Positions 1 through 64,000 of a DNA stretch of 64,000 nt are shown in pieces. The translations under genes were made by a program, and so were the position numbers. Where the stretch lies: the NCBI RefSeq assembly GCF_001999965.1, contig NZ_CP019646.1:2170001-2234000 (forward strand), written 5' to 3'. Within the stretch, counting starts at the first letter, position 1, and each line of letters opens with the position of its first letter. The notes beneath the pieces were generated by a model. It was not told the DNA's origin. It made no database searches and was given only the letters and a program-made list of their open reading frames with translations. This DNA comes from Limihaloglobus sulfuriphilus. Lineage in GTDB: Bacteria > Planctomycetota > Phycisphaerae > Sedimentisphaerales > Sedimentisphaeraceae.

Positions 1-1004
1 TTGGCTACAATGTCCTGGAGAACTATAACGGGCGGGCACCTATCGAAGCCGCCGCCCAAGGCATAGATCTGGGCAGCGAAGACTGGGTGTTCCGCTGCAA
101 CCTTGTTACCTATGCCGATGAATGCATGGCAGACCACAGCGCCGGGCACATCTCCAACGAAGAAGCCGGCAAGCTGATGGATGTGATCCGCTCAGAGCTG
201 GAAACAGAGAACATCAGATTTTATAAAGGTGTCAGCTACAGGCATTTATGCGTTATAAGCGGCGCAACCTTTGACCTTGAGACACAGCCGCCCCACGAGA
301 TTATCGGAAAGCCCATCGACAAGAATCTGCCAAAAGGCAAAAACGAATCTCTAATCCGTGAACTTATGCTCCGCAGCCGCAGCCTGTTCGAAAACCACGA
401 GATAAACACCGTCCGAATGGACCTTGGCGAAAATCCGGTAAGCTCAATCTGGCTCTGGGGTCAGGGCAGAAAAACAGAGCTCAAGCCGTTCAAAGACGCT
501 TACGGCAAGACCGGAGCCATGATAACCGCCGTAGATCTGGCACGCGGGCTGGCAACGCTGATTGGTTTTGATATAATCAACGTCGAAGGCGCAACCGGTT
601 ATTACGACACAAACTATCAGGGCAAAACCGAAGCGGCCAAAGAAGCGCTCAAGACGCATGACGTCGTAGTCGTGCATATTGAAGGCCCCGATGAAGCCGG
701 CCACAGCGGCAACGCAGTGATAAAAAAGAAAGCTCTCGAGCGGATAGACGAGCTGGTTATAGGCCCTCTGGCAGAGGAAATGGAGAAATATCAGGGTTCA
801 CGTATGCTGGTTATGCCTGACCACCCTACTCCGATCCGCACCCAGGGCCATACCGCCGAGCCGGTACCGTTCCTTATTTATGGAGACGGCATAAAACCAA
901 ATATAGATAAAACTTTCTCAGAGAGAAACGCCGCACAAAGCGGGCTTTTTATTGATGAAGGATATCAATTAATGGAATTTTTCTTAAAAGGTATGAGGAG
1001 ATAA
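1..1004 (+). CDS. ApgM-like phosphomutase, proposed alternative homoserine kinase (5' partial)
   Basis: The gene enters from the left edge; the frame is open from base 3, and the GTG at 87 is an internal valine, not a start. The visible protein matches the cofactor-independent phosphoglycerate mutase (ApgM) fold of the alkaline phosphatase superfamily: GRAPIEAA and FRCNLVTY near the start, the DHSAGHIS segment, HIEGPDEAGHSG in the middle, and MPDHPTPIRTQGHTAEPVPF close to the C terminus, with His and Asp metal ligands. Its stop overlaps the start of lysC (TAATG), so the two are translationally coupled. A subgroup of ApgM-like proteins that lies beside threonine-pathway genes has been proposed to act as homoserine kinase in genomes lacking ThrB (TIGR02535 type). 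The lysC neighbour favours that role over glycolysis. Substrate is inferred, not shown. Confidence 0.85.
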   Translation, partial: GYNVLENYNGRAPIEAAAQGIDLGSEDWVFRCNLVTYADECMADHSAGHISNEEAGKLMDVIRSELETENIRFYKGVSYRHLCVISGATFDLETQPPHEIIGKPIDKNLPKGKNESLIRELMLRSRSLFENHEINTVRMDLGENPVSSIWLWGQGRKTELKPFKDAYGKTGAMITAVDLARGLATLIGFDIINVEGATGYYDTNYQGKTEAAKEALKTHDVVVVHIEGPDEAGHSGNAVIKKKALERIDELVIGPLAEEMEKYQGSRMLVMPDHPTPIRTQGHTAEPVPFLIYGDGIKPNIDKTFSERNAAQSGLFIDEGYQLMEFFLKGMRR

Positions 1005-2239
1005 TGGCAATAATTGTTCAAAAATTCGGCGGCACATCCGTTGCCGACGCAGAAAAAATACAAAGGGCTGCCAGGCGCGCGAAGAAACGTGCAGACCAGG
1101 GCTACCAGGTTGTTATGGTAACATCAGCCCGCGGCAAGATGACCGATCATCTGATAGCAGATGCCCTGGAGCTTAACCCCGATCCGTGCCGACGCGAAAT
1201 GGATCAGCTGCTCAGCACGGGCGAGCAGCAGACGGTCGCCCTGATGGCAATGGCTCTGCACTCTATGGGCCAGCCGGCAATAAGTATGACAGGTTTCCAG
1301 GCCGGCATCAGGACAGATGCAGTGCCGGCCAAAGCCCGTATCACGAATATTGAAAGAGAAAAGATCCAAGCCCAGCTCGATGATGGCAAAATCGTCGTAG
1401 TTGCCGGTTTCCAGGGCATTGACGAATATGAAAACATCACGACTCTTGGCCGCGGCGGCTCTGACACAAGCGCGGTTGCGTTAGCCGCGGCGCTCGAAGC
1501 CGAACAGTGCGAGATATACACCGATGTTGACGGCGTATATACCACCGACCCGCGCAAATTCAAGCGAGCACTAAAGATAGACCAGATCAGCTATGATGAA
1601 ATGCTCGAAATGGCCTCTCTTGGTGCCGGCGTAATGCATGGACGGGCGATCGAATTCGGCAAGAAGTACGGCGTAACTATACACGTTCGCAGCAGTAGCA
1701 AAGAAATAGAAGGAACATTAATAACACACGAGGTCCCCAAAATGGAAGGTATTCTTGTATCTGGCGCAACTATCCAGAAAGATCTGGCTAAAATAACTAT
1801 TATTGAAATCGAAAACCATCCCGGAATAGCGGCAAGGATATTCGCTAATCTGGCCAAAGCAAGGGTAAGCGTGAACGATATTATCCAGACAGAGATTAGC
1901 GAGGATATAGCTAACCTCTCATTCACTGTAGGCAAAAGCGATCTTGCCGATGCGATGAAGTGCATCAAAAAGATAAAATCTGATGTGAACTACAAAGACA
2001 TGTTCGTGCGGGAAGACATTGCCGAAGTCAGTATCGTAGGTATCGGTATGCGTACGCACTACGGCGTTGCTGACAAGATGTTTAATGCCCTTGCCCAAAA
2101 ACAGGTTAATATCGACTCGATAACCACAAGTGAAATACGCATCAGCTGTATTATCGATAAGGACCAGGGCGATATGGCCCTTGAAACACTGTGCACGGTA
2201 TTTGAGCTCGACAAGGAACCCGAAGACCGGGAGATGTAA
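1004..2239 (+). CDS. lysC: aspartate kinase
   Basis: Cytoplasmic aspartokinase (411 aa) phosphorylates L-aspartate, the first step to lysine/diaminopimelate, threonine and methionine. Residues 7-12 are the KFGGTS nucleotide/substrate motif. The amino-acid-kinase domain runs to about 240 with the GRGGSDTSA signature and the YTDVDGVYTTDPR segment, and two ACT domains fill roughly 260-405, which normally bind lysine or threonine for feedback control. The length is normal for a monofunctional enzyme; there is no homoserine dehydrogenase fusion. The ATG overlaps the stop of the upstream ApgM-like gene by one base, so there is no room for a lysine riboswitch. The enzyme also feeds the DAP that MurE (60315-61790) adds to peptidoglycan. 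Confidence 0.97.
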   Translation: MAIIVQKFGGTSVADAEKIQRAARRAKKRADQGYQVVMVTSARGKMTDHLIADALELNPDPCRREMDQLLSTGEQQTVALMAMALHSMGQPAISMTGFQAGIRTDAVPAKARITNIEREKIQAQLDDGKIVVVAGFQGIDEYENITTLGRGGSDTSAVALAAALEAEQCEIYTDVDGVYTTDPRKFKRALKIDQISYDEMLEMASLGAGVMHGRAIEFGKKYGVTIHVRSSSKEIEGTLITHEVPKMEGILVSGATIQKDLAKITIIEIENHPGIAARIFANLAKARVSVNDIIQTEISEDIANLSFTVGKSDLADAMKCIKKIKSDVNYKDMFVREDIAEVSIVGIGMRTHYGVADKMFNALAQKQVNIDSITTSEIRISCIIDKDQGDMALETLCTVFELDKEPEDREM

Positions 2240-2371
2240 ACCGCGGGCGCCGCAACTTTTACTACCGCAGTTAGTACAATCCTTACACGCAGGATTTGCG
2301 GGGCTTTACCGGTTTATTAAATCCAACGAAATATGGCCGCGAATGAAAAGCGAATGTAGAAGCGGCCGTGA

Positions 2372-2408
2372 AAAAAGAGACGTATTTTCATACGCCTCTT
2401 TTTTTATG
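2372..2408 (+). terminator. rho-independent terminator after lysC
   Basis: A hairpin AGAGaCGTAT / ATACGcCTCT with a TTTC loop and one mismatch is followed by a run of eight T. It lies about 130 bases after the lysC stop and ends the ApgM-like/lysC operon. The 290 bases between lysC and the next gene contain nothing else I can name. Confidence 0.75.
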
Positions 2409-2530
2409 TGTCTGTTTGTCTGATTTGGGGTAAAAAACCCCTGCAAACAAGAAACCTTATCAATCTCTTGTTCTTAGAAGAGCAAACTTATAGGTTATCA
2501 GCTCAGCTGGTAATCAGCACGGCTGCCGGA

Positions 2531-2746
2531 TTATTCAGTTGTTTCTGAGTCAATCTCGTCTGCGAGCTTGTCGATCTCGTTTTCAAGATCCTCACCGGCT
2601 TCTTCTGCGGCCTCTCCGGCGTCTTCCGCGGCTGCCTTTATCTCTGATTCAGTTTCAGGAAGTCCCTGTGAATCATCTTTGCAGCCGGCAGTAAACAACA
2701 GAGCGATTACCATTACAAGCATTAAACTTACTAATTTGCGTACCAT
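2531..2746 (-). CDS. small acidic lipoprotein
   Basis: A 71-aa protein with a lipoprotein signal peptide: MVRK, a hydrophobic stretch, then the lipobox FTAGC with Cys21 as the lipidated residue. The mature part is about 50 residues, very rich in Glu, Asp and Ala, with a heptad-like pattern (AAEDAGEAAEEAGEDLENEI) that could form a helix or coiled coil. I do not recognise a family. It may be an entericidin-like or stress-type surface peptide, but that is a guess. It is followed on the same strand by nothing conserved and is preceded by the cysteine-rich gene at 2815-3381, also on the minus strand. Confidence 0.7.
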   Translation of the reverse strand: MVRKLVSLMLVMVIALLFTAGCKDDSQGLPETESEIKAAAEDAGEAAEEAGEDLENEIDKLADEIDSETTE

Positions 2747-2814
2747 ACGATGTCCTCAAAAATAATTGTTAGTTTCAATGAATAAATTAACGCGTATTTA
2801 TTATATACTAAACA

Positions 2815-3381
2815 TTATTTTTTGCAAGCATCAGAACCGCAGCATTTTTTCTGGGCGGGCTTATCTTTGCACGCCTCTGTGCCGCAGCCTTTTGCTTTAT
2901 CGGAACAGGATTTAGCTTTTGCCGCCTGACAGCCGTTCTCGCTGCACGCTTTCATTGCCTTGTTATGCCGGGAGGCCTCTTTTGTGGAGAGCTCTTCAAG
3001 ACGGGCTATCAATTTTTCATCGCCTATCTCAGAGGCCAGGGCCTTGAGCTGTTTGATTTTGCTGCGGCGTGTTTCATGCTTGCGTATTTCCTGGTCGGCG
3101 TGCTTACAGCCGTCGGTACATGCTTTAGCCGCGGCTTCTTTGCAGGCATCGCCGCATTTTGCGCCGTCTTTGGGTTTACAGGCGGCGGCTTCAGAGCAGG
3201 ATTTGCCGTCTTTGGGTTTACAGGTATCTGCCGCAGGGCAGCTCTGAGCACACTTTGCGCGGACAGCATCCTTACAGGCAGACTCTCCGCCACAGCCCTT
3301 TTTGGAGCCTTCGGCGTAACTTATTGCAACGAAAAATGTTAAAGCAACTATTGGTGCTAATATTAAACTTAATTTTTTCAT
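2815..3381 (-). CDS. secreted cysteine-rich protein of unknown function
   Basis: A 188-aa protein with a standard signal peptide (MKKLSLILAPIVALTFFVAI, cleavage near SYA-EG). The mature chain holds 19 cysteines, mostly as isolated Cys in Ala/Lys/Gly-rich repeats, including two CKPKDG units, and a C-terminal KKCCGSDACKK. The cysteines form two blocks around a central cysteine-free basic helix (about 97-140, HADQEIRKHETRR onward). A good ribosome site (AAGGAGAA) precedes the ATG. The composition suggests metal binding or extensive disulfide bonding in the periplasm, but no known family is recognised. Function unknown. Confidence 0.8.
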   Translation of the reverse strand: MKKLSLILAPIVALTFFVAISYAEGSKKGCGGESACKDAVRAKCAQSCPAADTCKPKDGKSCSEAAACKPKDGAKCGDACKEAAAKACTDGCKHADQEIRKHETRRSKIKQLKALASEIGDEKLIARLEELSTKEASRHNKAMKACSENGCQAAKAKSCSDKAKGCGTEACKDKPAQKKCCGSDACKK

Positions 3382-3641
3382 TTTGGTTCTCCTTGAATTT
3401 CTTTAACTATACGATTTTTATTTGTCAACATAAACAACCTTTTTGATTGTTCTCATACCATAGTAGCTAACTATAGTATCAATGTCAAGTAAAAAACTAT
3501 AGTTTTATTTCAAGAGCTGCTCCTTTTGTAAATATTCTAATTTACGCCACAGTGGTAAGCCCTTGCCTGAGAGTGTATAACATTAAACACGACCTGGCAA
3601 TTGGGGTATCCGCTTTCATAGTTTTTTGCTTCTGCCAGGAT

Positions 3642-3731
3642 TTACGGCTTTCTACGCAGAACCAATGAACCGTACGCCAACAGTATAAGCGCTGACGGCT
3701 CGGGCACCGGCCGGTTCTCTGTAGTGAGAAA
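3642..3731 (-). pseudogene. C-terminal remnant of a PEP-CTERM protein
   Basis: On the minus strand an open stretch of 30 codons ends with VPEPSALILL, a short hydrophobic segment and the basic tail LVLRRKP, then TAA. This is the classic PEP-CTERM sorting tag (VPEP motif, transmembrane helix, Arg cluster) read by an exosortase. Just upstream there is an in-frame TAG at 3732-3734, and the rest of the gene is missing: the sequence there belongs to the repeat copy starting near 3735. So the protein was cut off by the repeat or by a deletion next to it. The 260 bases between this tag and the cysteine-rich gene show nothing else. Confidence 0.75.
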
Positions 3732-3734
3732 CTA

Positions 3735-3967
3735 TGGACAGTTACTTATTAGATTTGTATTTTTATTCTTTTTTTGCATCCTTGCCTTTCTTTTAAGTGT
3801 CATTGGCCCGCCGACGGCAATGGCCGCAGATGACTGCCTGCCAGCTTTTCCATTTTACTCCTAAACGAATCTGAGACAATCCAGCATTTGCGTCACAAAC
3901 TCATCACTGCAATTCTAAAACTTTTATAAACCAATACTTAGACTACCACGCCCGCCGACCCGTGTCC
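3735..3967. repeat. repeat A copy 1 (3'-truncated)
   Basis: The first of three related non-coding repeats in the window. It starts with a decayed terminal motif (TGGACAGTTACTT) and contains the shared core: GGCCCGCCGACGGCAATGG, a TTTTCCATTTTACTC block, and TTATAAACCAATACTTAGAC. It lacks the last 45 bases present in the other copies and abuts copy 2 after an eight-base junction. No open frame of useful length is present on either strand. Confidence 0.75.
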
Positions 3968-3975
3968 GGAAAACA

Positions 3976-4236
3976 GGGGACAGTTACCCAATTCTTTTTT
4001 TACATCCTTGTCTTTCTTTTTCGTTTCTTTGGCCTGCCGGCGGTAATGGACGCTGACGACTGCCTGCCAGCTTTTCCATTTTACTCTTAAACGAATCTAA
4101 GACAATCCTGCATTTGCGTCACAAACTCATCACTGCAACTCTAATACTTTTATAAACCAATACTTAGACTACCACGTCCGCCGACCCGTGTCAATAAAAA
4201 ACGCGGCAAATCACTATTAAAAGGGTAACTGTCCCC
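3976..4236. repeat. repeat A copy 2
   Basis: A complete 261-bp copy bounded by the inverted termini GGGGACAGTTACCC and GGGTAACTGTCCCC. The core is shared with the copies at 3735 and 8467. Its right end runs into the 3' part of the truncated transposase at 4236-5081. The ends resemble REP-type palindromes associated with RAYT (Y1-type) transposases, but no such transposase gene is in the window, so the element would be non-autonomous. Confidence 0.8.
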
Positions 4237-5081
4237 TATTTAGTCATCCGCCTGCCGAGCCTGTCGTAGAAGTAGTCGGTGATAATACTTTTTAAAAATA
4301 CATGTAACTCATTGTAATAAAATATGTTGTATTTTAAAAGAGACCGAACCCTTTTAATTTTTCCCTGCGGCACAGAAAACTCTTCAATAAGGTCGTACGC
4401 TATATTATCACGCAACCTGCACACAAAGGAACTGTTATTGTCGAGGACTTTCTGAAACAGTTCTAATTTGGCATAACCACGGTCTTTAACATATATGCGA
4501 CCAGGTTCAAGTTCTTTCGAAAGCTCTTCTTTTTCATTGCCGTTGGCATCTGTTATGGTCATCTTGATCGGCACATGTTTTTCTATATCAAAATGTGTAT
4601 GTGCCTTAACAGCAGCTTCATTGTCATCCGGTTTCCATAAAGCCCATCCCATCTTGGATACGCCGCGGATCACGGTGCCGTCAACGGCAGTAAGGATACC
4701 CGAAAGATCGTTAAGCTTGCTGCGACTTGATATTGGTTTGAGTTTTTGCGAAAGGTTTTCTACGATCTCCTGCATCAAGCTGCTGTCAAAAACAGATGCC
4801 GCTTCGGAAAGACTGCCAAGTGAGGCACGAGAGCATTTTAACTTCTTCTGTACGTTCTTAAGTTCGCTTGCCTGCTGGATTGACCTCAAAGAAGTGCAGA
4901 TCGGATTGAACATGTACAGCAGAATCAAAGACATATATTGATCCATGTGCAGAATACGATTGCCAGCTCGGTCACGTTCACAACCGGCCTGGTGGAGTGA
5001 TTCGAGAATGCCTGAAATTGACTTAAAGTATTTCAATCCCTGAACTTGGCACTCTTCTATGTCTATGCGTTTAGCTGTCAT
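4236..5081 (-). pseudogene. truncated IS4-family DDE transposase
   Basis: The first ~238 residues are an IS4-type transposase: a helical N-terminal domain (LLYMFNPICTSLRSIQQ), the first catalytic Asp in LTAVDGTVIRG, and the second in IYVKDRGYAKLELF. The protein should continue for more than 100 residues to the third catalytic acidic residue, but it changes after EEFSVPQ. From there the frame reads through a repeat-B end (4337-4365) and then unrelated sequence, stopping in the end of repeat A copy 2. The C-terminal catalytic Glu region is lost, so the enzyme cannot be active. The missing part is not seen elsewhere in the window. Confidence 0.8.
4337..4365 (+). repeat. repeat B end, inside the IS4-like gene
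   Basis: The motif GAACCCTTTTAATTTTTCCC matches the repeat-B terminus seen at 5183 and 9148 (GGGTCTCAACCCTTTTAATT then TCTTCCC), with a few changes at the outer part. It marks the point where the IS4-like coding sequence stops making sense. Confidence 0.6.
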
Positions 5082-5182
5082 AAACCCTATTAAAACATAG
5101 ACTTACAAAGAGCGCAAGTTTAAAAATTATTATTTTTTGAAAAATATCATATACTCAAGCAAAAATAGTGCCGAACAGGATT

Positions 5183-5207
5183 GGTCTCAACCCTTTTAAT
5201 TATCCCC
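5183..5207 (+). repeat. repeat B end, at the start of a lipoprotein gene
   Basis: GGTCTCAACCCTTTTAATTA followed by TCCCC, in the same orientation as the copies at 4337 and 9148. It supplies the first codons of the lipoprotein frame beginning at 5181. Confidence 0.65.
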
Positions 5208-5629
5208 TCTATATTATGTGTGTTATTTGCCGTGCAGAGCTGCAAAGAAAATAGACTTATAAATCTTCGAAAAGAGTTGCTAATAGACGATGATAATTAC
5301 ATCAGATTGTATAGTCAATCTTTCAATGATATGGAAGCTAATCTAAAGCGGCACGAAGAAATCAAATATGAGATAAAGGGCAAATTGTCTGGAAAAAAAT
5401 TTAGTAAGATTTATCAAGGTACCAGCATTGCAGATTTTCAGATGTGGAATGACAAAATCATACTTTTTTCACTAAACGGTTTTCTGTTGTATAATCCGTT
5501 TACCGATCAAGATGAATGGATATATAAGAATGAACATACTTTAATACGTCATCCTCTTGTAGAAATTGACGACGACAGCGGCAATATATACGCTTTTTGC
5601 AGCCTTTACCCTGAAATGAATAAAATATT

Positions 5630-6966
5630 GGCTCCTCACACAAATTTGTGCATATTTTCAGGTTCAGGCAGCTTTCCAAGGCAGTGATATAAGGCTAACT
5701 GCAGCGTCGGGATTGTCCTGAATCCATAACATCTTTTGACTATTGTTTTAACTTTATTGTTCATACCTTCGGTGACTCCATTGGTGACTCGGCATTTGAA
5801 ATAATTTATGATACCTTGCTGATGTTTTCTGAGCATCCAGGCAAAATCACGTAATGGTTCGAGCCTGCTGTGGGTGGCCCACCAGAACCACTTTGCAAGA
5901 TATTTTTTGGCAGCTGCAGGGTAGCGGTAATCCCAAAAATCACGAAAGGATTCTTTCAATAAATAAGCCCTGTTGACTTTAAGATTCAGCTTCTCCAGAT
6001 ACCCCAGACGTGCACGCTGTTTGTCTGTAAGATTTTCAGGATTCTTCAGCCAGATATATCGCGTTTTTTTAAGCAGTTCGGGGTTGTCTTTTTTGAGCGT
6101 GATAGCTTCCTGTTTGCGTACCTCATCGACAGCCTGATTCAAATGTTGTACGATATGAAATTTATCGAAAACCAGAACAACATCCTCGTCAACATGCTCT
6201 TTTACAACATCAATGTACGATTGCCACATATCACAGCAAACCGCCTTTAAACTGCCTTTTAACGAATTTCCATGTTCTTTGAAAAACGCCTCCAGCGTCT
6301 CTTTTTTCCGGCCCTGGCCGCTCCATAAAATGCGTTTTTCTTCCAGGTCGTACACCACCGTCATATACGTATGACCCTTGCGGCGGGATACTTCGTCAAT
6401 GCCAATATAAATGACCTTTCCTGTATCCCTGTGTTTCATGCCGTAGTCAACTGCCTGCTTTACCGCAGACTGAACCGTATTCCAGCTGACATTAAACATC
6501 TGAGAAACCGTCTGCCAGGGCAGCAATTTCGCCATACTGCTCAAGGTCCAGACCAATCCGTTTGTCATACGTGATTTACCTGAGGTAAAGGGTATGTCCT
6601 CAACCCGCGGGCCACCGCATTTGGGACAGCTGACACGAACCGGACGGTAATACAGCACCACCGGTATGCCCCATAACGGAACATGTTTAATCTGCCGTTG
6701 CGGAAGCCGGTCACGTTGCGGAGCGAGCGTCTGACAGGTGCCGCAAGGCAACCGACGACGTTTGTGAACGTCTAAATAAAAGTTGAGCTGATTGTCACTA
6801 TAATCGACTTTTACCACTTTATGTCTCTTGACTTTTAATGTCTTTTTTAGTATTCTTTTAAGCAGCATATGTTTTCCCTTGCTATAACATTGTTCTAAAT
6901 CATCATTATAACAAGTGTTAACATATGCTATATCAAATTTTTCTGCACAAATTTATGTGAGGAGCC
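5630..6966 (-). mobile_element. ISL3-family insertion sequence, copy 1
   Basis: A 1337-bp element with terminal inverted repeats beginning GGCTCCTCACA and continuing AAATTTGTGCA at both ends (one mismatch in the first 22 bases). It is flanked by a perfect 8-bp direct repeat AAAATATT (5622-5629 and 6967-6974), the target duplication expected for ISL3. Its single gene lies on the minus strand. A second copy of identical length lies in opposite orientation at 13750-15086. It splits a lipoprotein gene. Confidence 0.95.
5636..6868 (-). CDS. ISL3-family transposase
   Basis: A 410-aa protein that fills the element; its stop lies inside the terminal repeat. The N-terminal zinc-binding region shows CGTCQ and CPKCGGPR pairs, a helix-turn-helix region follows (LLPWQTVSQMFNVSWNTVQ), and the DDE core includes IYIGIDEVSRRKGHTYMTVV, CCDMWQSY and a C-terminal region with RVTNGVTEGMNNKVK containing the expected final Glu. 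It appears intact. It differs from the copy at 13848-15080 by only a few residues (for example Leu versus Phe after CQT, and VVLYYRP versus VLLHYRP). Confidence 0.95.
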   Translation of the reverse strand: MLLKRILKKTLKVKRHKVVKVDYSDNQLNFYLDVHKRRRLPCGTCQTLAPQRDRLPQRQIKHVPLWGIPVVLYYRPVRVSCPKCGGPRVEDIPFTSGKSRMTNGLVWTLSSMAKLLPWQTVSQMFNVSWNTVQSAVKQAVDYGMKHRDTGKVIYIGIDEVSRRKGHTYMTVVYDLEEKRILWSGQGRKKETLEAFFKEHGNSLKGSLKAVCCDMWQSYIDVVKEHVDEDVVLVFDKFHIVQHLNQAVDEVRKQEAITLKKDNPELLKKTRYIWLKNPENLTDKQRARLGYLEKLNLKVNRAYLLKESFRDFWDYRYPAAAKKYLAKWFWWATHSRLEPLRDFAWMLRKHQQGIINYFKCRVTNGVTEGMNNKVKTIVKRCYGFRTIPTLQLALYHCLGKLPEPENMHKFV

Positions 6967-7209
6967 AAAATATTGTTGGCTATTAATATACACAAAAAAA
7001 CAGCTTCCACATTTCTAATAGGCGATAAAAAGTTAGATACTGACAATTATGGTTTTACTATTACTCGCGATGGGGCTACAGCAAATATTCTTGATGACAA
7101 AATCCATATTAAGTAGAGCCTGTCCGTTGCGGTCAAGGCTATGTGGAATAAGTAGTTATATTAAAAAAATAAGACTATAAAACGTCTTTTTTGCCTGTTT
7201 TATTAAAAT

Positions 7210-7278
7210 AGGTGTGTTATAATTGTTAATCATTAAAAAACATACAATTATAAGCCTTAAAAAAGGAACGACACACCT
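7210..7278 (+). promoter_or_regulatory. nested inverted repeats directly before a transposase start
   Basis: AGGTGTG (7210-7216) pairs with CACACCT (7272-7278), and just inside it TTATAATTGT pairs with ACAATTATAA (7217-7226 and 7244-7253). The inner arms contain a possible TATAAT -10 box, and the outer right arm separates the GGA ribosome site from the ATG at 7279. Read-through RNA would fold here and hide the ribosome site, a known way for insertion sequences to avoid activation by outside transcription. Possible role inferred. Confidence 0.5.
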
Positions 7279-8466
7279 ATGAACAGAATAGTACCACGAC
7301 AGACGTATTTTTCAAAGTCAATTCCAGAAAAACGGGGAAATTTTGAATATCTTCAGGAGCGGCAACTGCTCATAACCGTTGACGATGTTATCGCGAAATC
7401 TGGTATTGAGAATTCTGCTATCGAGCATTTTCTTGCCCTTGCAGAGCAGAAAAAAGCCCGGCTCGCTCTTGATACAGGGTGTTCACCACTGCTGACTGCT
7501 CAAGAGCATGATGAGACCGTTTACAATGCAGTCTTTGCACTGAGGGCTTCGCTGCTTCGCAAAAAGCTACAGCTTTCACTTCGCAGCTTCGCACTGGTAT
7601 TATCCCACAGCGATCTTTATCAATGGTTCTGCTCTCTTGAGCGATTTATGACGCCGCGGATACCCGGCAAGAGCAAGATACACCAGCTGGAAAACATGAT
7701 TCCGCCGGAGATGAGTAAACAGATTGACCGGCAGTTATTTTCTTCACTCAATACTGATATACTGCCCGAGCCGATAGACTTTAGTAAATGTTATTTTGAT
7801 TGCACCTGCATTGATGTAAACATACATCACCCGATAGACTGGCTATTGCTTCGGGATGCAGCACGCACACTGATGAAGGCTACGCAGAGAATTCGTAAGA
7901 CAGGGCTGCTGCACAGGATGCCTAAAGAGCCTGAGTGTTTTATCTCAGAGATGAACGGTTTATGTAAAGAAATGGCATTATGGAAACGTAAAAAGGATGC
8001 CCGCAAACACAGAAAGCGTACGTATCGCAAGATGAAAAAACTGATCAAGGTCATCGCCGCTCACGCTCAAAACCATCTTAAACTCCTTGAAAACAGCCAT
8101 CACAAAACAGGTTTGACTAACGCAGTGATACTCCAGATCGTAAAACAGATGAGCAACGTCTTCAACCTGCTTACTCAGGCTGTTAATAATGCCCACGAAC
8201 GTATCATTGGTGAACGCAGAGTTAAGAATGAAGATAAAATACTGAGCCTTTATGAACCCAAGGTGAATGTTATTGTTCGTAACAAGGCAGGCAAAGATGT
8301 TGAATTTGGAAATACTCTTTATCTTGCCGAACAGCCTGATGGGCTGATCGTTGACTGGAAGTACTATTCAGAGCAGGCTCCGCATGAGAGTAAAATGCTC
8401 AAAGAAAGCCTGGTCAATATTGAAATTATGACCGGCACAAAACCTCAACTCGCCTGCGGAGGAATG
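7279..8466 (+). pseudogene. truncated DDE transposase, IS1182/ISNCY-like
   Basis: About 396 residues of a transposase are present: an N-terminal domain of the IS1182/ISNCY type, a DDE core with CYFDCTCIDVNIHHPIDW, a basic helical insertion (RKKDARKHRKRTYRKMKK), and LSLYEPKVNVIVRNKAGKDV with the second Asp region (DGLIVDWKYY). The protein ends within a few residues of repeat A copy 3, which begins at 8467; the frame then runs through the repeat to a stop at 8529. The C-terminal part with the last catalytic Glu and the right end of the IS are missing. Family assignment beyond DDE is uncertain. Confidence 0.7.
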
Positions 8467-8743
8467 GGGGACAGTTACCCATTAAATTTGTATTTTCATT
8501 CTTTTTTTGCATCCTTGCCTTTCTTTTAAGTGTCATTGGCCCGCCGACGGCAATGGCCGCAGACGACTGCCTGCCTGCTTTTCCATTTTACTCCTAAACG
8601 AATCTGAGACAATCCTGCATTTACGTCACAAACTCATCACTGCAATTCTAATACTTTTATAAACCAATACTTAGACTACCACGTCCGCCGACCCGTGTCA
8701 ATAAAAAACGCGGCAAATCACTCTTAAAAGGGTAACTGTCCCC
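8467..8743. repeat. repeat A copy 3
   Basis: A complete 277-bp copy with perfect 14-bp inverted termini GGGGACAGTTACCC / GGGTAACTGTCCCC. The core is very close to copies 1 and 2. It cuts the transposase gene on its left and a lipoprotein reading frame on its right, so either it inserted at an older junction or it formed one. Confidence 0.8.
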
Positions 8744-9450
8744 TGTTCCTGACCTTCACTTTTATTAATTTTATCCGCTGCATCCATAGCACTATCTGAT
8801 GGTTCACATTCAGCGTTATCGCCTTGATCATCACTAACTTCATCCAGCGCATCATCCAAGGGAGAATTAAAAGGGTTGAGACCCTTTGTTTCGCTATTAT
8901 TACGTATCTCCTTTATTTTAAAATGTTACACTCGCTAAATCTGTATTCTTTAAAAGTATTATTCATGTTATCCGTTTTTTGGAGCCCGCGACAGGTGCTA
9001 TAAACTTAAATACCGAGCCCAGCCGGTCACAACCTGTTCGTATTCGCTAATCACTTTACCCATCTTATCATAAATGAATCAAGTATCAAGGATATAACAC
9101 ATTTAAACAATAACCATAAACTATTCATTTGTAATACTTTGCAAAAACAAAGGGTCTCAACCCTTTTAATTCTTCCCTGTAAGTTGACATCTATTGCCAC
9201 TGGTGTGTTGAACTTGTTTCCTAAGCTCAATTGTATTATTGGTTATTGTTTTAGTGGTTTTTCCTATCAAATCACAATCAGCAAGCGATGTTTCACCATT
9301 TATAATCAAGCCATTTTTGGCCATTACTTCAAAAGCATCTTTTTCCAAAAAGGACAGACTTAAATATTCGTTAGCTATTTTGGAAAAACAGGAACTAGCC
9401 AAAACCAAAATCATTAAAACCAACAAATCTAATCTTCTTTGAATTCTCAT
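8744..9450 (-). pseudogene. lipoprotein gene broken by a repeat-B element and repeat A
   Basis: The N-terminal 91 codons (9450-9178) encode a lipoprotein signal with lipobox VLASSC followed by a hydrophilic domain. At 9177 a 318-bp repeat-B-bounded element begins, adding GKN and a stop. On the far side (8859 downward) the same frame continues with an acidic stretch LDDALDEVSDD and then SAMDAADKINKSEGQE until repeat A copy 3 at 8743. The in-phase join across the element supports one original gene, but the second piece has no recognisable family and could be chance. Confidence is good for the first part, lower for the join. Confidence 0.55.
8860..9177. repeat. repeat-B-bounded element (318 bp)
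   Basis: The left end GGGAGAATTAAAAGGGTTGA plus GACCCTTTG and the right end CAAAGGGTCTCAACCC plus TTTTAATTCTTCCC are near-perfect inverted repeats of about 29 bp. The inside is AT-rich, has no useful open frame, and differs from repeat A. Single ends of the same kind are found at 4337 and 5183. It looks like a small non-autonomous (MITE- or REP-like) element. It lies inside a lipoprotein frame. Confidence 0.75.
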
Positions 9451-11515
9451 TTGAATCTCCTTTATTTAGTGATAAATCCTGAATTTACCCAATTTGCATG
9501 GTCAAAGTTTGGACCTTCGTTTGCTTCATTTACGACTAATCGAATTTCATCTGCATTGCATGGCAGTTCAATATCGAATATATAGTTTTGTCCTTTAGCA
9601 ACGATCGGACTCTCTGCCAGTAGCTGATCATCTACATATACTTTGAAGATAACTTCTCCCTGATAATCAGTGCCTGTATTATTATCATCCACTCCAACAG
9701 CAGCAACAAAGCGTTTATATTCAGGTTTCAGCTCATAAATAATTTCACTTGGTGCATGAGTTCCTATTCCCTTTTTATAAACTGTTCCTGCAATTTGTAA
9801 GGGGCTGTTCATATAACTTTTATTAACCTTCATTTTTTCAAATTGTTGAACTGATTTTACAGGTTCAAGATCACTTATATGTATGTCCGAAGCCAATTCA
9901 ACAGCACTTAAACTATGTACTTTCAGTTCCGCAATTGACCACCAGGATGCATTATCTGATCCGGTTTGAACAATCTTGATATATCTTCCAAAAGTGTTTG
10001 GAAATTTGATTTCTACCATACCATCTCTGGCTTTTCCTTTGGCTACGGGACTCTCTTTGAAACTGCTATATCTACTGATATAAATTTCATATTCTCGTGG
10101 ATAGTCACCGCCGGCTACACCACAATTAAGGCTTATGCCTCGAATCAATTGATTTTCCTTTAAATCTAAAATAAACCATTGCCCGGGACTTTGTGACTCG
10201 CCAGTTTTCCAGATTGTATTTGTGTCTCCATCTATCGCTTTATATGCAAACTCGTTTTGATGTGATGCTTTCGCAATTGGAAGAGCTGAAAATTTGTCTG
10301 CGGCTCTGGAAATATCGACCTTCTTAAAAGCCTTGATCTTGTACCGTTTATTTTGAAAATTGCCTGTCCGTTTGACACTACCTTTTTGTTTGGAATTGAC
10401 CCATGACAATCTCAATTTGCCAAATTTTCCATCTTCATAATCGTAGGATAGACCATCATCCTCAAATAACTCAAAATCACTGGGATCATTACCGTAGACA
10501 TAAGCTGTAATCTCAAAGATGGTATCCTTATTCACATTTTGAACAGGCTCGGCCAGCGGAATAATAGAATTTTCACGAACAAATATCGGTGTCTGGCCTG
10601 GTTCAATGTTAACTCGATAATTTTCACCGCCTTGATAGAGTTTGTTAGAATCGAAATTTATCCAGTTATAGCCTGCAGGCATGTAAACAGTTCTTCCTGA
10701 CCTGCTACCAAGAACCGGAGCCACCATAATATTATCACCAAACATGTATTGATCCTCAACATTACGGACCTTAAGATCATTGGGAAACTCTATAGGCAAA
10801 GCTCGCACTGGTGGTAAACCAGTAAAATGATATTTAGCAAAAGCTGAATAAAGATACGGCAAAAGACTCATACGCAATTCGACCAGTTCTCGAACTTTTG
10901 CAATTATCTGTTTTCTTTCACTTTCAGGTAAAAATTTATTTGCCTGATTTTTTTCCCGATCAAATTGCATCCATAATGGGTTTGGTACAAACCAAGCATT
11001 AATGCAGATTTGTGGTGCAAATACAGCCATACCCAAGCGGCTGATTAGTTCCTCATAGGTCGCCGCTTCTCGTATTTCCGGTGACCAAAGCTGACCGGCA
11101 AACGAAGCATTTAACAACTGACGAAGATATTCTTCCTGGCTATAGGCATCACTGTAAAGGGTGAAGGAATACGGAGCGGCAAGTGAACCTGTTGCACGGA
11201 CATCCGACCAGGTTCGTAGGTTTTTCTTTTCAAAAACCGAAAGGATGGATTTCTGATAATACTGTCCATACAACTGGGTCATCTGTTCACCATCGATACC
11301 TGACGAAAAAACAGAGCAATACGGATAATTGAAAGGAGTGGTATCATCCAGGGGCTGGCGGTCGCATTCATCAGCTTTGAAGCCTGTAATTCCCTGATCA
11401 ACAAGTTTTTCATGGTAATCTGCAAAAATCTTAAAACCTTTTGGATCGGCAAAATCGACTACCAGCCCGCCCCAGACCAGATAATCCGCAGAATGAGGCA
11501 AAAGCTTTTCAAGCG

Positions 11516-12627
11516 GATTCAACTCATAAGTGCAATTAAGTCGCCAAAATTGTGGTGAGCTGGTATACTCTCTCACTGAATTATGGTGACCTCAACGAAA
11601 GGAACACTTATGAGAGCGTACAAGCAGCTCACCGAAGACGATCGTATCGAAATATATGCCATGAAGCAAGCAGGAAATCAACAAAAACAAATAGCTGCGG
11701 CGTTGGGCGTTTCTCCCAGCACGATCAGCAGGGAACTGGCCCGCAATACAGGTCTGCGGGGCTATCGCCCTAAGCAGGCCCAGCAAAAGGCTTTATATCG
11801 ACGGATGGCCGCCCGTAAAGCAGTCAAAATGAAGCCGGAGACGATAGAATACATTGAATCCCGCCTCCGGCAGCAACATTCGCCGGAGCAGATCGCAAAA
11901 CGCATGAAAACCGATCCCCACTGGCAGGGGCCGGCCGTCAGTCATGAGCGGATTTACCAGCACATTTGGCAGGATAAAGCCCGGGGAGAAACCCTGTATA
12001 CCCATCTGCGGATTGCCGGGACCAAACAAAGAAGAAAACGAAGAAACAGCCGGGACCGGCGTGGAACGATCAAAAACAGGGTTGGTATCGAAAAACGCCC
12101 ACCGGTTGTAGAGAGAAAAAACCGCATCGGGGACTGGGAAGGCGACACCGTCGTGGGGAAAAACCATCAGGGAGCCCTGGTAACCCTGGTTGACCGCAAA
12201 AGCAAGCTGACGCTGATCGGTAAGGTAGATCGTTATACCGCCGAAGCGGTTGAACGGACCATTATCGCCCTGATCGGCACGCTGCCCCGACGAACCTATA
12301 CACTGACAGTGGACAATGGCAAAGAATTTTCAAACCATGAATCTATTGCCCATAACCTTAAAATTAAGGTCTTCTTTGCCGATCCCTACAGTGCATGGCA
12401 GCGGGGCTTGAATGAGAATACCAATGGCTTGATCCGTCAGTATGTACCAAAAGGAAGTGACATCCGAATGCTGACCAATCAGAAGATTGAGCACATAATG
12501 AATCGACTGAATAATCGACCCAGAAAATCTCTTGGATTTTTAACCCCAAATGAAGTATTCTATAAGAGGAAAAAACTAACAGGATAACAAAACAGGATTT
12601 AACTTAATTGCACTTGGGAGTTGAATC
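11516..12627 (+). mobile_element. IS30-family insertion sequence
   Basis: A 1112-bp element whose ends are inverted repeats: GATTCAACTC, two variable bases, then AAGTGCAATTAAG on the left, mirrored at the right. A 2-bp CG duplication flanks it (11514-11515 and 12628-12629), the short duplication typical of IS30. Boundaries were set by demanding that the GH31 reading frame be restored. The transposase gene is intact, so the element may be active. Confidence 0.9.
11610..12587 (+). CDS. IS30-family transposase
   Basis: A 325-aa DDE transposase. The N terminus has the IS30 helix-turn-helix (QLTEDDRIEIYAMKQAG, then QIAAALGVSPSTISRELARN). The catalytic core includes RIGDWEGDTVVGKNHQGALV (first Asp), YTLTVDNGKEFSNH (second Asp) and WQRGLNENTNGLIRQY (Glu). 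The start at 11610 has a GGA ribosome site 6 bases upstream; an in-frame ATG at 11583 lacks one. It is transcribed opposite to the GH31 gene it interrupts. Confidence 0.95.
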   Translation: MRAYKQLTEDDRIEIYAMKQAGNQQKQIAAALGVSPSTISRELARNTGLRGYRPKQAQQKALYRRMAARKAVKMKPETIEYIESRLRQQHSPEQIAKRMKTDPHWQGPAVSHERIYQHIWQDKARGETLYTHLRIAGTKQRRKRRNSRDRRGTIKNRVGIEKRPPVVERKNRIGDWEGDTVVGKNHQGALVTLVDRKSKLTLIGKVDRYTAEAVERTIIALIGTLPRRTYTLTVDNGKEFSNHESIAHNLKIKVFFADPYSAWQRGLNENTNGLIRQYVPKGSDIRMLTNQKIEHIMNRLNNRPRKSLGFLTPNEVFYKRKKLTG

Positions 12628-13636
12628 CGCGTCATATAACGGACTTGTCGGATGTATATAAGCATGCTCCCATAGATTAATCTGATAATTCATGTTATGG
12701 AGCTGTTCGATAAAACTTTTGGGGGCTGGAAACCGTTCATCAGACCATACCAGCGAACAGGAATAAGCTTTCGATTGCCAGCCAGGTTCAAGACCAATTA
12801 TATCACATGGTATCTTTTGCTCTCTTAGAGTTTCTGCTACATTTAAAACAGTATCTGCATCTGCCGCAGTATAGGTTCGATATTTTAAACCAAGTCCCCA
12901 CATAGGAGGCATGGCAGCGCCACCGGAAAAAAGATTGTAACGCTGAACAGCTTCCTTTATCGTAGGTCCGGCGAATACATATACATCGACCCCTTTGGCA
13001 TTTGGTATGTCGAAAACAACTGAAGTTTTGCCGGTAACAGCCTGAGCCGCATAAAGGTCCTGTACTGATGTTTTGAGGTCTTCTTGTTTTTCCTGCCTAG
13101 AGTTGTTGTTAAATTTATGATTTAATCTTGCGACATGTACAAAAGGCACACGGGCAGTATCAACCCATACGCCATATCCCTTTGTGCTGTAGTATAATGG
13201 TACCGGCCCATGCCCCGCACCGGTTTTGCCTGTCGAGCTGGATTGAACAGACAGCCATTTCCGTAGACCTTTGTGCCGATAAGCTTTTGCATCTAAACCA
13301 AAACCGTAAATCTCTTCGCCAGGTTCATCACAGGGTACATGAACGATACACCTGCTGTCAGTTACACGACAACTAATATCATCTAATTCAAAAGGTAAAC
13401 TGCCCGACGGCAAAGCTGAAAGACTTTCATGTTGAATATCTCTTATTCTAAGTTTAGAAGGAACAAACTTATCAGGTGTTCCAAATCGAATTTTCCACAC
13501 ACCTGGTGCGATTTCTTCAACAAAACCCTTTTCAAAAGTCATGGAATTATTTCCGAACAAAAATGAACTTATTGTAAATAAAAAAAATAAAATTAATATG
13601 GGTTGATGCTTTTTCATTTTAATTCCTTTCAAATTT

Positions 13637-13749
13637 CTAATTATCTAATTCCAACATGCGTTTACGATAGTACATGTAATTTTCATATGAAACATTGTCC
13701 GGCACGCCATGGTCACATGTCGGAATATAACCTCCGCGTTTAACCATAA
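13637..13749 (-). pseudogene. C-terminal fragment of a URO-D-like protein
   Basis: Thirty-odd codons on the minus strand end with GGYIPTCDHGVPDNVSYENY and then YYRKRMLELDN before TAG. This is the well-conserved tail of uroporphyrinogen-decarboxylase-like (COG0407, MtaA-related) proteins common in planctomycetes. The rest is missing: ISL3 copy 2 begins at 13750 and the sequence beyond it is unrelated. The fragment sits 19 bases upstream of the GH31 start on the same strand. A full-length relative lies at 50346-51377. Confidence 0.8.
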
Positions 13750-15086
13750 GGCTCCTCACATAAATTTGTGCGGAAAAATTTAATATAGCATATGTTAACA
13801 CTTGTTATAATGATGATTTAGAACAATGTTATAGCAAGGGAAAACATATGCTACTTAAAAGAATACTAAAAAAGACATTAAAAGTCAAGAGACATAAAGT
13901 GGTAAAAGTCGATTATAGTGACAATCAGCTCAACTTTTATTTAGACGTTCACAAACGTCGGCGGCTGCCTTGCGGCACCTGTCAGACGTTTGCTCCGCAA
14001 CGTGACCGGCTTCCGCAACGGCAGATTAAGCATGTTCCGTTATGGGGCATACCAGTGCTGCTGCATTACCGTCCGGTTCGTGTCAGCTGTCCCAAATGCG
14101 GTGGCCCGCGGGTTGAGGACATACCCTTTACCTCAGGTAAATCACGTATGACAAACGGATTGGTCTGGACCTTGAGCAGTATGGCGAAATTGCTGCCCTG
14201 GCAGACGGTTTCTCAGATGTTTAATGTCAGCTGGAATACGGTTCAGTCTGCGGTAAAGCAGGCAGTTGACTACGGCATGAAACACAGGGATACAGGAAAG
14301 GTCATTTATATTGGCATTGACGAAGTATCCCGCCGCAAGGGTCATACGTATATGACGGTGGTGTACGACCTGGAAGAAAAACGCATTTTATGGAGCGGCC
14401 AGGGCCGGAAAAAAGAGACGCTGGAGGCGTTTTTCAAAGAACATGGAAATTCGTTAAAAGGCAGTTTAAAAGCGGTTTGCTGTGATATGTGGCAATCGTA
14501 CATTGATGTTGTAAAAGAGCATGTTGACGAGGATGTTGTTCTGGTTTTCGATAAATTTCATATCGTACAACATTTGAATCAGGCTGTCGATGAGGTACGC
14601 AAACAGGAAGCTATCACGCTCAAAAAAGACAACCCCGAACTGCTTAAAAAAACGCGATATATCTGGCTGAAGAATCCTGAAAACCTTACAGACAAACAGC
14701 GTGCACGTCTGGGGTATCTGGAGAAGCTGAATCTTAAAGTCAACAGGGCTTATTTATTGAAAGAATCCTTTCGTGATTTTTGGGATTACCGCTACCCTGC
14801 AGCTGCCAAAAAATATCTTGCAAAGTGGTTCTGGTGGGCCACCCACAGCAGGCTCGAACCATTACGTGATTTTGCCTGGATGCTCAGAAAACATCAGCAA
14901 GGTATCATAAATTATTTCAAATGCCGAGTCACCAATGGAGTCACCGAAGGTATGAACAATAAAGTTAAAACAATAGTCAAAAGATGTTATGGATTCAGGA
15001 CAATCCCGACGCTGCAGTTAGCCTTATATCACTGCCTTGGAAAGCTGCCTGAACCTGAAAATATGCACAAATTTGTGTGAGGAGCC
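13750..15086 (+). mobile_element. ISL3-family insertion sequence, copy 2 (no target duplication)
   Basis: 1337 bp, the same length as copy 1 and nearly identical, but in inverted orientation. The ends begin GGCTCCTCACA. The flanks do not match: the last eight bases on the left are AACCATAA and the first eight on the right are TATTATTA. The missing 5' part of the URO-D-like gene on the left and unrelated sequence on the right point to a deletion or rearrangement starting at this copy. Confidence 0.95.
13848..15080 (+). CDS. ISL3-family transposase
   Basis: A 410-aa protein, nearly identical to the one at 5636-6868, with the same zinc-binding Cys pairs, helix-turn-helix and DDE motifs; it differs at a few positions near residues 48 and 70-73. 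The frame is intact and ends inside the right terminal repeat. With two intact copies only 6.8 kb apart in opposite orientation, the enzyme could act on both. Confidence 0.95.
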   Translation: MLLKRILKKTLKVKRHKVVKVDYSDNQLNFYLDVHKRRRLPCGTCQTFAPQRDRLPQRQIKHVPLWGIPVLLHYRPVRVSCPKCGGPRVEDIPFTSGKSRMTNGLVWTLSSMAKLLPWQTVSQMFNVSWNTVQSAVKQAVDYGMKHRDTGKVIYIGIDEVSRRKGHTYMTVVYDLEEKRILWSGQGRKKETLEAFFKEHGNSLKGSLKAVCCDMWQSYIDVVKEHVDEDVVLVFDKFHIVQHLNQAVDEVRKQEAITLKKDNPELLKKTRYIWLKNPENLTDKQRARLGYLEKLNLKVNRAYLLKESFRDFWDYRYPAAAKKYLAKWFWWATHSRLEPLRDFAWMLRKHQQGIINYFKCRVTNGVTEGMNNKVKTIVKRCYGFRTIPTLQLALYHCLGKLPEPENMHKFV

Positions 15087-15304
15087 TATTATTATAACAA
15101 AATACAATAAAAATTGGCGACTTTTTTGTTCCGGTATTGGTTATTTTGACGTGGTACTGTGTGGTTATATTCATAATCTGCGTAATCTGCGGATGATATA
15201 GATAAATTTATCCACATAGATTTTGTTTCAATGAAAACAGTCACACACATAGCAAAGAGCTAACAGGCAATTACGTTCGCAGCGGCGGCGCGGGGGTTTT
15301 GTGG

Positions 15305-15332
15305 TTGACTTACGAGCTGTTTGGATTAGAAT
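15305..15332 (+). promoter_or_regulatory. likely sigma70 promoter for the lpxK operon
   Basis: TTGACT (15305-15310) and TAGAAT (15327-15332) are separated by 16 bases and lie about 45 bases before the lpxK start. This is the only good promoter pair I see in the 292 bases between ISL3 copy 2 and lpxK; the rest of that stretch shows nothing else. Confidence 0.5.
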
Positions 15333-15378
15333 CTTCTTAGTAAATATTTAACCGATATTCATAGAGGATTTTGGAAAA

Positions 15379-16434
15379 TTGAAGCAGCAGCAGTTTCATG
15401 ACATAGTAACCGGCAGGGACAAGAGCGTAAAGGCCGCGGTTTTGCGGTTCTTGATGCTCATAAGCTCCCGCTTTTACCTGCTTTGCGTCAATATACGCAA
15501 CCTGTTATATGACTGGAAAGTCCTGCGTGTGGAAAACGCCGGCAAGCCGGTGATCAGTATCGGCAACATCACCGCCGGCGGCACGGGCAAGTCTCCAACG
15601 GTAATTTCGGTTTGTAAATACCTGACGGATAAAGGACTTAAGACCGCCGTCCTGACCCGCGGCTACAAGGGCACTGCCCAGACCGCTGATGAGCCGGAAA
15701 TGATCGCCCAGAGATGCCGCGGCACTATGGTGATTGTAAACAAAGACCGCGTTGCCGGCGCAAAAAAGGCTATCGAAAAGGGAGCTGACGTGCTTATAGC
15801 CGACGATGCCTTCCAGCACAGACGGCTTGGCAGGGACCTGGATATCCTCTGCATAGACGCTACCGAGCCTTTCGGATACGAGATGCCGCTGCCTGCGGGG
15901 CTTCTACGCGAGCCGCTGGCACAGCTCAGACGCGCACATGCCGCGGTGATCACACGCGGCGACCAGGTGCCGGCGTACAACCTGACGCGGATTACATCAG
16001 TTCTGCAGGAATATAACCCTGATATATGTGTCGCCGAGTCGCACCACCGCCCTGTCGAGGTTGTCTATGCCGACGGCAGTAACCACGACGCCAACGCACT
16101 CAAGGCCGCCGGCGTTGTTATCTTCTGCGGTATCGGCAATCCCGAATCGTTCAAAAAGACAGTAGAAGCCTGCGGAGCGGATATCAAGGCGTTTGAGTTT
16201 TTTGACGACCATCACGCCTACTCGGCGGCCGACCTGCGGCGTATTGCCGAGAAACAAAGCGAAACCGGTGCGGACATTATACTTACCACGGAAAAAGACT
16301 GGGTGAAAATTGCCCGCATAGCTGAGAACCCGCTTCCGGATAAAACGAGCGGATATCTAAAAATTGAGATCGAAATCACCGAAGGCAAAGAACTGCTGCT
16401 GGGTAAAATCGACGAAATAACAGGCAGCAAATGA
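15379..16434 (+). CDS. lpxK: tetraacyldisaccharide 4'-kinase
   Basis: LpxK (351 aa) phosphorylates the 4' position of the lipid A disaccharide precursor at the inner membrane, the sixth step of lipid A synthesis. The N terminus has a hydrophobic membrane-associating helix (about 20-45). A P-loop, ISIGNITAGGTGKSP, lies at 59-73; TRGYKG follows, then the DDAFQHRRL segment typical of LpxK, and the C-terminal TTEKDWVK motif. The start is TTG at 15379, 11 bases after GAGGA; no ATG fits better. Its stop overlaps the next gene by ATGA. Its presence shows that the organism makes lipid A-based LPS. Confidence 0.95.
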   Translation: MKQQQFHDIVTGRDKSVKAAVLRFLMLISSRFYLLCVNIRNLLYDWKVLRVENAGKPVISIGNITAGGTGKSPTVISVCKYLTDKGLKTAVLTRGYKGTAQTADEPEMIAQRCRGTMVIVNKDRVAGAKKAIEKGADVLIADDAFQHRRLGRDLDILCIDATEPFGYEMPLPAGLLREPLAQLRRAHAAVITRGDQVPAYNLTRITSVLQEYNPDICVAESHHRPVEVVYADGSNHDANALKAAGVVIFCGIGNPESFKKTVEACGADIKAFEFFDDHHAYSAADLRRIAEKQSETGADIILTTEKDWVKIARIAENPLPDKTSGYLKIEIEITEGKELLLGKIDEITGSK

Positions 16435-17717
16435 CAGAGACAAAATCAAAAGCGGTCTTTCTGGATAAATACGGCACACTAATCCAGGATCAGAGCCTGG
16501 GACAAGCAGCAGAGCAGATCAAACTCCTGCCCGGAGCGGCGCGGGCGGTATATGAGATGAAACAGCTCGGCTACAAGGCCTTCATTGCCAGCAATGAACC
16601 CGCGGCAGCCGCCGGCACGATCAGCATGGATCAGCTCGAAGAGCTCAACGCCAAATTGAGCGAGATACTCGCTAAGCAAAAGGCCGAACCCGACGGCATT
16701 TACTGCTGCCCGTTTGACCCTGATGCCGCGGTTGCGGAATACGCCCACAAAAGCAGGCTGAGAAAACCGGCTCCGGGTATGCTCCTCAAAGCCGCACAGG
16801 AACACGCCATTGACCTTGAAAACTCCTGGATGATAGGGGATTCTCTCGACGACATACGCGCCGGCATTGCGGCGGGCTGTAAAACGATACTTATCAGGCC
16901 GACTGCGAGAAAAACACCGCCTCCGCCAGACGGCACCGCGGCAGACTATGAAGCTGTAAACATAACCGAGGCATCGAATTATATAAAAATGCAAAACCGT
17001 AAAGAAAATATACAACAATCGCTTGAATTTGAAGACGGCAGCAGCGAAAGCAAAGAACCCGGCCGCCCCGCCGAAACAGCGGCTCCGGCATTGGCAGCGG
17101 AGAAACCAGCCGATACAGAGCAGGCTGTCAAGGAAAACGAGGTTATAGACGCTCAGGTAGCGTCGAATGTGGGCAAATGCCTTGAGAAAATGGGCAACTC
17201 CAGCAAGGGCAGGGACCTTCTGCTTAAAAGCTCGGGGCTGTTCGCATCCGAAGAACAGCGAAAACTCGAAGAGGCCAGACGCGTCAAAAGAGATGAGCAG
17301 GCCTCTGAGACAAAACCCGGGCCGCAAACAGCCGCGGACGAAACGCCGGCTCAGCCGCAGCAGCAAAAACCGGAGACTCCAGCCGCCCCGCCCCAGCCGG
17401 CTCCCGAGGCAAAACAGACCAGACCCGCGGCGCAGCAGCCGTCAGAGAAACACGCACAGCGAGACCTGCCGGAGACACCGCTGGAAGACGCAAACAAAAA
17501 ACCCGCCGCGACAAAAGATAAGCACGAGAACGATGCGGAGATATTCCAGTTCATTGCGGGCATATTCCAGGCGGCGGCGGTGCTGATGGGTATCGTAATG
17601 ATAATTACAATCATCATGCCGAACCTTACATCTTTCAGTGCGGCGGGACTTCTGGCAACGGCGATTGTTTCTCAGGTATTGAGCATAGCTTTTGCAAAGA
17701 TTAAACCATCACATTAG
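16431..17717 (+). CDS. HAD-family protein with altered catalytic motif, disordered linker and membrane anchor
   Basis: Residues 1-185 resemble the HisB-N/GmhB (heptose bisphosphate phosphatase) branch of HAD enzymes: FLDKYGTLI, a SNEP segment (motif II), RKPAPGM (motif III Lys) and IGDSLDDIRAG (motif IV). Motif I normally reads DxDGT; here the second Asp is Tyr (codon TAC), and the Cys residues that bind zinc in GmhB are absent. The usual acid/base residue is therefore missing. Residues about 190-370 are low-complexity Ala/Pro/Glu/Gln/Lys sequence, probably disordered, and the last 55 residues form two hydrophobic helices (FIAGIFQAAAVLMGIVMIIT and a second). Overlaps lpxK by ATGA. Possible role: a membrane-tethered heptose or sugar phosphatase with changed chemistry, or an inactive scaffold. 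Inference only. Confidence 0.8.
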   Translation: MTETKSKAVFLDKYGTLIQDQSLGQAAEQIKLLPGAARAVYEMKQLGYKAFIASNEPAAAAGTISMDQLEELNAKLSEILAKQKAEPDGIYCCPFDPDAAVAEYAHKSRLRKPAPGMLLKAAQEHAIDLENSWMIGDSLDDIRAGIAAGCKTILIRPTARKTPPPPDGTAADYEAVNITEASNYIKMQNRKENIQQSLEFEDGSSESKEPGRPAETAAPALAAEKPADTEQAVKENEVIDAQVASNVGKCLEKMGNSSKGRDLLLKSSGLFASEEQRKLEEARRVKRDEQASETKPGPQTAADETPAQPQQQKPETPAAPPQPAPEAKQTRPAAQQPSEKHAQRDLPETPLEDANKKPAATKDKHENDAEIFQFIAGIFQAAAVLMGIVMIITIIMPNLTSFSAAGLLATAIVSQVLSIAFAKIKPSH

Positions 17718-17727
17718 CGGATAGAGC

Positions 17728-18681
17728 ATGAGAGTTTTAACCATAACCGACGGCAAACCAGGGCACTTCAACCAGGCCAGAGCACTTTGCAGTATCATGG
17801 GCTGGCAGAGCAGTGAGGCGGTTGCCGGCTACCCCTGCAAAGCCGCCAAAGGGCTGACATACCTGCTCGATGGGCTCGGGATATACCGCGAATCGGCTTT
17901 CCGGCTCGAATACGAAGACGCCGCGTATAACGCCGTTGTCGCCGTCGGCTCGGCATCGTACTACCCGGCAAAGGTCATCTCACGCCGTCTGGACATACCG
18001 GCAATCGCCCTGATGTACCCTCGCGGTTTCAGGAATGATTTTGCCCATATACTCTGCCCGGCCTACGACAACCCGCCCGAAGCGGACAATATAACGCCTC
18101 TGCCGGTAACGCTTTCGAGCCGCGGGGCGGATTTCTTCATGGACGCGGTGGATGATTTTAAGGGCAAGACCGACATCACCGGCCCGGCGGTAAGCGTTAT
18201 AATCGGCGGCGGCAACAAATACGGCGACGTATGCCCGCGGCAGATACAAACCCAGCTCGAACAGATATTTGAGCTGACCGGCGAGTCTAAGCACTGGGTT
18301 ACGACATCCCGGCGGACAAGCGGCGAGGTTGAGCGGATCGTGGAAAGCTTTCCGTTCGATTACAAGCTCATATACTCTAAGGAGCAGTACAACCCGATAC
18401 CGGCGTTTATCGCCCTGAGCGAGCGGATATTCGTTACCAGCGATTCGGCGTCTATGATCAGCGAGTGCGTAAGCGAGGGAAGGGCAAAAATCGAGATACT
18501 GAAAAACAAACCCAAACGCAAGAGCAAATTTGACCGCTTTCTGGCAGGTCTTGTGGAAAATGCAAACGCGCATATATTCGACGGCAGCCTTGGCGACGCC
18601 GGCAAAAAGGTTTCCGTGAAAGAAATTGTCGCAGCGGCACTGGAGAAATCCGGCTTCAAACGCGGCGGAGGCAGCGCGTAA
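17728..18681 (+). CDS. ELM1-like (COG3660) GT-B-fold protein
   Basis: A 317-aa protein of the bacterial ELM1-like family, named after the plant mitochondrial fission protein. Features: the N-terminal ITDGKPGHFNQ, then VVAVGSASYYPAK, the core VSVIIGGGNKYGD, TTSRRT, and VTSDSASMISECVSEG, which resembles the nucleotide-sugar site of GT-B glycosyltransferases. Bacterial members occur in LPS gene clusters; the molecular role is not established. It lies 10 bases after the HAD gene and overlaps the next gene (TAATG), so it belongs to the lpxK operon. A sugar transfer to the LPS core is a reasonable guess. Confidence 0.85.
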   Translation: MRVLTITDGKPGHFNQARALCSIMGWQSSEAVAGYPCKAAKGLTYLLDGLGIYRESAFRLEYEDAAYNAVVAVGSASYYPAKVISRRLDIPAIALMYPRGFRNDFAHILCPAYDNPPEADNITPLPVTLSSRGADFFMDAVDDFKGKTDITGPAVSVIIGGGNKYGDVCPRQIQTQLEQIFELTGESKHWVTTSRRTSGEVERIVESFPFDYKLIYSKEQYNPIPAFIALSERIFVTSDSASMISECVSEGRAKIEILKNKPKRKSKFDRFLAGLVENANAHIFDGSLGDAGKKVSVKEIVAAALEKSGFKRGGGSA

Positions 18682-19772
18682 TGAAGATAGTCCAGCTACT
18701 ACCCGAGCTCAATCAGGGCGGCGTGGAACGCGGCACGGTAGAGCTAAGCCGCGAACTCGTAAAACGCGGCCACCAGAGCATTGTGATCTCCGCCGGCGGC
18801 AAACTTGCCCGGCAGATAACCGCTGACGGCGGCGAACATATCACACACGATGTGTGCAGCAAGAACCCGCTGACCGCCCTGCCGCGGATACTCAAGCTAA
18901 AAAAGATTCTCCGCCGGTTAAGCCCCGATATTGTCCACGCTCGCAGCCGCGTGCCGGCATGGATGTGCGTATTCGCCCTCAAAGGGCTGGATATCCCCTT
19001 TGTTACCACCGTACACGGCTTCAACAGTGTCAACTGCTACAGCCGGGTGATGCTTCGGGGTGAAAGGGTGATTTACGGCAGTACGTCGATCAAGGAATAT
19101 GTACTTGAGAACTACCATTTTGACAGCTCAAAACTCCGCTATGTGCCGCGAGGCATCGACATGGAATACTTCGATCCGGCCAAACTGAATCATAAATTCA
19201 TTGATTCTTTCAAAGAAGAACACAGCTTAAACGGAAGATATATAATATCCATTGTCGGCAGAATTACCGGCTGGAAGGGCCACCCAGACTTTATCCAAGC
19301 CGTTGGCCGCATCCACCAGGAAAACCCAAATGTATTAGGGCTTATTGTAGGCCGTACAGCGGATAACAAAACAGAATACTATGATCAACTCAAACAGCAG
19401 GCCGCTGCGTTCGGTGATGATGCTTTCTGTTTTACAGGCCCTCAATCACAAGTTCGTGAGATATACTCACTTAGCAATATAGTCATATCCGCCGCTTCTA
19501 CAAAACCCGAGACATTCGGGCGCATCGCTGCCGAGGCAATGTCCATGAATACACCGGTGGTTGCAAGCTCTCACGGCGGCTCACTTGACATAATAAAAGA
19601 GCCCGAAGCCGGAATGTTCTACCCGCCGGGAAACTCGGATCAGCTTTATAAAAAAATCAAGCTGGCAATGAACCATAAATTCGGCGACATGCGGAAACAT
19701 ATAAACGACCACTTCAGTCTTGACATCATGGTAGAAAAAGAACTGGCGGTGTATAAGGAGCTGTTGGGATGA
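18681..19772 (+). CDS. glycosyltransferase family 4
   Basis: A 363-aa GT-B glycosyltransferase. The N-terminal acceptor domain starts with MKIVQLLPELNQGGVERGT, the usual GT4 opening with the GG loop, and has VTTVHGFNS. The C-terminal donor domain has IVGRITGWKGHPDFIQA and STKPETFGRIAAEAMSMNTP, which contains the EX7E signature, followed by VASSHGG. Probably transfers a hexose or heptose to the LPS core from a nucleotide sugar on the cytoplasmic side. Coupled to the gene before (TAATG) and after (ATGA). Confidence 0.9.
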   Translation: MKIVQLLPELNQGGVERGTVELSRELVKRGHQSIVISAGGKLARQITADGGEHITHDVCSKNPLTALPRILKLKKILRRLSPDIVHARSRVPAWMCVFALKGLDIPFVTTVHGFNSVNCYSRVMLRGERVIYGSTSIKEYVLENYHFDSSKLRYVPRGIDMEYFDPAKLNHKFIDSFKEEHSLNGRYIISIVGRITGWKGHPDFIQAVGRIHQENPNVLGLIVGRTADNKTEYYDQLKQQAAAFGDDAFCFTGPQSQVREIYSLSNIVISAASTKPETFGRIAAEAMSMNTPVVASSHGGSLDIIKEPEAGMFYPPGNSDQLYKKIKLAMNHKFGDMRKHINDHFSLDIMVEKELAVYKELLG

Positions 19773-20467
19773 CGGAATTGAAGCTGTCAAAACTCGAACC
19801 CTTTGCCGTCGGCGGAAGACGGGAATGCTATGTCCACCCATCCGACGCATCCAAATGTGTAAAGGTGCTAAGGACTGATAAAAATGTGTCAGCAAGAAGA
19901 AAAAAACTTTTCGTTCCATCTGTTCTGCGCCGCAGATACGACAACAACGAAGATGAAAGGCGAGTACTAAATAAACTTGAAAAACGTATCGGAAAAGGTA
20001 TGCAGCTCCATATACCCTTATGCTATGGATATGAACCGACAGATTTAGGCCCCGGGCTTGTACTGGATCTTGTACGAGATACAGACGGAAAGATAAGCCG
20101 CTCGCTCAGAGAGCATTTTTATCAGAATCTGCATCCTCTTGAGTTCAAAGACGGTTTTGACGAGTTGACTAGATTTTTATGCCAGCATAACATTATAACT
20201 CGTAACCTGCTTGATCATAATCTTGTCGCTTCAAAACAAGCTGACGGCAGCTGGCAAATCTACATCATCGATGGATTCGGCGACCCTGCCCTGTTGCCAA
20301 TCGCCCAGTGGAGCAGAACAATGGGAAGAATGAAGATAAAACGAATTTCAAGAAGAGCTTGGGCAAGGTTTCAGGTTTTCTATGAAACAAGAAGGCAAAA
20401 CGGTGCAGCTATTCACCATATGCGGGATGGACAAACCTGGAGCCCCGGAGTACTCAGACACAGATAG
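19769..20467 (+). CDS. YrbL-family kinase-like protein
   Basis: A 232-aa protein of the PhoP-regulatory-network YrbL family (PF10707). Signs: PFAVGGRRECYVHPSDASK, the nucleotide-loop-like start with HP; a Lys in CVKVLR; YEPTDLGPGLVLDLVRD; the catalytic-loop-like RNLLDHNLV; and YIIDGFGDPALLPIAQW, which aligns with the metal-binding DFG of kinases. The catalytic-loop Asp of HRD kinases is Asn here. It overlaps the GT4 gene by ATGA and ends the operon, facing the convergent gene at 20471. The fold is related to LPS core kinases (Kdo and heptose kinases), so phosphorylation of a core sugar is possible but not shown. Confidence 0.8.
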   Translation: MTELKLSKLEPFAVGGRRECYVHPSDASKCVKVLRTDKNVSARRKKLFVPSVLRRRYDNNEDERRVLNKLEKRIGKGMQLHIPLCYGYEPTDLGPGLVLDLVRDTDGKISRSLREHFYQNLHPLEFKDGFDELTRFLCQHNIITRNLLDHNLVASKQADGSWQIYIIDGFGDPALLPIAQWSRTMGRMKIKRISRRAWARFQVFYETRRQNGAAIHHMRDGQTWSPGVLRHR

Positions 20468-20470
20468 GCA

Positions 20471-21523
20471 CTACTTTGCAATATCGGTACCTGCTTTTAA
20501 GTCCTGATAAATGGCTTCTAATTGGGGTATTACAGCTTTTTCATAATATTTGTTACGATATAGCTCCAATGCCTTGCCTGCTTTGGAAAGAGCCGCTTCT
20601 GGATTGGTAGCCGCTTCGATCATGGCCTTTGATAACTGCTCAACGGAACCCGTTTCAACAAGATACGCATCGTCTTCGGTCAAAATCTGAGAAGGCCCCC
20701 GGGTAAGTGTGGAAATAAGCGGGATTCCACGCGACATAGCTTCAAGCACAACAATCCCAAACGACTCACTTAAAGATGGTAGAACAAAAATATCCGCCTC
20801 ATCCAATGCTGAGCAAACATCGTCAATCCACACTCCAAGCCGAACTTTATCATCAAGTTTCAGCTGACCGCTCAAGTCCCGCAGCCGCCGCAAGTCTGCA
20901 CCGCTTCCGCCGACAGTCAGCCTGGCATCAACTCGGGCATCTATAACGTTCCTGAACGCTTTGAGCAAAATGTGAAACCCTTTTTCCTCTACATATCTGC
21001 CGTAAGATATAAAATTTATCGGTTTAGAAAACTTGTCTGAAACGATTTTGACCGGTAAAAGCCTCGAAAAGTTCGGAACCACTGTTACGCTATTTATAGG
21101 CCAACCGTTCGAAAGAGCGTACTCTCTTTGGTCTTGTGTTGTTGCAATCAAGACATCCACATACCTATAACGACTCAGTTTTACATAATTATGCAGTTTT
21201 GATACAACCGGTATATTTAAGCCAACAGCCGCCCTGCCCGCGTGCCAGGCTGCCCGTTTAAGCTGTGTATGTACAACCTCGGCCTTGAACTCTTTGAGCA
21301 TTTTCCGTATGACCAGGGGAGTGATAAAATCCCACTCGCCTAACGCATTTACCGTCCTTAGTGTAATGTTTGGAATACCCAGAAGCAGTTCTTTCTTTAT
21401 AAACCCTTTATGACATATCGCAAGTATATCGTGACCTCTCGCCGCAAGAGCAAGAGAAGTATCAACAAAGGACCTTTCAGCCCCGCCAAATCCACGTCCA
21501 AGCATTACCTGTGCTATACGCAT
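20471..21523 (-). CDS. glycosyltransferase family 4
   Basis: A 350-aa GT-B enzyme. It starts MRIAQVMLGRGFGGAERSF; the donor domain has ISYGRYVEEKGFHILLKAF, VGGSGADLRRL and SLSESFGIVVLEAMSRGIP with the EX7E motif. GAGG lies 7 bases before the ATG. It converges on the YrbL gene ending at 20467 and lies 258 bases downstream of a second YrbL-like gene on the same strand. Likely adds a sugar to LPS core or another envelope glycan; donor and acceptor are not visible. Confidence 0.9.
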   Translation of the reverse strand: MRIAQVMLGRGFGGAERSFVDTSLALAARGHDILAICHKGFIKKELLLGIPNITLRTVNALGEWDFITPLVIRKMLKEFKAEVVHTQLKRAAWHAGRAAVGLNIPVVSKLHNYVKLSRYRYVDVLIATTQDQREYALSNGWPINSVTVVPNFSRLLPVKIVSDKFSKPINFISYGRYVEEKGFHILLKAFRNVIDARVDARLTVGGSGADLRRLRDLSGQLKLDDKVRLGVWIDDVCSALDEADIFVLPSLSESFGIVVLEAMSRGIPLISTLTRGPSQILTEDDAYLVETGSVEQLSKAMIEAATNPEAALSKAGKALELYRNKYYEKAVIPQLEAIYQDLKAGTDIAK

Positions 21524-21781
21524 TTCAACCTCTATTTAATCGTGTTAAGTATTTATCGTCATAATTTTATATAAACTCACATCCTCGATTAGGCATAACA
21601 TGTTTCCCTTCACACCTTCTGATATTTACTACCGCAACTTCAATTCTCCTCACAGATCCGGACTTGTAAATCTCTCAAATCCAGCACTTCGGTTTAACTC
21701 TTACAATTATTTTACCTCTTAAAACCGGTATGTCATTGATTCCTCTCTTCACCATATTTGGTTAAGATTCAAACGGTTTAT

Positions 21782-22423
21782 CTATCGCACTAGCGGGTCT
21801 TGCTCATACTCTCCACGCAGAGCAACTTGTATCCGCCGTCGTATTTTTTTGATTCGTTTGCGTTTGGAATAAGTATTGTAGTTTGGCCAGAACCTGCGTA
21901 AGGAAACGGTCGATCTACCGCCGATGCCATCAATAATCACAAAACGGCTGTTCTGTTCATCCCATACAAGATTCTGCAGATCAAAATCTCGTACTATTAT
22001 GGGGCTATCCTTTAGCCAGTTAAGTAATTCATCAATGGCTCTTTGATGCATAGCGTTGTATTTCTTATTCTTAATCATATCTCCCAAAGTCCATGCTAAA
22101 GTTCCGTCTTTTTTAAGAATGGCTTTTACTGTAATACCGGGCCCTAAATCTGTATGAACGAGTCCGCTTACCTTCTGAATGTAAACTGGAGTCTGGTCTG
22201 CTTCATAGATTACTAATTGTTCTGTGATCTCATTTACAATGGAGCTATAGCGAGGCAGTCGTTGAAACTTAATTGCAATCGGGTGCCGTTTCTTTTTCCG
22301 CTCGAAGAATGTTTTGTGCCATACTTTTATCAGTAGGTTTTTGTTTTCAGGGTGCTGAAAAACCAACTTCTCCAAGCCTGATGCGATGGGTTTTTCGTCT
22401 GATAATTTGTAAGTTATATCCAT
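21782..22423 (-). CDS. YrbL-like kinase-fold protein
   Basis: A 213-aa protein similar in plan to the YrbL protein at 19769-20467: PIASGLEKLVFQHPENK, a Lys in LLIKVW, LVHTDLGPGITVKAI, the loop IVRDFDLQNLVWD, and FVIIDGIGGRST. Unlike the other copy, the catalytic loop keeps the Asp and the Asn five residues on (D-x4-N), and the metal-binding DG follows, so it could be an active kinase. The C terminus is very basic (KRKRIKKIRRRIQ), which would suit binding to acidic glycolipid or the membrane surface. It is upstream of the GT4 gene at 20471-21523 on the same strand. Confidence 0.7.
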   Translation of the reverse strand: MDITYKLSDEKPIASGLEKLVFQHPENKNLLIKVWHKTFFERKKKRHPIAIKFQRLPRYSSIVNEITEQLVIYEADQTPVYIQKVSGLVHTDLGPGITVKAILKKDGTLAWTLGDMIKNKKYNAMHQRAIDELLNWLKDSPIIVRDFDLQNLVWDEQNSRFVIIDGIGGRSTVSLRRFWPNYNTYSKRKRIKKIRRRIQVALRGEYEQDPLVR

Positions 22424-22885
22424 TTGCGTAGTTGGCTGCCTATGAGTTGATTCTTTCTTTAATCTGTGTTTACCTCAGTAATATGCGATTCTGTACTTTG
22501 AAGGGTGTAAGCTTTTAATTTCTTACTTTTCACCAAATATCTACCGGTCGCAACTTTCATAAGTGCATACCTGTGAATCAGCATGTCATCTGAGGTAAAG
22601 ATTCCCATAATATTTTTAAAGTTATTAAACAATCTACTAGTAACAACAGGTAAAACTCAAGCTATAAAATCTAAACATTCCAATTTTTTAACAGTATATA
22701 TTATAACATTTATTGATTTTTGTCACAATTATTATAAAATTACATTAAGATACTCATTATTCGTAAATAAGGATTGTTATCTGATGAATCTGTATCTTAG
22801 TTTCGAATGCTACCTGGCATTTATCTCTCTTGCAATCACTGATATAATCCCAATCGTATAATCTGACAAAATCCAGGAAAAAAAT
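22424..22885. other. intergenic region between yrbL-like gene and ugd
   Basis: About 460 AT-rich bases separate two divergent genes, so promoters for both must be here. I see no clean promoter pair, repeat or RNA gene. A small frame at 22583-22861 has no ribosome site, a composition typical of AT-rich spacer, and no recognisable product. Confidence 0.6.
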
Positions 22886-24193
22886 ATGAATATAGCGGTA
22901 ACAGGCATTGGCTATGTAGGTCTTGTAGCAGCGGCATGTCTTTCTGACGGCGGCCACCATGTCATATGCGTTGATAAGGACCGTAAAAAGATTGATGGCC
23001 TTAAAAAGAACATAATACCCATTTATGAGCCAGGTCTTACAGAATTAGTACAAAGAAACAGCAAAGCCCAAAGGCTCTGTTTTACTACCGATTTGAGCTA
23101 TGGAGTTCAAAACAGCGATATAATCATAGTTGGTGTCGGCACACCCAGCTCTCCCGACGGATCAGCAGATATTTCTGCCGTGCTTGATGTATCCAGAAAC
23201 ATTGCTCAAATCATAAAAAAACCAAAGGTTATTGTCACCAAAAGCACTGTTCCGGTAGGAACTTACAAAATAATAACGGATCTTGTATCCTCTATTACAG
23301 ATGTCCCCTTTCATTATGTCAGCAACCCTGAATTTCTTAAAGAGGGTTCCGCGGTGGAGGATTTTCTCAAACCTGACAGGGTTATAATAGGCACCAGCTC
23401 CGATTATGCCCGCCAGGCTATGCAGCAAGTCTATGCCCCATTCATGCGTAAATCCAATAGGATTATATTTATGGAACCGGCAAGTGCTGAAATGAGCAAA
23501 TATGCATCTAACGCAATGCTGGCAACCCGAATATCGTTTATGAATGAACTTTCAGCTCTTTGCGATACATTCGGGGCGAATATCGAAATGGTTCGAAAGG
23601 GGATCGGCTCTGACAGCAGAATCGGCAACTCGTTTCTTTTTGCCGGCGTGGGCTTCGGCGGCAGCTGTTTCCCCAAAGACGTCAGAGCCTTGATACACAT
23701 GGGAGATAAGCAAAACTGCCCGATGTCAATAGCGCAGTCAGTGCTTGATGCAAATTATAAGCAGCATGAAAGGTTTGCCGGTAAGATCCTTGATTTTTTC
23801 AAAGGCAAAGAGAATAAAACCACCCTGGCAGTCTGGGGCCTGGCCTTTAAAGCTAAGACAGACGATATCCGTGAATCGCCGGCTATCTGGTGTATTGAAA
23901 AGTTTCTGGATGCTGGATTTAAGATTAAAGCATATGATCCTGAAGCTATGCCCGCCGCTAAGGAAAAATTTGGAAGCCGGATTCAACTGGCAGAATATGA
24001 TTATGATGTACTGGAATCTGCCGATGCCCTGGTTGTGTTCACTGATTGGCAGGAATTCAGAGGGCCGGACTTCGAAACTATCAAAAAAACACTCTCTGAG
24101 CCGCTGATATTCGATGGACGAAACCTTTATGAGCCAGAGTACCTTGCAAAACTGGGATTTAAATATTTTTCAATCGGAAGGCCCCAACTGTAA
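22886..24193 (+). CDS. ugd: UDP-glucose 6-dehydrogenase
   Basis: Oxidises UDP-glucose to UDP-glucuronate with two NAD+, supplying acidic sugar for envelope polysaccharide. 435 aa, normal length. The N-terminal Rossmann motif is VTGIGYVGLVAAACL; SKSTVPVGT-type and NPEFLKEGSAVEDF segments follow; the catalytic Cys is in GFGGSCFPKDVRA near residue 260; and the C-terminal UDP-binding domain has WGLAFKAKTDDIRESPA. GGAAA lies before the ATG. It converges with the GT2 gene with two bases between stops. Confidence 0.97.
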   Translation: MNIAVTGIGYVGLVAAACLSDGGHHVICVDKDRKKIDGLKKNIIPIYEPGLTELVQRNSKAQRLCFTTDLSYGVQNSDIIIVGVGTPSSPDGSADISAVLDVSRNIAQIIKKPKVIVTKSTVPVGTYKIITDLVSSITDVPFHYVSNPEFLKEGSAVEDFLKPDRVIIGTSSDYARQAMQQVYAPFMRKSNRIIFMEPASAEMSKYASNAMLATRISFMNELSALCDTFGANIEMVRKGIGSDSRIGNSFLFAGVGFGGSCFPKDVRALIHMGDKQNCPMSIAQSVLDANYKQHERFAGKILDFFKGKENKTTLAVWGLAFKAKTDDIRESPAIWCIEKFLDAGFKIKAYDPEAMPAAKEKFGSRIQLAEYDYDVLESADALVVFTDWQEFRGPDFETIKKTLSEPLIFDGRNLYEPEYLAKLGFKYFSIGRPQL

Positions 24194-24195
24194 GT

Positions 24196-25413
24196 CTATC
24201 TGTTAAGCCTTTCAATATCAAACGCTCCGTTTAGTCTGTAGCGCACTCCCCGCCAGCAGATTGTGCGGCCGAAAGACGAAATCAGTATCAAAGCCAGCAT
24301 GAGTGCCAGCCACAGGGGGTTGAGCAGAAATTCCCACATTGAGAGCTGTCTGACGTAGCCGCCGTAGGGACCGAGAACAAACTCAAATGTCCTGCGGCGC
24401 ATGTATGTTCGGTAAATCAGGCTCGCCCAGTGTATAACCGCCGCGGCTGCAAAGAGTTTCGCGTCGTTTTCTCCCATGGCAAACCTGACGGCGGCAGCAA
24501 CCGGCAGTATCCAGACGCCGAGAAAATGGTTCAACAGGCAAAACAGCCCCCAGAGCCACATACGCAGATACGCCACTCGGGTAATCAGCATCTGCCGGCG
24601 GCCGAACTCAAAGAGCTGCCCCCAGCTCATATCCTCAAACGTAACCGTAAAACACCGCGGCATAAGGCGTATTTTGTAGCCGGCATTCCGCACAGCCGCC
24701 GAGAGGGTCAAATCATCGCTGATGCTTTTCTGCCAAAGATTTGCGACATTAAGCTGTTCAAAAAGCTCTTTGCGTATCGCCATTGAGCCGCCCCAGACCT
24801 GCGTGGTATATTTGCTCTTGCCCATAATCTGTGCCGCGGCGGCGTTCATGGAAGACAGCGCCAGATTAGAGAACCGCCGACGTGCCGGTATAAAATAACG
24901 GTAACCCGTGGAAACGCCGTATTTACTATTTCGCAGCGGGTACATCAAATGCGCCAGCCACAGCCGGCTGACCCGTGTATCCGAATCGGCGAATGCGTAG
25001 ATTTCCGTATCGTGGGGAGCGAACCTGAGCGAGTGCAGGAGGTTATGGTTTTTCTGGCTGTAACCCTTTGAAATACCCGCCACCAGGACCTTTGCAAAGC
25101 CGGCAGGCATATCATCTCGGCAGCGGTCAATTATTCTCTGCAAAGATTCGTACGCGGGATCGGACTCGCTCTCAACGACAAAATGAATATTATAATTCTC
25201 ATAGTCAAGCCGCATCAGCGAGAGGATATTCCTGAAAAATCCCATATCAAGCCCTTTGCAGGGGACAGTCAAAAGCACCTTCGGCCGAAACTCCTTGAAA
25301 TCACGGTTATATCTTTTAACAAAATCCTTGTGGTTGGAGGTGATCAGCAGAAAATACAAAAACTGGCTGACTGCCGCAATACACAAAAAAACTAAAGCAA
25401 GATCAAAAAACAT
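24196..25413 (-). CDS. membrane glycosyltransferase family 2 (ceramide-glucosyltransferase-like)
   Basis: A 405-aa processive-type GT2/GT21 enzyme. An N-terminal transmembrane helix (about 3-25) is followed by a cytoplasmic GT-A domain with VLLTVPCKGLD, the DxD-type FADSDTRV, WGGSMAIRKE, SISDDLTLSAAV (catalytic Asp) and FGRRQMLITRVAY in place of the QXXRW motif. C-terminal hydrophobic helices (about 285-385) complete it. Related enzymes transfer glucose or N-acetylhexosamine to a lipid such as ceramide or hopanoid precursors. The lipid acceptor here is unknown. No strong ribosome site is visible before its ATG. Confidence 0.85.
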   Translation of the reverse strand: MFFDLALVFLCIAAVSQFLYFLLITSNHKDFVKRYNRDFKEFRPKVLLTVPCKGLDMGFFRNILSLMRLDYENYNIHFVVESESDPAYESLQRIIDRCRDDMPAGFAKVLVAGISKGYSQKNHNLLHSLRFAPHDTEIYAFADSDTRVSRLWLAHLMYPLRNSKYGVSTGYRYFIPARRRFSNLALSSMNAAAAQIMGKSKYTTQVWGGSMAIRKELFEQLNVANLWQKSISDDLTLSAAVRNAGYKIRLMPRCFTVTFEDMSWGQLFEFGRRQMLITRVAYLRMWLWGLFCLLNHFLGVWILPVAAAVRFAMGENDAKLFAAAAVIHWASLIYRTYMRRRTFEFVLGPYGGYVRQLSMWEFLLNPLWLALMLALILISSFGRTICWRGVRYRLNGAFDIERLNR

Positions 25414-25660
25414 TATATAATTAAACCCGTTATAAAGTGGTTATTCTGTAAAAGCAGGATTTTACATAATTAAGGCGAAACGTTCAACTATATTATAATA
25501 TTAGACAGGATTAACGGATTGTATCAGAGAATAAGAACAAGAGAATCATGTGTATAACTGCTGCTTATCTCTGCATAAAAACTGCTGAATATCTTGCATT
25601 TCTGTCAAAAAAAGCCATTATATATAGTTTTGTCAAGAGTTTAACCTCACAAGGCATTAA

Positions 25661-26341
25661 ATGAACACAATACAATACATATTAGTCCTTGCCGCGGCGT
25701 ACTTTATCGGAGCGGTACCTTTTGGGTTCTTAATTGCCCGCTCTAAGGGCATAGACCTCCGCAAAGTCGGCTCGGGCAACATAGGAGCTACGAATCTCGG
25801 CCGCGCCCTGGGGAAAAAGTGGGCGGTTGTATGTTTCTTTTTAGATGTTGCAAAAGGACTTATACCGGTTTTAGCCGGCAGGGCACTGGTGACCGAAAAT
25901 CCAACTGCCCTCGAGCTGCTGCAATGGATGACCATAGGCTGTGCGGCTGTGCTGGGACACATTTATCCGGTTTATATTGGTTTCAAAGGCGGCAAGGGCG
26001 TTGCAACGAGCCTGGGATTTGTGCTTGGAATCTGGCCGTATCTTACAATACCGGGTTTTATCGGATTTGCCGTGTGGCTGGCAACGTTGAAGATATCGCA
26101 TTATGTCTCGCTCTCATCGATACTTGCCGCGATAATTATGCCGATCATTCTTGCTTGCGGTATAATAATACTTGATGAATGGAAAATTGAAAATTTATGG
26201 CCGCTTATAGTCATCTCAACGCTTATGGCGATGCTGATAACATACCGGCACAGAGATAACCTGAAAAGAATTGCCGCGGGAACGGAGACCCGTGTCTTTG
26301 AAGGCAAAGAAAAACGTAACTTGAATATAAACACTTTATAA
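25661..26341 (+). CDS. plsY: glycerol-3-phosphate acyltransferase
   Basis: PlsY transfers an acyl group from acyl-phosphate to glycerol-3-phosphate, the first step of phospholipid synthesis, in the inner membrane. 226 aa, with the family motifs GSGNIGATNLGR, the IYPVYIGFKGGKGVATSLG loop, and five to six hydrophobic helices. The C-terminal tail is longer than usual and charged (EGKEKRNLNINTL). The 247 bases upstream carry no gene. It lies 23 bases before the NfnA-type gene. Confidence 0.95.
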   Translation: MNTIQYILVLAAAYFIGAVPFGFLIARSKGIDLRKVGSGNIGATNLGRALGKKWAVVCFFLDVAKGLIPVLAGRALVTENPTALELLQWMTIGCAAVLGHIYPVYIGFKGGKGVATSLGFVLGIWPYLTIPGFIGFAVWLATLKISHYVSLSSILAAIIMPIILACGIIILDEWKIENLWPLIVISTLMAMLITYRHRDNLKRIAAGTETRVFEGKEKRNLNINTL

Positions 26342-26364
26342 CAAATGATATAAGGAGCATTAAA

Positions 26365-27219
26365 TTGCCGCACAAAATTGTTAACAAGAATCAGCTTTCA
26401 GAAAACGTTTACCGGATTGAGGTCGAAGCGGCTAACATCGCCTCCGCCCGTAAGCCCGGACAGTTCGTGATTGTAGGGATATCTACCGAATACAGCGAAC
26501 GTATCCCGCTGACAATCGCCGGCGCTGATGCCGACAAGGGCACAATTACGCTTATCTTCCAGGCAGTCGGCAAGTCAACCGCCGAGATGGCAAACCTCGA
26601 AGTGGGCGATAGCATAGATAATATTGTCGGGCCGCTGGGCCAGCCAACCCACATTGAAAAATTCGGCACGGTCGTCTGTGTCGGCGGAGGAATCGGCAAC
26701 GCGCCGCTTCTGCCGATCGCCAAAGGACTCAAGGAGGCCGGCAACAAAATCATCTCCATAATTGGAGCCCGCACCAAAGAGCTGATCATCCTCGAAGATG
26801 AATTCAAGGCGATAAGCGATGAGCTGACAGTGGTTACCGATGACGGATCATACGGCCGCAAAGCACTTGTGACAGAACCTTTAAAGGAAGTTTGCTCCCG
26901 CGGCGAAAAACCCGCTCTGGCAGTAGCTATCGGCCCTACGCCGATGATGAAGTTCTGCTGCCTTACTACGAAAGAATTTGACGTGCCGACGGTCGTTTCG
27001 CTCAATACCATCATGATCGACGGCACGGGCATGTGCGGCGGCTGCCGCGTAGAGGTCGGCGGTGAAACAAAATTCGTCTGTGTTGACGGCCCGGAATTCG
27101 ACGGACACAAGGTCAATTTTGACCTGATGATGAAACGCATGAATGCTTATAAAGATCTTGAGCAGGAAGCCCTTGACAAATACAAAGAACACAGGTGCAA
27201 AATAGGCCTGGACAAATAG
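26365..27219 (+). CDS. nfnA: NfnA-type FAD/NAD-binding [2Fe-2S] subunit
   Basis: A 284-aa protein of the dihydroorotate-dehydrogenase electron-transfer / sulfide-dehydrogenase family. The N-terminal FAD domain has KPGQFVIVGI and RIPLTIAGADA; the NAD domain has VVCVGGGIGNAPLLPIAKGL; the C-terminal cluster site is CGGCRVEV followed by FVCVDGPEF, three to four Cys for a [2Fe-2S] cluster. TTG start with AAGGAG eight bases upstream. The next gene is the large partner, so the pair is the NADH-dependent ferredoxin:NADP+ oxidoreductase (Nfn, electron-bifurcating) rather than a pyrimidine enzyme. Fits an anaerobic lifestyle. Confidence 0.9.
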   Translation: MPHKIVNKNQLSENVYRIEVEAANIASARKPGQFVIVGISTEYSERIPLTIAGADADKGTITLIFQAVGKSTAEMANLEVGDSIDNIVGPLGQPTHIEKFGTVVCVGGGIGNAPLLPIAKGLKEAGNKIISIIGARTKELIILEDEFKAISDELTVVTDDGSYGRKALVTEPLKEVCSRGEKPALAVAIGPTPMMKFCCLTTKEFDVPTVVSLNTIMIDGTGMCGGCRVEVGGETKFVCVDGPEFDGHKVNFDLMMKRMNAYKDLEQEALDKYKEHRCKIGLDK

Positions 27220-27263
27220 GCGATTAACTGACAAGTTTTTGAACAATATACGGAGACAGCAAA

Positions 27264-28736
27264 GTGACTGAATCAAAGCAGAAATCATATTCGGAACTAA
27301 GAGAGAAACAGAAAAACGGCACCCTGAAAAACTCAGAGAGGCTCAAAATCCCTCCGCAGGAGATGCCGGCACAAGAGCCAGATGTACGAAAAAACAACGT
27401 TGAAGAAGTCGCCCTGGGCTACACCGAAGAAGAGGCCCGCCTCGAAGCGATGCGCTGCATTCAGTGCAAAAACGCACCTTGCGTAGAGGGCTGTCCGGTA
27501 CGAATCAACATAAAAGATTTTGTCGGCGCGATAGCAGACGGAGACGACCAGAAGGCGATGGAGATTATCCAGCAGAATCAGCTTCTCGCGGCTGTTTGCG
27601 GACGGGTCTGCCCACAGGAAATACAGTGCCAGGCAAAATGCACGGTCGGACTGCGGTACAAAGACCCCACAATGGCGGTATCTATCGGCAGGCTTGAGCG
27701 TTTTGTTGCCGACAAATTCCTGGACAATGACATGACTCCCAAAATCGCACCGGAAACCGGCAAGAAAGTCGCTGTAGTCGGCTCAGGCCCCGGCGGGATA
27801 GTCGTAGCGGGAGAGTGCCGCAGAGCCGGTCATGATGTTACGATCTTCGAAGCATTCCACAAGCCCGGCGGCGTGATGGTGTATGGAATACCAGAGTTCC
27901 GCCTTCCTAAGGCACTTGTACAGAAAGAAATAGACAAACTTATCAAGATGGGCGTAAAGCTGGAATGTAATTTCCTTGTTGGCCGCACACGCACTGTCAA
28001 GCAGCTCATGAATGAAGACGGCTTCCAGGCGGTTTATATCGGCGTCGGAGCAGGTCTGCCCAAGTTTATGAACATAGAAGGCGAGCAGCTTGTCGGCGTG
28101 TACAGCGCAAACGAATATCTAACCAGGGCAAACCTGATGAAGGCTTACGATTTCGGCAAAGGAGCTGACACACCCATCGCCCGCAGCAAAAAAGTCGCCG
28201 TTTTCGGCGGCGGCAACGTTGCCATGGACTCGGCGAGAACCGCCCTTCGACTTGGTGCCGAGGAAGTGTATCTGATTTACCGCCGCAGCGAGGCGGAGAT
28301 GCCCGCACGTATCGAGGAGATCCACCACGCCAAGGAAGAGGGAGTCAAATTCCTCATACTCCAGAATCCGAAACGAATCCTCGGAGACGACAAGGCCCGT
28401 GTTCGCGCTGTTGAGTGTCTGCGTTATGAGCTGGGCGAGCCGGACGATTCGGGCAGGCGCCGGCCGGTGCCAATCGAGGGCTCAGAGTTTGAGATCGAAG
28501 TAGATACCGCGATTGTAGCAATCGGAAACGGTGCCAACCCGCTGCTGCAGCAGACAACGCCGGGGCTTAAGTTCAATAAATGGGGCAACATAGAGGTGGA
28601 CGACAACTGCAAAACGAGCATTGAGGGCGTTTATGCCGGCGGCGATATCGTACTCGGTGCGGCTACGGTGATTCTGGCAATGGGCCAGGGCAGAATAGCG
28701 GCACAATCAATCAATGAATATCTAAAATCCGGCTGA
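27264..28736 (+). CDS. nfnB: NfnB-type NADPH oxidoreductase (glutamate-synthase-small-subunit-like)
   Basis: A 490-aa flavoprotein. The N-terminal Fe-S domain has CIQCKNAPCVEGCPVRI and VCGRVCPQEIQCQAKC for two [4Fe-4S] clusters. The FAD motif VAVVGSGPGGIVVAGECRRAG and the NADPH motif VAVFGGGNVAMDSARTALR follow, and the C terminus has GVYAGGDIVLGAATVILAMGQG. GTG start after CGGAGAC. As the partner of the NfnA-type protein it would split electrons from NADPH to ferredoxin and NAD+. Often annotated as gltA or sudA; without a GltB subunit nearby, Nfn is the better call. Confidence 0.92.
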   Translation: MTESKQKSYSELREKQKNGTLKNSERLKIPPQEMPAQEPDVRKNNVEEVALGYTEEEARLEAMRCIQCKNAPCVEGCPVRINIKDFVGAIADGDDQKAMEIIQQNQLLAAVCGRVCPQEIQCQAKCTVGLRYKDPTMAVSIGRLERFVADKFLDNDMTPKIAPETGKKVAVVGSGPGGIVVAGECRRAGHDVTIFEAFHKPGGVMVYGIPEFRLPKALVQKEIDKLIKMGVKLECNFLVGRTRTVKQLMNEDGFQAVYIGVGAGLPKFMNIEGEQLVGVYSANEYLTRANLMKAYDFGKGADTPIARSKKVAVFGGGNVAMDSARTALRLGAEEVYLIYRRSEAEMPARIEEIHHAKEEGVKFLILQNPKRILGDDKARVRAVECLRYELGEPDDSGRRRPVPIEGSEFEIEVDTAIVAIGNGANPLLQQTTPGLKFNKWGNIEVDDNCKTSIEGVYAGGDIVLGAATVILAMGQGRIAAQSINEYLKSG

Positions 28737-28783
28737 TACTGGTAAATTTTTCAGCAATAATCAGCAACGCTTATGGTCTTTAG

Positions 28784-29590
28784 TCAGCCGCGGTTAAGAT
28801 AAGCCTTAACTTCACGGGTGATGTACTGCTTCAGGGCATCGATATCCCCGAGGTGGTCTTTAACCGAATCCAGGCGTTTAAATTCAACTTCTTTGCCGCC
28901 GTCGAGTCTGGAGAGTACCACTGTTTCTGCGGATACCTGAAAATTATTGAGGAAATGAACGTTTTCCGGCTCGTCTATGTTTATAACCCGCCAGTCAATA
29001 ATTCCGGCGATTAACAAATCTGAGAATTCCAGGCTCAATATCATAGCCGTATCACACTCTATATCGCGGCATGTCTGGTCCCGATTGCCGCTATGAAAGT
29101 AATACACAATAACGTCCGGATTTTCAGCCCGTTGAGGATTTTCGTTAAAAGTTCTCGCGGCGGCATCAGTTCCTATGCCGTGATTGCTGCCCGCGCCAAT
29201 ACCGCAAGAGCCTGAAAAACAGGAAGAGCCGCTCATGTAACGGAATATCACCGCCGCAAGACTGAATATCATCACTGCTATCAGTATATACCTGAAAGGC
29301 TTCAAGTTAGCTGATTCAGGCCGGCGAGGTGAAAAACTGTTATTTTCTTCAGAAGGTTCGATTCCAAGCATACTCCGAAGCTCTTGGTCGGAGGGGACAG
29401 AACCCGAAAATTTAACCTCTCCGTCAATTACCAGAGCGGGTGCTTTGCTGATGCCAAAACGCTTTAGAGATTCCGGATTTGTATTCTCTATAAGCTCGCA
29501 GTTCTTCTCACTGCCGCTGATCAGCTCTTCAATCCTGGCCGAAAGTCTTTGGCAATCGGCACCTGCGGCTGCGATTATTTCAATTTTCAC
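28784..29590 (-). CDS. membrane thioredoxin-like / ArsF-like fusion protein
   Basis: A 268-aa protein in three parts. Residues 1-80 match the small redox-active disulfide (thioredoxin_3) family (MKIEIIAAAGADCQRL, then GISKAPALVIDGEVKFSG), but the usual CxxC has only its second Cys: the first is Gly10. Residues about 100-122 form a transmembrane helix. The C-terminal domain (about 155-268) has VIVYYFHSGNRDQTCRDIE, close to the ArsF family named after nitroreductase/arsenic clusters, also with one Cys plus CD. GTG start after GAGG. It may handle thiol redox at the membrane. The partner and substrate are unknown. Confidence 0.7.
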   Translation of the reverse strand: MKIEIIAAAGADCQRLSARIEELISGSEKNCELIENTNPESLKRFGISKAPALVIDGEVKFSGSVPSDQELRSMLGIEPSEENNSFSPRRPESANLKPFRYILIAVMIFSLAAVIFRYMSGSSCFSGSCGIGAGSNHGIGTDAAARTFNENPQRAENPDVIVYYFHSGNRDQTCRDIECDTAMILSLEFSDLLIAGIIDWRVINIDEPENVHFLNNFQVSAETVVLSRLDGGKEVEFKRLDSVKDHLGDIDALKQYITREVKAYLNRG

Positions 29591-29720
29591 TGTAAGCCTC
29601 GTTAATCATGTATATTTTCAAAAAACTCAAAGTAATATACCACACTAACATTATAATCCTGATTGCAGGCCGCTTCAACTGCTGAAATAAAAAACCGCAT
29701 TAGTCACTCCTTAAAAAATA

Positions 29721-29753
29721 AAGGCAGCACGGTCTGCGCTGCCGAGCTGCCTT
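29721..29753 (-). terminator. terminator of the mraZ-rsmH operon
   Basis: AAGGCAGC pairs with GCTGCCTT around a short loop containing a second small stem. Read on the minus strand it is followed by TTATTTTTT. It lies about 225 bases past the small FtsL-like gene and would end that operon. The remaining bases between 29591 and 29977 show nothing else convincing. Confidence 0.7.
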
Positions 29754-29977
29754 AAAAAGATGTGTAAAAGGAGTATGATACCAGTTTCGGCGCTGCTTTG
29801 AACGTTCCTCAAAAAATTCGGCTAACCCCCGGCGGGACGAAGATCAATATCAAAAATACTGGTCTGGGCTTTTTTCGCCCTGTCGGGGTTTCGGTCAGCC
29901 TTAACTGTTTTAATGTGGTTTACCGCTCATCGCGGCAGCCGGAATATTTTATTTTCAAAGTTCTGCCGTTTTCGGCA

Positions 29978-30202
29978 TTATTCAGCCTGCCCTTCCAAAT
30001 CCGGGGCAGTAATTACAACCCTGTTTATCAGATAACTGGCCTCAAGCTCTTTCTGGGTGAGCTCATGCTTGAGCCGTTGCCGGTCAACAATACGTTTGCG
30101 GCACTCAAAAAACAACCTGCTGTTGACTGTCCTAAGATGAACAGTCAGAATCATTGCCGCTGTAAAGCAGACAATTGTAAACAGTAAGCAGAAAAACTTC
30201 AT
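29978..30202 (-). CDS. small single-pass membrane protein, FtsL-like
   Basis: A 74-aa protein: a short N terminus, a transmembrane helix (about 4-22, FFCLLFTIVCFTAAMILTV), then a charged helical stretch (RLFFECRKRIVDRQRLKHEL and on) and a short acidic tail. This is the plan of FtsL/FtsB divisome proteins, and FtsL normally follows rsmH in the dcw cluster. Here a LysM gene lies between. Sequence similarity to FtsL is too weak to claim on its own. The call rests on topology and position. No ftsI follows. Confidence 0.45.
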   Translation of the reverse strand: MKFFCLLFTIVCFTAAMILTVHLRTVNSRLFFECRKRIVDRQRLKHELTQKELEASYLINRVVITAPDLEGQAE

Positions 30203-30274
30203 TACTTATAAGCCGGTTCCTTACTAAAGGTTATATTTATATTTTAATTCAATCATCACCCGAAGCGCCCCGTG

Positions 30275-31081
30275 TCAAGAACTGGGCAGACGCAGATTCA
30301 TACCTTCCCGAAGTTTATCAGGACTTTTTAGTATATTTTTGTTAATCTCAAATATTTCTTTCCAGCGTTTGCCGTCATTGAGTTTTTTCGTGGCGATTTC
30401 ACTTAGAGTATCGCCCTTTGTTACGCTGTAGGTGTCGTATCTGTTTACTGTCGAGCTCAATCTTGCAACATTGCCGGCGCCGTTTGCGAGTTTTTCAAAA
30501 ACGCCCGGCGCTGCACTTGCCAGTCTGTCAAGATCGCCGCTGCCGTCAGAGACCACCGGCAGAGTCAGTTTTGCACCTACCTTGAGGTCATTGGGAGATT
30601 TCATTACAGAGCTGTTTGCCTCATAGATAATTTTAACGTATTTATGTGCTTCTTTGTTGCTGCATCCGTAAATACGCTTTGCTATCTTAGTTAGATTGTC
30701 GCCTTTTTGCACTTCAACCAAATGATGTTTGATATCTGCGGCAATGGTATTCTCTCTGGCCTTCTCAACAGAGGCCCGGGCAGCCTGGGGGATTGTCTGT
30801 GCGATCTGCTCCTGGGCAATATTTCTCAGATGCTGCTGATTGCGTATCTGCTGAATCTCGGAGACATCCTGTTTTCTGTATAGATCGTTTATCAACTGCT
30901 GGGTTTTGGCCTGAATATCGTCACGAGTTTTACGCACAATACCATTACTGCGGTCTGCATAAGGATCTTCCGGAGTCAGCCCCGCCGTGTTTTCATCAAA
31001 CAGCGGCCCGTTTACAACCCGCAGTATCACAATTGTCAGGCCAAGCATGACAAGCATTAAAATTTTATTCAGATGTCTCAT
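30275..31081 (-). CDS. membrane-anchored protein with two LysM domains
   Basis: A 268-aa protein with an N-terminal signal anchor (about residues 6-22), a Gln/Arg-rich helical linker, and two LysM domains: LVEVQKGDNLTKIAKRIYG (about 123-175) and YSVTKGDTLSEIATKKLN (about 219-266). LysM modules bind the glycan strand of peptidoglycan, so the protein should link the inner membrane to the wall. The start is ATG at 31081 with AAGGTG five bases upstream; an in-frame GTG at 31090 is less likely. It follows rsmH by 16 bases and takes the place of ftsL in the cluster. Confidence 0.85.
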   Translation of the reverse strand: MRHLNKILMLVMLGLTIVILRVVNGPLFDENTAGLTPEDPYADRSNGIVRKTRDDIQAKTQQLINDLYRKQDVSEIQQIRNQQHLRNIAQEQIAQTIPQAARASVEKARENTIAADIKHHLVEVQKGDNLTKIAKRIYGCSNKEAHKYVKIIYEANSSVMKSPNDLKVGAKLTLPVVSDGSGDLDRLASAAPGVFEKLANGAGNVARLSSTVNRYDTYSVTKGDTLSEIATKKLNDGKRWKEIFEINKNILKSPDKLREGMNLRLPSS

Positions 31082-31097
31082 TTTTCGCACCTTGGAA

Positions 31098-32000
31098 CTA
31101 CATCTTTTTACACACTACCCGCATCTGCGCACTTCGAGAACGCGGATTTCGGCGGCACTCGTCTTGCGATGCGGTTATTGGTTTCTTTGTCAGAGCTTCA
31201 TATACACCGGCTTTTTCAAGCTGTTTAAAGCTCTGCTTTACTATCCTGGCTTCGAGGCTGTGAAAGGTTATCACTGCCGCGTATCCGCCGGTTTTGAGCC
31301 TTGAGGGCAGATTCTCAAGAAGCCGCTCAAGAACATCAAGCTCATGATTGACGGCGATTCGCAGCGCCTGAAACGTCTGGGCTATTTCCTTGCTTCGGCT
31401 TTTCACCCATCGCCGATTGAGACCTTTGGCCCGGACTACTATCGCGGCAAGTTCCGCGGTTGTAGTTATGGGCTTATTTTTTCTCTGCTCGACTATCAGT
31501 CTTGCGATTCGCCGGCTTGCACGTTCTTCACCAAACCGGTAAATAATGTCTGCCAGGACATTTTCGTCTTCACTTTTTAAAATATCCGCCGCGGTAACCT
31601 CGAGTCTTTCGTCAAGCCTCATGTCAAGCGGCATATTCTGTTCAAAACTCAGGCCCCGCTCAGTGTTTTCCAGCTGGGCCGAACAGAAACCCAGATCCGC
31701 CAATATCAAATCGGCCGATTCTGCACCGGCAAGCTCCATCACACTGTCAATACGGCTGAAGTTTTCTCTGTAGATATCAACCCTGCATTCGAGGCCTGCA
31801 AGAACATCGCGGGCCTTTTTTATGCTTTCAGGATCAACATCAAGACCGATTATCCTGCCATTGGGGCCGAGCCTGCTGCCGAGCAGCAGAGAATGGCCGC
31901 CGTGACCGAGAGTACAGTCAACTATCACCGCATCAGCGGGTAATATTAACTTTTCAATCAGCGGCTCGGCAAGTACCGGTATATGCTCTTCAGAAAGCAT
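31098..32000 (-). CDS. rsmH: 16S rRNA (cytosine1402-N4)-methyltransferase
   Basis: RsmH/MraW (300 aa) methylates C1402 of 16S rRNA at the ribosomal P site with S-adenosylmethionine. Motifs: HIPVLAEPLIEKL near the start, the SAM site VDCTLGHGGHSLLLGSRL, LGLDV-type IIGLDVDPES, LADLGFCSAQLENTERGLSF and the C-terminal VITFHSLEARIVKQSF. It starts 11 bases after mraZ with AAGGGA as ribosome site, so it is in the mraZ operon. Confidence 0.96.
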   Translation of the reverse strand: MLSEEHIPVLAEPLIEKLILPADAVIVDCTLGHGGHSLLLGSRLGPNGRIIGLDVDPESIKKARDVLAGLECRVDIYRENFSRIDSVMELAGAESADLILADLGFCSAQLENTERGLSFEQNMPLDMRLDERLEVTAADILKSEDENVLADIIYRFGEERASRRIARLIVEQRKNKPITTTAELAAIVVRAKGLNRRWVKSRSKEIAQTFQALRIAVNHELDVLERLLENLPSRLKTGGYAAVITFHSLEARIVKQSFKQLEKAGVYEALTKKPITASQDECRRNPRSRSAQMRVVCKKM

Positions 32001-32011
32001 TTTTACGTCCC

Positions 32012-32551
32012 TTAGCCTCTGTCGCTGTAGGATTTATCAGTTTTATCAAAAACCTCATCCGCAGCCTTTTTATCGGCATCATCTTTGAGCATGGCAAGCC
32101 TGGTATAGTTGGCAACTTCATTGAACTGGTCGAAGTCCTGCTGCTGATTCTGCTGCCAGTCTGCCGTATTCCATATTTCTACGCGGTCGCGAACGCCCAC
32201 GATTGTTATCATTGCTCCGAGCCGTGCTTTGGCCCGGAGCGTTTCGGGTATACAAAACCTTCCCTGGTTGTCTAACTGTATATCTATACTCGAACCATAA
32301 AGGAAACGAATGTATGCAGAAGCTTTGCCAGGGTCCATTGTTTCAGATGCTTTTAGTACTACCTTTTCAAATACACTTCCCGGATACATACATAATACAC
32401 CATCAGGGCCCATTGAAAGAATAAGCCCGGATTTCTCAATTTCTTCTGCGAGATTATTGCGAAGCCTGCTGGCAAGAAACAAACGCCCTTTTTCATCAAG
32501 CGTGTGTTCATATTCACCTCGTAACTGCATATGCTTCGGTATTTCAGACAA
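32012..32551 (-). CDS. mraZ: transcriptional regulator MraZ
   Basis: MraZ (up to 179 aa) is the AbrB-like regulator that heads dcw clusters and represses its own promoter. Two SpoVT/AbrB-like repeats are visible: LRGEYEHTLDEKGRLFLASR and IDIQLDNQGRFCIPETLR, with the conserved D-x-K/Q-GR loops. A charged tail after about 140 (DDADKKAADEVFDKTDKSY) is longer than usual. The start is either TTG at 32551 or ATG at 32530; neither has a strong ribosome site. It is followed by rsmH in the normal order, but the cell-wall genes that usually come next lie at 57-62 kb instead. Confidence 0.93.
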   Translation of the reverse strand: MSEIPKHMQLRGEYEHTLDEKGRLFLASRLRNNLAEEIEKSGLILSMGPDGVLCMYPGSVFEKVVLKASETMDPGKASAYIRFLYGSSIDIQLDNQGRFCIPETLRAKARLGAMITIVGVRDRVEIWNTADWQQNQQQDFDQFNEVANYTRLAMLKDDADKKAADEVFDKTDKSYSDRG

Positions 32552-32630
32552 AATTATGTACCCAAATTAAATAATTTGATCAAGTAAGCCTCTAAACTAA
32601 ATGAAACCCATCGTCGAACACTATTAAACT

Positions 32631-32660
32631 GTTACTTCCTTTGCACCCTTTTGCACCACT
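32631..32660 (-). promoter_or_regulatory. candidate MraZ operator (10-bp direct repeats)
   Basis: Three direct repeats of 10 bp lie 80-110 bases before mraZ: on the plus strand GTTACTTCCT, TTGCACCCTT, TTGCACCACT, read on the minus strand as AGTGG-TGCAA, AAGGG-TGCAA, AGGAA-GTAAC. MraZ operators in other bacteria are three or four G-rich 5-bp repeats spaced by 5 bp, so the period and the G-rich part fit. Role inferred. Confidence 0.5.
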
Positions 32661-32980
32661 TAAGTGCATATTGACTACAGTAAAAAGGGATTAAGGCATA
32701 TCAATTAGTGACATTAAACCACCAGTCCCCACAGTAGTCAAGAAAATTTTTAAAATTTATTCCACTACAATAAAACTCTGCCCCACCGCAACCCACTCAA
32801 ACTCAACATATCGGTCTAATTTGCTTAAATCCACTACATATCGTATTTTAATTTGCGGGCATTATTATTCGAAATGTTAAAAAAATATTCGATTTAACAC
32901 AAAATTTATCAGGTCTGATTTGTAAATTCTTACGATTTAAGCATTTGAGATATGAAGTATAATACGATATGTCCTTACAT

Positions 32981-33025
32981 AAAAAAGCGGCAGTGTTGAC
33001 AATTTACTCGTGTTCAACACTGCCG
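32981..33025 (-). terminator. strong terminator after fusA
   Basis: A perfect 13-bp stem, GCGGCAGTGTTGA (32987-32999) with TCAACACTGCCGC (33013-33025), followed on the minus strand by TTTTTT. It lies 90 bases past the fusA stop and separates the str operon from mraZ. The remaining bases between mraZ and this hairpin hold the mraZ promoter region. Confidence 0.9.
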
Positions 33026-33114
33026 CTGCCGCAGGAACTGTTTTTCCTGCCCTATATGTTACTTAATGAGCCGTAATCCAGGGATTACGCCCCACAAGTT
33101 ACCCACAATCTATC

Positions 33115-35193
33115 TTAGCTGTGAAGTATTTTCTTGGCGACTGCCTCCGGAACCTGTTCATAATCCAGCGGTTCCATTGAGAAAGAGCCGCGACCCTGTG
33201 TTGAGCCGCGAAGCTCACTTGTGTAGCCAAACAGCTCTGAAAGCGGGGCCTTGGCATCAATAACACGCATCTGGCCGCTTACACGGGTGTTGGTTACAAG
33301 ACCTCGTTTAGATATAAGACTGCCCTGAACTACACCGAAATTGGTCTCGGGAACAACTACCTGGAGCTTCATAACCGGCTCGAGCAGTTTTGGGGAGGCC
33401 TTTAACATCGCCTCACGTATCGCCATAGCTCCGGCCTGTTCGAAAGCCATTTCAGAAGAGTCAACAGCGTGGAAACTTCCGTCGAGCAGCTCAATGCGAA
33501 CGCCGACGACCGGATAACCGGCGAGTGCTCCAGAAGTTAATGCCGTGCGGCATCCCTTTTCAACTGAATTCCAGTATTCACGCGGGATTGAGCCGCCGAC
33601 GATTTTGCTCTCAAATTCTATATCGTTACTTACGTTGCCGTCAGAGTTTAAGATCGGTTCAACAGTAATAATGACATGACCGAACTGGCCGCGTCCGCCG
33701 GTCTGGCGGACAAATCGGGATTCCTGCTCGACCTTCTTGGTAATGCATTCCTTGTAAGCAACCTTTGGTGTGCCGACACGTACATCGACCTTCATATCCC
33801 TTACTATCCTGTTTTGAAGGATATCAAGGTGAAGCTCGCCCATACCGCTGATAATAGTCTGGCCGGTCTCTTCGTCATATCGGGTAACAAAAGTCGGATC
33901 CTCACGCCTCAGTGACCCGAGAGCCTCTCCGAGTTTGGCACGTTCAGCCGACGTTTTCGGCTCAATACTCATGCTTATAACCGGTTCGGGGAAACTGATC
34001 GCGTCCAGAAGTACCGGATGTTTAGTATCACAGAGAGTGTCTCCGGTCAATGTATCTTTAAGGCCTACGCAAGCGACAATATCGCCGGCCTTTGCCTCTT
34101 TGAGTATCTGCCTGTCATTGGCGTGCATTTCAAATATTCGCGTTACATTTTCTTTTGAGTCGCGGGTTGAATTGAGCAGCCTGGTACCTGAAACCAGAGT
34201 TCCCTGGTATATTCTTATGAAATACAGGTCACCGTGTTTGTCGTGAGCAACTTTGAAAGCCAGCGCAACAAGCGGTTTAGAAGGATCGCACTCAAGCGGA
34301 ATCTCAGTCTCTTCATCCTTCGGGTCCATGCCGGAAGAGAGCTGTCTATCCAGAGGAGACGGCAGATAGTCAACAATACCGTCGAGTAGAAGCCGGACAC
34401 CTTTGTCTTTCAAGGCAGAACCGAAAAATACGGGGTTGAGATTGCCTTCTACAACCTCTCTGCGGAGAACGGCCTTGAGCTTTTCAACGGGTATTTCTTT
34501 ATCCTCGAGAAACAGCTCCATCAGCTCTTCGCAATGCTCCACGATCTTTTCGATCATATCATGCCGCATTATCTCGGCAACATCCTTAAGCTCTTCGGGG
34601 ATTTCACCGGCAACCGCCTTGGCGCCTTGTTTCTGCTCCTGGTAAAACGTTGCCTCCATTGTCATAAGATCAATGATGCCTCTGAAGTTATCTTCCGCTC
34701 CTATCGGGAGCTGCATCATTATAGGGTTGGCGTCGAGCTTTTCGGCGATGCTTTCAACGGACATCAGGTAATCGGCCCCCGTCTTGTCCATCTTGTTAAT
34801 GAAACAAAGACATGGAACACCGTATTTGCGGCCCTGACGCCAGACGGTTTCGCTCTGCGCCTGGACACCTTCACTGGCATCGAAACAGGCGACGGCACCA
34901 TCAAGCACACGGAGTGAACGTTCTACCTCCGCGGTGAAATCAACGTGACCGGGAGTATCAATCAGGTTCATATCACAGTTTTTCCATTTACACTTAGTGG
35001 CGGCAGAGGTAATTGTGATACCCCTTGCCTGCTCATCTTCCATGTAATCCATAACTGCCGTGCCGTCATGGGTTTCGCCGATCTTGTATGTACGGCCTGT
35101 ATAGAATAAAACTCGTTCTGTTACTGTTGTTTTGCCGGCATCAATGTGAGCCATGATGCCAATATTTCTAAGATTTCTTAAGTCATCTGACAT
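33115..35193 (-). CDS. fusA: translation elongation factor G
   Basis: EF-G (692 aa) is the GTPase that drives ribosome translocation. G1 is AHIDAGKTT, switch region RGITITSAAT, G3 DTPGHVDF, G4 NKMD. Domain II follows, with the III-IV region (SGMGELHLDI, then VRQTGGRGQFGHV) and a C-terminal domain V with GYTSELRGSTQGRGSFSME. The frame is open further upstream, but ATG at 35193 has AAGGAAAC just before it and gives the usual MSDDLRNLRNIGI start, so the extra 18 codons are not coding. Last gene of the str/rif cluster. Confidence 0.97.
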   Translation of the reverse strand: MSDDLRNLRNIGIMAHIDAGKTTVTERVLFYTGRTYKIGETHDGTAVMDYMEDEQARGITITSAATKCKWKNCDMNLIDTPGHVDFTAEVERSLRVLDGAVACFDASEGVQAQSETVWRQGRKYGVPCLCFINKMDKTGADYLMSVESIAEKLDANPIMMQLPIGAEDNFRGIIDLMTMEATFYQEQKQGAKAVAGEIPEELKDVAEIMRHDMIEKIVEHCEELMELFLEDKEIPVEKLKAVLRREVVEGNLNPVFFGSALKDKGVRLLLDGIVDYLPSPLDRQLSSGMDPKDEETEIPLECDPSKPLVALAFKVAHDKHGDLYFIRIYQGTLVSGTRLLNSTRDSKENVTRIFEMHANDRQILKEAKAGDIVACVGLKDTLTGDTLCDTKHPVLLDAISFPEPVISMSIEPKTSAERAKLGEALGSLRREDPTFVTRYDEETGQTIISGMGELHLDILQNRIVRDMKVDVRVGTPKVAYKECITKKVEQESRFVRQTGGRGQFGHVIITVEPILNSDGNVSNDIEFESKIVGGSIPREYWNSVEKGCRTALTSGALAGYPVVGVRIELLDGSFHAVDSSEMAFEQAGAMAIREAMLKASPKLLEPVMKLQVVVPETNFGVVQGSLISKRGLVTNTRVSGQMRVIDAKAPLSELFGYTSELRGSTQGRGSFSMEPLDYEQVPEAVAKKILHS

Positions 35194-35323
35194 ATTGTTT
35201 CCTTTGTAGTTAGAATTATCAGGCGAAAATTCCGAAGCAGAATCCACTCCTCTGGTTTCCTATATCATTGTTACACTACTTCTACGTCTAAAGCTCTGAA
35301 TGAGCTGGATTTATAATCAAAAA

Positions 35324-35368
35324 ATACCACGGTCGAAATTAGATGTTATGTAAGTTCAACCGTGGTAT
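35324..35368 (-). terminator. hairpin between rpsG and fusA
   Basis: ATACCACGGTCGAA pairs with TTCAACCGTGGTAT (one mismatch) and is followed on the minus strand by TTTTTT. It lies 30-75 bases past rpsG. A full terminator here would stop fusA from being read, so it is either a partial attenuator that lowers fusA transcription, or fusA has its own promoter in the 130 bases that follow. Confidence 0.75.
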
Positions 35369-35396
35369 ATTCAATTTTACTGACAAAAAAGACCGC

Positions 35397-35870
35397 TTAC
35401 CATGCAAAATGCGCAAATGCTTTGTTTGCCTCGGCCATTCTGTGAACGTTCTCACGCATAGTCATAGCAGCGCCTTCCTGTTTAAAGGCATCCATGAACT
35501 CAGCGGCAAGTAACTGGGCGGTCGGGCGTCCCTTTTTGCTGCGAACCGCGTTGAGGATCCAGCGGAAAGCAAGTGACTGCTGGCGTTTAGGCCTAACCTG
35601 CATGGGCACCTGATAACTGGCACCGCCGACACGCTTGCTGCGTACCTCAAGCATAGGCTTAACATTATTGATAGCTGTCTCAAAAACCTCCAGCGGCTGT
35701 GTATCCTTGATACGTGAGGCAATTATATCCATCGCACCGTAAAACACTTTCTCTGCTGAGCTTTTCTTGCCGTCATACATAAGGCAGTTAATGAATTTAG
35801 ATACCAACTTGCTGCCGTACTTGCCGTCTTCTTTTAATTTACTTGCTGAAGCTGTAAACTTCTTTGCCAT
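35397..35870 (-). CDS. rpsG: 30S ribosomal protein S7
   Basis: S7 (157 aa) binds the 3' major domain of 16S rRNA and nucleates head assembly. The sequence is typical: [54 protein letters not shown], and the C-terminal [24 protein letters not shown] ribosome site. It lies 30 bases after rpsL. Confidence 0.98.
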
Positions 35871-35900
35871 TATCTAAAACCTTTTTAAACGATTATTTTG

Positions 35901-36266
35901 TTAACTTTTTTTAGCGCCGTATTTACTTCTGGCCTGCTTACGCCCGTTTACTCCGGCGGTATCAAGTGCACCGCGGACTATGTGATACCTGACACCGGGA
36001 AGGTCGCGTACACGCCCGCCGCGGATCAGAACCGTACTGTGTTCCTGTAGGTTATGGTCAACACCGGGAATATAGGCATTAACTTCTTTACCGTTCGTAA
36101 GGCGCACACGGGCCATTTTCCGCAGAGCCGAATTCGGTTTTTTAGGTGTCTGAGTTCTAACGATAAGGCAAACCCCGCGTTTCTGCGGACAGCCTGTGAT
36201 ATCAGATACACGCTTTTTCGATTTTGTTTTACGTCCATTACGGACCAACTGGTTTATGGTTGGCAT
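35901..36266 (-). CDS. rpsL: 30S ribosomal protein S12
   Basis: S12 (121 aa) sits at the decoding centre. Hallmarks: [32 protein letters not shown] with the lysine at the streptomycin site, [20 protein letters not shown] and [15 protein letters not shown]. No resistance change is seen at the usual Lys positions. GAGAGG precedes the ATG; the rpoC stop is 36 bases upstream. Confidence 0.98.
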
Positions 36267-36302
36267 ATGCCTCTCCGTATAAGTTTTCTTGTCTTTATAT
36301 TT

Positions 36303-39300
36303 TTATAAACCCAAAGCTTCTCTAACTTTAGCTTCTGCTTCAGCGTCCATCTTATGAGCATCTTTGAGCTCTTCATGAACTGGTTCTGCCACGAGATGCT
36401 TGACCTTGAGATCTGTATAACCTCTGAATCCGGTACCAGCAGGTATCAAGTGACCAAGAATAACATTCTCTTTCAAACCTTGCAGAGTATCAATTTTACC
36501 GCCCAGGGCTGCCTCTGTCAAGACTTTTGTTGTTTCCTGGAAACTTGCCGCTGAAATAAAGCTGTCCGACTGCAATGAAGCCTTAGTAATACCCAGCAGA
36601 CGCGTATTAGCAGTTGCCGGACGAGGCTTCTTGCCCTTAGCCGGTTCGCCCCCGAGCAGTTCTACCTTATCATTGGCGTCAGAAAGGTTTTGCTTCGTAA
36701 CTACTTTACCTTCAATAAGATCCGTATCGCCCTTGTCAACAACTACCAGGCTGCCTGCAAGGTCGGCGTTTGCCTGGCGGAATGTCTGCTTATCGACAAC
36801 GTCGCCGGGGAGGAAGTCACTGTCGCCGACAGAGTCAATCTCAACTTTTGACATCATCTGCGAGACAATAACTTCGATGTGTTTATCATTTATTTTTACA
36901 TTCTGAGCGCGATATACCTTCTGAATTTCCTGAAGCAGATAATTCTGAAGCGCCTCTTCGCCGTTAATCCTGAGGATATCCTGAGGAACCAGAGGTCCTT
37001 CTGTAAGCGAATCGCCCGCCTCAACATGGTCGCCTGTATGGACATTGAGGTGCCTGTCCCTTGGAACGTGGTGTTCATGTTCCATGCCGCTGTCACTTCT
37101 GACGATAATAGTCATCTTGCCGCGGCGCTTATCACTTCTCAGCTCAACGGTACCCGAAATCTCTGCCATCGCGGCGGGATCCTTGGGCTTGCGGGCTTCG
37201 AAAATTTCAGTAACACGCGGCAGACCGCCGGTAATATCCTGTGTACCGCCGGAGCCTCTGGGCAGTCGGGCGATCATCTGTCCGGCAACAACCTCCTGGC
37301 CGTCTTTTATTTCAATCCTGGCTTTGGCTGCCAGATAATGCACGTCAAGGGTATTGCCTTCGGAGTCTTCAATAACTAACTGCGGGTGCCTGTCGCCCTT
37401 ATGCTCGATGACAACGGGGTGTCCCTTCTTGCCTTTGAGCTCTTCTTCAAGACGCATGGTATCGCCTTCGATAATGTCAACCCATCTGACGGTTCCGTCT
37501 TTCTCGGCAAGTATCGGGATCATATGCGGATCCCATGAATAGAGTACCTGGCCGATTTCGACTTTCTCTCCGTCATTGGCTCTGATTATACCACCATAAG
37601 GCACCGCGAATTTCTCAAGCTCACGGCCTTTTTCGTCCACCAGCTTGAGCTCACCGTCTCTCTGGAGTGAAACCAGATGTTTCTTGCGTCCAACCTTGGC
37701 TTCAACAACAGTAAAGTCGCCGTAACGGACAATACCTTCACGAGGAGCGGTCTGCTCATTCTGAATAACGGCGTGTGATGCAATACCGCCGGTGTGGAAA
37801 GTACGCATTGTCAGCTGTGTACCGGGCTCGCCAATACTTTGAGCACCAATAATACCGACAGCCATACCTTCTTCAACCATTCGGCTGGTACTCATATCCC
37901 ATCCGTAACACTTGGCACAGATACCAAAGTCGGCATCACAAGTCAACGGACTTCTTACACGTATTGTATCAATGCCGAGTTCTTCAAGCCTTGCGGCTGC
38001 CTCGGGCGTTATCACTTCGTCTTCACTGACAATCATTGAATCGAGATAAGGATCACGTATGTTGTCCCTTGAGACACGGCCGACAATAATCTCTTTGAGC
38101 GGAATATCGACTTCTTCACCCTTGAAAATCGCCTTCTTGGTGATACCGGCAAGAGTGCCGCAATCCTGCTGTGTAACGATGACATTCTGAGCTACATCGG
38201 CGAGCTTACGAGTCAGATAACCTGAGTCAGCGGTCTTAAGTGCTGTATCGGCAAGACCTTTACGGGCACCGTGAGTAGATGTGAAGTACTCAAGAACGTT
38301 AAGACCTTCACGGAAGTTAGAGATAATGGGAGTCTCCATAATCTCGCCGCTGGGCTTAGCCATAAGAGCACGCATACCGGCAAGCTGCTGAATCTGGTCG
38401 ATACTGCCTCGGGCACCGGAGTGCCTCATCACGTAAATCGGGTTGAGATATGGCTTGCCGTCACGGGTATCGTTTTTCATCGCTTCCATCATGTCACTGG
38501 TAACCTCGACCCTTGCATGGGTCCAGGCATCAATTATCTGATTGTAGCGTTCGCCTTCTGTAAGTACGCCGGCGTTGTAGTTTTCAATAATCTTATCTAC
38601 TCTTGTCTGTGCACGATCGATAATAGACTGCTTTGAATCCGGGATACGCATATCGGTTATGCCGAAACTTATACCGGCAAGCGTTGCGTACTTAAATCCG
38701 AGATCCTTGATACGGTCAAGCAGATTGATTGTCTCGCCGGTGCCCAGAATCTCGTTACAGTCACTGATAACCCTGCCGAGCTGCTTATTTGTCATAACAA
38801 GGTTATAGAAAGGCATCTTATCGCCGAGATTCTCATTGAAGATACAGCGGCCGGGACAGGTTTCAATCACTATTTCACGGTCGTCTTTTTTCTCTTCGCC
38901 TTTTTCGTCTCTAACAAGCTTACCCTTAGGCAAACGAACCTTGATTTTTGTGTGACAATCAACCTTGCCCAGCTCATAAGCTGTTATAGCCTCGTTGAAG
39001 TCACGGAAAATCATGCCCTCGCCCTTCTTTCCTTCCTGAATGGTTGTCAGGTAATAATTACCAAGAACCATATCCTGTGAAGGGGTAAGGTTAGGAGAAC
39101 CGTTAGAAGGCGCAAAGATATTATTAGTAGCCAATACCAATGTATGGGTTTCTACCTGGGCTTCGATACTCAGCGGCAGATGGACTGCCATCTGGTCGCC
39201 GTCAAAGTCCGCGTTAAATCCTTTACAGGCAAGCGGGTGCAGCAGAATCGCATTTCCTTCTACAAGGATTGGCTCAAACGCCTGGATTCCCATTCGGTGA

Positions 39301-40571
39301 AGCGTGGGAGCACGGTTGAGCAGAACAGGATGCTGATAGGTAACCTCTTCGAGGATATCCCAGACCTGTGCCTCGCGGCGGTCAAGCATGCGCTTTGCGC
39401 TCTTAATGGTATCCGCGTAGCCGCGTTCTTTGAGTTTGCGGATTATAAACGGCTGATAAAGCTCGAGAGCTATCTTCTTGGGCAGGCCGCACTGGTTGAG
39501 TTTAAGCCAGGGGCCGACAACGATAACCGAACGGGCGGAATAATCAACACGCTTACCGAGAAGGTTCTCACGGAAACGTCCCTGCTTACCCTTAATCATG
39601 TCGGTAAGACTCTTGAGCGGACGGTTGTTGCTGCCCTGAACGGGGCGTTTACATCTGCTGTTGTCCAGCAGAGCGTCAACTGCCTGCTGAAGCATACGCT
39701 TTTCGTTGCGTACAATAACCTCTGGAGCGTTGAGGTCTATCAGCTTGGCAAGACGGTTATTTCTGTTGATAATACGTCTGTAAAGATCGTTAAGATCACT
39801 TGTGGCAAAGTTGCCGCTTTCAAGCTGAACAAGCGGACGCAGATCGGGAGGAATTACAGGCGCAACCTCAAGCACCATGTTGCAAGGGTCATTGCCGCTT
39901 TCCAGAACCGCGTTGACTACTTTGAGCCGCTTTGTAAGGTCATTGAGCTTCTGTTTGCTGTTGGTCGCGCGGATCTCATCTCTGAGCGTTATGCTAAGCT
40001 CGTTGAGGTTAAGGCTGTGGATCATCTCTTTGATGGCTTCAGCGCCCATATTGACTTTAAATGCCGAGCCGTATTTGGTCAGCATATCACGGTATTCTTC
40101 TTCGCTGAGAAGCTGATTTTTCTTGAGAGGTGTATCGCCGGGATCAGTAACAACATAATCCTGGAAATAAACGATTTTTTCTATTTCTGAAGTCTTCATC
40201 CCCAGAAGCGCAGCAAGCCTGCTTGGCATAGCCTTGAAGAACCATATATGAACAACCGGAGCTGCCAGATTGATGTGGCCCATCCTCTTGCGGCGTGCGC
40301 GGCTGTGAGTAACCTTAACACCGCATCGGTCACAGATTATACCTTTGTACTTTGTGCCTTTGTATTTGCCGCACGAACACTCCCAATCCTTTTCAGGCCC
40401 GAAGATCTTTTCGCAGAAGAGACCTTCCTTTTCCGGCCTGTAGGTACGGTAATTTATCGTTTCAGGCTTTGCAACAACACCGTACGACCAGCTGCGTATG
40501 TCATTGGCGCTGGCAAGTGTTATCTTTACCGAACCGTAATCATTGATTTTTTCGAATAGTGTATCAAGCAT
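36303..40571 (-). CDS. rpoC: RNA polymerase beta' subunit
   Basis: Beta' (1422 aa) carries the catalytic Mg site. The N-terminal zinc ribbon reads [20 protein letters not shown]; the active-site loop is [15 protein letters not shown]; the second zinc site includes [15 protein letters not shown]; and the trigger-loop region has [16 protein letters not shown]. Length is typical for bacteria without large insertions. AGGAG precedes the ATG; it follows rpoB by 41 bases. Confidence 0.98.
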
Positions 40572-40612
40572 CAGGAAAACTCCTATCTTGAGAATAACGC
40601 ATATACCCGCCT

Positions 40613-43600
40613 TTAGATGGGGGCGTTACCCTGATTATTTTTTTCAAGACTAATATTCAAGCCAAGACCTTTGATCTCGCTGCAGAGTACGTCGAACGAA
40701 ATTGGCGTTCCGGCCTCGAGAGTATTGGCTCCCTTAACCATAGACTCGTAAATCTTTGAACGTCCTTCCATATCGTCACTCTTGACGGTCAAAAGCTCCT
40801 GGAGGGTGTATGCAGCGCCGTAAGCCTCGAGCGCCCAGACTTCCATCTCTCCAAACCTCTGTCCGCCGGCCCGGGCTTTGCCGCCCAGCGGCTGCTGGGT
40901 TATAAGGCTGTATGGGCCTGTTGAACGGGCATGGATTTTCTCATCAACAAGATGATGCAGCTTGAGCATGTACATATAGCCTACAGTTGCACGCTGTTCA
41001 AACTCCTCGCCGGTGCGGCCGTCATAAAGTTGAGTCTTGAGTGTTTCCGGTACAGTAGCGTAAATATCGTCCTTATCAGGAGCGATGTTGTTCTTTTCGC
41101 AATATTCTTTACGCTCAAGAACGCTTTGATTGGCTTCGTTTATCACATTGACAACGTCCTGTTCTGAAGCACCGTCAAAAACACTTGTAATAGCGTCAAA
41201 TCCGAGAACCTTAGCCGCCCAGCCCAGGTGGGTTTCGAGTATCTGGCCGACGTTCATACGACTGGGAACACCAAGAGGATTAAGAACGATTTCGCACGGA
41301 GTCCCGTCCTCGAGGAACGGCATATCTTCCTGCTGCAGCACGCGTGCGATAACACCCTTGTTACCGTGGCGTCCGGCCATCTTATCACCGACAGAGAGCG
41401 GACGTTTGGTCGCGATATAAACCTTAACCATCTCGAGTACGCCGCTGGGCAGCTCGTCGCCTCGCTTGACCGAATCGACATACCGCTCCATCTCGAACTG
41501 GACTTCCTGGATACGAGGCCAGTAAATATTGACCAGATCTTTTACTTTATTACGGTCTTTTTCGTCTTCAACCCAATCTAAGGTGAAGGTTTCAATCTGC
41601 TCGAGTATTACCTCGTCATATTCACTCGTTCCAACCTTCTGCTTTGAGGTTGGATCGACAATGACGATACCCAGCTTATCGTTAATCGATGATATCATCT
41701 GGCGGAAAATACGTATCTGCCGCCGGTTCATCGACTCTTTGTATATTTCAAGGTCGCGTTCCTGCTCCGCTCTTTCTTCTGCGGAGAGAGACGCCTTGCG
41801 TTTGAAATGCTTTGTCTCAATAACAACGCCTTCGTGGCCGCTGGGCATTATCAGCGAATCATTTTTGACGTCTTCGCCGGCGCGGCCGAAAATAGCGTGA
41901 AGCAGTTTTTCTTCCGGAGTGAGCTCTGTCTTGCTCTTAGGCGAAATTTTGCCGACAAGAATATCATTGGGGCCCACACGTGTTCCTTCACGGACAATTC
42001 CGCGTGCGTCAAGATTCTTGAGCATTCTCTCGCTTACGTTAGGTATATCGCATGTAAACTCTTCGCGGCCGAGTTTGGTCTCACGTATCTCTATTGTGAA
42101 TGAGTCAATATGGACACTTGTAAACGCGTCGTCCTTAACCAGGTTTTCGCTGATAAGGATCGCATCCTCAAAGTTGTAGCCGTCGAAAGGCACAAACGCC
42201 ACAAGAACGTTCTTACCAAGCGAGAGCCTGCCGTTGTTGGTAGCACCGCCGTCAGCGATTATGTCGCCTTTTTTGACATTCTGACCTTTTACAACAAGCG
42301 GCTGCTGGTTGAGGCAGGTACGTTCATTGAGGCCGCGGAACTTCTGCAATTCATACTCTTCACGGTCATCGACAACGATCTTCATCGCGTCAACATAGGT
42401 TACAACGCCGTCCTCGGCGGCCCTGAGTACCATACTGGAGTTTTTGGCCACCTCAGACTCCATTCCGGTGCCTACAAGAGGCGCCTCGGTTGTCAGCAGA
42501 GGAACTGCCTGGCGCATCATGTTAGAACCCATAAGCGCACGGTTTGCGTCATCGTGTTCAAGGAACGGAATCAGCGAAGCAGATATACCAACAGTCTGCT
42601 TGGGCGAGATATCTACATAGTTGACATCCTCACGGGTTGTCTGAGTCAGCTCGCCTCTTTCACGCGCAAGAAGCAGACCTTCTTTGAGCTTGCCGTTTTC
42701 GGGGTCAACCGAACTTGGCGGAGTGAACACCAGCGCCATCTCTTCATCTGCGCGGAGATAATCTACCTGACCGGTTATCTGTGAGTCTTCAACCTTGCGG
42801 TAGGGAGTAATTAGAAAACCATATTCATCAACACCGGAGAAAATACCCAGTGACGCGATAAGTCCAATGTTTGTACCTTCAGGTGTTTCGATCGGGCATA
42901 TACGGCCGTAGTGACTGATATGAACGTCACGAACTTCAAAGCCTGCACGCTTTCTGTTCAAACCGCCGGGGCCCAGCGCTGAGAGCCTTCTTTCATGGGT
43001 AAGCTGACTGAGGATATTTGTCTGGTCAACAACCTGGCTCAGCTCGCCGCGGCCGAAGAAATATTCTATGCTGCTCGAAACAGCCTTTGAATTTATAATG
43101 TCGGAAACCTTGCCGATCTGGTCAGGCTCCTTGATATTCATCCGTTCTTCAATTGTCCTGCGGAGTTTTAGCAGACCCTTGCGGATTTCGTCGGCAGCAA
43201 GCTCATCGATTGTACGCAGACGCCTGTTGCCCAGATGGTCGATATCGTCAATGTATGCTTTTTTAATGGGTGAACGCAGGTCGAGAATGTACCTCAGGGT
43301 ATTGACAAAATCGCGAGGCTCAAGAGTCATAAGAGACTCATCAATGTCCTCATTAAATTTCCTGTTAAGACGGAAACGGCCCACTCTGCCAAGGCGGTAA
43401 CGGCTTTCGTCGTAGAATTTTTCGAAAAACAGCTCTTTTGCTTTTTCCGCATTAAGAGGATTACCCGGACGGAGCCTCGAATAGATTTTTACGAGTGCCT
43501 GTTCATGGTTTGACGCATCATCTTCTGCAAGGGTGTTGAAAATTAACGGATCGTTTGTCTCATGCACAACCTCTAAAGTTTCAAGCTCGCTGGACTGAAT

Positions 43601-44374
43601 CTGAGCGATTGAATCTCCAAGCTGAGAGCCTGCTTCAACAAGTATTTCACCGGTTTCGGTGTCTATGACCTGGCCGACGGTCCACATTGTCGGCTTGAGC
43701 TCCTCAACGGGAACAATCTGCGTTTCGTAGAAAAGCCGTATAATTTCGGCGGTTTCTCCGTATTTTTCATCCATTGCACGCAGAAACGTAGTAGCGGGGA
43801 TCTTATTGGACTGGTCGATTTTGATAATCATCGCGTCTTTTTTCGTGACGCTAAGCTCGATCCAGCTGCCTCGTTCGGGAACAATCTTTGCCCCGTGAAG
43901 GATACGGTCGCCCTCTTTGCTGTCAACACGAAAATCGATACCGGGACTTCTGTGAAGCTGATTCACAATTACACGCTCGGCACCGTTTATGATAAATGTT
44001 CCGCCGCCGCGCATAATCGGCACATCGCCGATATAAACGGACTGCTCCTGCACCTCGCCGGTTTCCTTGATCGTAAAACGGCAGGTTACCTTAAGCGGAT
44101 GGCCGTATGTAAGACTCAACTCTTTGCACTCAAGAGGTGTAAACCGCGGCCGTTCAAGCTCGTACTTCACATAGTCGAGCTGCATTGTTTCATCAGATTT
44201 TTTTATGGGAAAGCTTTCACGGAAAAGAGCCTCGAGCCCCTTGTCTTCTCGCATGTGCGCAGGAATATCAAGCTGCAGAAAACTGCTGTACGCATCCCGC
44301 TGAACCTTTGTCAGGTCCGGTACCGGGACGGCGTCTCCGATCTTACCAAAATTCCTTACTGGCCGTGTACCCAT
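40613..44374 (-). CDS. rpoB: RNA polymerase beta subunit
   Basis: Beta (1253 aa). Features: the early segment [16 protein letters not shown], the rifampicin region [18 protein letters not shown], the [11 protein letters not shown] loop, and the C-terminal [20 protein letters not shown]. The residues matching D516, H526 and S531 of E. coli are the sensitive type, while neighbours at 514, 515 and 520 differ (Val, Val, Ile), which looks like natural lineage variation. GGAG precedes the ATG. Confidence 0.98.
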
Positions 44375-44524
44375 CAGTATTCTCCGCTGTTACGTTTTAT
44401 ATCTATTCTAAAAGGCAGGAACCATCGACAGTTCTCTGCGTTGGCTAAAAAGCCTAAGTAAAAATTTTCTAAAATTTTAAACTTTTTACACTATCTTTTC
44501 TGCCGTATAAATCAGAGGGCAAAA

Positions 44525-44560
44525 GGTGCGGGCCTTCTCTGCTGCGAGAAGGCCGGCACC
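44525..44560 (-). terminator. attenuator hairpin between rplL and rpoB
   Basis: A long GC-rich hairpin, GGTGCgGGCCTTCTC pairing with GAGAAGGCCgGCACC around a 6-base loop, lies just after the rplL stop. On the minus strand it is followed only by TTTTGCCC, a weak T run. This matches the position of the rplL-rpoB attenuator of other bacteria, where part of the transcripts stop so that ribosomal protein exceeds polymerase. Confidence 0.7.
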
Positions 44561-44578
44561 TGTTTTTTGCAAGCCAAA

Positions 44579-44983
44579 TTAGTCCAGTTTGACTGTCGCG
44601 CCCGCAGCTTCGAGCTGAGACTTGAGTGTCTCTGCCTCTTCTGCTGAAGCGTTTTCTTTAACAGTCTTAGGTGCGCCGTCAACAAGCTCTTTTGCTTCTT
44701 TGAGGCCGAGACCTGTGATAGCACGGACTTCCTTGATTACTGCAATCTTCTTGTCGCCTGCTGCTTCAAGGATTACATTAAATTCTGTCTTCTCTTCAAC
44801 AGCTGCTTCTTCGCCGCCTGCCGCAGGACCTGCAACCATTACGGCACCGCCGGCTGCCGGCTCGATTCCGTACTCATCCTTGAGGTAGTCGCCAAGCTCT
44901 TTTGCCTGCATAAGAGTAAGTGCTACGATTTTGTCACCAAGTTCTTTGATTTCTGCTGCGTAAGTTTTTGCTTCGTCGCTCAT
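44579..44983 (-). CDS. rplL: 50S ribosomal protein L7/L12
   Basis: L7/L12 (134 aa) forms the flexible stalk that recruits translation GTPases. N-terminal dimer domain, an Ala/Gly/Pro/Glu hinge ([19 protein letters not shown]), and the C-terminal domain [20 protein letters not shown] with [24 protein letters not shown] ribosome site. Confidence 0.97.
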
Positions 44984-45098
44984 TATGTAATTCTCCGTTA
45001 TTAACTTTGCCCTTTAATAGCCCGGCTACGCTGCCGTGTTTAACCCGTAAAAGGGGCAATCAAAGCGGCCGTTAAAATTCAAAATAATTTTTAATTTT

Positions 45099-45124
45099 TA
45101 ATTCGTAATTCGTAATTCGTAATT
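45099..45124. repeat. short tandem repeat before rplL
   Basis: Three perfect copies of the 7-mer TAATTCG followed by a partial fourth, in the 144-base spacer between the rplJ stop and the rplL start. Such an array can change copy number by slippage. Its position 4 bases after the rplJ stop would shift only spacer length. Confidence 0.8.
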
Positions 45125-45127
45125 AAA

Positions 45128-45655
45128 TCAAGCAGCTTCTTCGGCTTTCTCGATTATTGTTTTTATGCAGCCTGCCAGATAGCTCGCCGGCCCTGTGATA
45201 GCCCCGGCCAGATTTGAACCTGGAGTCTGTGCAATACGAACAACAGCAGCCTGAAGTTCAGCACGGCTGGGCATCTTGGACAGATCCACAACGCCTTTAT
45301 CGTCAACGACTGTACCGTCAACAAAGGCTCCCTTGAGCTGGATTTTTTTAATTTTTTTGGCAGAATCCACCAGCATTTTGGCTACATCTACAACACTCTC
45401 GCCGCCGTAAGCAACAGTGCACTGACCGGAGTCAAACAGTTCAGCTGCTGTATCCTGGCCAAGCTCTTTGAGGGCGTGACGCATAAGGCTGTTGCGTACC
45501 ACAGTCATCTTGACACCCTTTTCGAGCAGACTGCCGCGAAGCTCGTTGTTTGTGTTGCCGTCGATACCTACGGTAGAGAGAACAACAAATTCATTGACTC
45601 CGTCAAAAGTGCTCTCAAACTGCTTTTGAAGTAATCCTTTAACGTATTTACTCAT
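45128..45655 (-). CDS. rplJ: 50S ribosomal protein L10
   Basis: L10 (175 aa) anchors the L12 stalk to 23S rRNA. The N-terminal domain has VNEFVVLSTVGIDGNTNNEL and MTVVRNSLMRHAL; the C-terminal helix that binds L12 includes NLAGAITGPASYLAGCIKTI. AGGTGA precedes the ATG. It follows rplA by 30 bases. Confidence 0.96.
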   Translation of the reverse strand: MSKYVKGLLQKQFESTFDGVNEFVVLSTVGIDGNTNNELRGSLLEKGVKMTVVRNSLMRHALKELGQDTAAELFDSGQCTVAYGGESVVDVAKMLVDSAKKIKKIQLKGAFVDGTVVDDKGVVDLSKMPSRAELQAAVVRIAQTPGSNLAGAITGPASYLAGCIKTIIEKAEEAA

Positions 45656-45685
45656 ATTATCACCTGTTAAAGTCTAAGGTTCCTG

Positions 45686-46363
45686 TTACACGGCCACATT
45701 AACGCCGGGGCTCATGGTGGCTGACAAGGTTATCTTTTTCAGATACACGCCTTTGCAGCTTGCCGGCCGCATCTTTGTAATGTGATCTATGAAAAACTTA
45801 ATGTTGCCGATAAGTTTTTCTTCATCAAAGCTCAGCTTGCCCACTACAGTGTGAACATTTCCGCCGGAATCGTTCCTGAATTCGACTTTACCTGCCGCGA
45901 ATTCCTTGACAGCGTTGATCACATCAGGGGTAACTGTACCGTTCTTGGGCGAGGGCATCTTGCCCTGGGGGCCCAGAACGCGGCCGAGTTTACCAACCTG
46001 ACCCATCACTTTCGGTGATGCGATAGCCACATCAAAGTCCATCCAGCCGCCCTCGATCTTTTTGACCAGCTCTTCGGTGCCGGCCTCTACAGCGCCGGCA
46101 GCCTTGGCCGCCTCGACCTCGGAGTCATCACAGAAAGCAATAACATTTTTAGCCTTGCCTATTCCATTAGGAAGGCTGATGGCACCTCGAATCAGCTGAT
46201 CCGCCTGTCGCGGATCGATTCCAAGCTGCATCGCAATGTCAACGCTCTGGTCAAACTTGGTTGCAGGAAAAGACTTGAGCTTCTTGACTGCATCAGAAAC
46301 ACTCAGTGCCTCATCACTTGCCAGTTCAATCGCTTTTTTGAATCTTTTACTGTTTTTTGCCAT
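45686..46363 (-). CDS. rplA: 50S ribosomal protein L1
   Basis: L1 (225 aa) binds the L1 stalk of 23S rRNA and acts as translational repressor of its operon in many bacteria. Typical motifs: [40 protein letters not shown] and [18 protein letters not shown]. An in-frame GTG/ATG further upstream exists, but the ATG at 46363 has GAGGTAAA in front and gives the normal start [11 protein letters not shown]. Confidence 0.97.
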
Positions 46364-46557
46364 TAATTTTACCTCGCGAATTTTCGCTCCCACTATTAGC
46401 CGTGGTAAGCTTACAATATTAAAAAACTTAAAACCGGCTGCCGCTGAATATGTTTTATGCCGGTAAATAGAGTCACGCTTAATCCGGCGAGACTCTGACT
46501 TATCAACTGTGCATATCTGCGACTGTCAGTCGATCGTTTGAGTTATTGACTTTTAAA

Positions 46558-46983
46558 TCAGCCTTCGACCTCAATTCCCATGCTTCTGGCTGTTCCCATA
46601 ATAATCTGGTCAGCAGCTTCGAGAGAAAAGGCGTTAAGGTCTTTCATCTTCATTTCAGAAATCTCACGAACCTGTGCCATTGTAACCTTGCCGACTTTCT
46701 CTTTATTGGGAACACCGCTTCCCTTATCCAGACCGGCTGCCTTTTTGAGAAGTACCGCTGCCGGCGGGCTTTTGATGATAAATTCAAAAGTACGGTCGTT
46801 ATATACAGAAATAACAATAGGAACAGTCATTCCGTTGAGCTCACGTGTCTGCTCGTTAAACTGAGAAACGAACTGACCAATATTCACGCCGTGCTGTCCT
46901 AATGCCGGCCCGATCGGCGGTGCCGGAGTTGCCTGGCCGCCTGGGGCCTGGAGTTTAATCTGTGCAGTAACCTGCTTAGCCAT
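46558..46983 (-). CDS. rplK: 50S ribosomal protein L11
   Basis: L11 (141 aa) binds the GTPase-associated centre of 23S rRNA. Signature: [61 protein letters not shown] ribosome site. It lies between nusG and rplA; the spacer to rplA is about 195 bases, more than is usual. Confidence 0.98.
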
Positions 46984-47137
46984 TTATTTATACCTCGTCT
47001 TTTTTAACACAAAATCACCGCTGTAGTCAGAAACTACCCGGCGAAAAAATTTAAATTCCTATTTAATGGCGACTTACATCGCCGATGCTGAAGGGCATAC
47101 AACCACAGCAGCAAATATATATAAATCGTAATAGCTT

Positions 47138-47683
47138 TTACTGTTTTTCTATCTGCCAGTATTCGATGTCAAGAGGAGTACTTCTGCCGAAGATACTTAC
47201 ATTTACACGGACAACGCCGCGTTCAACATCGATTTCATCAACAACGCCTTCAAAGTTCTCGAAAGCGCCCTCGCGTATCTTAACCATATCACCCTTCTCA
47301 AATTCAACCTTGATACTGGGTGAGTTTTCGGTCATTTCGTCAATTTCAACCAGCATCTTAGCGACATCGGTATCACGCATAGGCGTAGGTTTACCCTCTG
47401 AACCGATAAAATCGCCGACACCGTTGGTCTCGCGTATCATGAACCATACCTTTTCAGGTACCCGGCCGTTTTCTTCGGTTTCAAGCTCCATAAAAACATA
47501 ACCGGGGTATAATTTGCGTTTAATAATTCGCTGTTTGCCGCCCTTGACGCTTTTTATCCGTTCAACGGGCACAACAACTCTGCCGACCATATCCTGGACA
47601 GATTCTACAACGATCTTACGCTGCAGCGCTTCTTTAACGCTTTCTTCTTTATTTGAAGCAACTTTTAATACGTACCATTTCAT
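47138..47683 (-). CDS. nusG: transcription termination/antitermination factor NusG
   Basis: NusG (181 aa) binds the RNA polymerase clamp and links transcription to ribosomes or Rho. The NGN domain runs from MKWYVLKVASNKEESVKEAL through KLYPGYVFMELE and WFMIRETNGVGDFIG; the C-terminal KOW domain has FEKGDMVKIREGAFENFEG. AAGGGCGG precedes the ATG. Confidence 0.97.
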   Translation of the reverse strand: MKWYVLKVASNKEESVKEALQRKIVVESVQDMVGRVVVPVERIKSVKGGKQRIIKRKLYPGYVFMELETEENGRVPEKVWFMIRETNGVGDFIGSEGKPTPMRDTDVAKMLVEIDEMTENSPSIKVEFEKGDMVKIREGAFENFEGVVDEIDVERGVVRVNVSIFGRSTPLDIEYWQIEKQ

Positions 47684-47705
47684 TGGCTGCCGCCCTTAGT
47701 CTGGA

Positions 47706-48095
47706 TTAGTTGTAGAGACCTATTACTGTAAATACGAGCCTGAAGAGCACATCAATTCCACCAAGCAATAATGCCAGTATGACCACAACGGCCAAAACTA
47801 CTATAGTAGAAGTAATTATTTGATCCTTACTGCTCCAGGTGACTTTTTTGAGCTCTGATTCAGCGGTGATGAGAAAATCAGCAACTTTAGGCCGATTCTG
47901 CAGCCAGTAGATACAAAACGTAATCACGGCAAGTATCGCGGCAGGTATTATAGTATATACCCAGGGGTTATTTGTAGTACCGGTCAGAATTTGATACATA
48001 CGGTAGCAGCCGATAGCTGCAAGCGCAAAACATGCGATAGCTCCCCAGAGCCTGGTATAATATCCCTGTCCTTTTTTATATAAATAAAGCTGCAT
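47706..48095 (-). CDS. secE: preprotein translocase subunit SecE
   Basis: SecE (129 aa) stabilises SecY in the inner membrane. This is the long, three-helix form: hydrophobic stretches at about 17-37, 45-65 and 93-120, with the conserved amphipathic ESELKKVTWSSKDQ before the last helix (the usual Pro in WPS is Ser). GGAGAG ribosome site. The secE-nusG order is normal. Confidence 0.95.
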   Translation of the reverse strand: MQLYLYKKGQGYYTRLWGAIACFALAAIGCYRMYQILTGTTNNPWVYTIIPAAILAVITFCIYWLQNRPKVADFLITAESELKKVTWSSKDQIITSTIVVLAVVVILALLLGGIDVLFRLVFTVIGLYN

Positions 48096-48159
48096 TTAAC
48101 TCTCCAGAATTTATCAACTTATATCAGCCAGCATCTTCGGTTATCAAAATTAATATTAC

Positions 48160-48232
48160 CAGGCCAGGAGGGATTTGAACCCCCAACCTGCGGTTTTGGA
48201 AACCGCTGCTCTGCCAATTGAGCTACTGGCCT
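48160..48232 (-). tRNA. tRNA-Trp (CCA)
   Basis: The minus strand folds as a tRNA of 73 nt: acceptor AGGCCAG/CTGGCCT with G discriminator, D arm with AGCTCAATTGGCAGAGC, anticodon stem GCGGT/ACCGC with loop TTCCAAA giving anticodon CCA, and T arm GGGGGTTCAAATCCC. No CCA is encoded. It sits between rpmG and secE, a common position. Confidence 0.96.
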
Positions 48233-48368
48233 AACTGTTAAACTCATAACTAAAAACTTTAACTAATAGTTTGGGAATCAAGCTGTTTCAATGGTTGTTA
48301 TATAAACAACCATGAGCGAAGCGAATTCCTCCGTTATTAGTTTTCAGTTTTCGTTATTAGTTTAAATA

Positions 48369-48536
48369 CTATTTCCTGCGGATCTTATGAACTGTGTGCT
48401 TGCGTTCTTTTCTACAGAACTTTTTCAGCTCTATTTTCGGAACTCCGCCCATAACATTTACTTCGGTACGGTAGTTGCGTTCTCCGCAATCTTTGCATTC
48501 AAGCCAGACATGTTCTCTTTTGGCAGCTTTTGCCAT
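48369..48536 (-). CDS. rpmG: 50S ribosomal protein L33
   Basis: A 55-aa protein, MAKAAKREHVWLECKDCGER and on to KHTVHKIRRK, the typical L33. It has two CxxC-type positions: CKDC is present, but the second pair has a single Cys (KKFCRKE), so it is a partial zinc-binding form. GAGG ribosome site before the ATG at 48536. It lies between tuf and tRNA-Trp. Confidence 0.95.
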   Translation of the reverse strand: MAKAAKREHVWLECKDCGERNYRTEVNVMGGVPKIELKKFCRKERKHTVHKIRRK

Positions 48537-48631
48537 AGTTCCAACCTCTGTTATAAGTTAAACTTATGAGAAGAAAATATCGGGCCCTCAGCTACACCTC
48601 AGACCCGATATTATATTTCTGTATTATAAAA

Positions 48632-49840
48632 TTAAGCGACAATCTCGGTTACAACACCGGCACCAACTGTGCGGCCGCCTTCACGAATAGCGAAGCGGAG
48701 ACCATCTTCCATTGCTATAGGCTGAATAATCTCAACGGTCATAGCAATGTTGTCGCCGGGCATACACATTTCAACGGGTTTACCTTCACGGCTGGTAATC
48801 TCTTGTACAGCACCAGTTACGTCGGTTGTCCTGAAGTAGAACTGCGGACGGTAACCCGGGAAGAACGGTGAGTGACGTCCACCCTCTTCCTTTTTCAGTA
48901 CGTAAACTTCACACTTGAACTTGGTGTGAGGTGTAATGGTACCCGGCTTAACGATAACCTGGCCGCGTACAAGATCTTTCTTTTCAATACCGCGAAGCAG
49001 CAGTCCAACGTTGTCGCCGGCCTGGCCTTCGTTAAGGGTCTTGTTGAACATTTCAACGCCGGTACAGGTAGTCTTGCGTGTTGGAGTGATACCAACGATT
49101 TCAACCTCATCGCCTGTGTGGATTATGCCGCGTTCAATACGGCCGGTACCTACAGTACCACGGCCTTTGATTGAGAACACGTCTTCAACCGGCATCAGGA
49201 ATGTCTGGTCAACAGCACGTTCCGGTACAGGAATGTATTCATCAACTGCGTCCATGAGCTCATCGATGCTTTTACATTTCTCGTCGTCTTTGCCGTCTGA
49301 TTCCATCGCCTGGAGAGCCGAGCCCTTGATAATCGGGATCTCATCTCCGGGGAATTCGTACTTGTCAAGCAGCTCACGGAGCTCCATTTCGACCAGTTCG
49401 ATCAACTCAGGATCATCAACAAGGTCAACCTTGTTCATGTAAACTACGATACGAGGTACGTTTACCTGACGTGCGAGCAGGATGTGCTCACGTGTCTGGG
49501 GCATAGGACCATCGGTTGCTGCAACTACGAGAATAGCACCGTCCATCTGAGCGGCACCGGTAATCATGTTCTTTACATAGTCGGCGTGACCAGGACAGTC
49601 AACGTGTGCGTAGTGACGGGTCAGCGTCTCATACTCTACGTGAGCGGTGTTAATTGTGATACCGCGTTCTTTTTCTTCAGGGGCATTGTCAATTTCATCA
49701 AATTTTCTGATACCAGTGCCCTGTTTAACAGCCATACGCATAGTAATTGCGGCTGTCAATGTTGTTTTACCGTGGTCAACGTGACCAACAGTTCCAATGT
49801 TTACGTGTGGTTTAGTACGTTCAAATACTGCTTTAGCCAT
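48632..49840 (-). CDS. tuf: translation elongation factor Tu
   Basis: EF-Tu (402 aa) delivers aminoacyl-tRNA to the ribosome. G1 GHVDHGKTT, switch [15 protein letters not shown]3 [13 protein letters not shown]4 NKVD, G5 GSALQ; domain [15 protein letters not shown]; and the C-terminal domain with [15 protein letters not shown] precedes the ATG. It is the first protein gene of the cluster; no second tuf is in the window. Confidence 0.99.
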
Positions 49841-49941
49841 GTGTTATTAACCTCCATAATACCGGGTTAATTGTTAAACTCTAAATTTTATTACATTTAC
49901 GACAATTATTATTTATACTTCCTCAGGAACTACGCATCCAA

Positions 49942-50014
49942 TGCTGCCGGCGAGAATCGAACTCGCGACCCCATCCTTACCAAGGATGTACTCTACCGAC
50001 TGAGCTACAGCAGC
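49942..50014 (-). tRNA. tRNA-Thr (GGT)
   Basis: 73 nt on the minus strand: acceptor GCTGCTG/CGGCAGC (one G-T pair) with A discriminator, D arm AGCTCAGTCGGTAGAGT, anticodon stem CATCC/GGATG with loop TTGGTAA giving GGT, T arm GCGAGTTCGATTCTCGC. It lies about 100 bases before tuf, a usual place for a tRNA in this cluster. Confidence 0.96.
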
Positions 50015-50345
50015 CCGGTAAGGACATAGAAATTACGCCTGTCCGTATAAATAGAACCGAAATTCTAACGCTCATACCATAAAAAGCAACCATAAAACCA
50101 AAAAAAATATTTTTTTTTAAGATTTAATCCAAATATGCCGGATAAATAGATTTATAAATAGACCGGCCTTTACAGGCAAAGAGCCGGATAAAAATATTAA
50201 AAGTCTCTAAAAATCGCCCAGTGTGCGGCTGAAAAATTGTACAGGTTGAAAAATATCCGGTTTAAGTCCATTCTAAACAAGACTTTAACCCGGAACACTT
50301 CCAATAGCCTATTCTCAATTAGAGCGGCTATCTATTAGTACCGGC
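50015..50345 (-). other. upstream region of the tRNA-Thr/tuf cluster
   Basis: 331 bases without a gene, AT-rich, with runs of A. The promoter for tRNA-Thr, tuf and the rest should be here, on the minus strand. I cannot pick one pair with confidence. The left neighbour is the end of the URO-D gene. Confidence 0.5.
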
Positions 50346-51377
50346 TCAGCTTTGTTTGACCGTTTCGATCATCTCAATAATATTATCCACCGGTGTGCCG
50401 GCCTGGATGTTGTGACACGAGCAGCAAATGAAGCCTTTTTTACCGCCGCCAAGGGTGTTGAGACAGTCGAGAGTCTCCGCCCGAACCTTTGCCCTGTCAC
50501 CGAACGGCAGGGCGTCCTGTGTGTCAACGCCGCCGTGGAATATAATACGGTCTCCGTATTTTTCCTTTAGCCCGGCCATCTCCATACCCGGGCATACGTG
50601 CTGAATCGGGTTGAGCACATCAATGCCGGTTTCTATCAGCCGCTCAATCAGCTGCTCGCAGGCGCCGTCGCTGTGGTAGAACACCCGTGCGCCGTAGCTG
50701 TGAATAAGTTTGCAGAATCTTTCCATACGCGGCTTTATAAAGTTATCCCACATCGAAAGAGACATCAAAAGCCCGTTCTGCGAGCCCATATCATCACTGA
50801 CAAACACCATATCGGTATAATCCGCCGCCCTGTCGAGATATTTTTTGAGCATCTCGGTCTGGATGTGCTCAATACGGTCAAGAACGGCATTTACATAGTC
50901 GGGCATGAGTGCCAGATCCATCATCGCCTGCTCAAGACCCCTCATCTGGCAGTAAATCTCATAAAATGAAACCCACGGGCCGTTTGTAACATAATCCTGC
51001 GAGAATAATTTTACCCGTTCGACCATGTTGTCATACTTGAATTTCTCGGGATCCGGCCAGTAGGGATAATCTTCAAGAGATTCCACTGTTTCAAAGCCGG
51101 TAAGTCCGGGCTTGTCGATTTCGATATACTCTGAGCTGCCGGCATAAGCCCTGCGGGATGTGGTGCCCCAAAGCGTCCTGCCGCCGGTCTCGGGATACTC
51201 CGCCCCGAACCAGTGAATCTTGTCAATACCCATCTTTTGGTATAAATCAGGCTCGTTATCTGCCCCAAAATGAGCGTAAAGGCTTTCCAGAACTTCGGTT
51301 GTGTACCAGATATCTACAGGTATCCTGTCAACCGGCTCTCTGTTTAGAATTGCAAGTACCCTTTCTTTAGGATTCAT
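50346..51377 (-). CDS. uroporphyrinogen-decarboxylase-like protein
   Basis: A 343-aa member of the URO-D/MtaA superfamily (COG0407). The start is best at 51377 (MNPKERVLAILNREPVDRIP), the usual N terminus of this family; the open frame upstream adds a non-conserved tail. Core signs are VFYHSDGACEQLIERLIETG, LNPIQHV, RIIFHGGVDTQDALPFG and the C-terminal CCSCHNIQAGTPVDNII. Such proteins in anaerobes are often corrinoid-dependent methyltransferases, or have unknown roles in sugar or methyl metabolism; this one is not part of a heme cluster. It is divergent from an AraC regulator, which may control it. Confidence 0.88.
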   Translation of the reverse strand: MNPKERVLAILNREPVDRIPVDIWYTTEVLESLYAHFGADNEPDLYQKMGIDKIHWFGAEYPETGGRTLWGTTSRRAYAGSSEYIEIDKPGLTGFETVESLEDYPYWPDPEKFKYDNMVERVKLFSQDYVTNGPWVSFYEIYCQMRGLEQAMMDLALMPDYVNAVLDRIEHIQTEMLKKYLDRAADYTDMVFVSDDMGSQNGLLMSLSMWDNFIKPRMERFCKLIHSYGARVFYHSDGACEQLIERLIETGIDVLNPIQHVCPGMEMAGLKEKYGDRIIFHGGVDTQDALPFGDRAKVRAETLDCLNTLGGGKKGFICCSCHNIQAGTPVDNIIEMIETVKQS

Positions 51378-51480
51378 AGCGATTTCGCTTTCTAAATAAT
51401 TATGTTTCTGGTTTGTTATAAACAATTTACTACTTTAAAATAATTATAACATTAAAATCAACACAAACATTGCAAATATT

Positions 51481-51492
51481 GACTTTAAAGTC
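51481..51492. promoter_or_regulatory. palindrome between the URO-D gene and the AraC regulator
   Basis: GACTTTAAAGTC is a perfect 12-bp palindrome, 14 bases before the regulator start and 104 before the divergent URO-D gene. A TTGACT overlaps its left side. It may be an operator, but AraC sites are usually longer direct repeats. Confidence 0.3.
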
Positions 51493-51506
51493 AGAATATA
51501 TTATTC

Positions 51507-52400
51507 ATGGAACAGGTAAACATTTACAACTTTGCGGATATAGCCCGCCATCTGGAAAACTGCGGTATCGCGGTACAATCCTTTCGCGGCCTGGCTAATT
51601 ACAATGTCGCTCAGCACAGACACGACATACTGGAGATGCTGTTCATAAAACAGGGGCAGGCAAACCAACGGCTTGAGCAGAGCGAAACCATATTAAGCCG
51701 CGGCTGTCTGACTATCATTAACTACGGCCAGTCTCACAATTTATATATAGGCAGCGAGCAGGCGGATTTGATAAACATATATGTTGACTTCAGCAAGGCA
51801 AACTTCAACGGCATAGATGAGAACCTCAAAACCAAACTTCGCGAGATTCTGCCTCTGCATCCGGCATTCGGGCACAAACTCAACAAAGTAATACAGCTTC
51901 AGGTAGAACAGTCTGATGAGTTTATACATATACTCGAAGCTATTGAAAGCGAGCAAAACCTCCGCCGCGAGGGATATGAAACTATTATAAAGGCTTATTT
52001 CAGTATCGCGTTGTCTATAATCAGCCGCTCAGCTCAGAAATTCGGCACACTCAACCCTGATATACAGGACAGCTCATATTACAGAATGGAAAAGCTGTTC
52101 CAGTTTATAGACGAGAATCTTGACAAGCCGCTGGATCTGGGCCTGCTTGCCGGCCATATCGGCTTGAGCCGGCATTACCTTTGCAGGGAATTTAAACGCG
52201 CAACATCAAAAACACTAATGCGTTACATCACGCAGCGCCGTATAGAAAAGGCGATGTTTGAGCTGAGAAGCACGGACAAGAAAATCATAGATATCGCCCT
52301 CGATGCCGGCTTCAACGACTACTCTAACTTTACCCGCTGTTTCAGACAGACAGCCGGTTCTTCTCCGCGGCTTTACCGCAAGAAATTCCGGCCCGCCTGA
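51507..52400 (+). CDS. AraC-family transcriptional regulator
   Basis: A 297-aa protein. The N-terminal cupin-like sensor domain has QHRHDILEMLFIKQGQANQR and a His-rich start; the C-terminal AraC/XylS domain has two helix-turn-helices: LDLGLLAGHIGLSRHYLCRE and IDIALDAGFNDYSNFTRCFR, with the family end GSSPRLYRKKF. It probably senses a sugar or related ligand and controls the divergent URO-D gene. No clear ribosome site is seen before the ATG. Confidence 0.9.
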   Translation: MEQVNIYNFADIARHLENCGIAVQSFRGLANYNVAQHRHDILEMLFIKQGQANQRLEQSETILSRGCLTIINYGQSHNLYIGSEQADLINIYVDFSKANFNGIDENLKTKLREILPLHPAFGHKLNKVIQLQVEQSDEFIHILEAIESEQNLRREGYETIIKAYFSIALSIISRSAQKFGTLNPDIQDSSYYRMEKLFQFIDENLDKPLDLGLLAGHIGLSRHYLCREFKRATSKTLMRYITQRRIEKAMFELRSTDKKIIDIALDAGFNDYSNFTRCFRQTAGSSPRLYRKKFRPA

Positions 52401-52556
52401 CTTAAATAGCGAATCCGGCAGGTTTTGACGGCTTCCACGAGAATGGGTCAACCAGAACTCGTCGGAGTCGAAGTAGGCAAAACCGGTTCAATAGGATAAA
52501 AGCTGAATCTAAGTATCATTCGGTTCCCGCAAATCTGGGACGTTAATAAAAAATTA

Positions 52557-52597
52557 CAGCCCCGGCAGCGATTCCAATCTAAACATTGCCAGGGCTG
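52557..52597 (-). terminator. terminator after the sigma-factor operon
   Basis: CAGCCCcGGCA pairs with TGCCaGGGCTG; on the minus strand the hairpin is followed by TAATTTTTT. It lies 50-90 bases past the acidic protein gene and also faces the end of the AraC gene. Nothing else is seen between 52401 and 52556. Confidence 0.75.
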
Positions 52598-52644
52598 ATT
52601 AACATTGCCGACGGCAGATATTTGCCGCAAACATGTTTTGCATA

Positions 52645-53307
52645 TCAGTTAAAAATTGTCTTTGTTGTCAGCTTTTTGAGATGGGCTTTTATCTGTGATT
52701 TTTTGTTCTTTTTCGCGACTTCAAGTTCTCTTCGCAACTCTTCAAGCTCTTCATTTATCATTTTTATCTGTATTTCACGCATTTGAATATGAAGATCAAA
52801 GAGTATATCAAGTTCATCCTCAAGCAATTCGCGAATCTCTTGCTGCTCTTGCTTATCTGCGAAAGAGTATTCCTCGGCAAGAAGCTCGGTATAAACATTC
52901 GAAATATGTATTTTCAACTCAAGATCAGCGGTTTCTTCTTCCTCTCTAATGTATTCAAATTCTTCTACGATTTCAGACAATCCAACCACAAGATCGAAAT
53001 ATTCATCCTTTACAAATTCACCCTCCTCATCTGCAAGTAAGTCATGTAAATCCGGATGAATTTCCTCGATGAGTTCTAAAGTCTCACAAACTATCTCTTC
53101 CAGCTCATAATCATCTTCTTCAAATTCTTCTTCATAATCAAAATCTTCATCAATTTCGTCTTCATCACAATCCTCGTGATCCTCATTTGACGCCAGAGAA
53201 TTAGTTACTAACAAATCCCAGCTAACCGGGCAGGCAGCTGTTAAATTTCCTGGAAAAATTGTAAATACAAAAAGAGCGATCAAAATAAGCATTAAGTTCT
53301 TAGCCAT
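52645..53307 (-). CDS. secreted acidic coiled-coil protein
   Basis: A 220-aa protein with a signal peptide (about 1-24, MAKNLMLILIALFVFTIF, cleavage near LTA-AC). One third of the mature residues are Asp or Glu (about 65 of 195), concentrated in runs such as DEDEIDEDFDYEEEFEEDD. The C-terminal 60 residues are a predicted coiled coil (MREIQIKMINEELEELRREL) ending in a Lys-rich tail. No family is recognised. It overlaps the anti-sigma-like gene by 8 bases and has AAGGAA before its ATG. It may be an envelope-stress sensor or a calcium-binding surface protein. Both are guesses. Confidence 0.75.
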   Translation of the reverse strand: MAKNLMLILIALFVFTIFPGNLTAACPVSWDLLVTNSLASNEDHEDCDEDEIDEDFDYEEEFEEDDYELEEIVCETLELIEEIHPDLHDLLADEEGEFVKDEYFDLVVGLSEIVEEFEYIREEEETADLELKIHISNVYTELLAEEYSFADKQEQQEIRELLEDELDILFDLHIQMREIQIKMINEELEELRRELEVAKKNKKSQIKAHLKKLTTKTIFN

Positions 53308-53866
53308 TTTCTTTTTCCTTAAATAGAGGTTGATTTTGTAATTTATTTACTCTTTTACGCAGTCGTACCAGACTTTTATCTCTTTGGAAAAAATCTTCAG
53401 AGCTGCTATGAGCAAACGATTCTGTACCAAAGCATGCTTTTAACTTATCAATTCGTAATTGTATGTCTGAATCTTCATCGAATATTGTACCCCCCGAAAT
53501 ATCCTGCAAATCATCATTGCCGCTATAATTAATAACTATCGCCGGATGATTGTCAGCCCCGGTAATGCTCAACTGCTTAGAATTAGCGTCATGTCTCAAG
53601 TAACCATTATATATCAGATAAGAGGCCGCGAAAATCGCCAGTATGGCCGCTGCAATTGAACCGATATGACGAACCCGTTTAATTTTGTGAAACTGAGAAT
53701 TAAGCAATATACCGGTGCTATCCATAAACCTGGCGTAATATTCAAGATTCTCCGGATCACTGGCAAGCAGATCATTTAAAGTCATCTGTTCTGAAACAGT
53801 CAATTCGCCATTTGATGCCTTGAGTATTAACTCAGTCAGATATTCTTCGCCGTTTGATAATTTCAT
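53300..53866 (-). CDS. single-pass membrane protein, probable anti-sigma factor
   Basis: A 188-aa protein with a cytoplasmic N-terminal region of about 65 residues (helical, LTELILKASNGELTVSEQMT, like FecR-type anti-sigma N termini), a transmembrane helix at about 68-87 (IGSIAAAILAIFAASYLIYN), and a periplasmic part rich in Asp that is shorter than a FecR domain. It has no zinc-binding HxxxCxxC motif. Position right after a sigma factor (4-base ATGA overlap) is the main reason for the anti-sigma call. Confidence 0.65.
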   Translation of the reverse strand: MKLSNGEEYLTELILKASNGELTVSEQMTLNDLLASDPENLEYYARFMDSTGILLNSQFHKIKRVRHIGSIAAAILAIFAASYLIYNGYLRHDANSKQLSITGADNHPAIVINYSGNDDLQDISGGTIFDEDSDIQLRIDKLKACFGTESFAHSSSEDFFQRDKSLVRLRKRVNKLQNQPLFKEKENG

Positions 53867-54414
53867 CTTTTATCCTCCTCCAGCAAAAGATTTTGAACTT
53901 TATCAAAGAGTTTCTGATGAAGTCTCTTAAGATATTTATACATTGCAGCCGAAGTCGTGTTGAATCTGGCAGCTATTGCTGAAACCTTTAAGCCTTCTCT
54001 GTATCGCAGATCAAGCACGCTTCTCTGTTTATCGCTCAATTTCAAAAGACACCTGTCAAGCAACTCAGCTCTGCGATTTATAATATCATCATCTTGCGGC
54101 TCAAGTGCTTCTATCATCTCTACAACCTGCGTTGAAAATTTTATACGCTTATCATATTTCCTATTCTGGAGTTTCAAGACGTTATTGCGTGCGATAGATC
54201 TGCCCCAGGCAGCAAAATTACTCCCCCGTTGAAAATCATAAAACTTGCTCCACATAACAAGAACGGTTTCCTGCATCACATCATCGGCATCAACCCTGTT
54301 TGGTATCAATCGAAGAATATACGAATATATCTGCCTCTGGTTTGTCATCAGGAGTTTAAGAAACTCCTCGTTTAAGGTGTATTCACGGCGATTATTTATT
54401 TTGCCCTCATGCAA
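53863..54414 (-). CDS. ECF-type sigma-70 factor (planctomycete type)
   Basis: A 183-aa sigma factor. Region 2 has RQIYSYILRLIPNRVDADDV, VMWSKFYDFQRGSNFAAWGR; region 4 has LLKLSDKQRSVLDLRYREGL and the helix-turn-helix VSAIAARFNTTSAAMYKYLK. It resembles the Rhodopirellula/Verrucomicrobium family (TIGR02989). The start codon is probably TTG at 54414; alternatives are not clear. It heads a three-gene operon with a membrane anti-sigma-like protein and a secreted acidic protein. Confidence 0.88.
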   Translation of the reverse strand: MHEGKINNRREYTLNEEFLKLLMTNQRQIYSYILRLIPNRVDADDVMQETVLVMWSKFYDFQRGSNFAAWGRSIARNNVLKLQNRKYDKRIKFSTQVVEMIEALEPQDDDIINRRAELLDRCLLKLSDKQRSVLDLRYREGLKVSAIAARFNTTSAAMYKYLKRLHQKLFDKVQNLLLEEDKR

Positions 54415-54536
54415 TTTAAGCTAACCTTATTAGATAAAAAAATGCTTCTCTTTATAAGATAATACCCCAGAACCCTGGAATTAGACATTTTTTTTGAAAA
54501 GGCAGTAAAAAAAGCCGGCAAATTCGACGGCAGAGT

Positions 54537-57302
54537 CTATTCAGCAACTACCCTTACCGGGCGCTTACCCTCGAACTGAGGTTTGATTTTTTCGGCATCA
54601 CCTGCGATAACAACTACCATCTGCTGCGGATTAAGGTATTCACCCGCCCATCTCAGGCAGTCATCTTTACCAGCGCCGAGCACATGACCGAGGTATGTAT
54701 CCAGATAATCCTTGGGCAGCATTTGAGAATGTACCAGCCAGATATCGTCGGCTATCTGCTGCGGCGTTTCTCTGCCGCGGACAAACGCACCCTTAAAGTA
54801 GCTTTTTGAAAGGCTGATTTCATCGTCCTCGGGTTTACGCTGCTGTAAATCGTTTACAGTGTCGAATATCCTCTCGACAGCTTCGCCGGCCTTTTCGGTC
54901 TTGGTAAACGTGTTTATCTCAAAACGCCCTGCGTCTTTGTTTGCCAGGTTGAAACCCCATGCGCTGTAGGTAAGCCCGTTCTTCACGCGGAGTTCCTCAT
55001 TGAGCCGGCTGTTGAACGCGCCGCCGTAATAGCTGCTGACCAGCTTGCTGCGGGCGTAGCTCCTGATATCATGCCGCGTTAGTCCCTGATGGCCGACGCG
55101 TATCTGGCATTGCTGTGTATCGGGTTTATCGACTATAATAACCTCACCGGCGCCGCTCATCTGCGGAGCGATCATTATCTTGGCAAGCTGCTCGTACTGA
55201 GCAAAATCTCCAAAATACTTCCCGGCAAGTTTCATAGCCTCTCCGGGTTTTATGTCGCCGACAAAGATAACCGCCGGATTCTGGAAACCTCTGCTGCGGT
55301 TTGCGTACCACCAGTCACGGACATCCTCGGCTGTCATATTTTCTACATCCTGCGGCGTACCGGTTACCGGAGACGAATACGGGAAATACTCGCCGTAAAT
55401 GCACTTGCGGAACTGCCAGTCCGCCTTGTATTCGGGGCTTTGCGACTGTATCCTAAGGCTTGTAAGCAGTTTCTGTTTCTGTTTTTCAAATTCATCGCCG
55501 TCAAACAGCGGCTCTGAGATAACCTCCCGCATCAGCTCAAGTCCAAGCCCGAGTTTATCCCTGAGACAGTTCATGCTTACCGTAACCGTATCCTCTGCCG
55601 CAGCGCCGCCAAGGCTGATGGCGTTTGTCTCGAGTATTTCGCTAAGTTCTGACTCGCTGTGGGTTTTTGTGCCCTGTGTGAGCATCGCAGCCGCCATATT
55701 GGCTGTGCCGCCTGCGCCGCGGTTTACAATACCGTAGCGGACGGTAACAAACGGAACCTCATGATTCTGCACTACATAAACGGCAATACCGTTATCCAGC
55801 ATTACAGGCTCGGCGGCAGTGAGTACTGCCTCGGGCATGGTATCGGCTATCGGAGGCTCTTTGGGCCAGTCTTCCGGACGGGCGGTGCCATCGCGCCCGG
55901 GCGGCGGGGTTACAAGCTCCGGCTCGCCGGCGTATTCAGCCGTCTCATCATCACTGCTGCCGGTCAGGTTTTGTTTGAGCTCGAACACATTCGCTGTATT
56001 TTCCGATAGATACTGATTCGCTACACGGATTATGTCTTCATTGGTAACAGAGCGTATTTCATCAAGGTACTCATTTACACGCTCGACATTGTCCTCAAGC
56101 AAAGCAGAGGAGGCAAGCATTTTTGCCTTGCTCTCTATGGTGAGATTCTGCATTACATAGCTCTTTTCCATCTGGTTTTTCGCCCGTGTCAGCTCGCTCT
56201 CTGTAACTCCGTTTGCCTTTATCTCATCGATCAGCCGCCAGATTTCCGCGGCGGCGGTTTCGTTGTCAACCTTTGGCCCGAACATAACGCCGGCCACAAA
56301 AACCCCGTCAAGCTCCAGGTTCCAGGCCGTGCTCATCGCCGCGACGGCGGTCTGGTTATCTGCCACAAGAGAGCGGTACATCCGGCTGCTCCTGCCGCCG
56401 CCCAATATGGTCGAAAGCAAATCCAGCGGGGTCATATCTTTGCTGGTCAGCGGCACTGTCCGCCATACAATCCCGAACATCGGTGCCGGGGCCTTCTCAT
56501 CATCAATCACGAATTCACGCTTGCCGTTTTGCAGCGGCTCACGGTAATCCATCGGCTCAACTTCGGGGCAGCGTTTGATCCAGCCGAAATATTTTTCCGC
56601 CTTTTTCCGGACTTCTTCATGGCTGACTGCACCGGTGACTACAAGCACCGCGTTGTTTGGCACGTAGTATTTTTTCCAGAATTCACGCAGCTCAGAAACC
56701 TCTGTCGCACGCAGATGCGAGAGATTGCCGATCGGTGTCCAGCGGTAGCTCTGCTCATCGTATATCATATTCGCGGCTTTTTTGACGGTAGTGCCGTATG
56801 GCTCATTCTGCCTCATGCGAAGCTCTTCTTCTATCACCTTGCGTTCCGTTTCAAAGGCTTCCTGGTCAATCTTGAGAAACGCCATCCGCTCCGCCTCGAG
56901 ATACATAACCATATCAAGCTGCTCGGTGGGAACAGTCTGATGATAAACGGTCTTGTCGAAGCTGGTATAGGCGTTGTTCGTGCCGCCGACCATGCGGATA
57001 TAGTTATGGTGAGCCTCGGCGTCAAGTGTATCTGTACCCTTGAACATCATATGCTCAAACATATGGGCAAACCCGTTGCGGTCCTGGGATTCGTTCTTCG
57101 AGCCGACATGATACCAGAGCTGGACATGTGCTATCGGGCAGGAATAATCCTCCAGCGAGATAACCTGTAAGCCGTTATCAAGATAGCTGCTGCGGTAATC
57201 GTATGCCTTGCCGGATTTGGACGAAATGCCAAAACGGCCGCAGCCGCTTATAACAATAACCAGCAGCATTAAAACCGCCAAACGAGCCAAAATTTTATTC
57301 AT
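54537..57302 (-). CDS. M16-family zinc peptidase lipoprotein
   Basis: A 921-aa two-domain insulinase-type peptidase. Start ATG at 57302 (AAGGAA upstream), then a lipoprotein signal with lipobox VISGC. The first M16 domain has the inverted zinc motif HMFEH, a downstream Glu (ERKVIEEELR) and a long helical partner; the second M16-like half (about 480-900) lacks HxxEH, as usual for the inactive half. Likely anchored in the membrane facing the periplasm and degrading peptides. Paralogues like PqqL or YmxG are the nearest types; the specific substrate is unknown. Confidence 0.93.
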   Translation of the reverse strand: MNKILARLAVLMLLVIVISGCGRFGISSKSGKAYDYRSSYLDNGLQVISLEDYSCPIAHVQLWYHVGSKNESQDRNGFAHMFEHMMFKGTDTLDAEAHHNYIRMVGGTNNAYTSFDKTVYHQTVPTEQLDMVMYLEAERMAFLKIDQEAFETERKVIEEELRMRQNEPYGTTVKKAANMIYDEQSYRWTPIGNLSHLRATEVSELREFWKKYYVPNNAVLVVTGAVSHEEVRKKAEKYFGWIKRCPEVEPMDYREPLQNGKREFVIDDEKAPAPMFGIVWRTVPLTSKDMTPLDLLSTILGGGRSSRMYRSLVADNQTAVAAMSTAWNLELDGVFVAGVMFGPKVDNETAAAEIWRLIDEIKANGVTESELTRAKNQMEKSYVMQNLTIESKAKMLASSALLEDNVERVNEYLDEIRSVTNEDIIRVANQYLSENTANVFELKQNLTGSSDDETAEYAGEPELVTPPPGRDGTARPEDWPKEPPIADTMPEAVLTAAEPVMLDNGIAVYVVQNHEVPFVTVRYGIVNRGAGGTANMAAAMLTQGTKTHSESELSEILETNAISLGGAAAEDTVTVSMNCLRDKLGLGLELMREVISEPLFDGDEFEKQKQKLLTSLRIQSQSPEYKADWQFRKCIYGEYFPYSSPVTGTPQDVENMTAEDVRDWWYANRSRGFQNPAVIFVGDIKPGEAMKLAGKYFGDFAQYEQLAKIMIAPQMSGAGEVIIVDKPDTQQCQIRVGHQGLTRHDIRSYARSKLVSSYYGGAFNSRLNEELRVKNGLTYSAWGFNLANKDAGRFEINTFTKTEKAGEAVERIFDTVNDLQQRKPEDDEISLSKSYFKGAFVRGRETPQQIADDIWLVHSQMLPKDYLDTYLGHVLGAGKDDCLRWAGEYLNPQQMVVVIAGDAEKIKPQFEGKRPVRVVAE

Positions 57303-57464
57303 ATTCTGTTTTTCCTTGTTTAAAAAATGAGCCAATTCGTGAATAAACTATGAAACCGGAGTCTCCAGTTTTTTCGTTGAATCTGGTATAATAATTATAA
57401 CATTAAAAACCACCATATCGTATGGCGGAAAACTAAGGAGTAAACCTTTTTACAGGAGACTCCA

Positions 57465-57740
57465 ATGAAAAAGTATATCGAATTAGACATGGATAGCAAG
57501 AAAACAGTCGCATGTATTTTAAATGAATCAGCATAAGGAGAGTTATGCTGATATGAAATCAGACATAGATTCCCCGAGCCGTCTTCTGGTTAAACAGAAG
57601 AAAGACGGTTCTCAAGTCTTTGTTGTATATGTAATTAGCAGACAAGCCGGCCATTATTACAGCAGTCTGATTGATCTGGTAGAAGAGATCAAAGTAGTCA
57701 ATCCTACAAAAACCACATGGGTTTATCGCACCACCAAGAT
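57465..57740 (+). pseudogene. decayed IS110-family transposase fragment
   Basis: After ACAGGAGACTCCA an ATG opens MKKYIELDMDSKKTVACILN, the RuvC-like N terminus of IS110 transposases, but a stop follows after 22 codons. Downstream, in another frame, LIDLVEEIKVVNPTKTTWVY with RTTKI matches the next part of the same family. So at least one frameshift or deletion has broken it. GGAGTCTCC at 57358 and GGAGACTCC at 57454 are inverted to each other and may be remnants of an element end. The fragment stops at the 3' end of mraY. Confidence 0.7.
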
Positions 57741-57758
57741 ATGCGGCATTTTATCCGT

Positions 57759-58901
57759 CTATCTGATTTTCAGCGTTGCCAGACTTATAGCCGCGAACGC
57801 CAGAGCTATCAGCCAGAAGCGCACTACAACCTGCTGCTCGGGCCAGCCTTTTTTGTGAAAGTGGTGGTGAATCGGCGCCACGAGGAATACCCTGCGGCCC
57901 TGGCCGTATTTTTTCTTTGTCCATTTAAAATAAGATACCTGTATGATAACACTTGCCATTTCCCAGACAAACACGCCGCCGGTAAGGATAAGCAGAATCT
58001 CGTTTCTGGTTACCATGGCACCATAACCGATAACCGCACCAAGCGGCAGTGAACCGGTATCCCCCATAAAAACCTTCGCGGGGTTACAGTTGAACCATAA
58101 GAACCCGAGCAGCGAGCCGATAATACCCGAATAAAGCACCGTAAGCTCACCTGATTGCGGGATATACGGCAACAGCAGATAGCTGGCCCAGGTAACATCG
58201 GTGAACCGCCCCATGGTCTCCGAACACACAAAACACAGCAGCGCAAGGACAACAGATACTATCGCGGTACAGCCGGAAGCCAGCCCGTCCATCCCGTCGG
58301 TGAGGTTTACCGCGTTGCTAAGAGCTGTGATATAAAGCACCCCAAACGGAATGAAAAAGATTGCCGGCATAATGATACCGGTTTTATAGAACGGGATCCA
58401 GAACATACGCCCGTCTGGTATATCGCGAAAATCAAAATACACGAACAAAGTTATCAGCAGAGCCCCGCCGACCTGAAACAGCAGCTTCTCCCAGGAGTAG
58501 AGCCCCTGCCTCTCGCCTTTTTTCGCGGCGTATTTGAGCTTTACCCAGTCATCCGCAGCACCGATAAGTCCGTACCATACAAGAACAAAAATAGACTTTA
58601 TTACAAAGGCGTTGTTTAGTTTTGCCCACAGCAGAACCGCTGTGATGATGGAAATCAATATCAGCACCCCGCCCATCGTGGGCACATCTGTTTTGTCGTT
58701 TGTAAAGTCCTTTAGGTTGCTGTCGGGCACATCGCCGAGCTTGGCCCTGATAAGAAGCCGTATGACCTTTGGCCCCAGTGTTATTGACAATACAAGACTG
58801 GTAAGCGCCGCCATGACGCTCCTGAAAGCTATATCTTCGAACGCGTAAAATCCTATCGCGTTCCAGAATCCTTTTTGCCATTCAAGCAGATGGTATATCA
58901 T
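57759..58901 (-). CDS. mraY: phospho-N-acetylmuramoyl-pentapeptide transferase
   Basis: MraY (380 aa) transfers phospho-MurNAc-pentapeptide to undecaprenyl phosphate, forming lipid I in the inner membrane. Motifs: TMGGVLIL, LIGAADDWVKL (Asp pair), NAVNLTDGMDGLASG, CNPAKVFMGDTGSLPLGA, and FLVAPIHHHFHKKGWPE. About ten hydrophobic helices. GGAGATG precedes the ATG. It follows murF by 37 bases. Confidence 0.97.
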   Translation of the reverse strand: MIYHLLEWQKGFWNAIGFYAFEDIAFRSVMAALTSLVLSITLGPKVIRLLIRAKLGDVPDSNLKDFTNDKTDVPTMGGVLILISIITAVLLWAKLNNAFVIKSIFVLVWYGLIGAADDWVKLKYAAKKGERQGLYSWEKLLFQVGGALLITLFVYFDFRDIPDGRMFWIPFYKTGIIMPAIFFIPFGVLYITALSNAVNLTDGMDGLASGCTAIVSVVLALLCFVCSETMGRFTDVTWASYLLLPYIPQSGELTVLYSGIIGSLLGFLWFNCNPAKVFMGDTGSLPLGAVIGYGAMVTRNEILLILTGGVFVWEMASVIIQVSYFKWTKKKYGQGRRVFLVAPIHHHFHKKGWPEQQVVVRFWLIALAFAAISLATLKIR

Positions 58902-58938
58902 TTTTCATCTCCGCGGTAATGGATGAATTTAAAAATCA

Positions 58939-60318
58939 TCAAATCTTTGTCTTTAGTTTCAATTTTTCAAGTTTCTCAACCGCCGCTTCAAGGCGCATTG
59001 ACCGTGACCCCTTCACCAGAACCGCATCGCCGCGGCATATATACTCCTCGAGCCGGCTGCAGAGCTGTTCTGTGCTCTCGAACGAATACGCATTGAGCTT
59101 ATTTGACATCTCACGAGCCGCATTGACTGTAACGTCCGCCAAAGGCCCTGCCGCCAGAAGCAGATCAATACCGGCATCTGCCGCCGCGGCTCCAAGTTTT
59201 CTGTGCAGGCGCTGCGTTTCACTGCCAAGCTCACCCATATAGCCGGCAACAAAAACCAGTCTGCCGCTGCTCTCCTTCAGCAATCCCAGATAATCAATCG
59301 CGTTCTGCATGGAAGCGGGATTCGCATTATAACAGTCCGCTATTATCGTTATATCCGGAGTCTCGATTATATTCATTCGCATATTCTCAGCCCTTACGTT
59401 TTGCATAAAACCGGCAAAATCAGCCGCTTCCATGCCCAGAGATGAGCAGACCGCCCACGCCGCCAGGGCGTTTTCGAGATTTCCCCTGCCGGCAAGCGGA
59501 ACACATACCCGCGTATTGCCGATAACAAACGAACCCGATTCTATGCCCGCCAATGGATCACTGCCGGCAAAATCGTAATCGCCGCCGAAACCAAAAGCCG
59601 CCGTTGGAACGGCAAGTCTCGAAGCCGCCTCAGTTAAGACCGGCATAGCTGCGTTAATTATCAGCAGTGAATCACTGCCCGAGAGCCCCAAAGCGATAGA
59701 CGCCTTTTCCGCGGCGATCGCCTCGATAGAGCCGAAACCCTCAAGATGCGCCTCGGTTACCGCGGTTACAAGAGCAATATTCGGTCGGGCAATTCGCGTG
59801 AGATATTCGATTTCACCCGGGTGATTTGTCCCCATCTCAACAATCAGCATCTCGCAGTCCCGCGGCGTTTCAAGTATCGTAAGCGGCAGGCCGATATGGT
59901 TGTTGAAACTTTTTTTTGCGCGGTGCGTCCGGTATTTCTGCGAGAGGATATCGCCGAGCATGTTACGAGTGGAAGTCTTGCCTACAGAGCCGGTTATGCC
60001 GATAACTTTTGCCTTGAGCCTGCCGCGGTAATCGCCGGCAAGGAGTCCAAGAGCCGCTATACTGTCACTGACCTGAACAACCGAAGCGCCGGCAGGTATT
60101 TTCGCCGGAACACGCGACGCGACGGCACATCGCCCGCCGCCAGTAATGACCGATTCGGCAAAATCATTGCCGTCAAAGTTTTCGCCCTTTATTGCCCAGA
60201 AACAATCGCCCTCATGAACCGCTCTTGAGTCGGTTGAAACCCCGCTGACAGGAGCAGATGCCTCGCCGTACAGTATTCCGCCTGTAATCGCGGCTATCTC
60301 ACCTGCTGTATATCTCAC
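58939..60318 (-). CDS. murF: UDP-MurNAc-tripeptide D-alanyl-D-alanine ligase
   Basis: MurF (459 aa) adds D-Ala-D-Ala to UDP-MurNAc-tripeptide. N-terminal substrate domain (GVSTDSRAVHEGDCFWAIKG), ATP P-loop GITGSVGKTSTRNML, NHIGLPLTIL, EMGTNHPGEIEYLTRIA, and the C-terminal domain IADCYNANPASM and VLVKGSRSMRLE. The start is GTG at 60318 with GGAGGAATT upstream, overlapping the murE stop by GTGA. Confidence 0.96.
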   Translation of the reverse strand: MRYTAGEIAAITGGILYGEASAPVSGVSTDSRAVHEGDCFWAIKGENFDGNDFAESVITGGGRCAVASRVPAKIPAGASVVQVSDSIAALGLLAGDYRGRLKAKVIGITGSVGKTSTRNMLGDILSQKYRTHRAKKSFNNHIGLPLTILETPRDCEMLIVEMGTNHPGEIEYLTRIARPNIALVTAVTEAHLEGFGSIEAIAAEKASIALGLSGSDSLLIINAAMPVLTEAASRLAVPTAAFGFGGDYDFAGSDPLAGIESGSFVIGNTRVCVPLAGRGNLENALAAWAVCSSLGMEAADFAGFMQNVRAENMRMNIIETPDITIIADCYNANPASMQNAIDYLGLLKESSGRLVFVAGYMGELGSETQRLHRKLGAAAADAGIDLLLAAGPLADVTVNAAREMSNKLNAYSFESTEQLCSRLEEYICRGDAVLVKGSRSMRLEAAVEKLEKLKLKTKI

Positions 60319-61790
60319 AATTCCTCCAGAAACTGACGGGCGGTTTCCCGATCATCAAAATGGATTGTATCATCGCCGATAACCTGGTAGGTTTCGTGAC
60401 CTTTACCGGCGATCAGAATTATATCACCCGCCAAAGCTGTTTGAACTGCCGTCTTTATCGCGGTTTTCCTGTCCGGCTCTATAAGGGCATTTTCTGATTT
60501 TGTGCCGAGCCCCGGTTTGATATCTTCGATGATAGCAAGCGGGTCTTCACTTCTGGGGTTATCACTGGTTACGATTACAACATCGGCGTATTCCGCGGCG
60601 GCAGCAGCCATTCGCGGACGCTTTGACCTGTCGCGGTCGCCGCCGCAGCCGAAAACTACGATCAGCCGATTATGCGGCAGGCGTTTAAGCGAAACCAGCA
60701 CATTTTTCAGAGCGTCGTCTGTGTGGGCATAATCAACCAGCACGGTAAAATCCTGCCCGGCATCTACACGTTCAAGCCTGCCCGGAACGATGCTTATCGT
60801 TTGAAGGCCCGCGGCGATTTGCGCCGGCGAAAGCCCCGCACCAAGGCACAGACCCGCCGCGGCAAGCTGATTGCTCACATTGTGCCTGCCTGTGAGAGGC
60901 GTATCTATTGGAAAACTCTCTCCGCAGATAGATATTGTATATGATGTCCTGTCGGGCAAAAGCTGAATATTCTCCGCGAGAATGGATTCATAAGATTCGG
61001 CGAGTAAATCACCTGCAGTTGAATACTGAATAATCTTCGCCGGCGTGCGCCGGGCTATGTATTTGGATTCTGCTGATTCGGCGTTGAGCACCGCCGCGGC
61101 ACCGCCGGAGAGGTTTTCAAAAAGCCGTGACTTGGCGGCGAGGTAATTCTTCATGGTCTTGTGGTAGTCGAGATGGTCACCGGTGAGATTTGTAAACGCC
61201 GCCGCCGCGAAATCTATGCCGGCGATGCGGTTTTGAGAAATCGCGTGGCTGCTCGATTCGCTGACCACCGCTTTTGCACCGTTTTTAACCATTTCTGCCA
61301 TAAGCCTGGCGATAGTAAGCTGGTCGGGCGTGGTCATCGTAGAAGCGGACGGCCCCTTGGCCGAACAGTCATCACAGCAGACGGTACTTATCATGCCGCA
61401 CTTAACGCCGGCATGATTCATCACCGCCCGAACGATATAAGCCGTGGTGGTCTTGCCGTTTGTGCCGGTAACCGTCAGGCAGGTGAGCTTTTCGGCGGGG
61501 TTGCCGTACGCGGCCTGCGCCATCCGGCCAAGTGCGATGGAAGTATCGTCAACCTTGACGGGGCTGCATGATTTTGCCGCCAGCAGCTGCTCTTGAGACT
61601 CGGTAAGGGCTTCACTGTGGACGACATATTCAGCGCCGGCAGAAACCGCCTGCTCTATGAACCTGTGCCCGTCGAACTGTGTCCCTGGTATCGCGACAAA
61701 AATACTGCCTGGGGAGATATTTCGTGAGTCCGCAGTCACCTCCGGTGAGATTTCCCGCAAAAGCAACTCTAAAATGTCTTCATATTTCAT
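60315..61790 (-). CDS. murE: UDP-MurNAc-L-alanyl-D-glutamate--2,6-diaminopimelate ligase
   Basis: MurE (491 aa) adds the third residue to the peptidoglycan stem. Motifs: VTADSRNISPGSIFVAIPGT, P-loop VTGTNGKTTTAYIV, SSSHAISQNR, FTNLTGDHLDYH, and SDNPRSEDP. The DNPR form marks meso-diaminopimelate as substrate rather than lysine. It is the first gene of murE-murF-mraY. ATG at 61790 is preferred over the in-frame TTG three bases earlier. Confidence 0.96.
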   Translation of the reverse strand: MKYEDILELLLREISPEVTADSRNISPGSIFVAIPGTQFDGHRFIEQAVSAGAEYVVHSEALTESQEQLLAAKSCSPVKVDDTSIALGRMAQAAYGNPAEKLTCLTVTGTNGKTTTAYIVRAVMNHAGVKCGMISTVCCDDCSAKGPSASTMTTPDQLTIARLMAEMVKNGAKAVVSESSSHAISQNRIAGIDFAAAAFTNLTGDHLDYHKTMKNYLAAKSRLFENLSGGAAAVLNAESAESKYIARRTPAKIIQYSTAGDLLAESYESILAENIQLLPDRTSYTISICGESFPIDTPLTGRHNVSNQLAAAGLCLGAGLSPAQIAAGLQTISIVPGRLERVDAGQDFTVLVDYAHTDDALKNVLVSLKRLPHNRLIVVFGCGGDRDRSKRPRMAAAAAEYADVVIVTSDNPRSEDPLAIIEDIKPGLGTKSENALIEPDRKTAIKTAVQTALAGDIILIAGKGHETYQVIGDDTIHFDDRETARQFLEEL

Positions 61791-61793
61791 CAA

Positions 61794-62159
61794 GTCTATC
61801 CGCTAAAAGTGACCCTGCATAACTGAAAAACGGATTACCGCTCAAAGATGCTCCATTAAATTGAATAACCGCAACATAGATACTATATTAAGATACACAG
61901 ATACTTTTTCAACTCTATATTGAAAAATACCAGAATAATTATCCGCCGGCGCAAAACATTTTTGGAGTGTCTTTACGCCCGGGTAGAACCGCAACTCTTA
62001 ACTCTATTCTCTACATGAAGTTGAGATACGTACGCAATACGTCTGTACGAATTTTGCGGCCGTTTTTTCAAAAATACTTGTTTTTGTATGTAGAAACACT
62101 ATAATACTTTCAGTCTGATTACAGAGAACGCTAACACGTGTATATACAGGAGCTACCCT
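61794..62159. other. divergent promoter region between murE and trpB2, with one palindromic repeat
   Basis: 366 bases. At 62023-62048 a decayed copy of the palindromic repeat found after trpB2 (GAGATACGTACGCAATACGT, then CTGTAC). Promoters for both divergent genes should lie here, but I see no convincing pair. No RNA gene or leader (for example a trp attenuator) is visible. Confidence 0.55.
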
Positions 62160-63548
62160 ATGGACAGAAAGATTTTACTATCAGAATCAGATATCCCGAA
62201 ACAATGGTACAACCTCGCGGCAGACCTGCCCAGCCCTTTGCAGCCGCCGCTGGGCCCGGACGGCAAACCCATAACACCGGATATGCTTACGCCTGTTTTC
62301 CCCGAAAACCTTATCGAACAGGAAGTAAGCACCCAGAGATGGATCGACATACCAGAGGAAATTCTCGATATTCTCTACCGCTGGCGGCCAGCTCCGCTTC
62401 GGCGTGCGGTTTATCTGGAAAGATATCTCGATACGCCGGCGAAGATATACTATAAGGACGAGAGCACCTCGCCGCCCGGCAGCCATAAACCAAATACCGC
62501 CGTGGCGCAGGCCTGGTACAACAAACAGTTCGGCATCGAAAAAATCACAACCGAAACAGGCGCCGGCCAATGGGGCTCGGCCCTGGCGTTTGCGTGCAAA
62601 ATTATCGGCCTGGAATGCAAGGTCTTCATGGTGCGCATCAGCTTTGACCAGAAGCCCTTCCGCAAGTTTATGATGTCGGTCTGGGACGCTAACTGCATCG
62701 CCAGCCCGAGCAGCGAAACAGAATTCGGCAAGAAAATACTCGCCGAGATGCCCGACACCCCCGGCTCGCTGGGAATCGCCATCTCAGAGGCCGTTGAATC
62801 GGCGGTCAAGGACACAACAGGAAAAACACGTTACTCGCTGGGCAGTGTACTCAATCATGTCATGCTGCACCAGACAATTATCGGCCTGGAAGCGAAAAAA
62901 CAGCTCAAGATGGTCGGCGTTGACAAGCCGGACATTGTTATCGGATGCGCCGGCGGCGGAAGTAATTTTGCCGGCTGTGCTTTTCCCTTTGTGCATGACA
63001 AAATAAATGGTGCCGACATTGACATCATACCGGTGGAACCCTCTGCCTGCCCGACACTTACAAAAGCTGATTTCGTGTATGACTATGGCGACACAGCCTG
63101 TATGACGCCGCTTCTGGCGATGTACTCGCTGGGACACGCCTTTGTGCCGCCGCCGTTCCATGCCGGCGGGCTGCGTTATCACGGAATGGCGCCGCTCGTG
63201 AGCCAGGCAACCGTTGAGGGGCTTCTGGCCCCCCGCTCATACCACCAGATAAAATGCTACGAAGCGGCTCTGACATGGGCAAAGACAGAAGGTTTCATCT
63301 GCGCACCAGAGACCAGTCACGCCATCGCGGCAGTGATTGATGAGGCACTCAAAGCAAAAGAAGAGGGCAAAGAAAAGAATATCCTCTTCTGCTACTCCGG
63401 ACACGGGCTTATGGACCTTACCGGATATGACGCGTACCTCTCCGGCAAGCTCACAGACTACGAGCTCCCCGATGAGGAGATGGACAAATATTCCGAGTGT
63501 CTAAAAGACCTGCCCAAACCGCCGAAAAACAAATCCGGCAAGTGGTAA
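62160..63548 (+). CDS. trpB: tryptophan synthase beta chain, TrpB2 type
   Basis: A 462-aa PLP enzyme of the TrpB2 (trpB-related, TIGR01415) group, longer at the N terminus than TrpB1. The PLP lysine is in [13 protein letters not shown]; then [15 protein letters not shown], the phosphate loop [11 protein letters not shown], and the C-terminal [14 protein letters not shown]. It makes tryptophan from indole and serine. There is no trpA beside it, in line with TrpB2 proteins that often act alone on indole. GGAG precedes the ATG. Confidence 0.95.
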
Positions 63549-63566
63549 ACCAATAAAAACACACCA

Positions 63567-63593
63567 GGGGCGGCCAAAACCGCCCCTTTTTTT
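63567..63593 (+). terminator. terminator after trpB
   Basis: GGGGCGG and CCGCCCC form a 7-bp stem with a CCAAAA loop, followed by TTTTTTT. It lies 19 bases past the trpB stop. Confidence 0.9.
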
Positions 63594-63610
63594 AAGTTTG
63601 CGACAACATT

Positions 63611-63752
63611 GTAGAGCCGCATTAAATGCGGCTCTCTGCTGTTAAACGATTTGGCTTTATAACCTTGAGAGACGTATGCAATACGTCTCTACACGAAGGG
63701 GTTAAACCTATTCAAAATATAAAGTTGAGAGACGCATGCAATGCGTCTCTAC
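63611..63752. repeat. three palindromic repeats in a row
   Basis: Arms: AGAGCCGCATT/AATGCGGCTCT at 63613-63635, AGAGACGTAT/ATACGTCTCT at 63668-63690, and AGAGACGCAT/ATGCGTCTCT at 63728-63750, each with a 1-3-base centre. They are spaced 55 and 60 bases apart and flanked by GTAG/CTAC. A fourth, decayed copy is at 62023. They do not encode protein. They look like interspersed palindromic repeats found in many genomes; a role in RNA ends or DNA structure is possible. Confidence 0.75.
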
Positions 63753-63832
63753 GGTTGAGCAGTTTGCCGCCGCACCTCGAAGAAAATGCTGCACGCCAAT
63801 TTTTCTAATTTCCGAGTGTGAACAATCCTTTG

Positions 63833-63861
63833 TTGACAAACATACTATAATATACTATATT
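63833..63861 (+). promoter_or_regulatory. sigma70 promoter of the aldolase gene
   Basis: TTGACA (63833-63838), a 17-base spacer and TATATT (63856-63861), about 40 bases before the aldolase start. This is the best promoter match in the window. Confidence 0.75.
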
Positions 63862-63899
63862 CAAGAAGTTAAGACCTTATATTTATTTTGGAGTAAATG

Positions 63900-64000
63900 A
63901 TGAATAAACGAATTACTGAAATTCTCGGCAAAGACAGCGAAGCTCTGTTGAGTCATACCTGCAAAACCATTTCCAAAGACCAGATTCACTGCCCGGGTCC
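63900..64000 (+). CDS. class I fructose-bisphosphate aldolase, DhnA type (3' partial)
   Basis: Only the first 33 codons are in the window: MNKRITEILGKDSEALLSHT, then CKTISKDQIHCPG. This matches the N terminus of DhnA/FbaB-type class I aldolases, which cleave fructose-1,6-bisphosphate or act on related sugars. Start: ATG at 63900 with GGAG six bases upstream; the ATG at 63897 is too close to that site. The catalytic lysine lies beyond the window. Confidence 0.7.
   Translation, partial: MNKRITEILGKDSEALLSHTCKTISKDQIHCPG

Follow-up and report, generated by a model that had tools for sequence, protein, structure and literature searches.

What do kinase-like proteins of the YrbL family do beside sugar transferases? 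The question is raised by a locus in a 64,000-nucleotide stretch of the Limihaloglobus sulfuriphilus chromosome (the window), in which a first-pass annotation had made out two glycosyltransferase/YrbL pairs facing each other within a lipid A/LPS locus. In E. coli yrbL is a PhoP-regulated gene, and our literature search found no paper giving YrbL a function. All four open reading frames proved to be real coding regions with Pfam matches, converging at 20467/20471, and the genes directly upstream, which encode LpxK, a protein with a GmhB-type HAD domain and an ELM1-family protein, bear out the assignment to LPS and lipid A synthesis (Table 1). The first pair is tight, as GT4-1 and YrbL1 overlap by 4 bases (ATGA) and the YrbL1 start is closely preceded by an AGGAG, which makes co-translation of the two probable. 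Only 3 bp separate the ends of YrbL1 and GT4-2. The genes of the second pair stand further apart, YrbL2 and GT4-2 lying on one strand with a spacer of 258 bp (35% GC) between them. Beyond its HAD domain, the product of the second upstream gene continues as a long low-complexity linker and a hydrophobic C-terminus, and the UDP-sugar dehydrogenase encoded nearby is a possible source of a uronic-acid donor.

Table 1. Features of the locus, in window coordinates.
Feature	Position	Strand	Basis
LpxK, lipid A 4'-kinase (context)	15379..16434	+	PF02606, 268 bits
GmhB-type HAD phosphatase domain (context)	16431..17717	+	TIGR00213/HAD-SF-IIIA matches, residues 1-164
ELM1-family protein, probable KdoT-like Kdo transferase	17728..18681	+	PF06258, 101 bits; SRRT at residues 194-197
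GT4-1, GT-B glycosyltransferase	18681..19772	+	Glyco_transf_4 and Glycos_transf_1; E-x7-E motif ETFGRIAAE
YrbL1, protein-kinase-like	19769..20467	+	PF10707, 116.3 bits; Planctomycetes/Verrucomicrobia clade in tree; predicted model
YrbL1 catalytic loop TRNLLDHN	20198..20221	+	N146 at the HRD Asp position, invariant D149, N151
GT4-2, GT-B glycosyltransferase	20471..21523	-	Glyco_transf_4 and Glycos_transf_1; E-x7-E motif ESFGIVVLE
YrbL2, protein-kinase-like, canonical catalytic Asp	21782..22423	-	PF10707, 121.8 bits; predicted model
YrbL2 catalytic loop VRDFDLQN	21971..21994	-	D146, N151
UDP-sugar dehydrogenase	22886..24193	+	PF03721/PF00984/PF03720

Both YrbL proteins score above the curated cut-off of PF10707 (YrbL-PhoP_reg; 31.5 bits), and the genome (3.87 Mb) encodes no other PF10707 protein. 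Their scores against NF007671, the NCBIfam equivalog model for E. coli YrbL (110.9 bits for YrbL1 and 52.3 for YrbL2), fall below its cut-off of 227, indicating that they are members of the family and not equivalogs of the E. coli protein. The Pfam search gave PF10707 only at E<=0.01, with no match of either protein to PF06293, the Kdo/WaaP family of LPS kinases. The kinase-like identity proposed for the two proteins is supported by their predicted models (pLDDT 85.8 for YrbL1 and 81.9 for YrbL2), which match protein kinases in Foldseek with probability 1.00; the best VIA matches have Z 11.2 and rmsd 4.9 over 167 residues (YrbL1) and Z 12.9 and rmsd 3.8 over 177 residues (YrbL2). In these models the fold has the two lobes of a protein kinase, with the beta3 Lys (K32), the alphaC Glu (E63), the loop Asn (N151) and the DFG-type Asp (D168), all of which are conserved. 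KdkA and WaaP are absent among the fold matches listed, which decides nothing. A sequence-profile search of solved structures gave weak kinase matches in which the YrbL loop is aligned on HRD...N; we took its top two rows, to the MRG15 chromodomain, as chance.

The catalytic loop sets the two proteins apart, as the first-pass annotation had recognized from the Asn of one and the Asp of the other at the HRD position. In the clade to which YrbL1 belongs (described below) the HRD Asp has given way to N, A, S, G or H, and all 11 sequences have an Asp three positions further along. The HRD Asp is retained in YrbL2, in the YrbL proteins of S. fredii and Falsirhodobacter and in that of locus L033; a gammaproteobacterial relative (L045) has the conventional loop TRDLLPHN, and the loop of E. 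coli YrbL, TMSLKPQN, has neither the HRD Asp nor the Asp at +3. On a tree built without the loop columns, whose deep branches are long and of unsure order, the HRD state has changed two or more times and the Asp at +3 one or more times. From these loops, D149 of YrbL1 may be a moved catalytic Asp or may belong to a pseudokinase. The suggestion that one of the two proteins is active and the other regulatory does not follow, because the HRD Asp is missing in E. coli YrbL too and the +3 Asp is invariant in the YrbL1 clade.

PF10707 is rare in Planctomycetota, being found over the cut-off in 6 of 392 genomes, in 4 of 397 genomes of one class and in 3 of 397 of the class of the window genome. A genome-collection scan seeded with four members of the YrbL1 clade yielded a further ten loci, mostly from Verrucomicrobia, a sample that is biased to this clade by its seeds and that sits beside uneven sampling of other phyla; searches of plasmids and phages contributed E. 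coli/Salmonella YrbL and two relatives from alphaproteobacteria, and nothing more. In the tree YrbL1 falls in a clade of 11 sequences (support 96/93) from Planctomycetes and Verrucomicrobia, the other members of which are 42-52% identical to it. Recurring around this clade, in both phyla, are genes for a polysaccharide deacetylase, a methyltransferase with an N-terminal Zn-ribbon, a second kinase and a protein of about 430 residues with no Pfam family (protein X). The second kinase, which adjoins YrbL in most clusters, matches APH/Kdo and PF06293 and has the canonical loop HLDLNLGN...IDFEF; protein X is an uncharacterized P-loop protein with an N-terminal QLRG..DDVDLL motif and a C-terminal Walker A motif, MGCDGAGKTSL. 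A GT4-1 orthologue (34-38% identical) and an ELM1 gene share the YrbL locus in L029, L031, L036, L038, L042, L043 and L044, of which L036 and L038, being almost the same, are counted as one; L036 and L042 hold a gene for a lipid A acyltransferase as well. The recurrence of one cluster type around YrbL1 relatives in distant bacteria points to a likely role in finishing the LPS core. A search of the window genome found no cluster methyltransferase, protein X or second, Kdo/WaaP-like kinase, so that YrbL1 is here separated from its usual partners.

The linkage of GT4-1 to YrbL can be gauged against chance, as every planctomycete genome with GT4-1 has just one match to it at E<1e-20. The two genes abut in the window; the distance between them is 1.2 kb in G358, a genome of 8.9 Mb, and 4.3 kb in G314, one of 3.3 Mb, and they are unlinked in G082, G686 and G415. 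Linkage within 5 kb in two of five genomes besides that of the window has a probability of ~4e-5 by our own arithmetic, which assumes a chance of ~0.002 per genome and, the genomes being related, serves as a guide only. The full-length methyltransferase (E<1e-100) is present in three of the four sampled genomes that carry a YrbL of this clade and absent from the 388 others (Fisher's test, ~4e-7; again a guide only, for related genomes). The window genome is the exception, and two further genomes have weaker matches (E<1e-40). Outside the clade the link mostly breaks down. The YrbL genes of E. coli, Falsirhodobacter, S. fredii and L051 have no adjoining LPS sugar transferase genes, that of Falsirhodobacter sitting among sugar catabolism genes; the L033 gene adjoins genes for a Kdo-type kinase, an ABC transporter and an LPS GT25. 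The proposed link between YrbL and sugar transferases thus holds for the YrbL1 clade, with GT4, ELM1 and lipid A genes in distant phyla, and as a general rule is unsupported outside that clade and L033.

The partners of YrbL1 suggest where in the core it might act. In Acinetobacter baumannii the ELM1 protein KdoT is a Kdo transferase that adds a third Kdo and depends on an SRRT motif, after which the GT4 enzyme GnaT adds GlcNAcA, and the locus also holds a polysaccharide deacetylase (PMC12856342, PMC10936431). The window ELM1 protein combines the PF06258 domain with SRRT, a motif present in all five ELM1 proteins checked (that of the window and four relatives), and E-x7-E is kept in both window glycosyltransferases. 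By analogy with the Acinetobacter enzymes, we infer that ELM1 and GT4-1 would form a KdoT-GnaT-like pair, GT4-1 being likened to GnaT by its GT4 domains and E-x7-E motif. WaaA is encoded in the window genome, which therefore probably makes Kdo.

The two facing pairs are not copies of one another. A duplicated glycosyltransferase-YrbL pair is ruled out, as the YrbL proteins are 27% identical and fall into separate clades and the glycosyltransferases are 25% identical; the description of two facing pairs stands for gene order, and as a pair GT4-1/YrbL1 is the firmer of the two. GT4-1 orthologues are kept in the sister genomes (61-62% identical; 62% for that of the sister genus). One sister genome also has a GT4-2 orthologue (59%), convergent with and touching GT4-1, with no YrbL gene between them, and in the other a different gene occupies the slot. 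Across 58 other genomes of the relatives sample, no PF10707 protein exceeds the cut-off. The presence of the glycosyltransferase pair without YrbL in near relatives means that the kinases joined an existing pair or were lost many times, of which addition would be the simpler; it also indicates that YrbL is dispensable for the glycosyltransferase reactions. Base composition (GC 0.55 from LpxK to ELM1, 0.45 for YrbL1, 0.41 for YrbL2 and 0.45 for GT4-2) does not settle the matter, since GT4-2 is old in the family and yet has a GC of 0.45.

We propose that ELM1, GT4-1 and YrbL1 would together do the work of a unit that assembles the LPS inner core. Like its Acinetobacter relative KdoT, ELM1 would attach a Kdo to Kdo-lipid A, GT4-1 would add the next sugar, as GnaT does, and YrbL1, made from the same message, would modify that Kdo or sugar with ATP, most likely by phosphorylation in the manner of KdkA and WaaP, with a catalytic Asp that in this clade may have shifted three residues along the loop. 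On this reading YrbL1 modifies the Kdo-proximal core, probably by phosphorylation; that it belongs to an unusual clade of LPS-core kinases and acts downstream of the KdoT-like and GT4 enzymes we regard as an even call. Counting against it are the missing HRD Asp of YrbL1, the absence of its usual cluster partners from the window genome, the unlinked GT4-1 of G082, G686 and G415, and the sister genomes that have the glycosyltransferases but no YrbL. More tentative is the wider proposal that the whole clade consists of kinase-fold LPS-core enzymes, with a catalytic Asp moved three residues or a transfer other than of phosphate, and that they operate alongside KdoT-like and GT4 enzymes as part of a gene cluster devoted to core modification in Planctomycetes and Verrucomicrobia. 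YrbL2, a separate member of the kinase fold with a conventional loop, appears to have been acquired separately, and its tie to GT4-2 comes from position alone; it may act on the GT4-2 product in a genome without a Kdo/WaaP-like kinase.

YrbL1 could instead be a pseudokinase, itself transferring nothing, which would bind ATP or a nucleotide sugar and serve GT4-1 and ELM1 as a regulator or scaffold, phosphorylation being left to a Kdo/WaaP-like kinase or, here, to YrbL2. The varied replacements of the HRD Asp and the canonical kinase beside YrbL in most clusters would fit, but the retention of the beta3 Lys, alphaC Glu, loop Asn and DFG-type Asp, and of D149 in every clade member, is unexpected for a decayed site, and we consider this reading unlikely, if the most serious of those that concern YrbL1. 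If YrbL proteins were instead protein kinases or envelope-stress regulators, as the PhoP-regulated E. coli gene suggests, their neighbours would reflect co-regulation only. The Foldseek matches are to protein kinases and E. coli YrbL lies outside the LPS core loci, whereas repeated co-occurrence with genes for a dedicated methyltransferase, a deacetylase and KdoT-like and GT4 enzymes argues for glycan assembly and makes a signalling role improbable. Lastly, YrbL1 might carry out another ATP-dependent reaction, such as AMP transfer, on a core sugar or an envelope enzyme, much as SelO and SidJ put the kinase fold to other chemistry. In SelO, which transfers AMP, the HRD Asp is likewise missing and an Asp comes towards the end of the loop HGVMNTDN (PMC12599244), as it does in the loop of YrbL1; however, the likeness is confined to this short loop, with no detectable sequence relation to SelO, and we think such chemistry very improbable.

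For YrbL2 a separate alternative, independent of the readings of YrbL1, is that its place beside GT4-2 is accidental, YrbL2 having lately entered an AT-rich slot with no functional relation to its neighbour. The supposed recurrence of the pairing was not upheld, as it was seen in none of the three relatives examined. The long, AT-rich spacer, the occurrence of GT4-2 without YrbL2 in one sister genome and the want of such a glycosyltransferase beside the YrbL2 relatives of S. fredii and Falsirhodobacter all speak for accident; set against these, strand and order are shared and only those three relatives bear on the matter. We rate an accidental adjacency at a little under evens.

Gene order connects the YrbL1 clade with the transfer of Kdo and the assembly of lipid A and so offers a concrete, testable substrate for a YrbL protein, and the locus points to an unstudied route of LPS core building in Planctomycetes and Verrucomicrobia; a moved catalytic Asp, if true, would be an instructive case of kinase-fold enzymes changing their chemistry. 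Compared with known systems, YrbL1 shares with E. coli YrbL the PF10707 domain, a kinase-like character, 27% identity and the missing HRD Asp, but the E. coli gene has npr and mtgA as neighbours and its product lacks the +3 Asp. With SelO and SidJ it shares replacement of the HRD Asp and retention of the remaining nucleotide-site residues, but these proteins have no detectable sequence relation to it and differ in reactions and settings. KdkA, WaaP and WaaY (PF06293 and relatives) have in common with the window proteins the protein-kinase-like fold and the LPS core gene setting, and it is the second kinase of the related clusters that matches PF06293, whereas YrbL1 and YrbL2 match PF10707 only and YrbL1 is without the catalytic Asp. 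In the LPS locus of Arcobacter butzleri, YrbL-PhoP_reg genes are reported to lie among LPS core genes (PMC6477937), a setting like that of the window. The Acinetobacter KdoT-GnaT locus, for which no YrbL is reported, shares with the clusters of the YrbL1 clade the combination of ELM1, GT4 and polysaccharide deacetylase genes in a core locus, with the SRRT motif kept.

Protein X, the recurrent neighbour of YrbL1-clade genes, is a conserved partner present in loci L036, L031, L037, L039, L042 and L043 of the compared genomes. It is about 430 residues long and has no Pfam family; its N-terminus is nucleotidyltransferase-like and its C-terminus P-loop kinase-like. A second pair of methyltransferase and Kdo/WaaP-like kinase genes occurs within one planctomycete genome, G686 (L068), on the short contig C340, where we saw no YrbL gene.

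Coordinates of the features discussed
Feature	Location	Strand	Remark
HpnI-like glycosyltransferase	window 24196-25413	-	TIGR03472 match, below that model's cut-off
Different gene in YrbL1 slot	L035:9285-10115	+	glycosyltransferase-like by eye
Protein X	L036:6195-7409	-	
ISL3-family transposase	window 13848-15080		
GmhB-type phosphatase domain, long linker, hydrophobic C-terminus	window 16431-17717		

In one sister genome (L035) the slot held by YrbL1 in the window is occupied by another gene. Within the window, the HpnI-like gene adjoins the UDP-sugar dehydrogenase gene, and the transposase gene lies immediately upstream of the LPS genes. The GmhB-type phosphatase domain is joined to a linker rich in Pro/Ala/Glu and the C-terminus is membrane-like, an unusual architecture for a GmhB-type enzyme.
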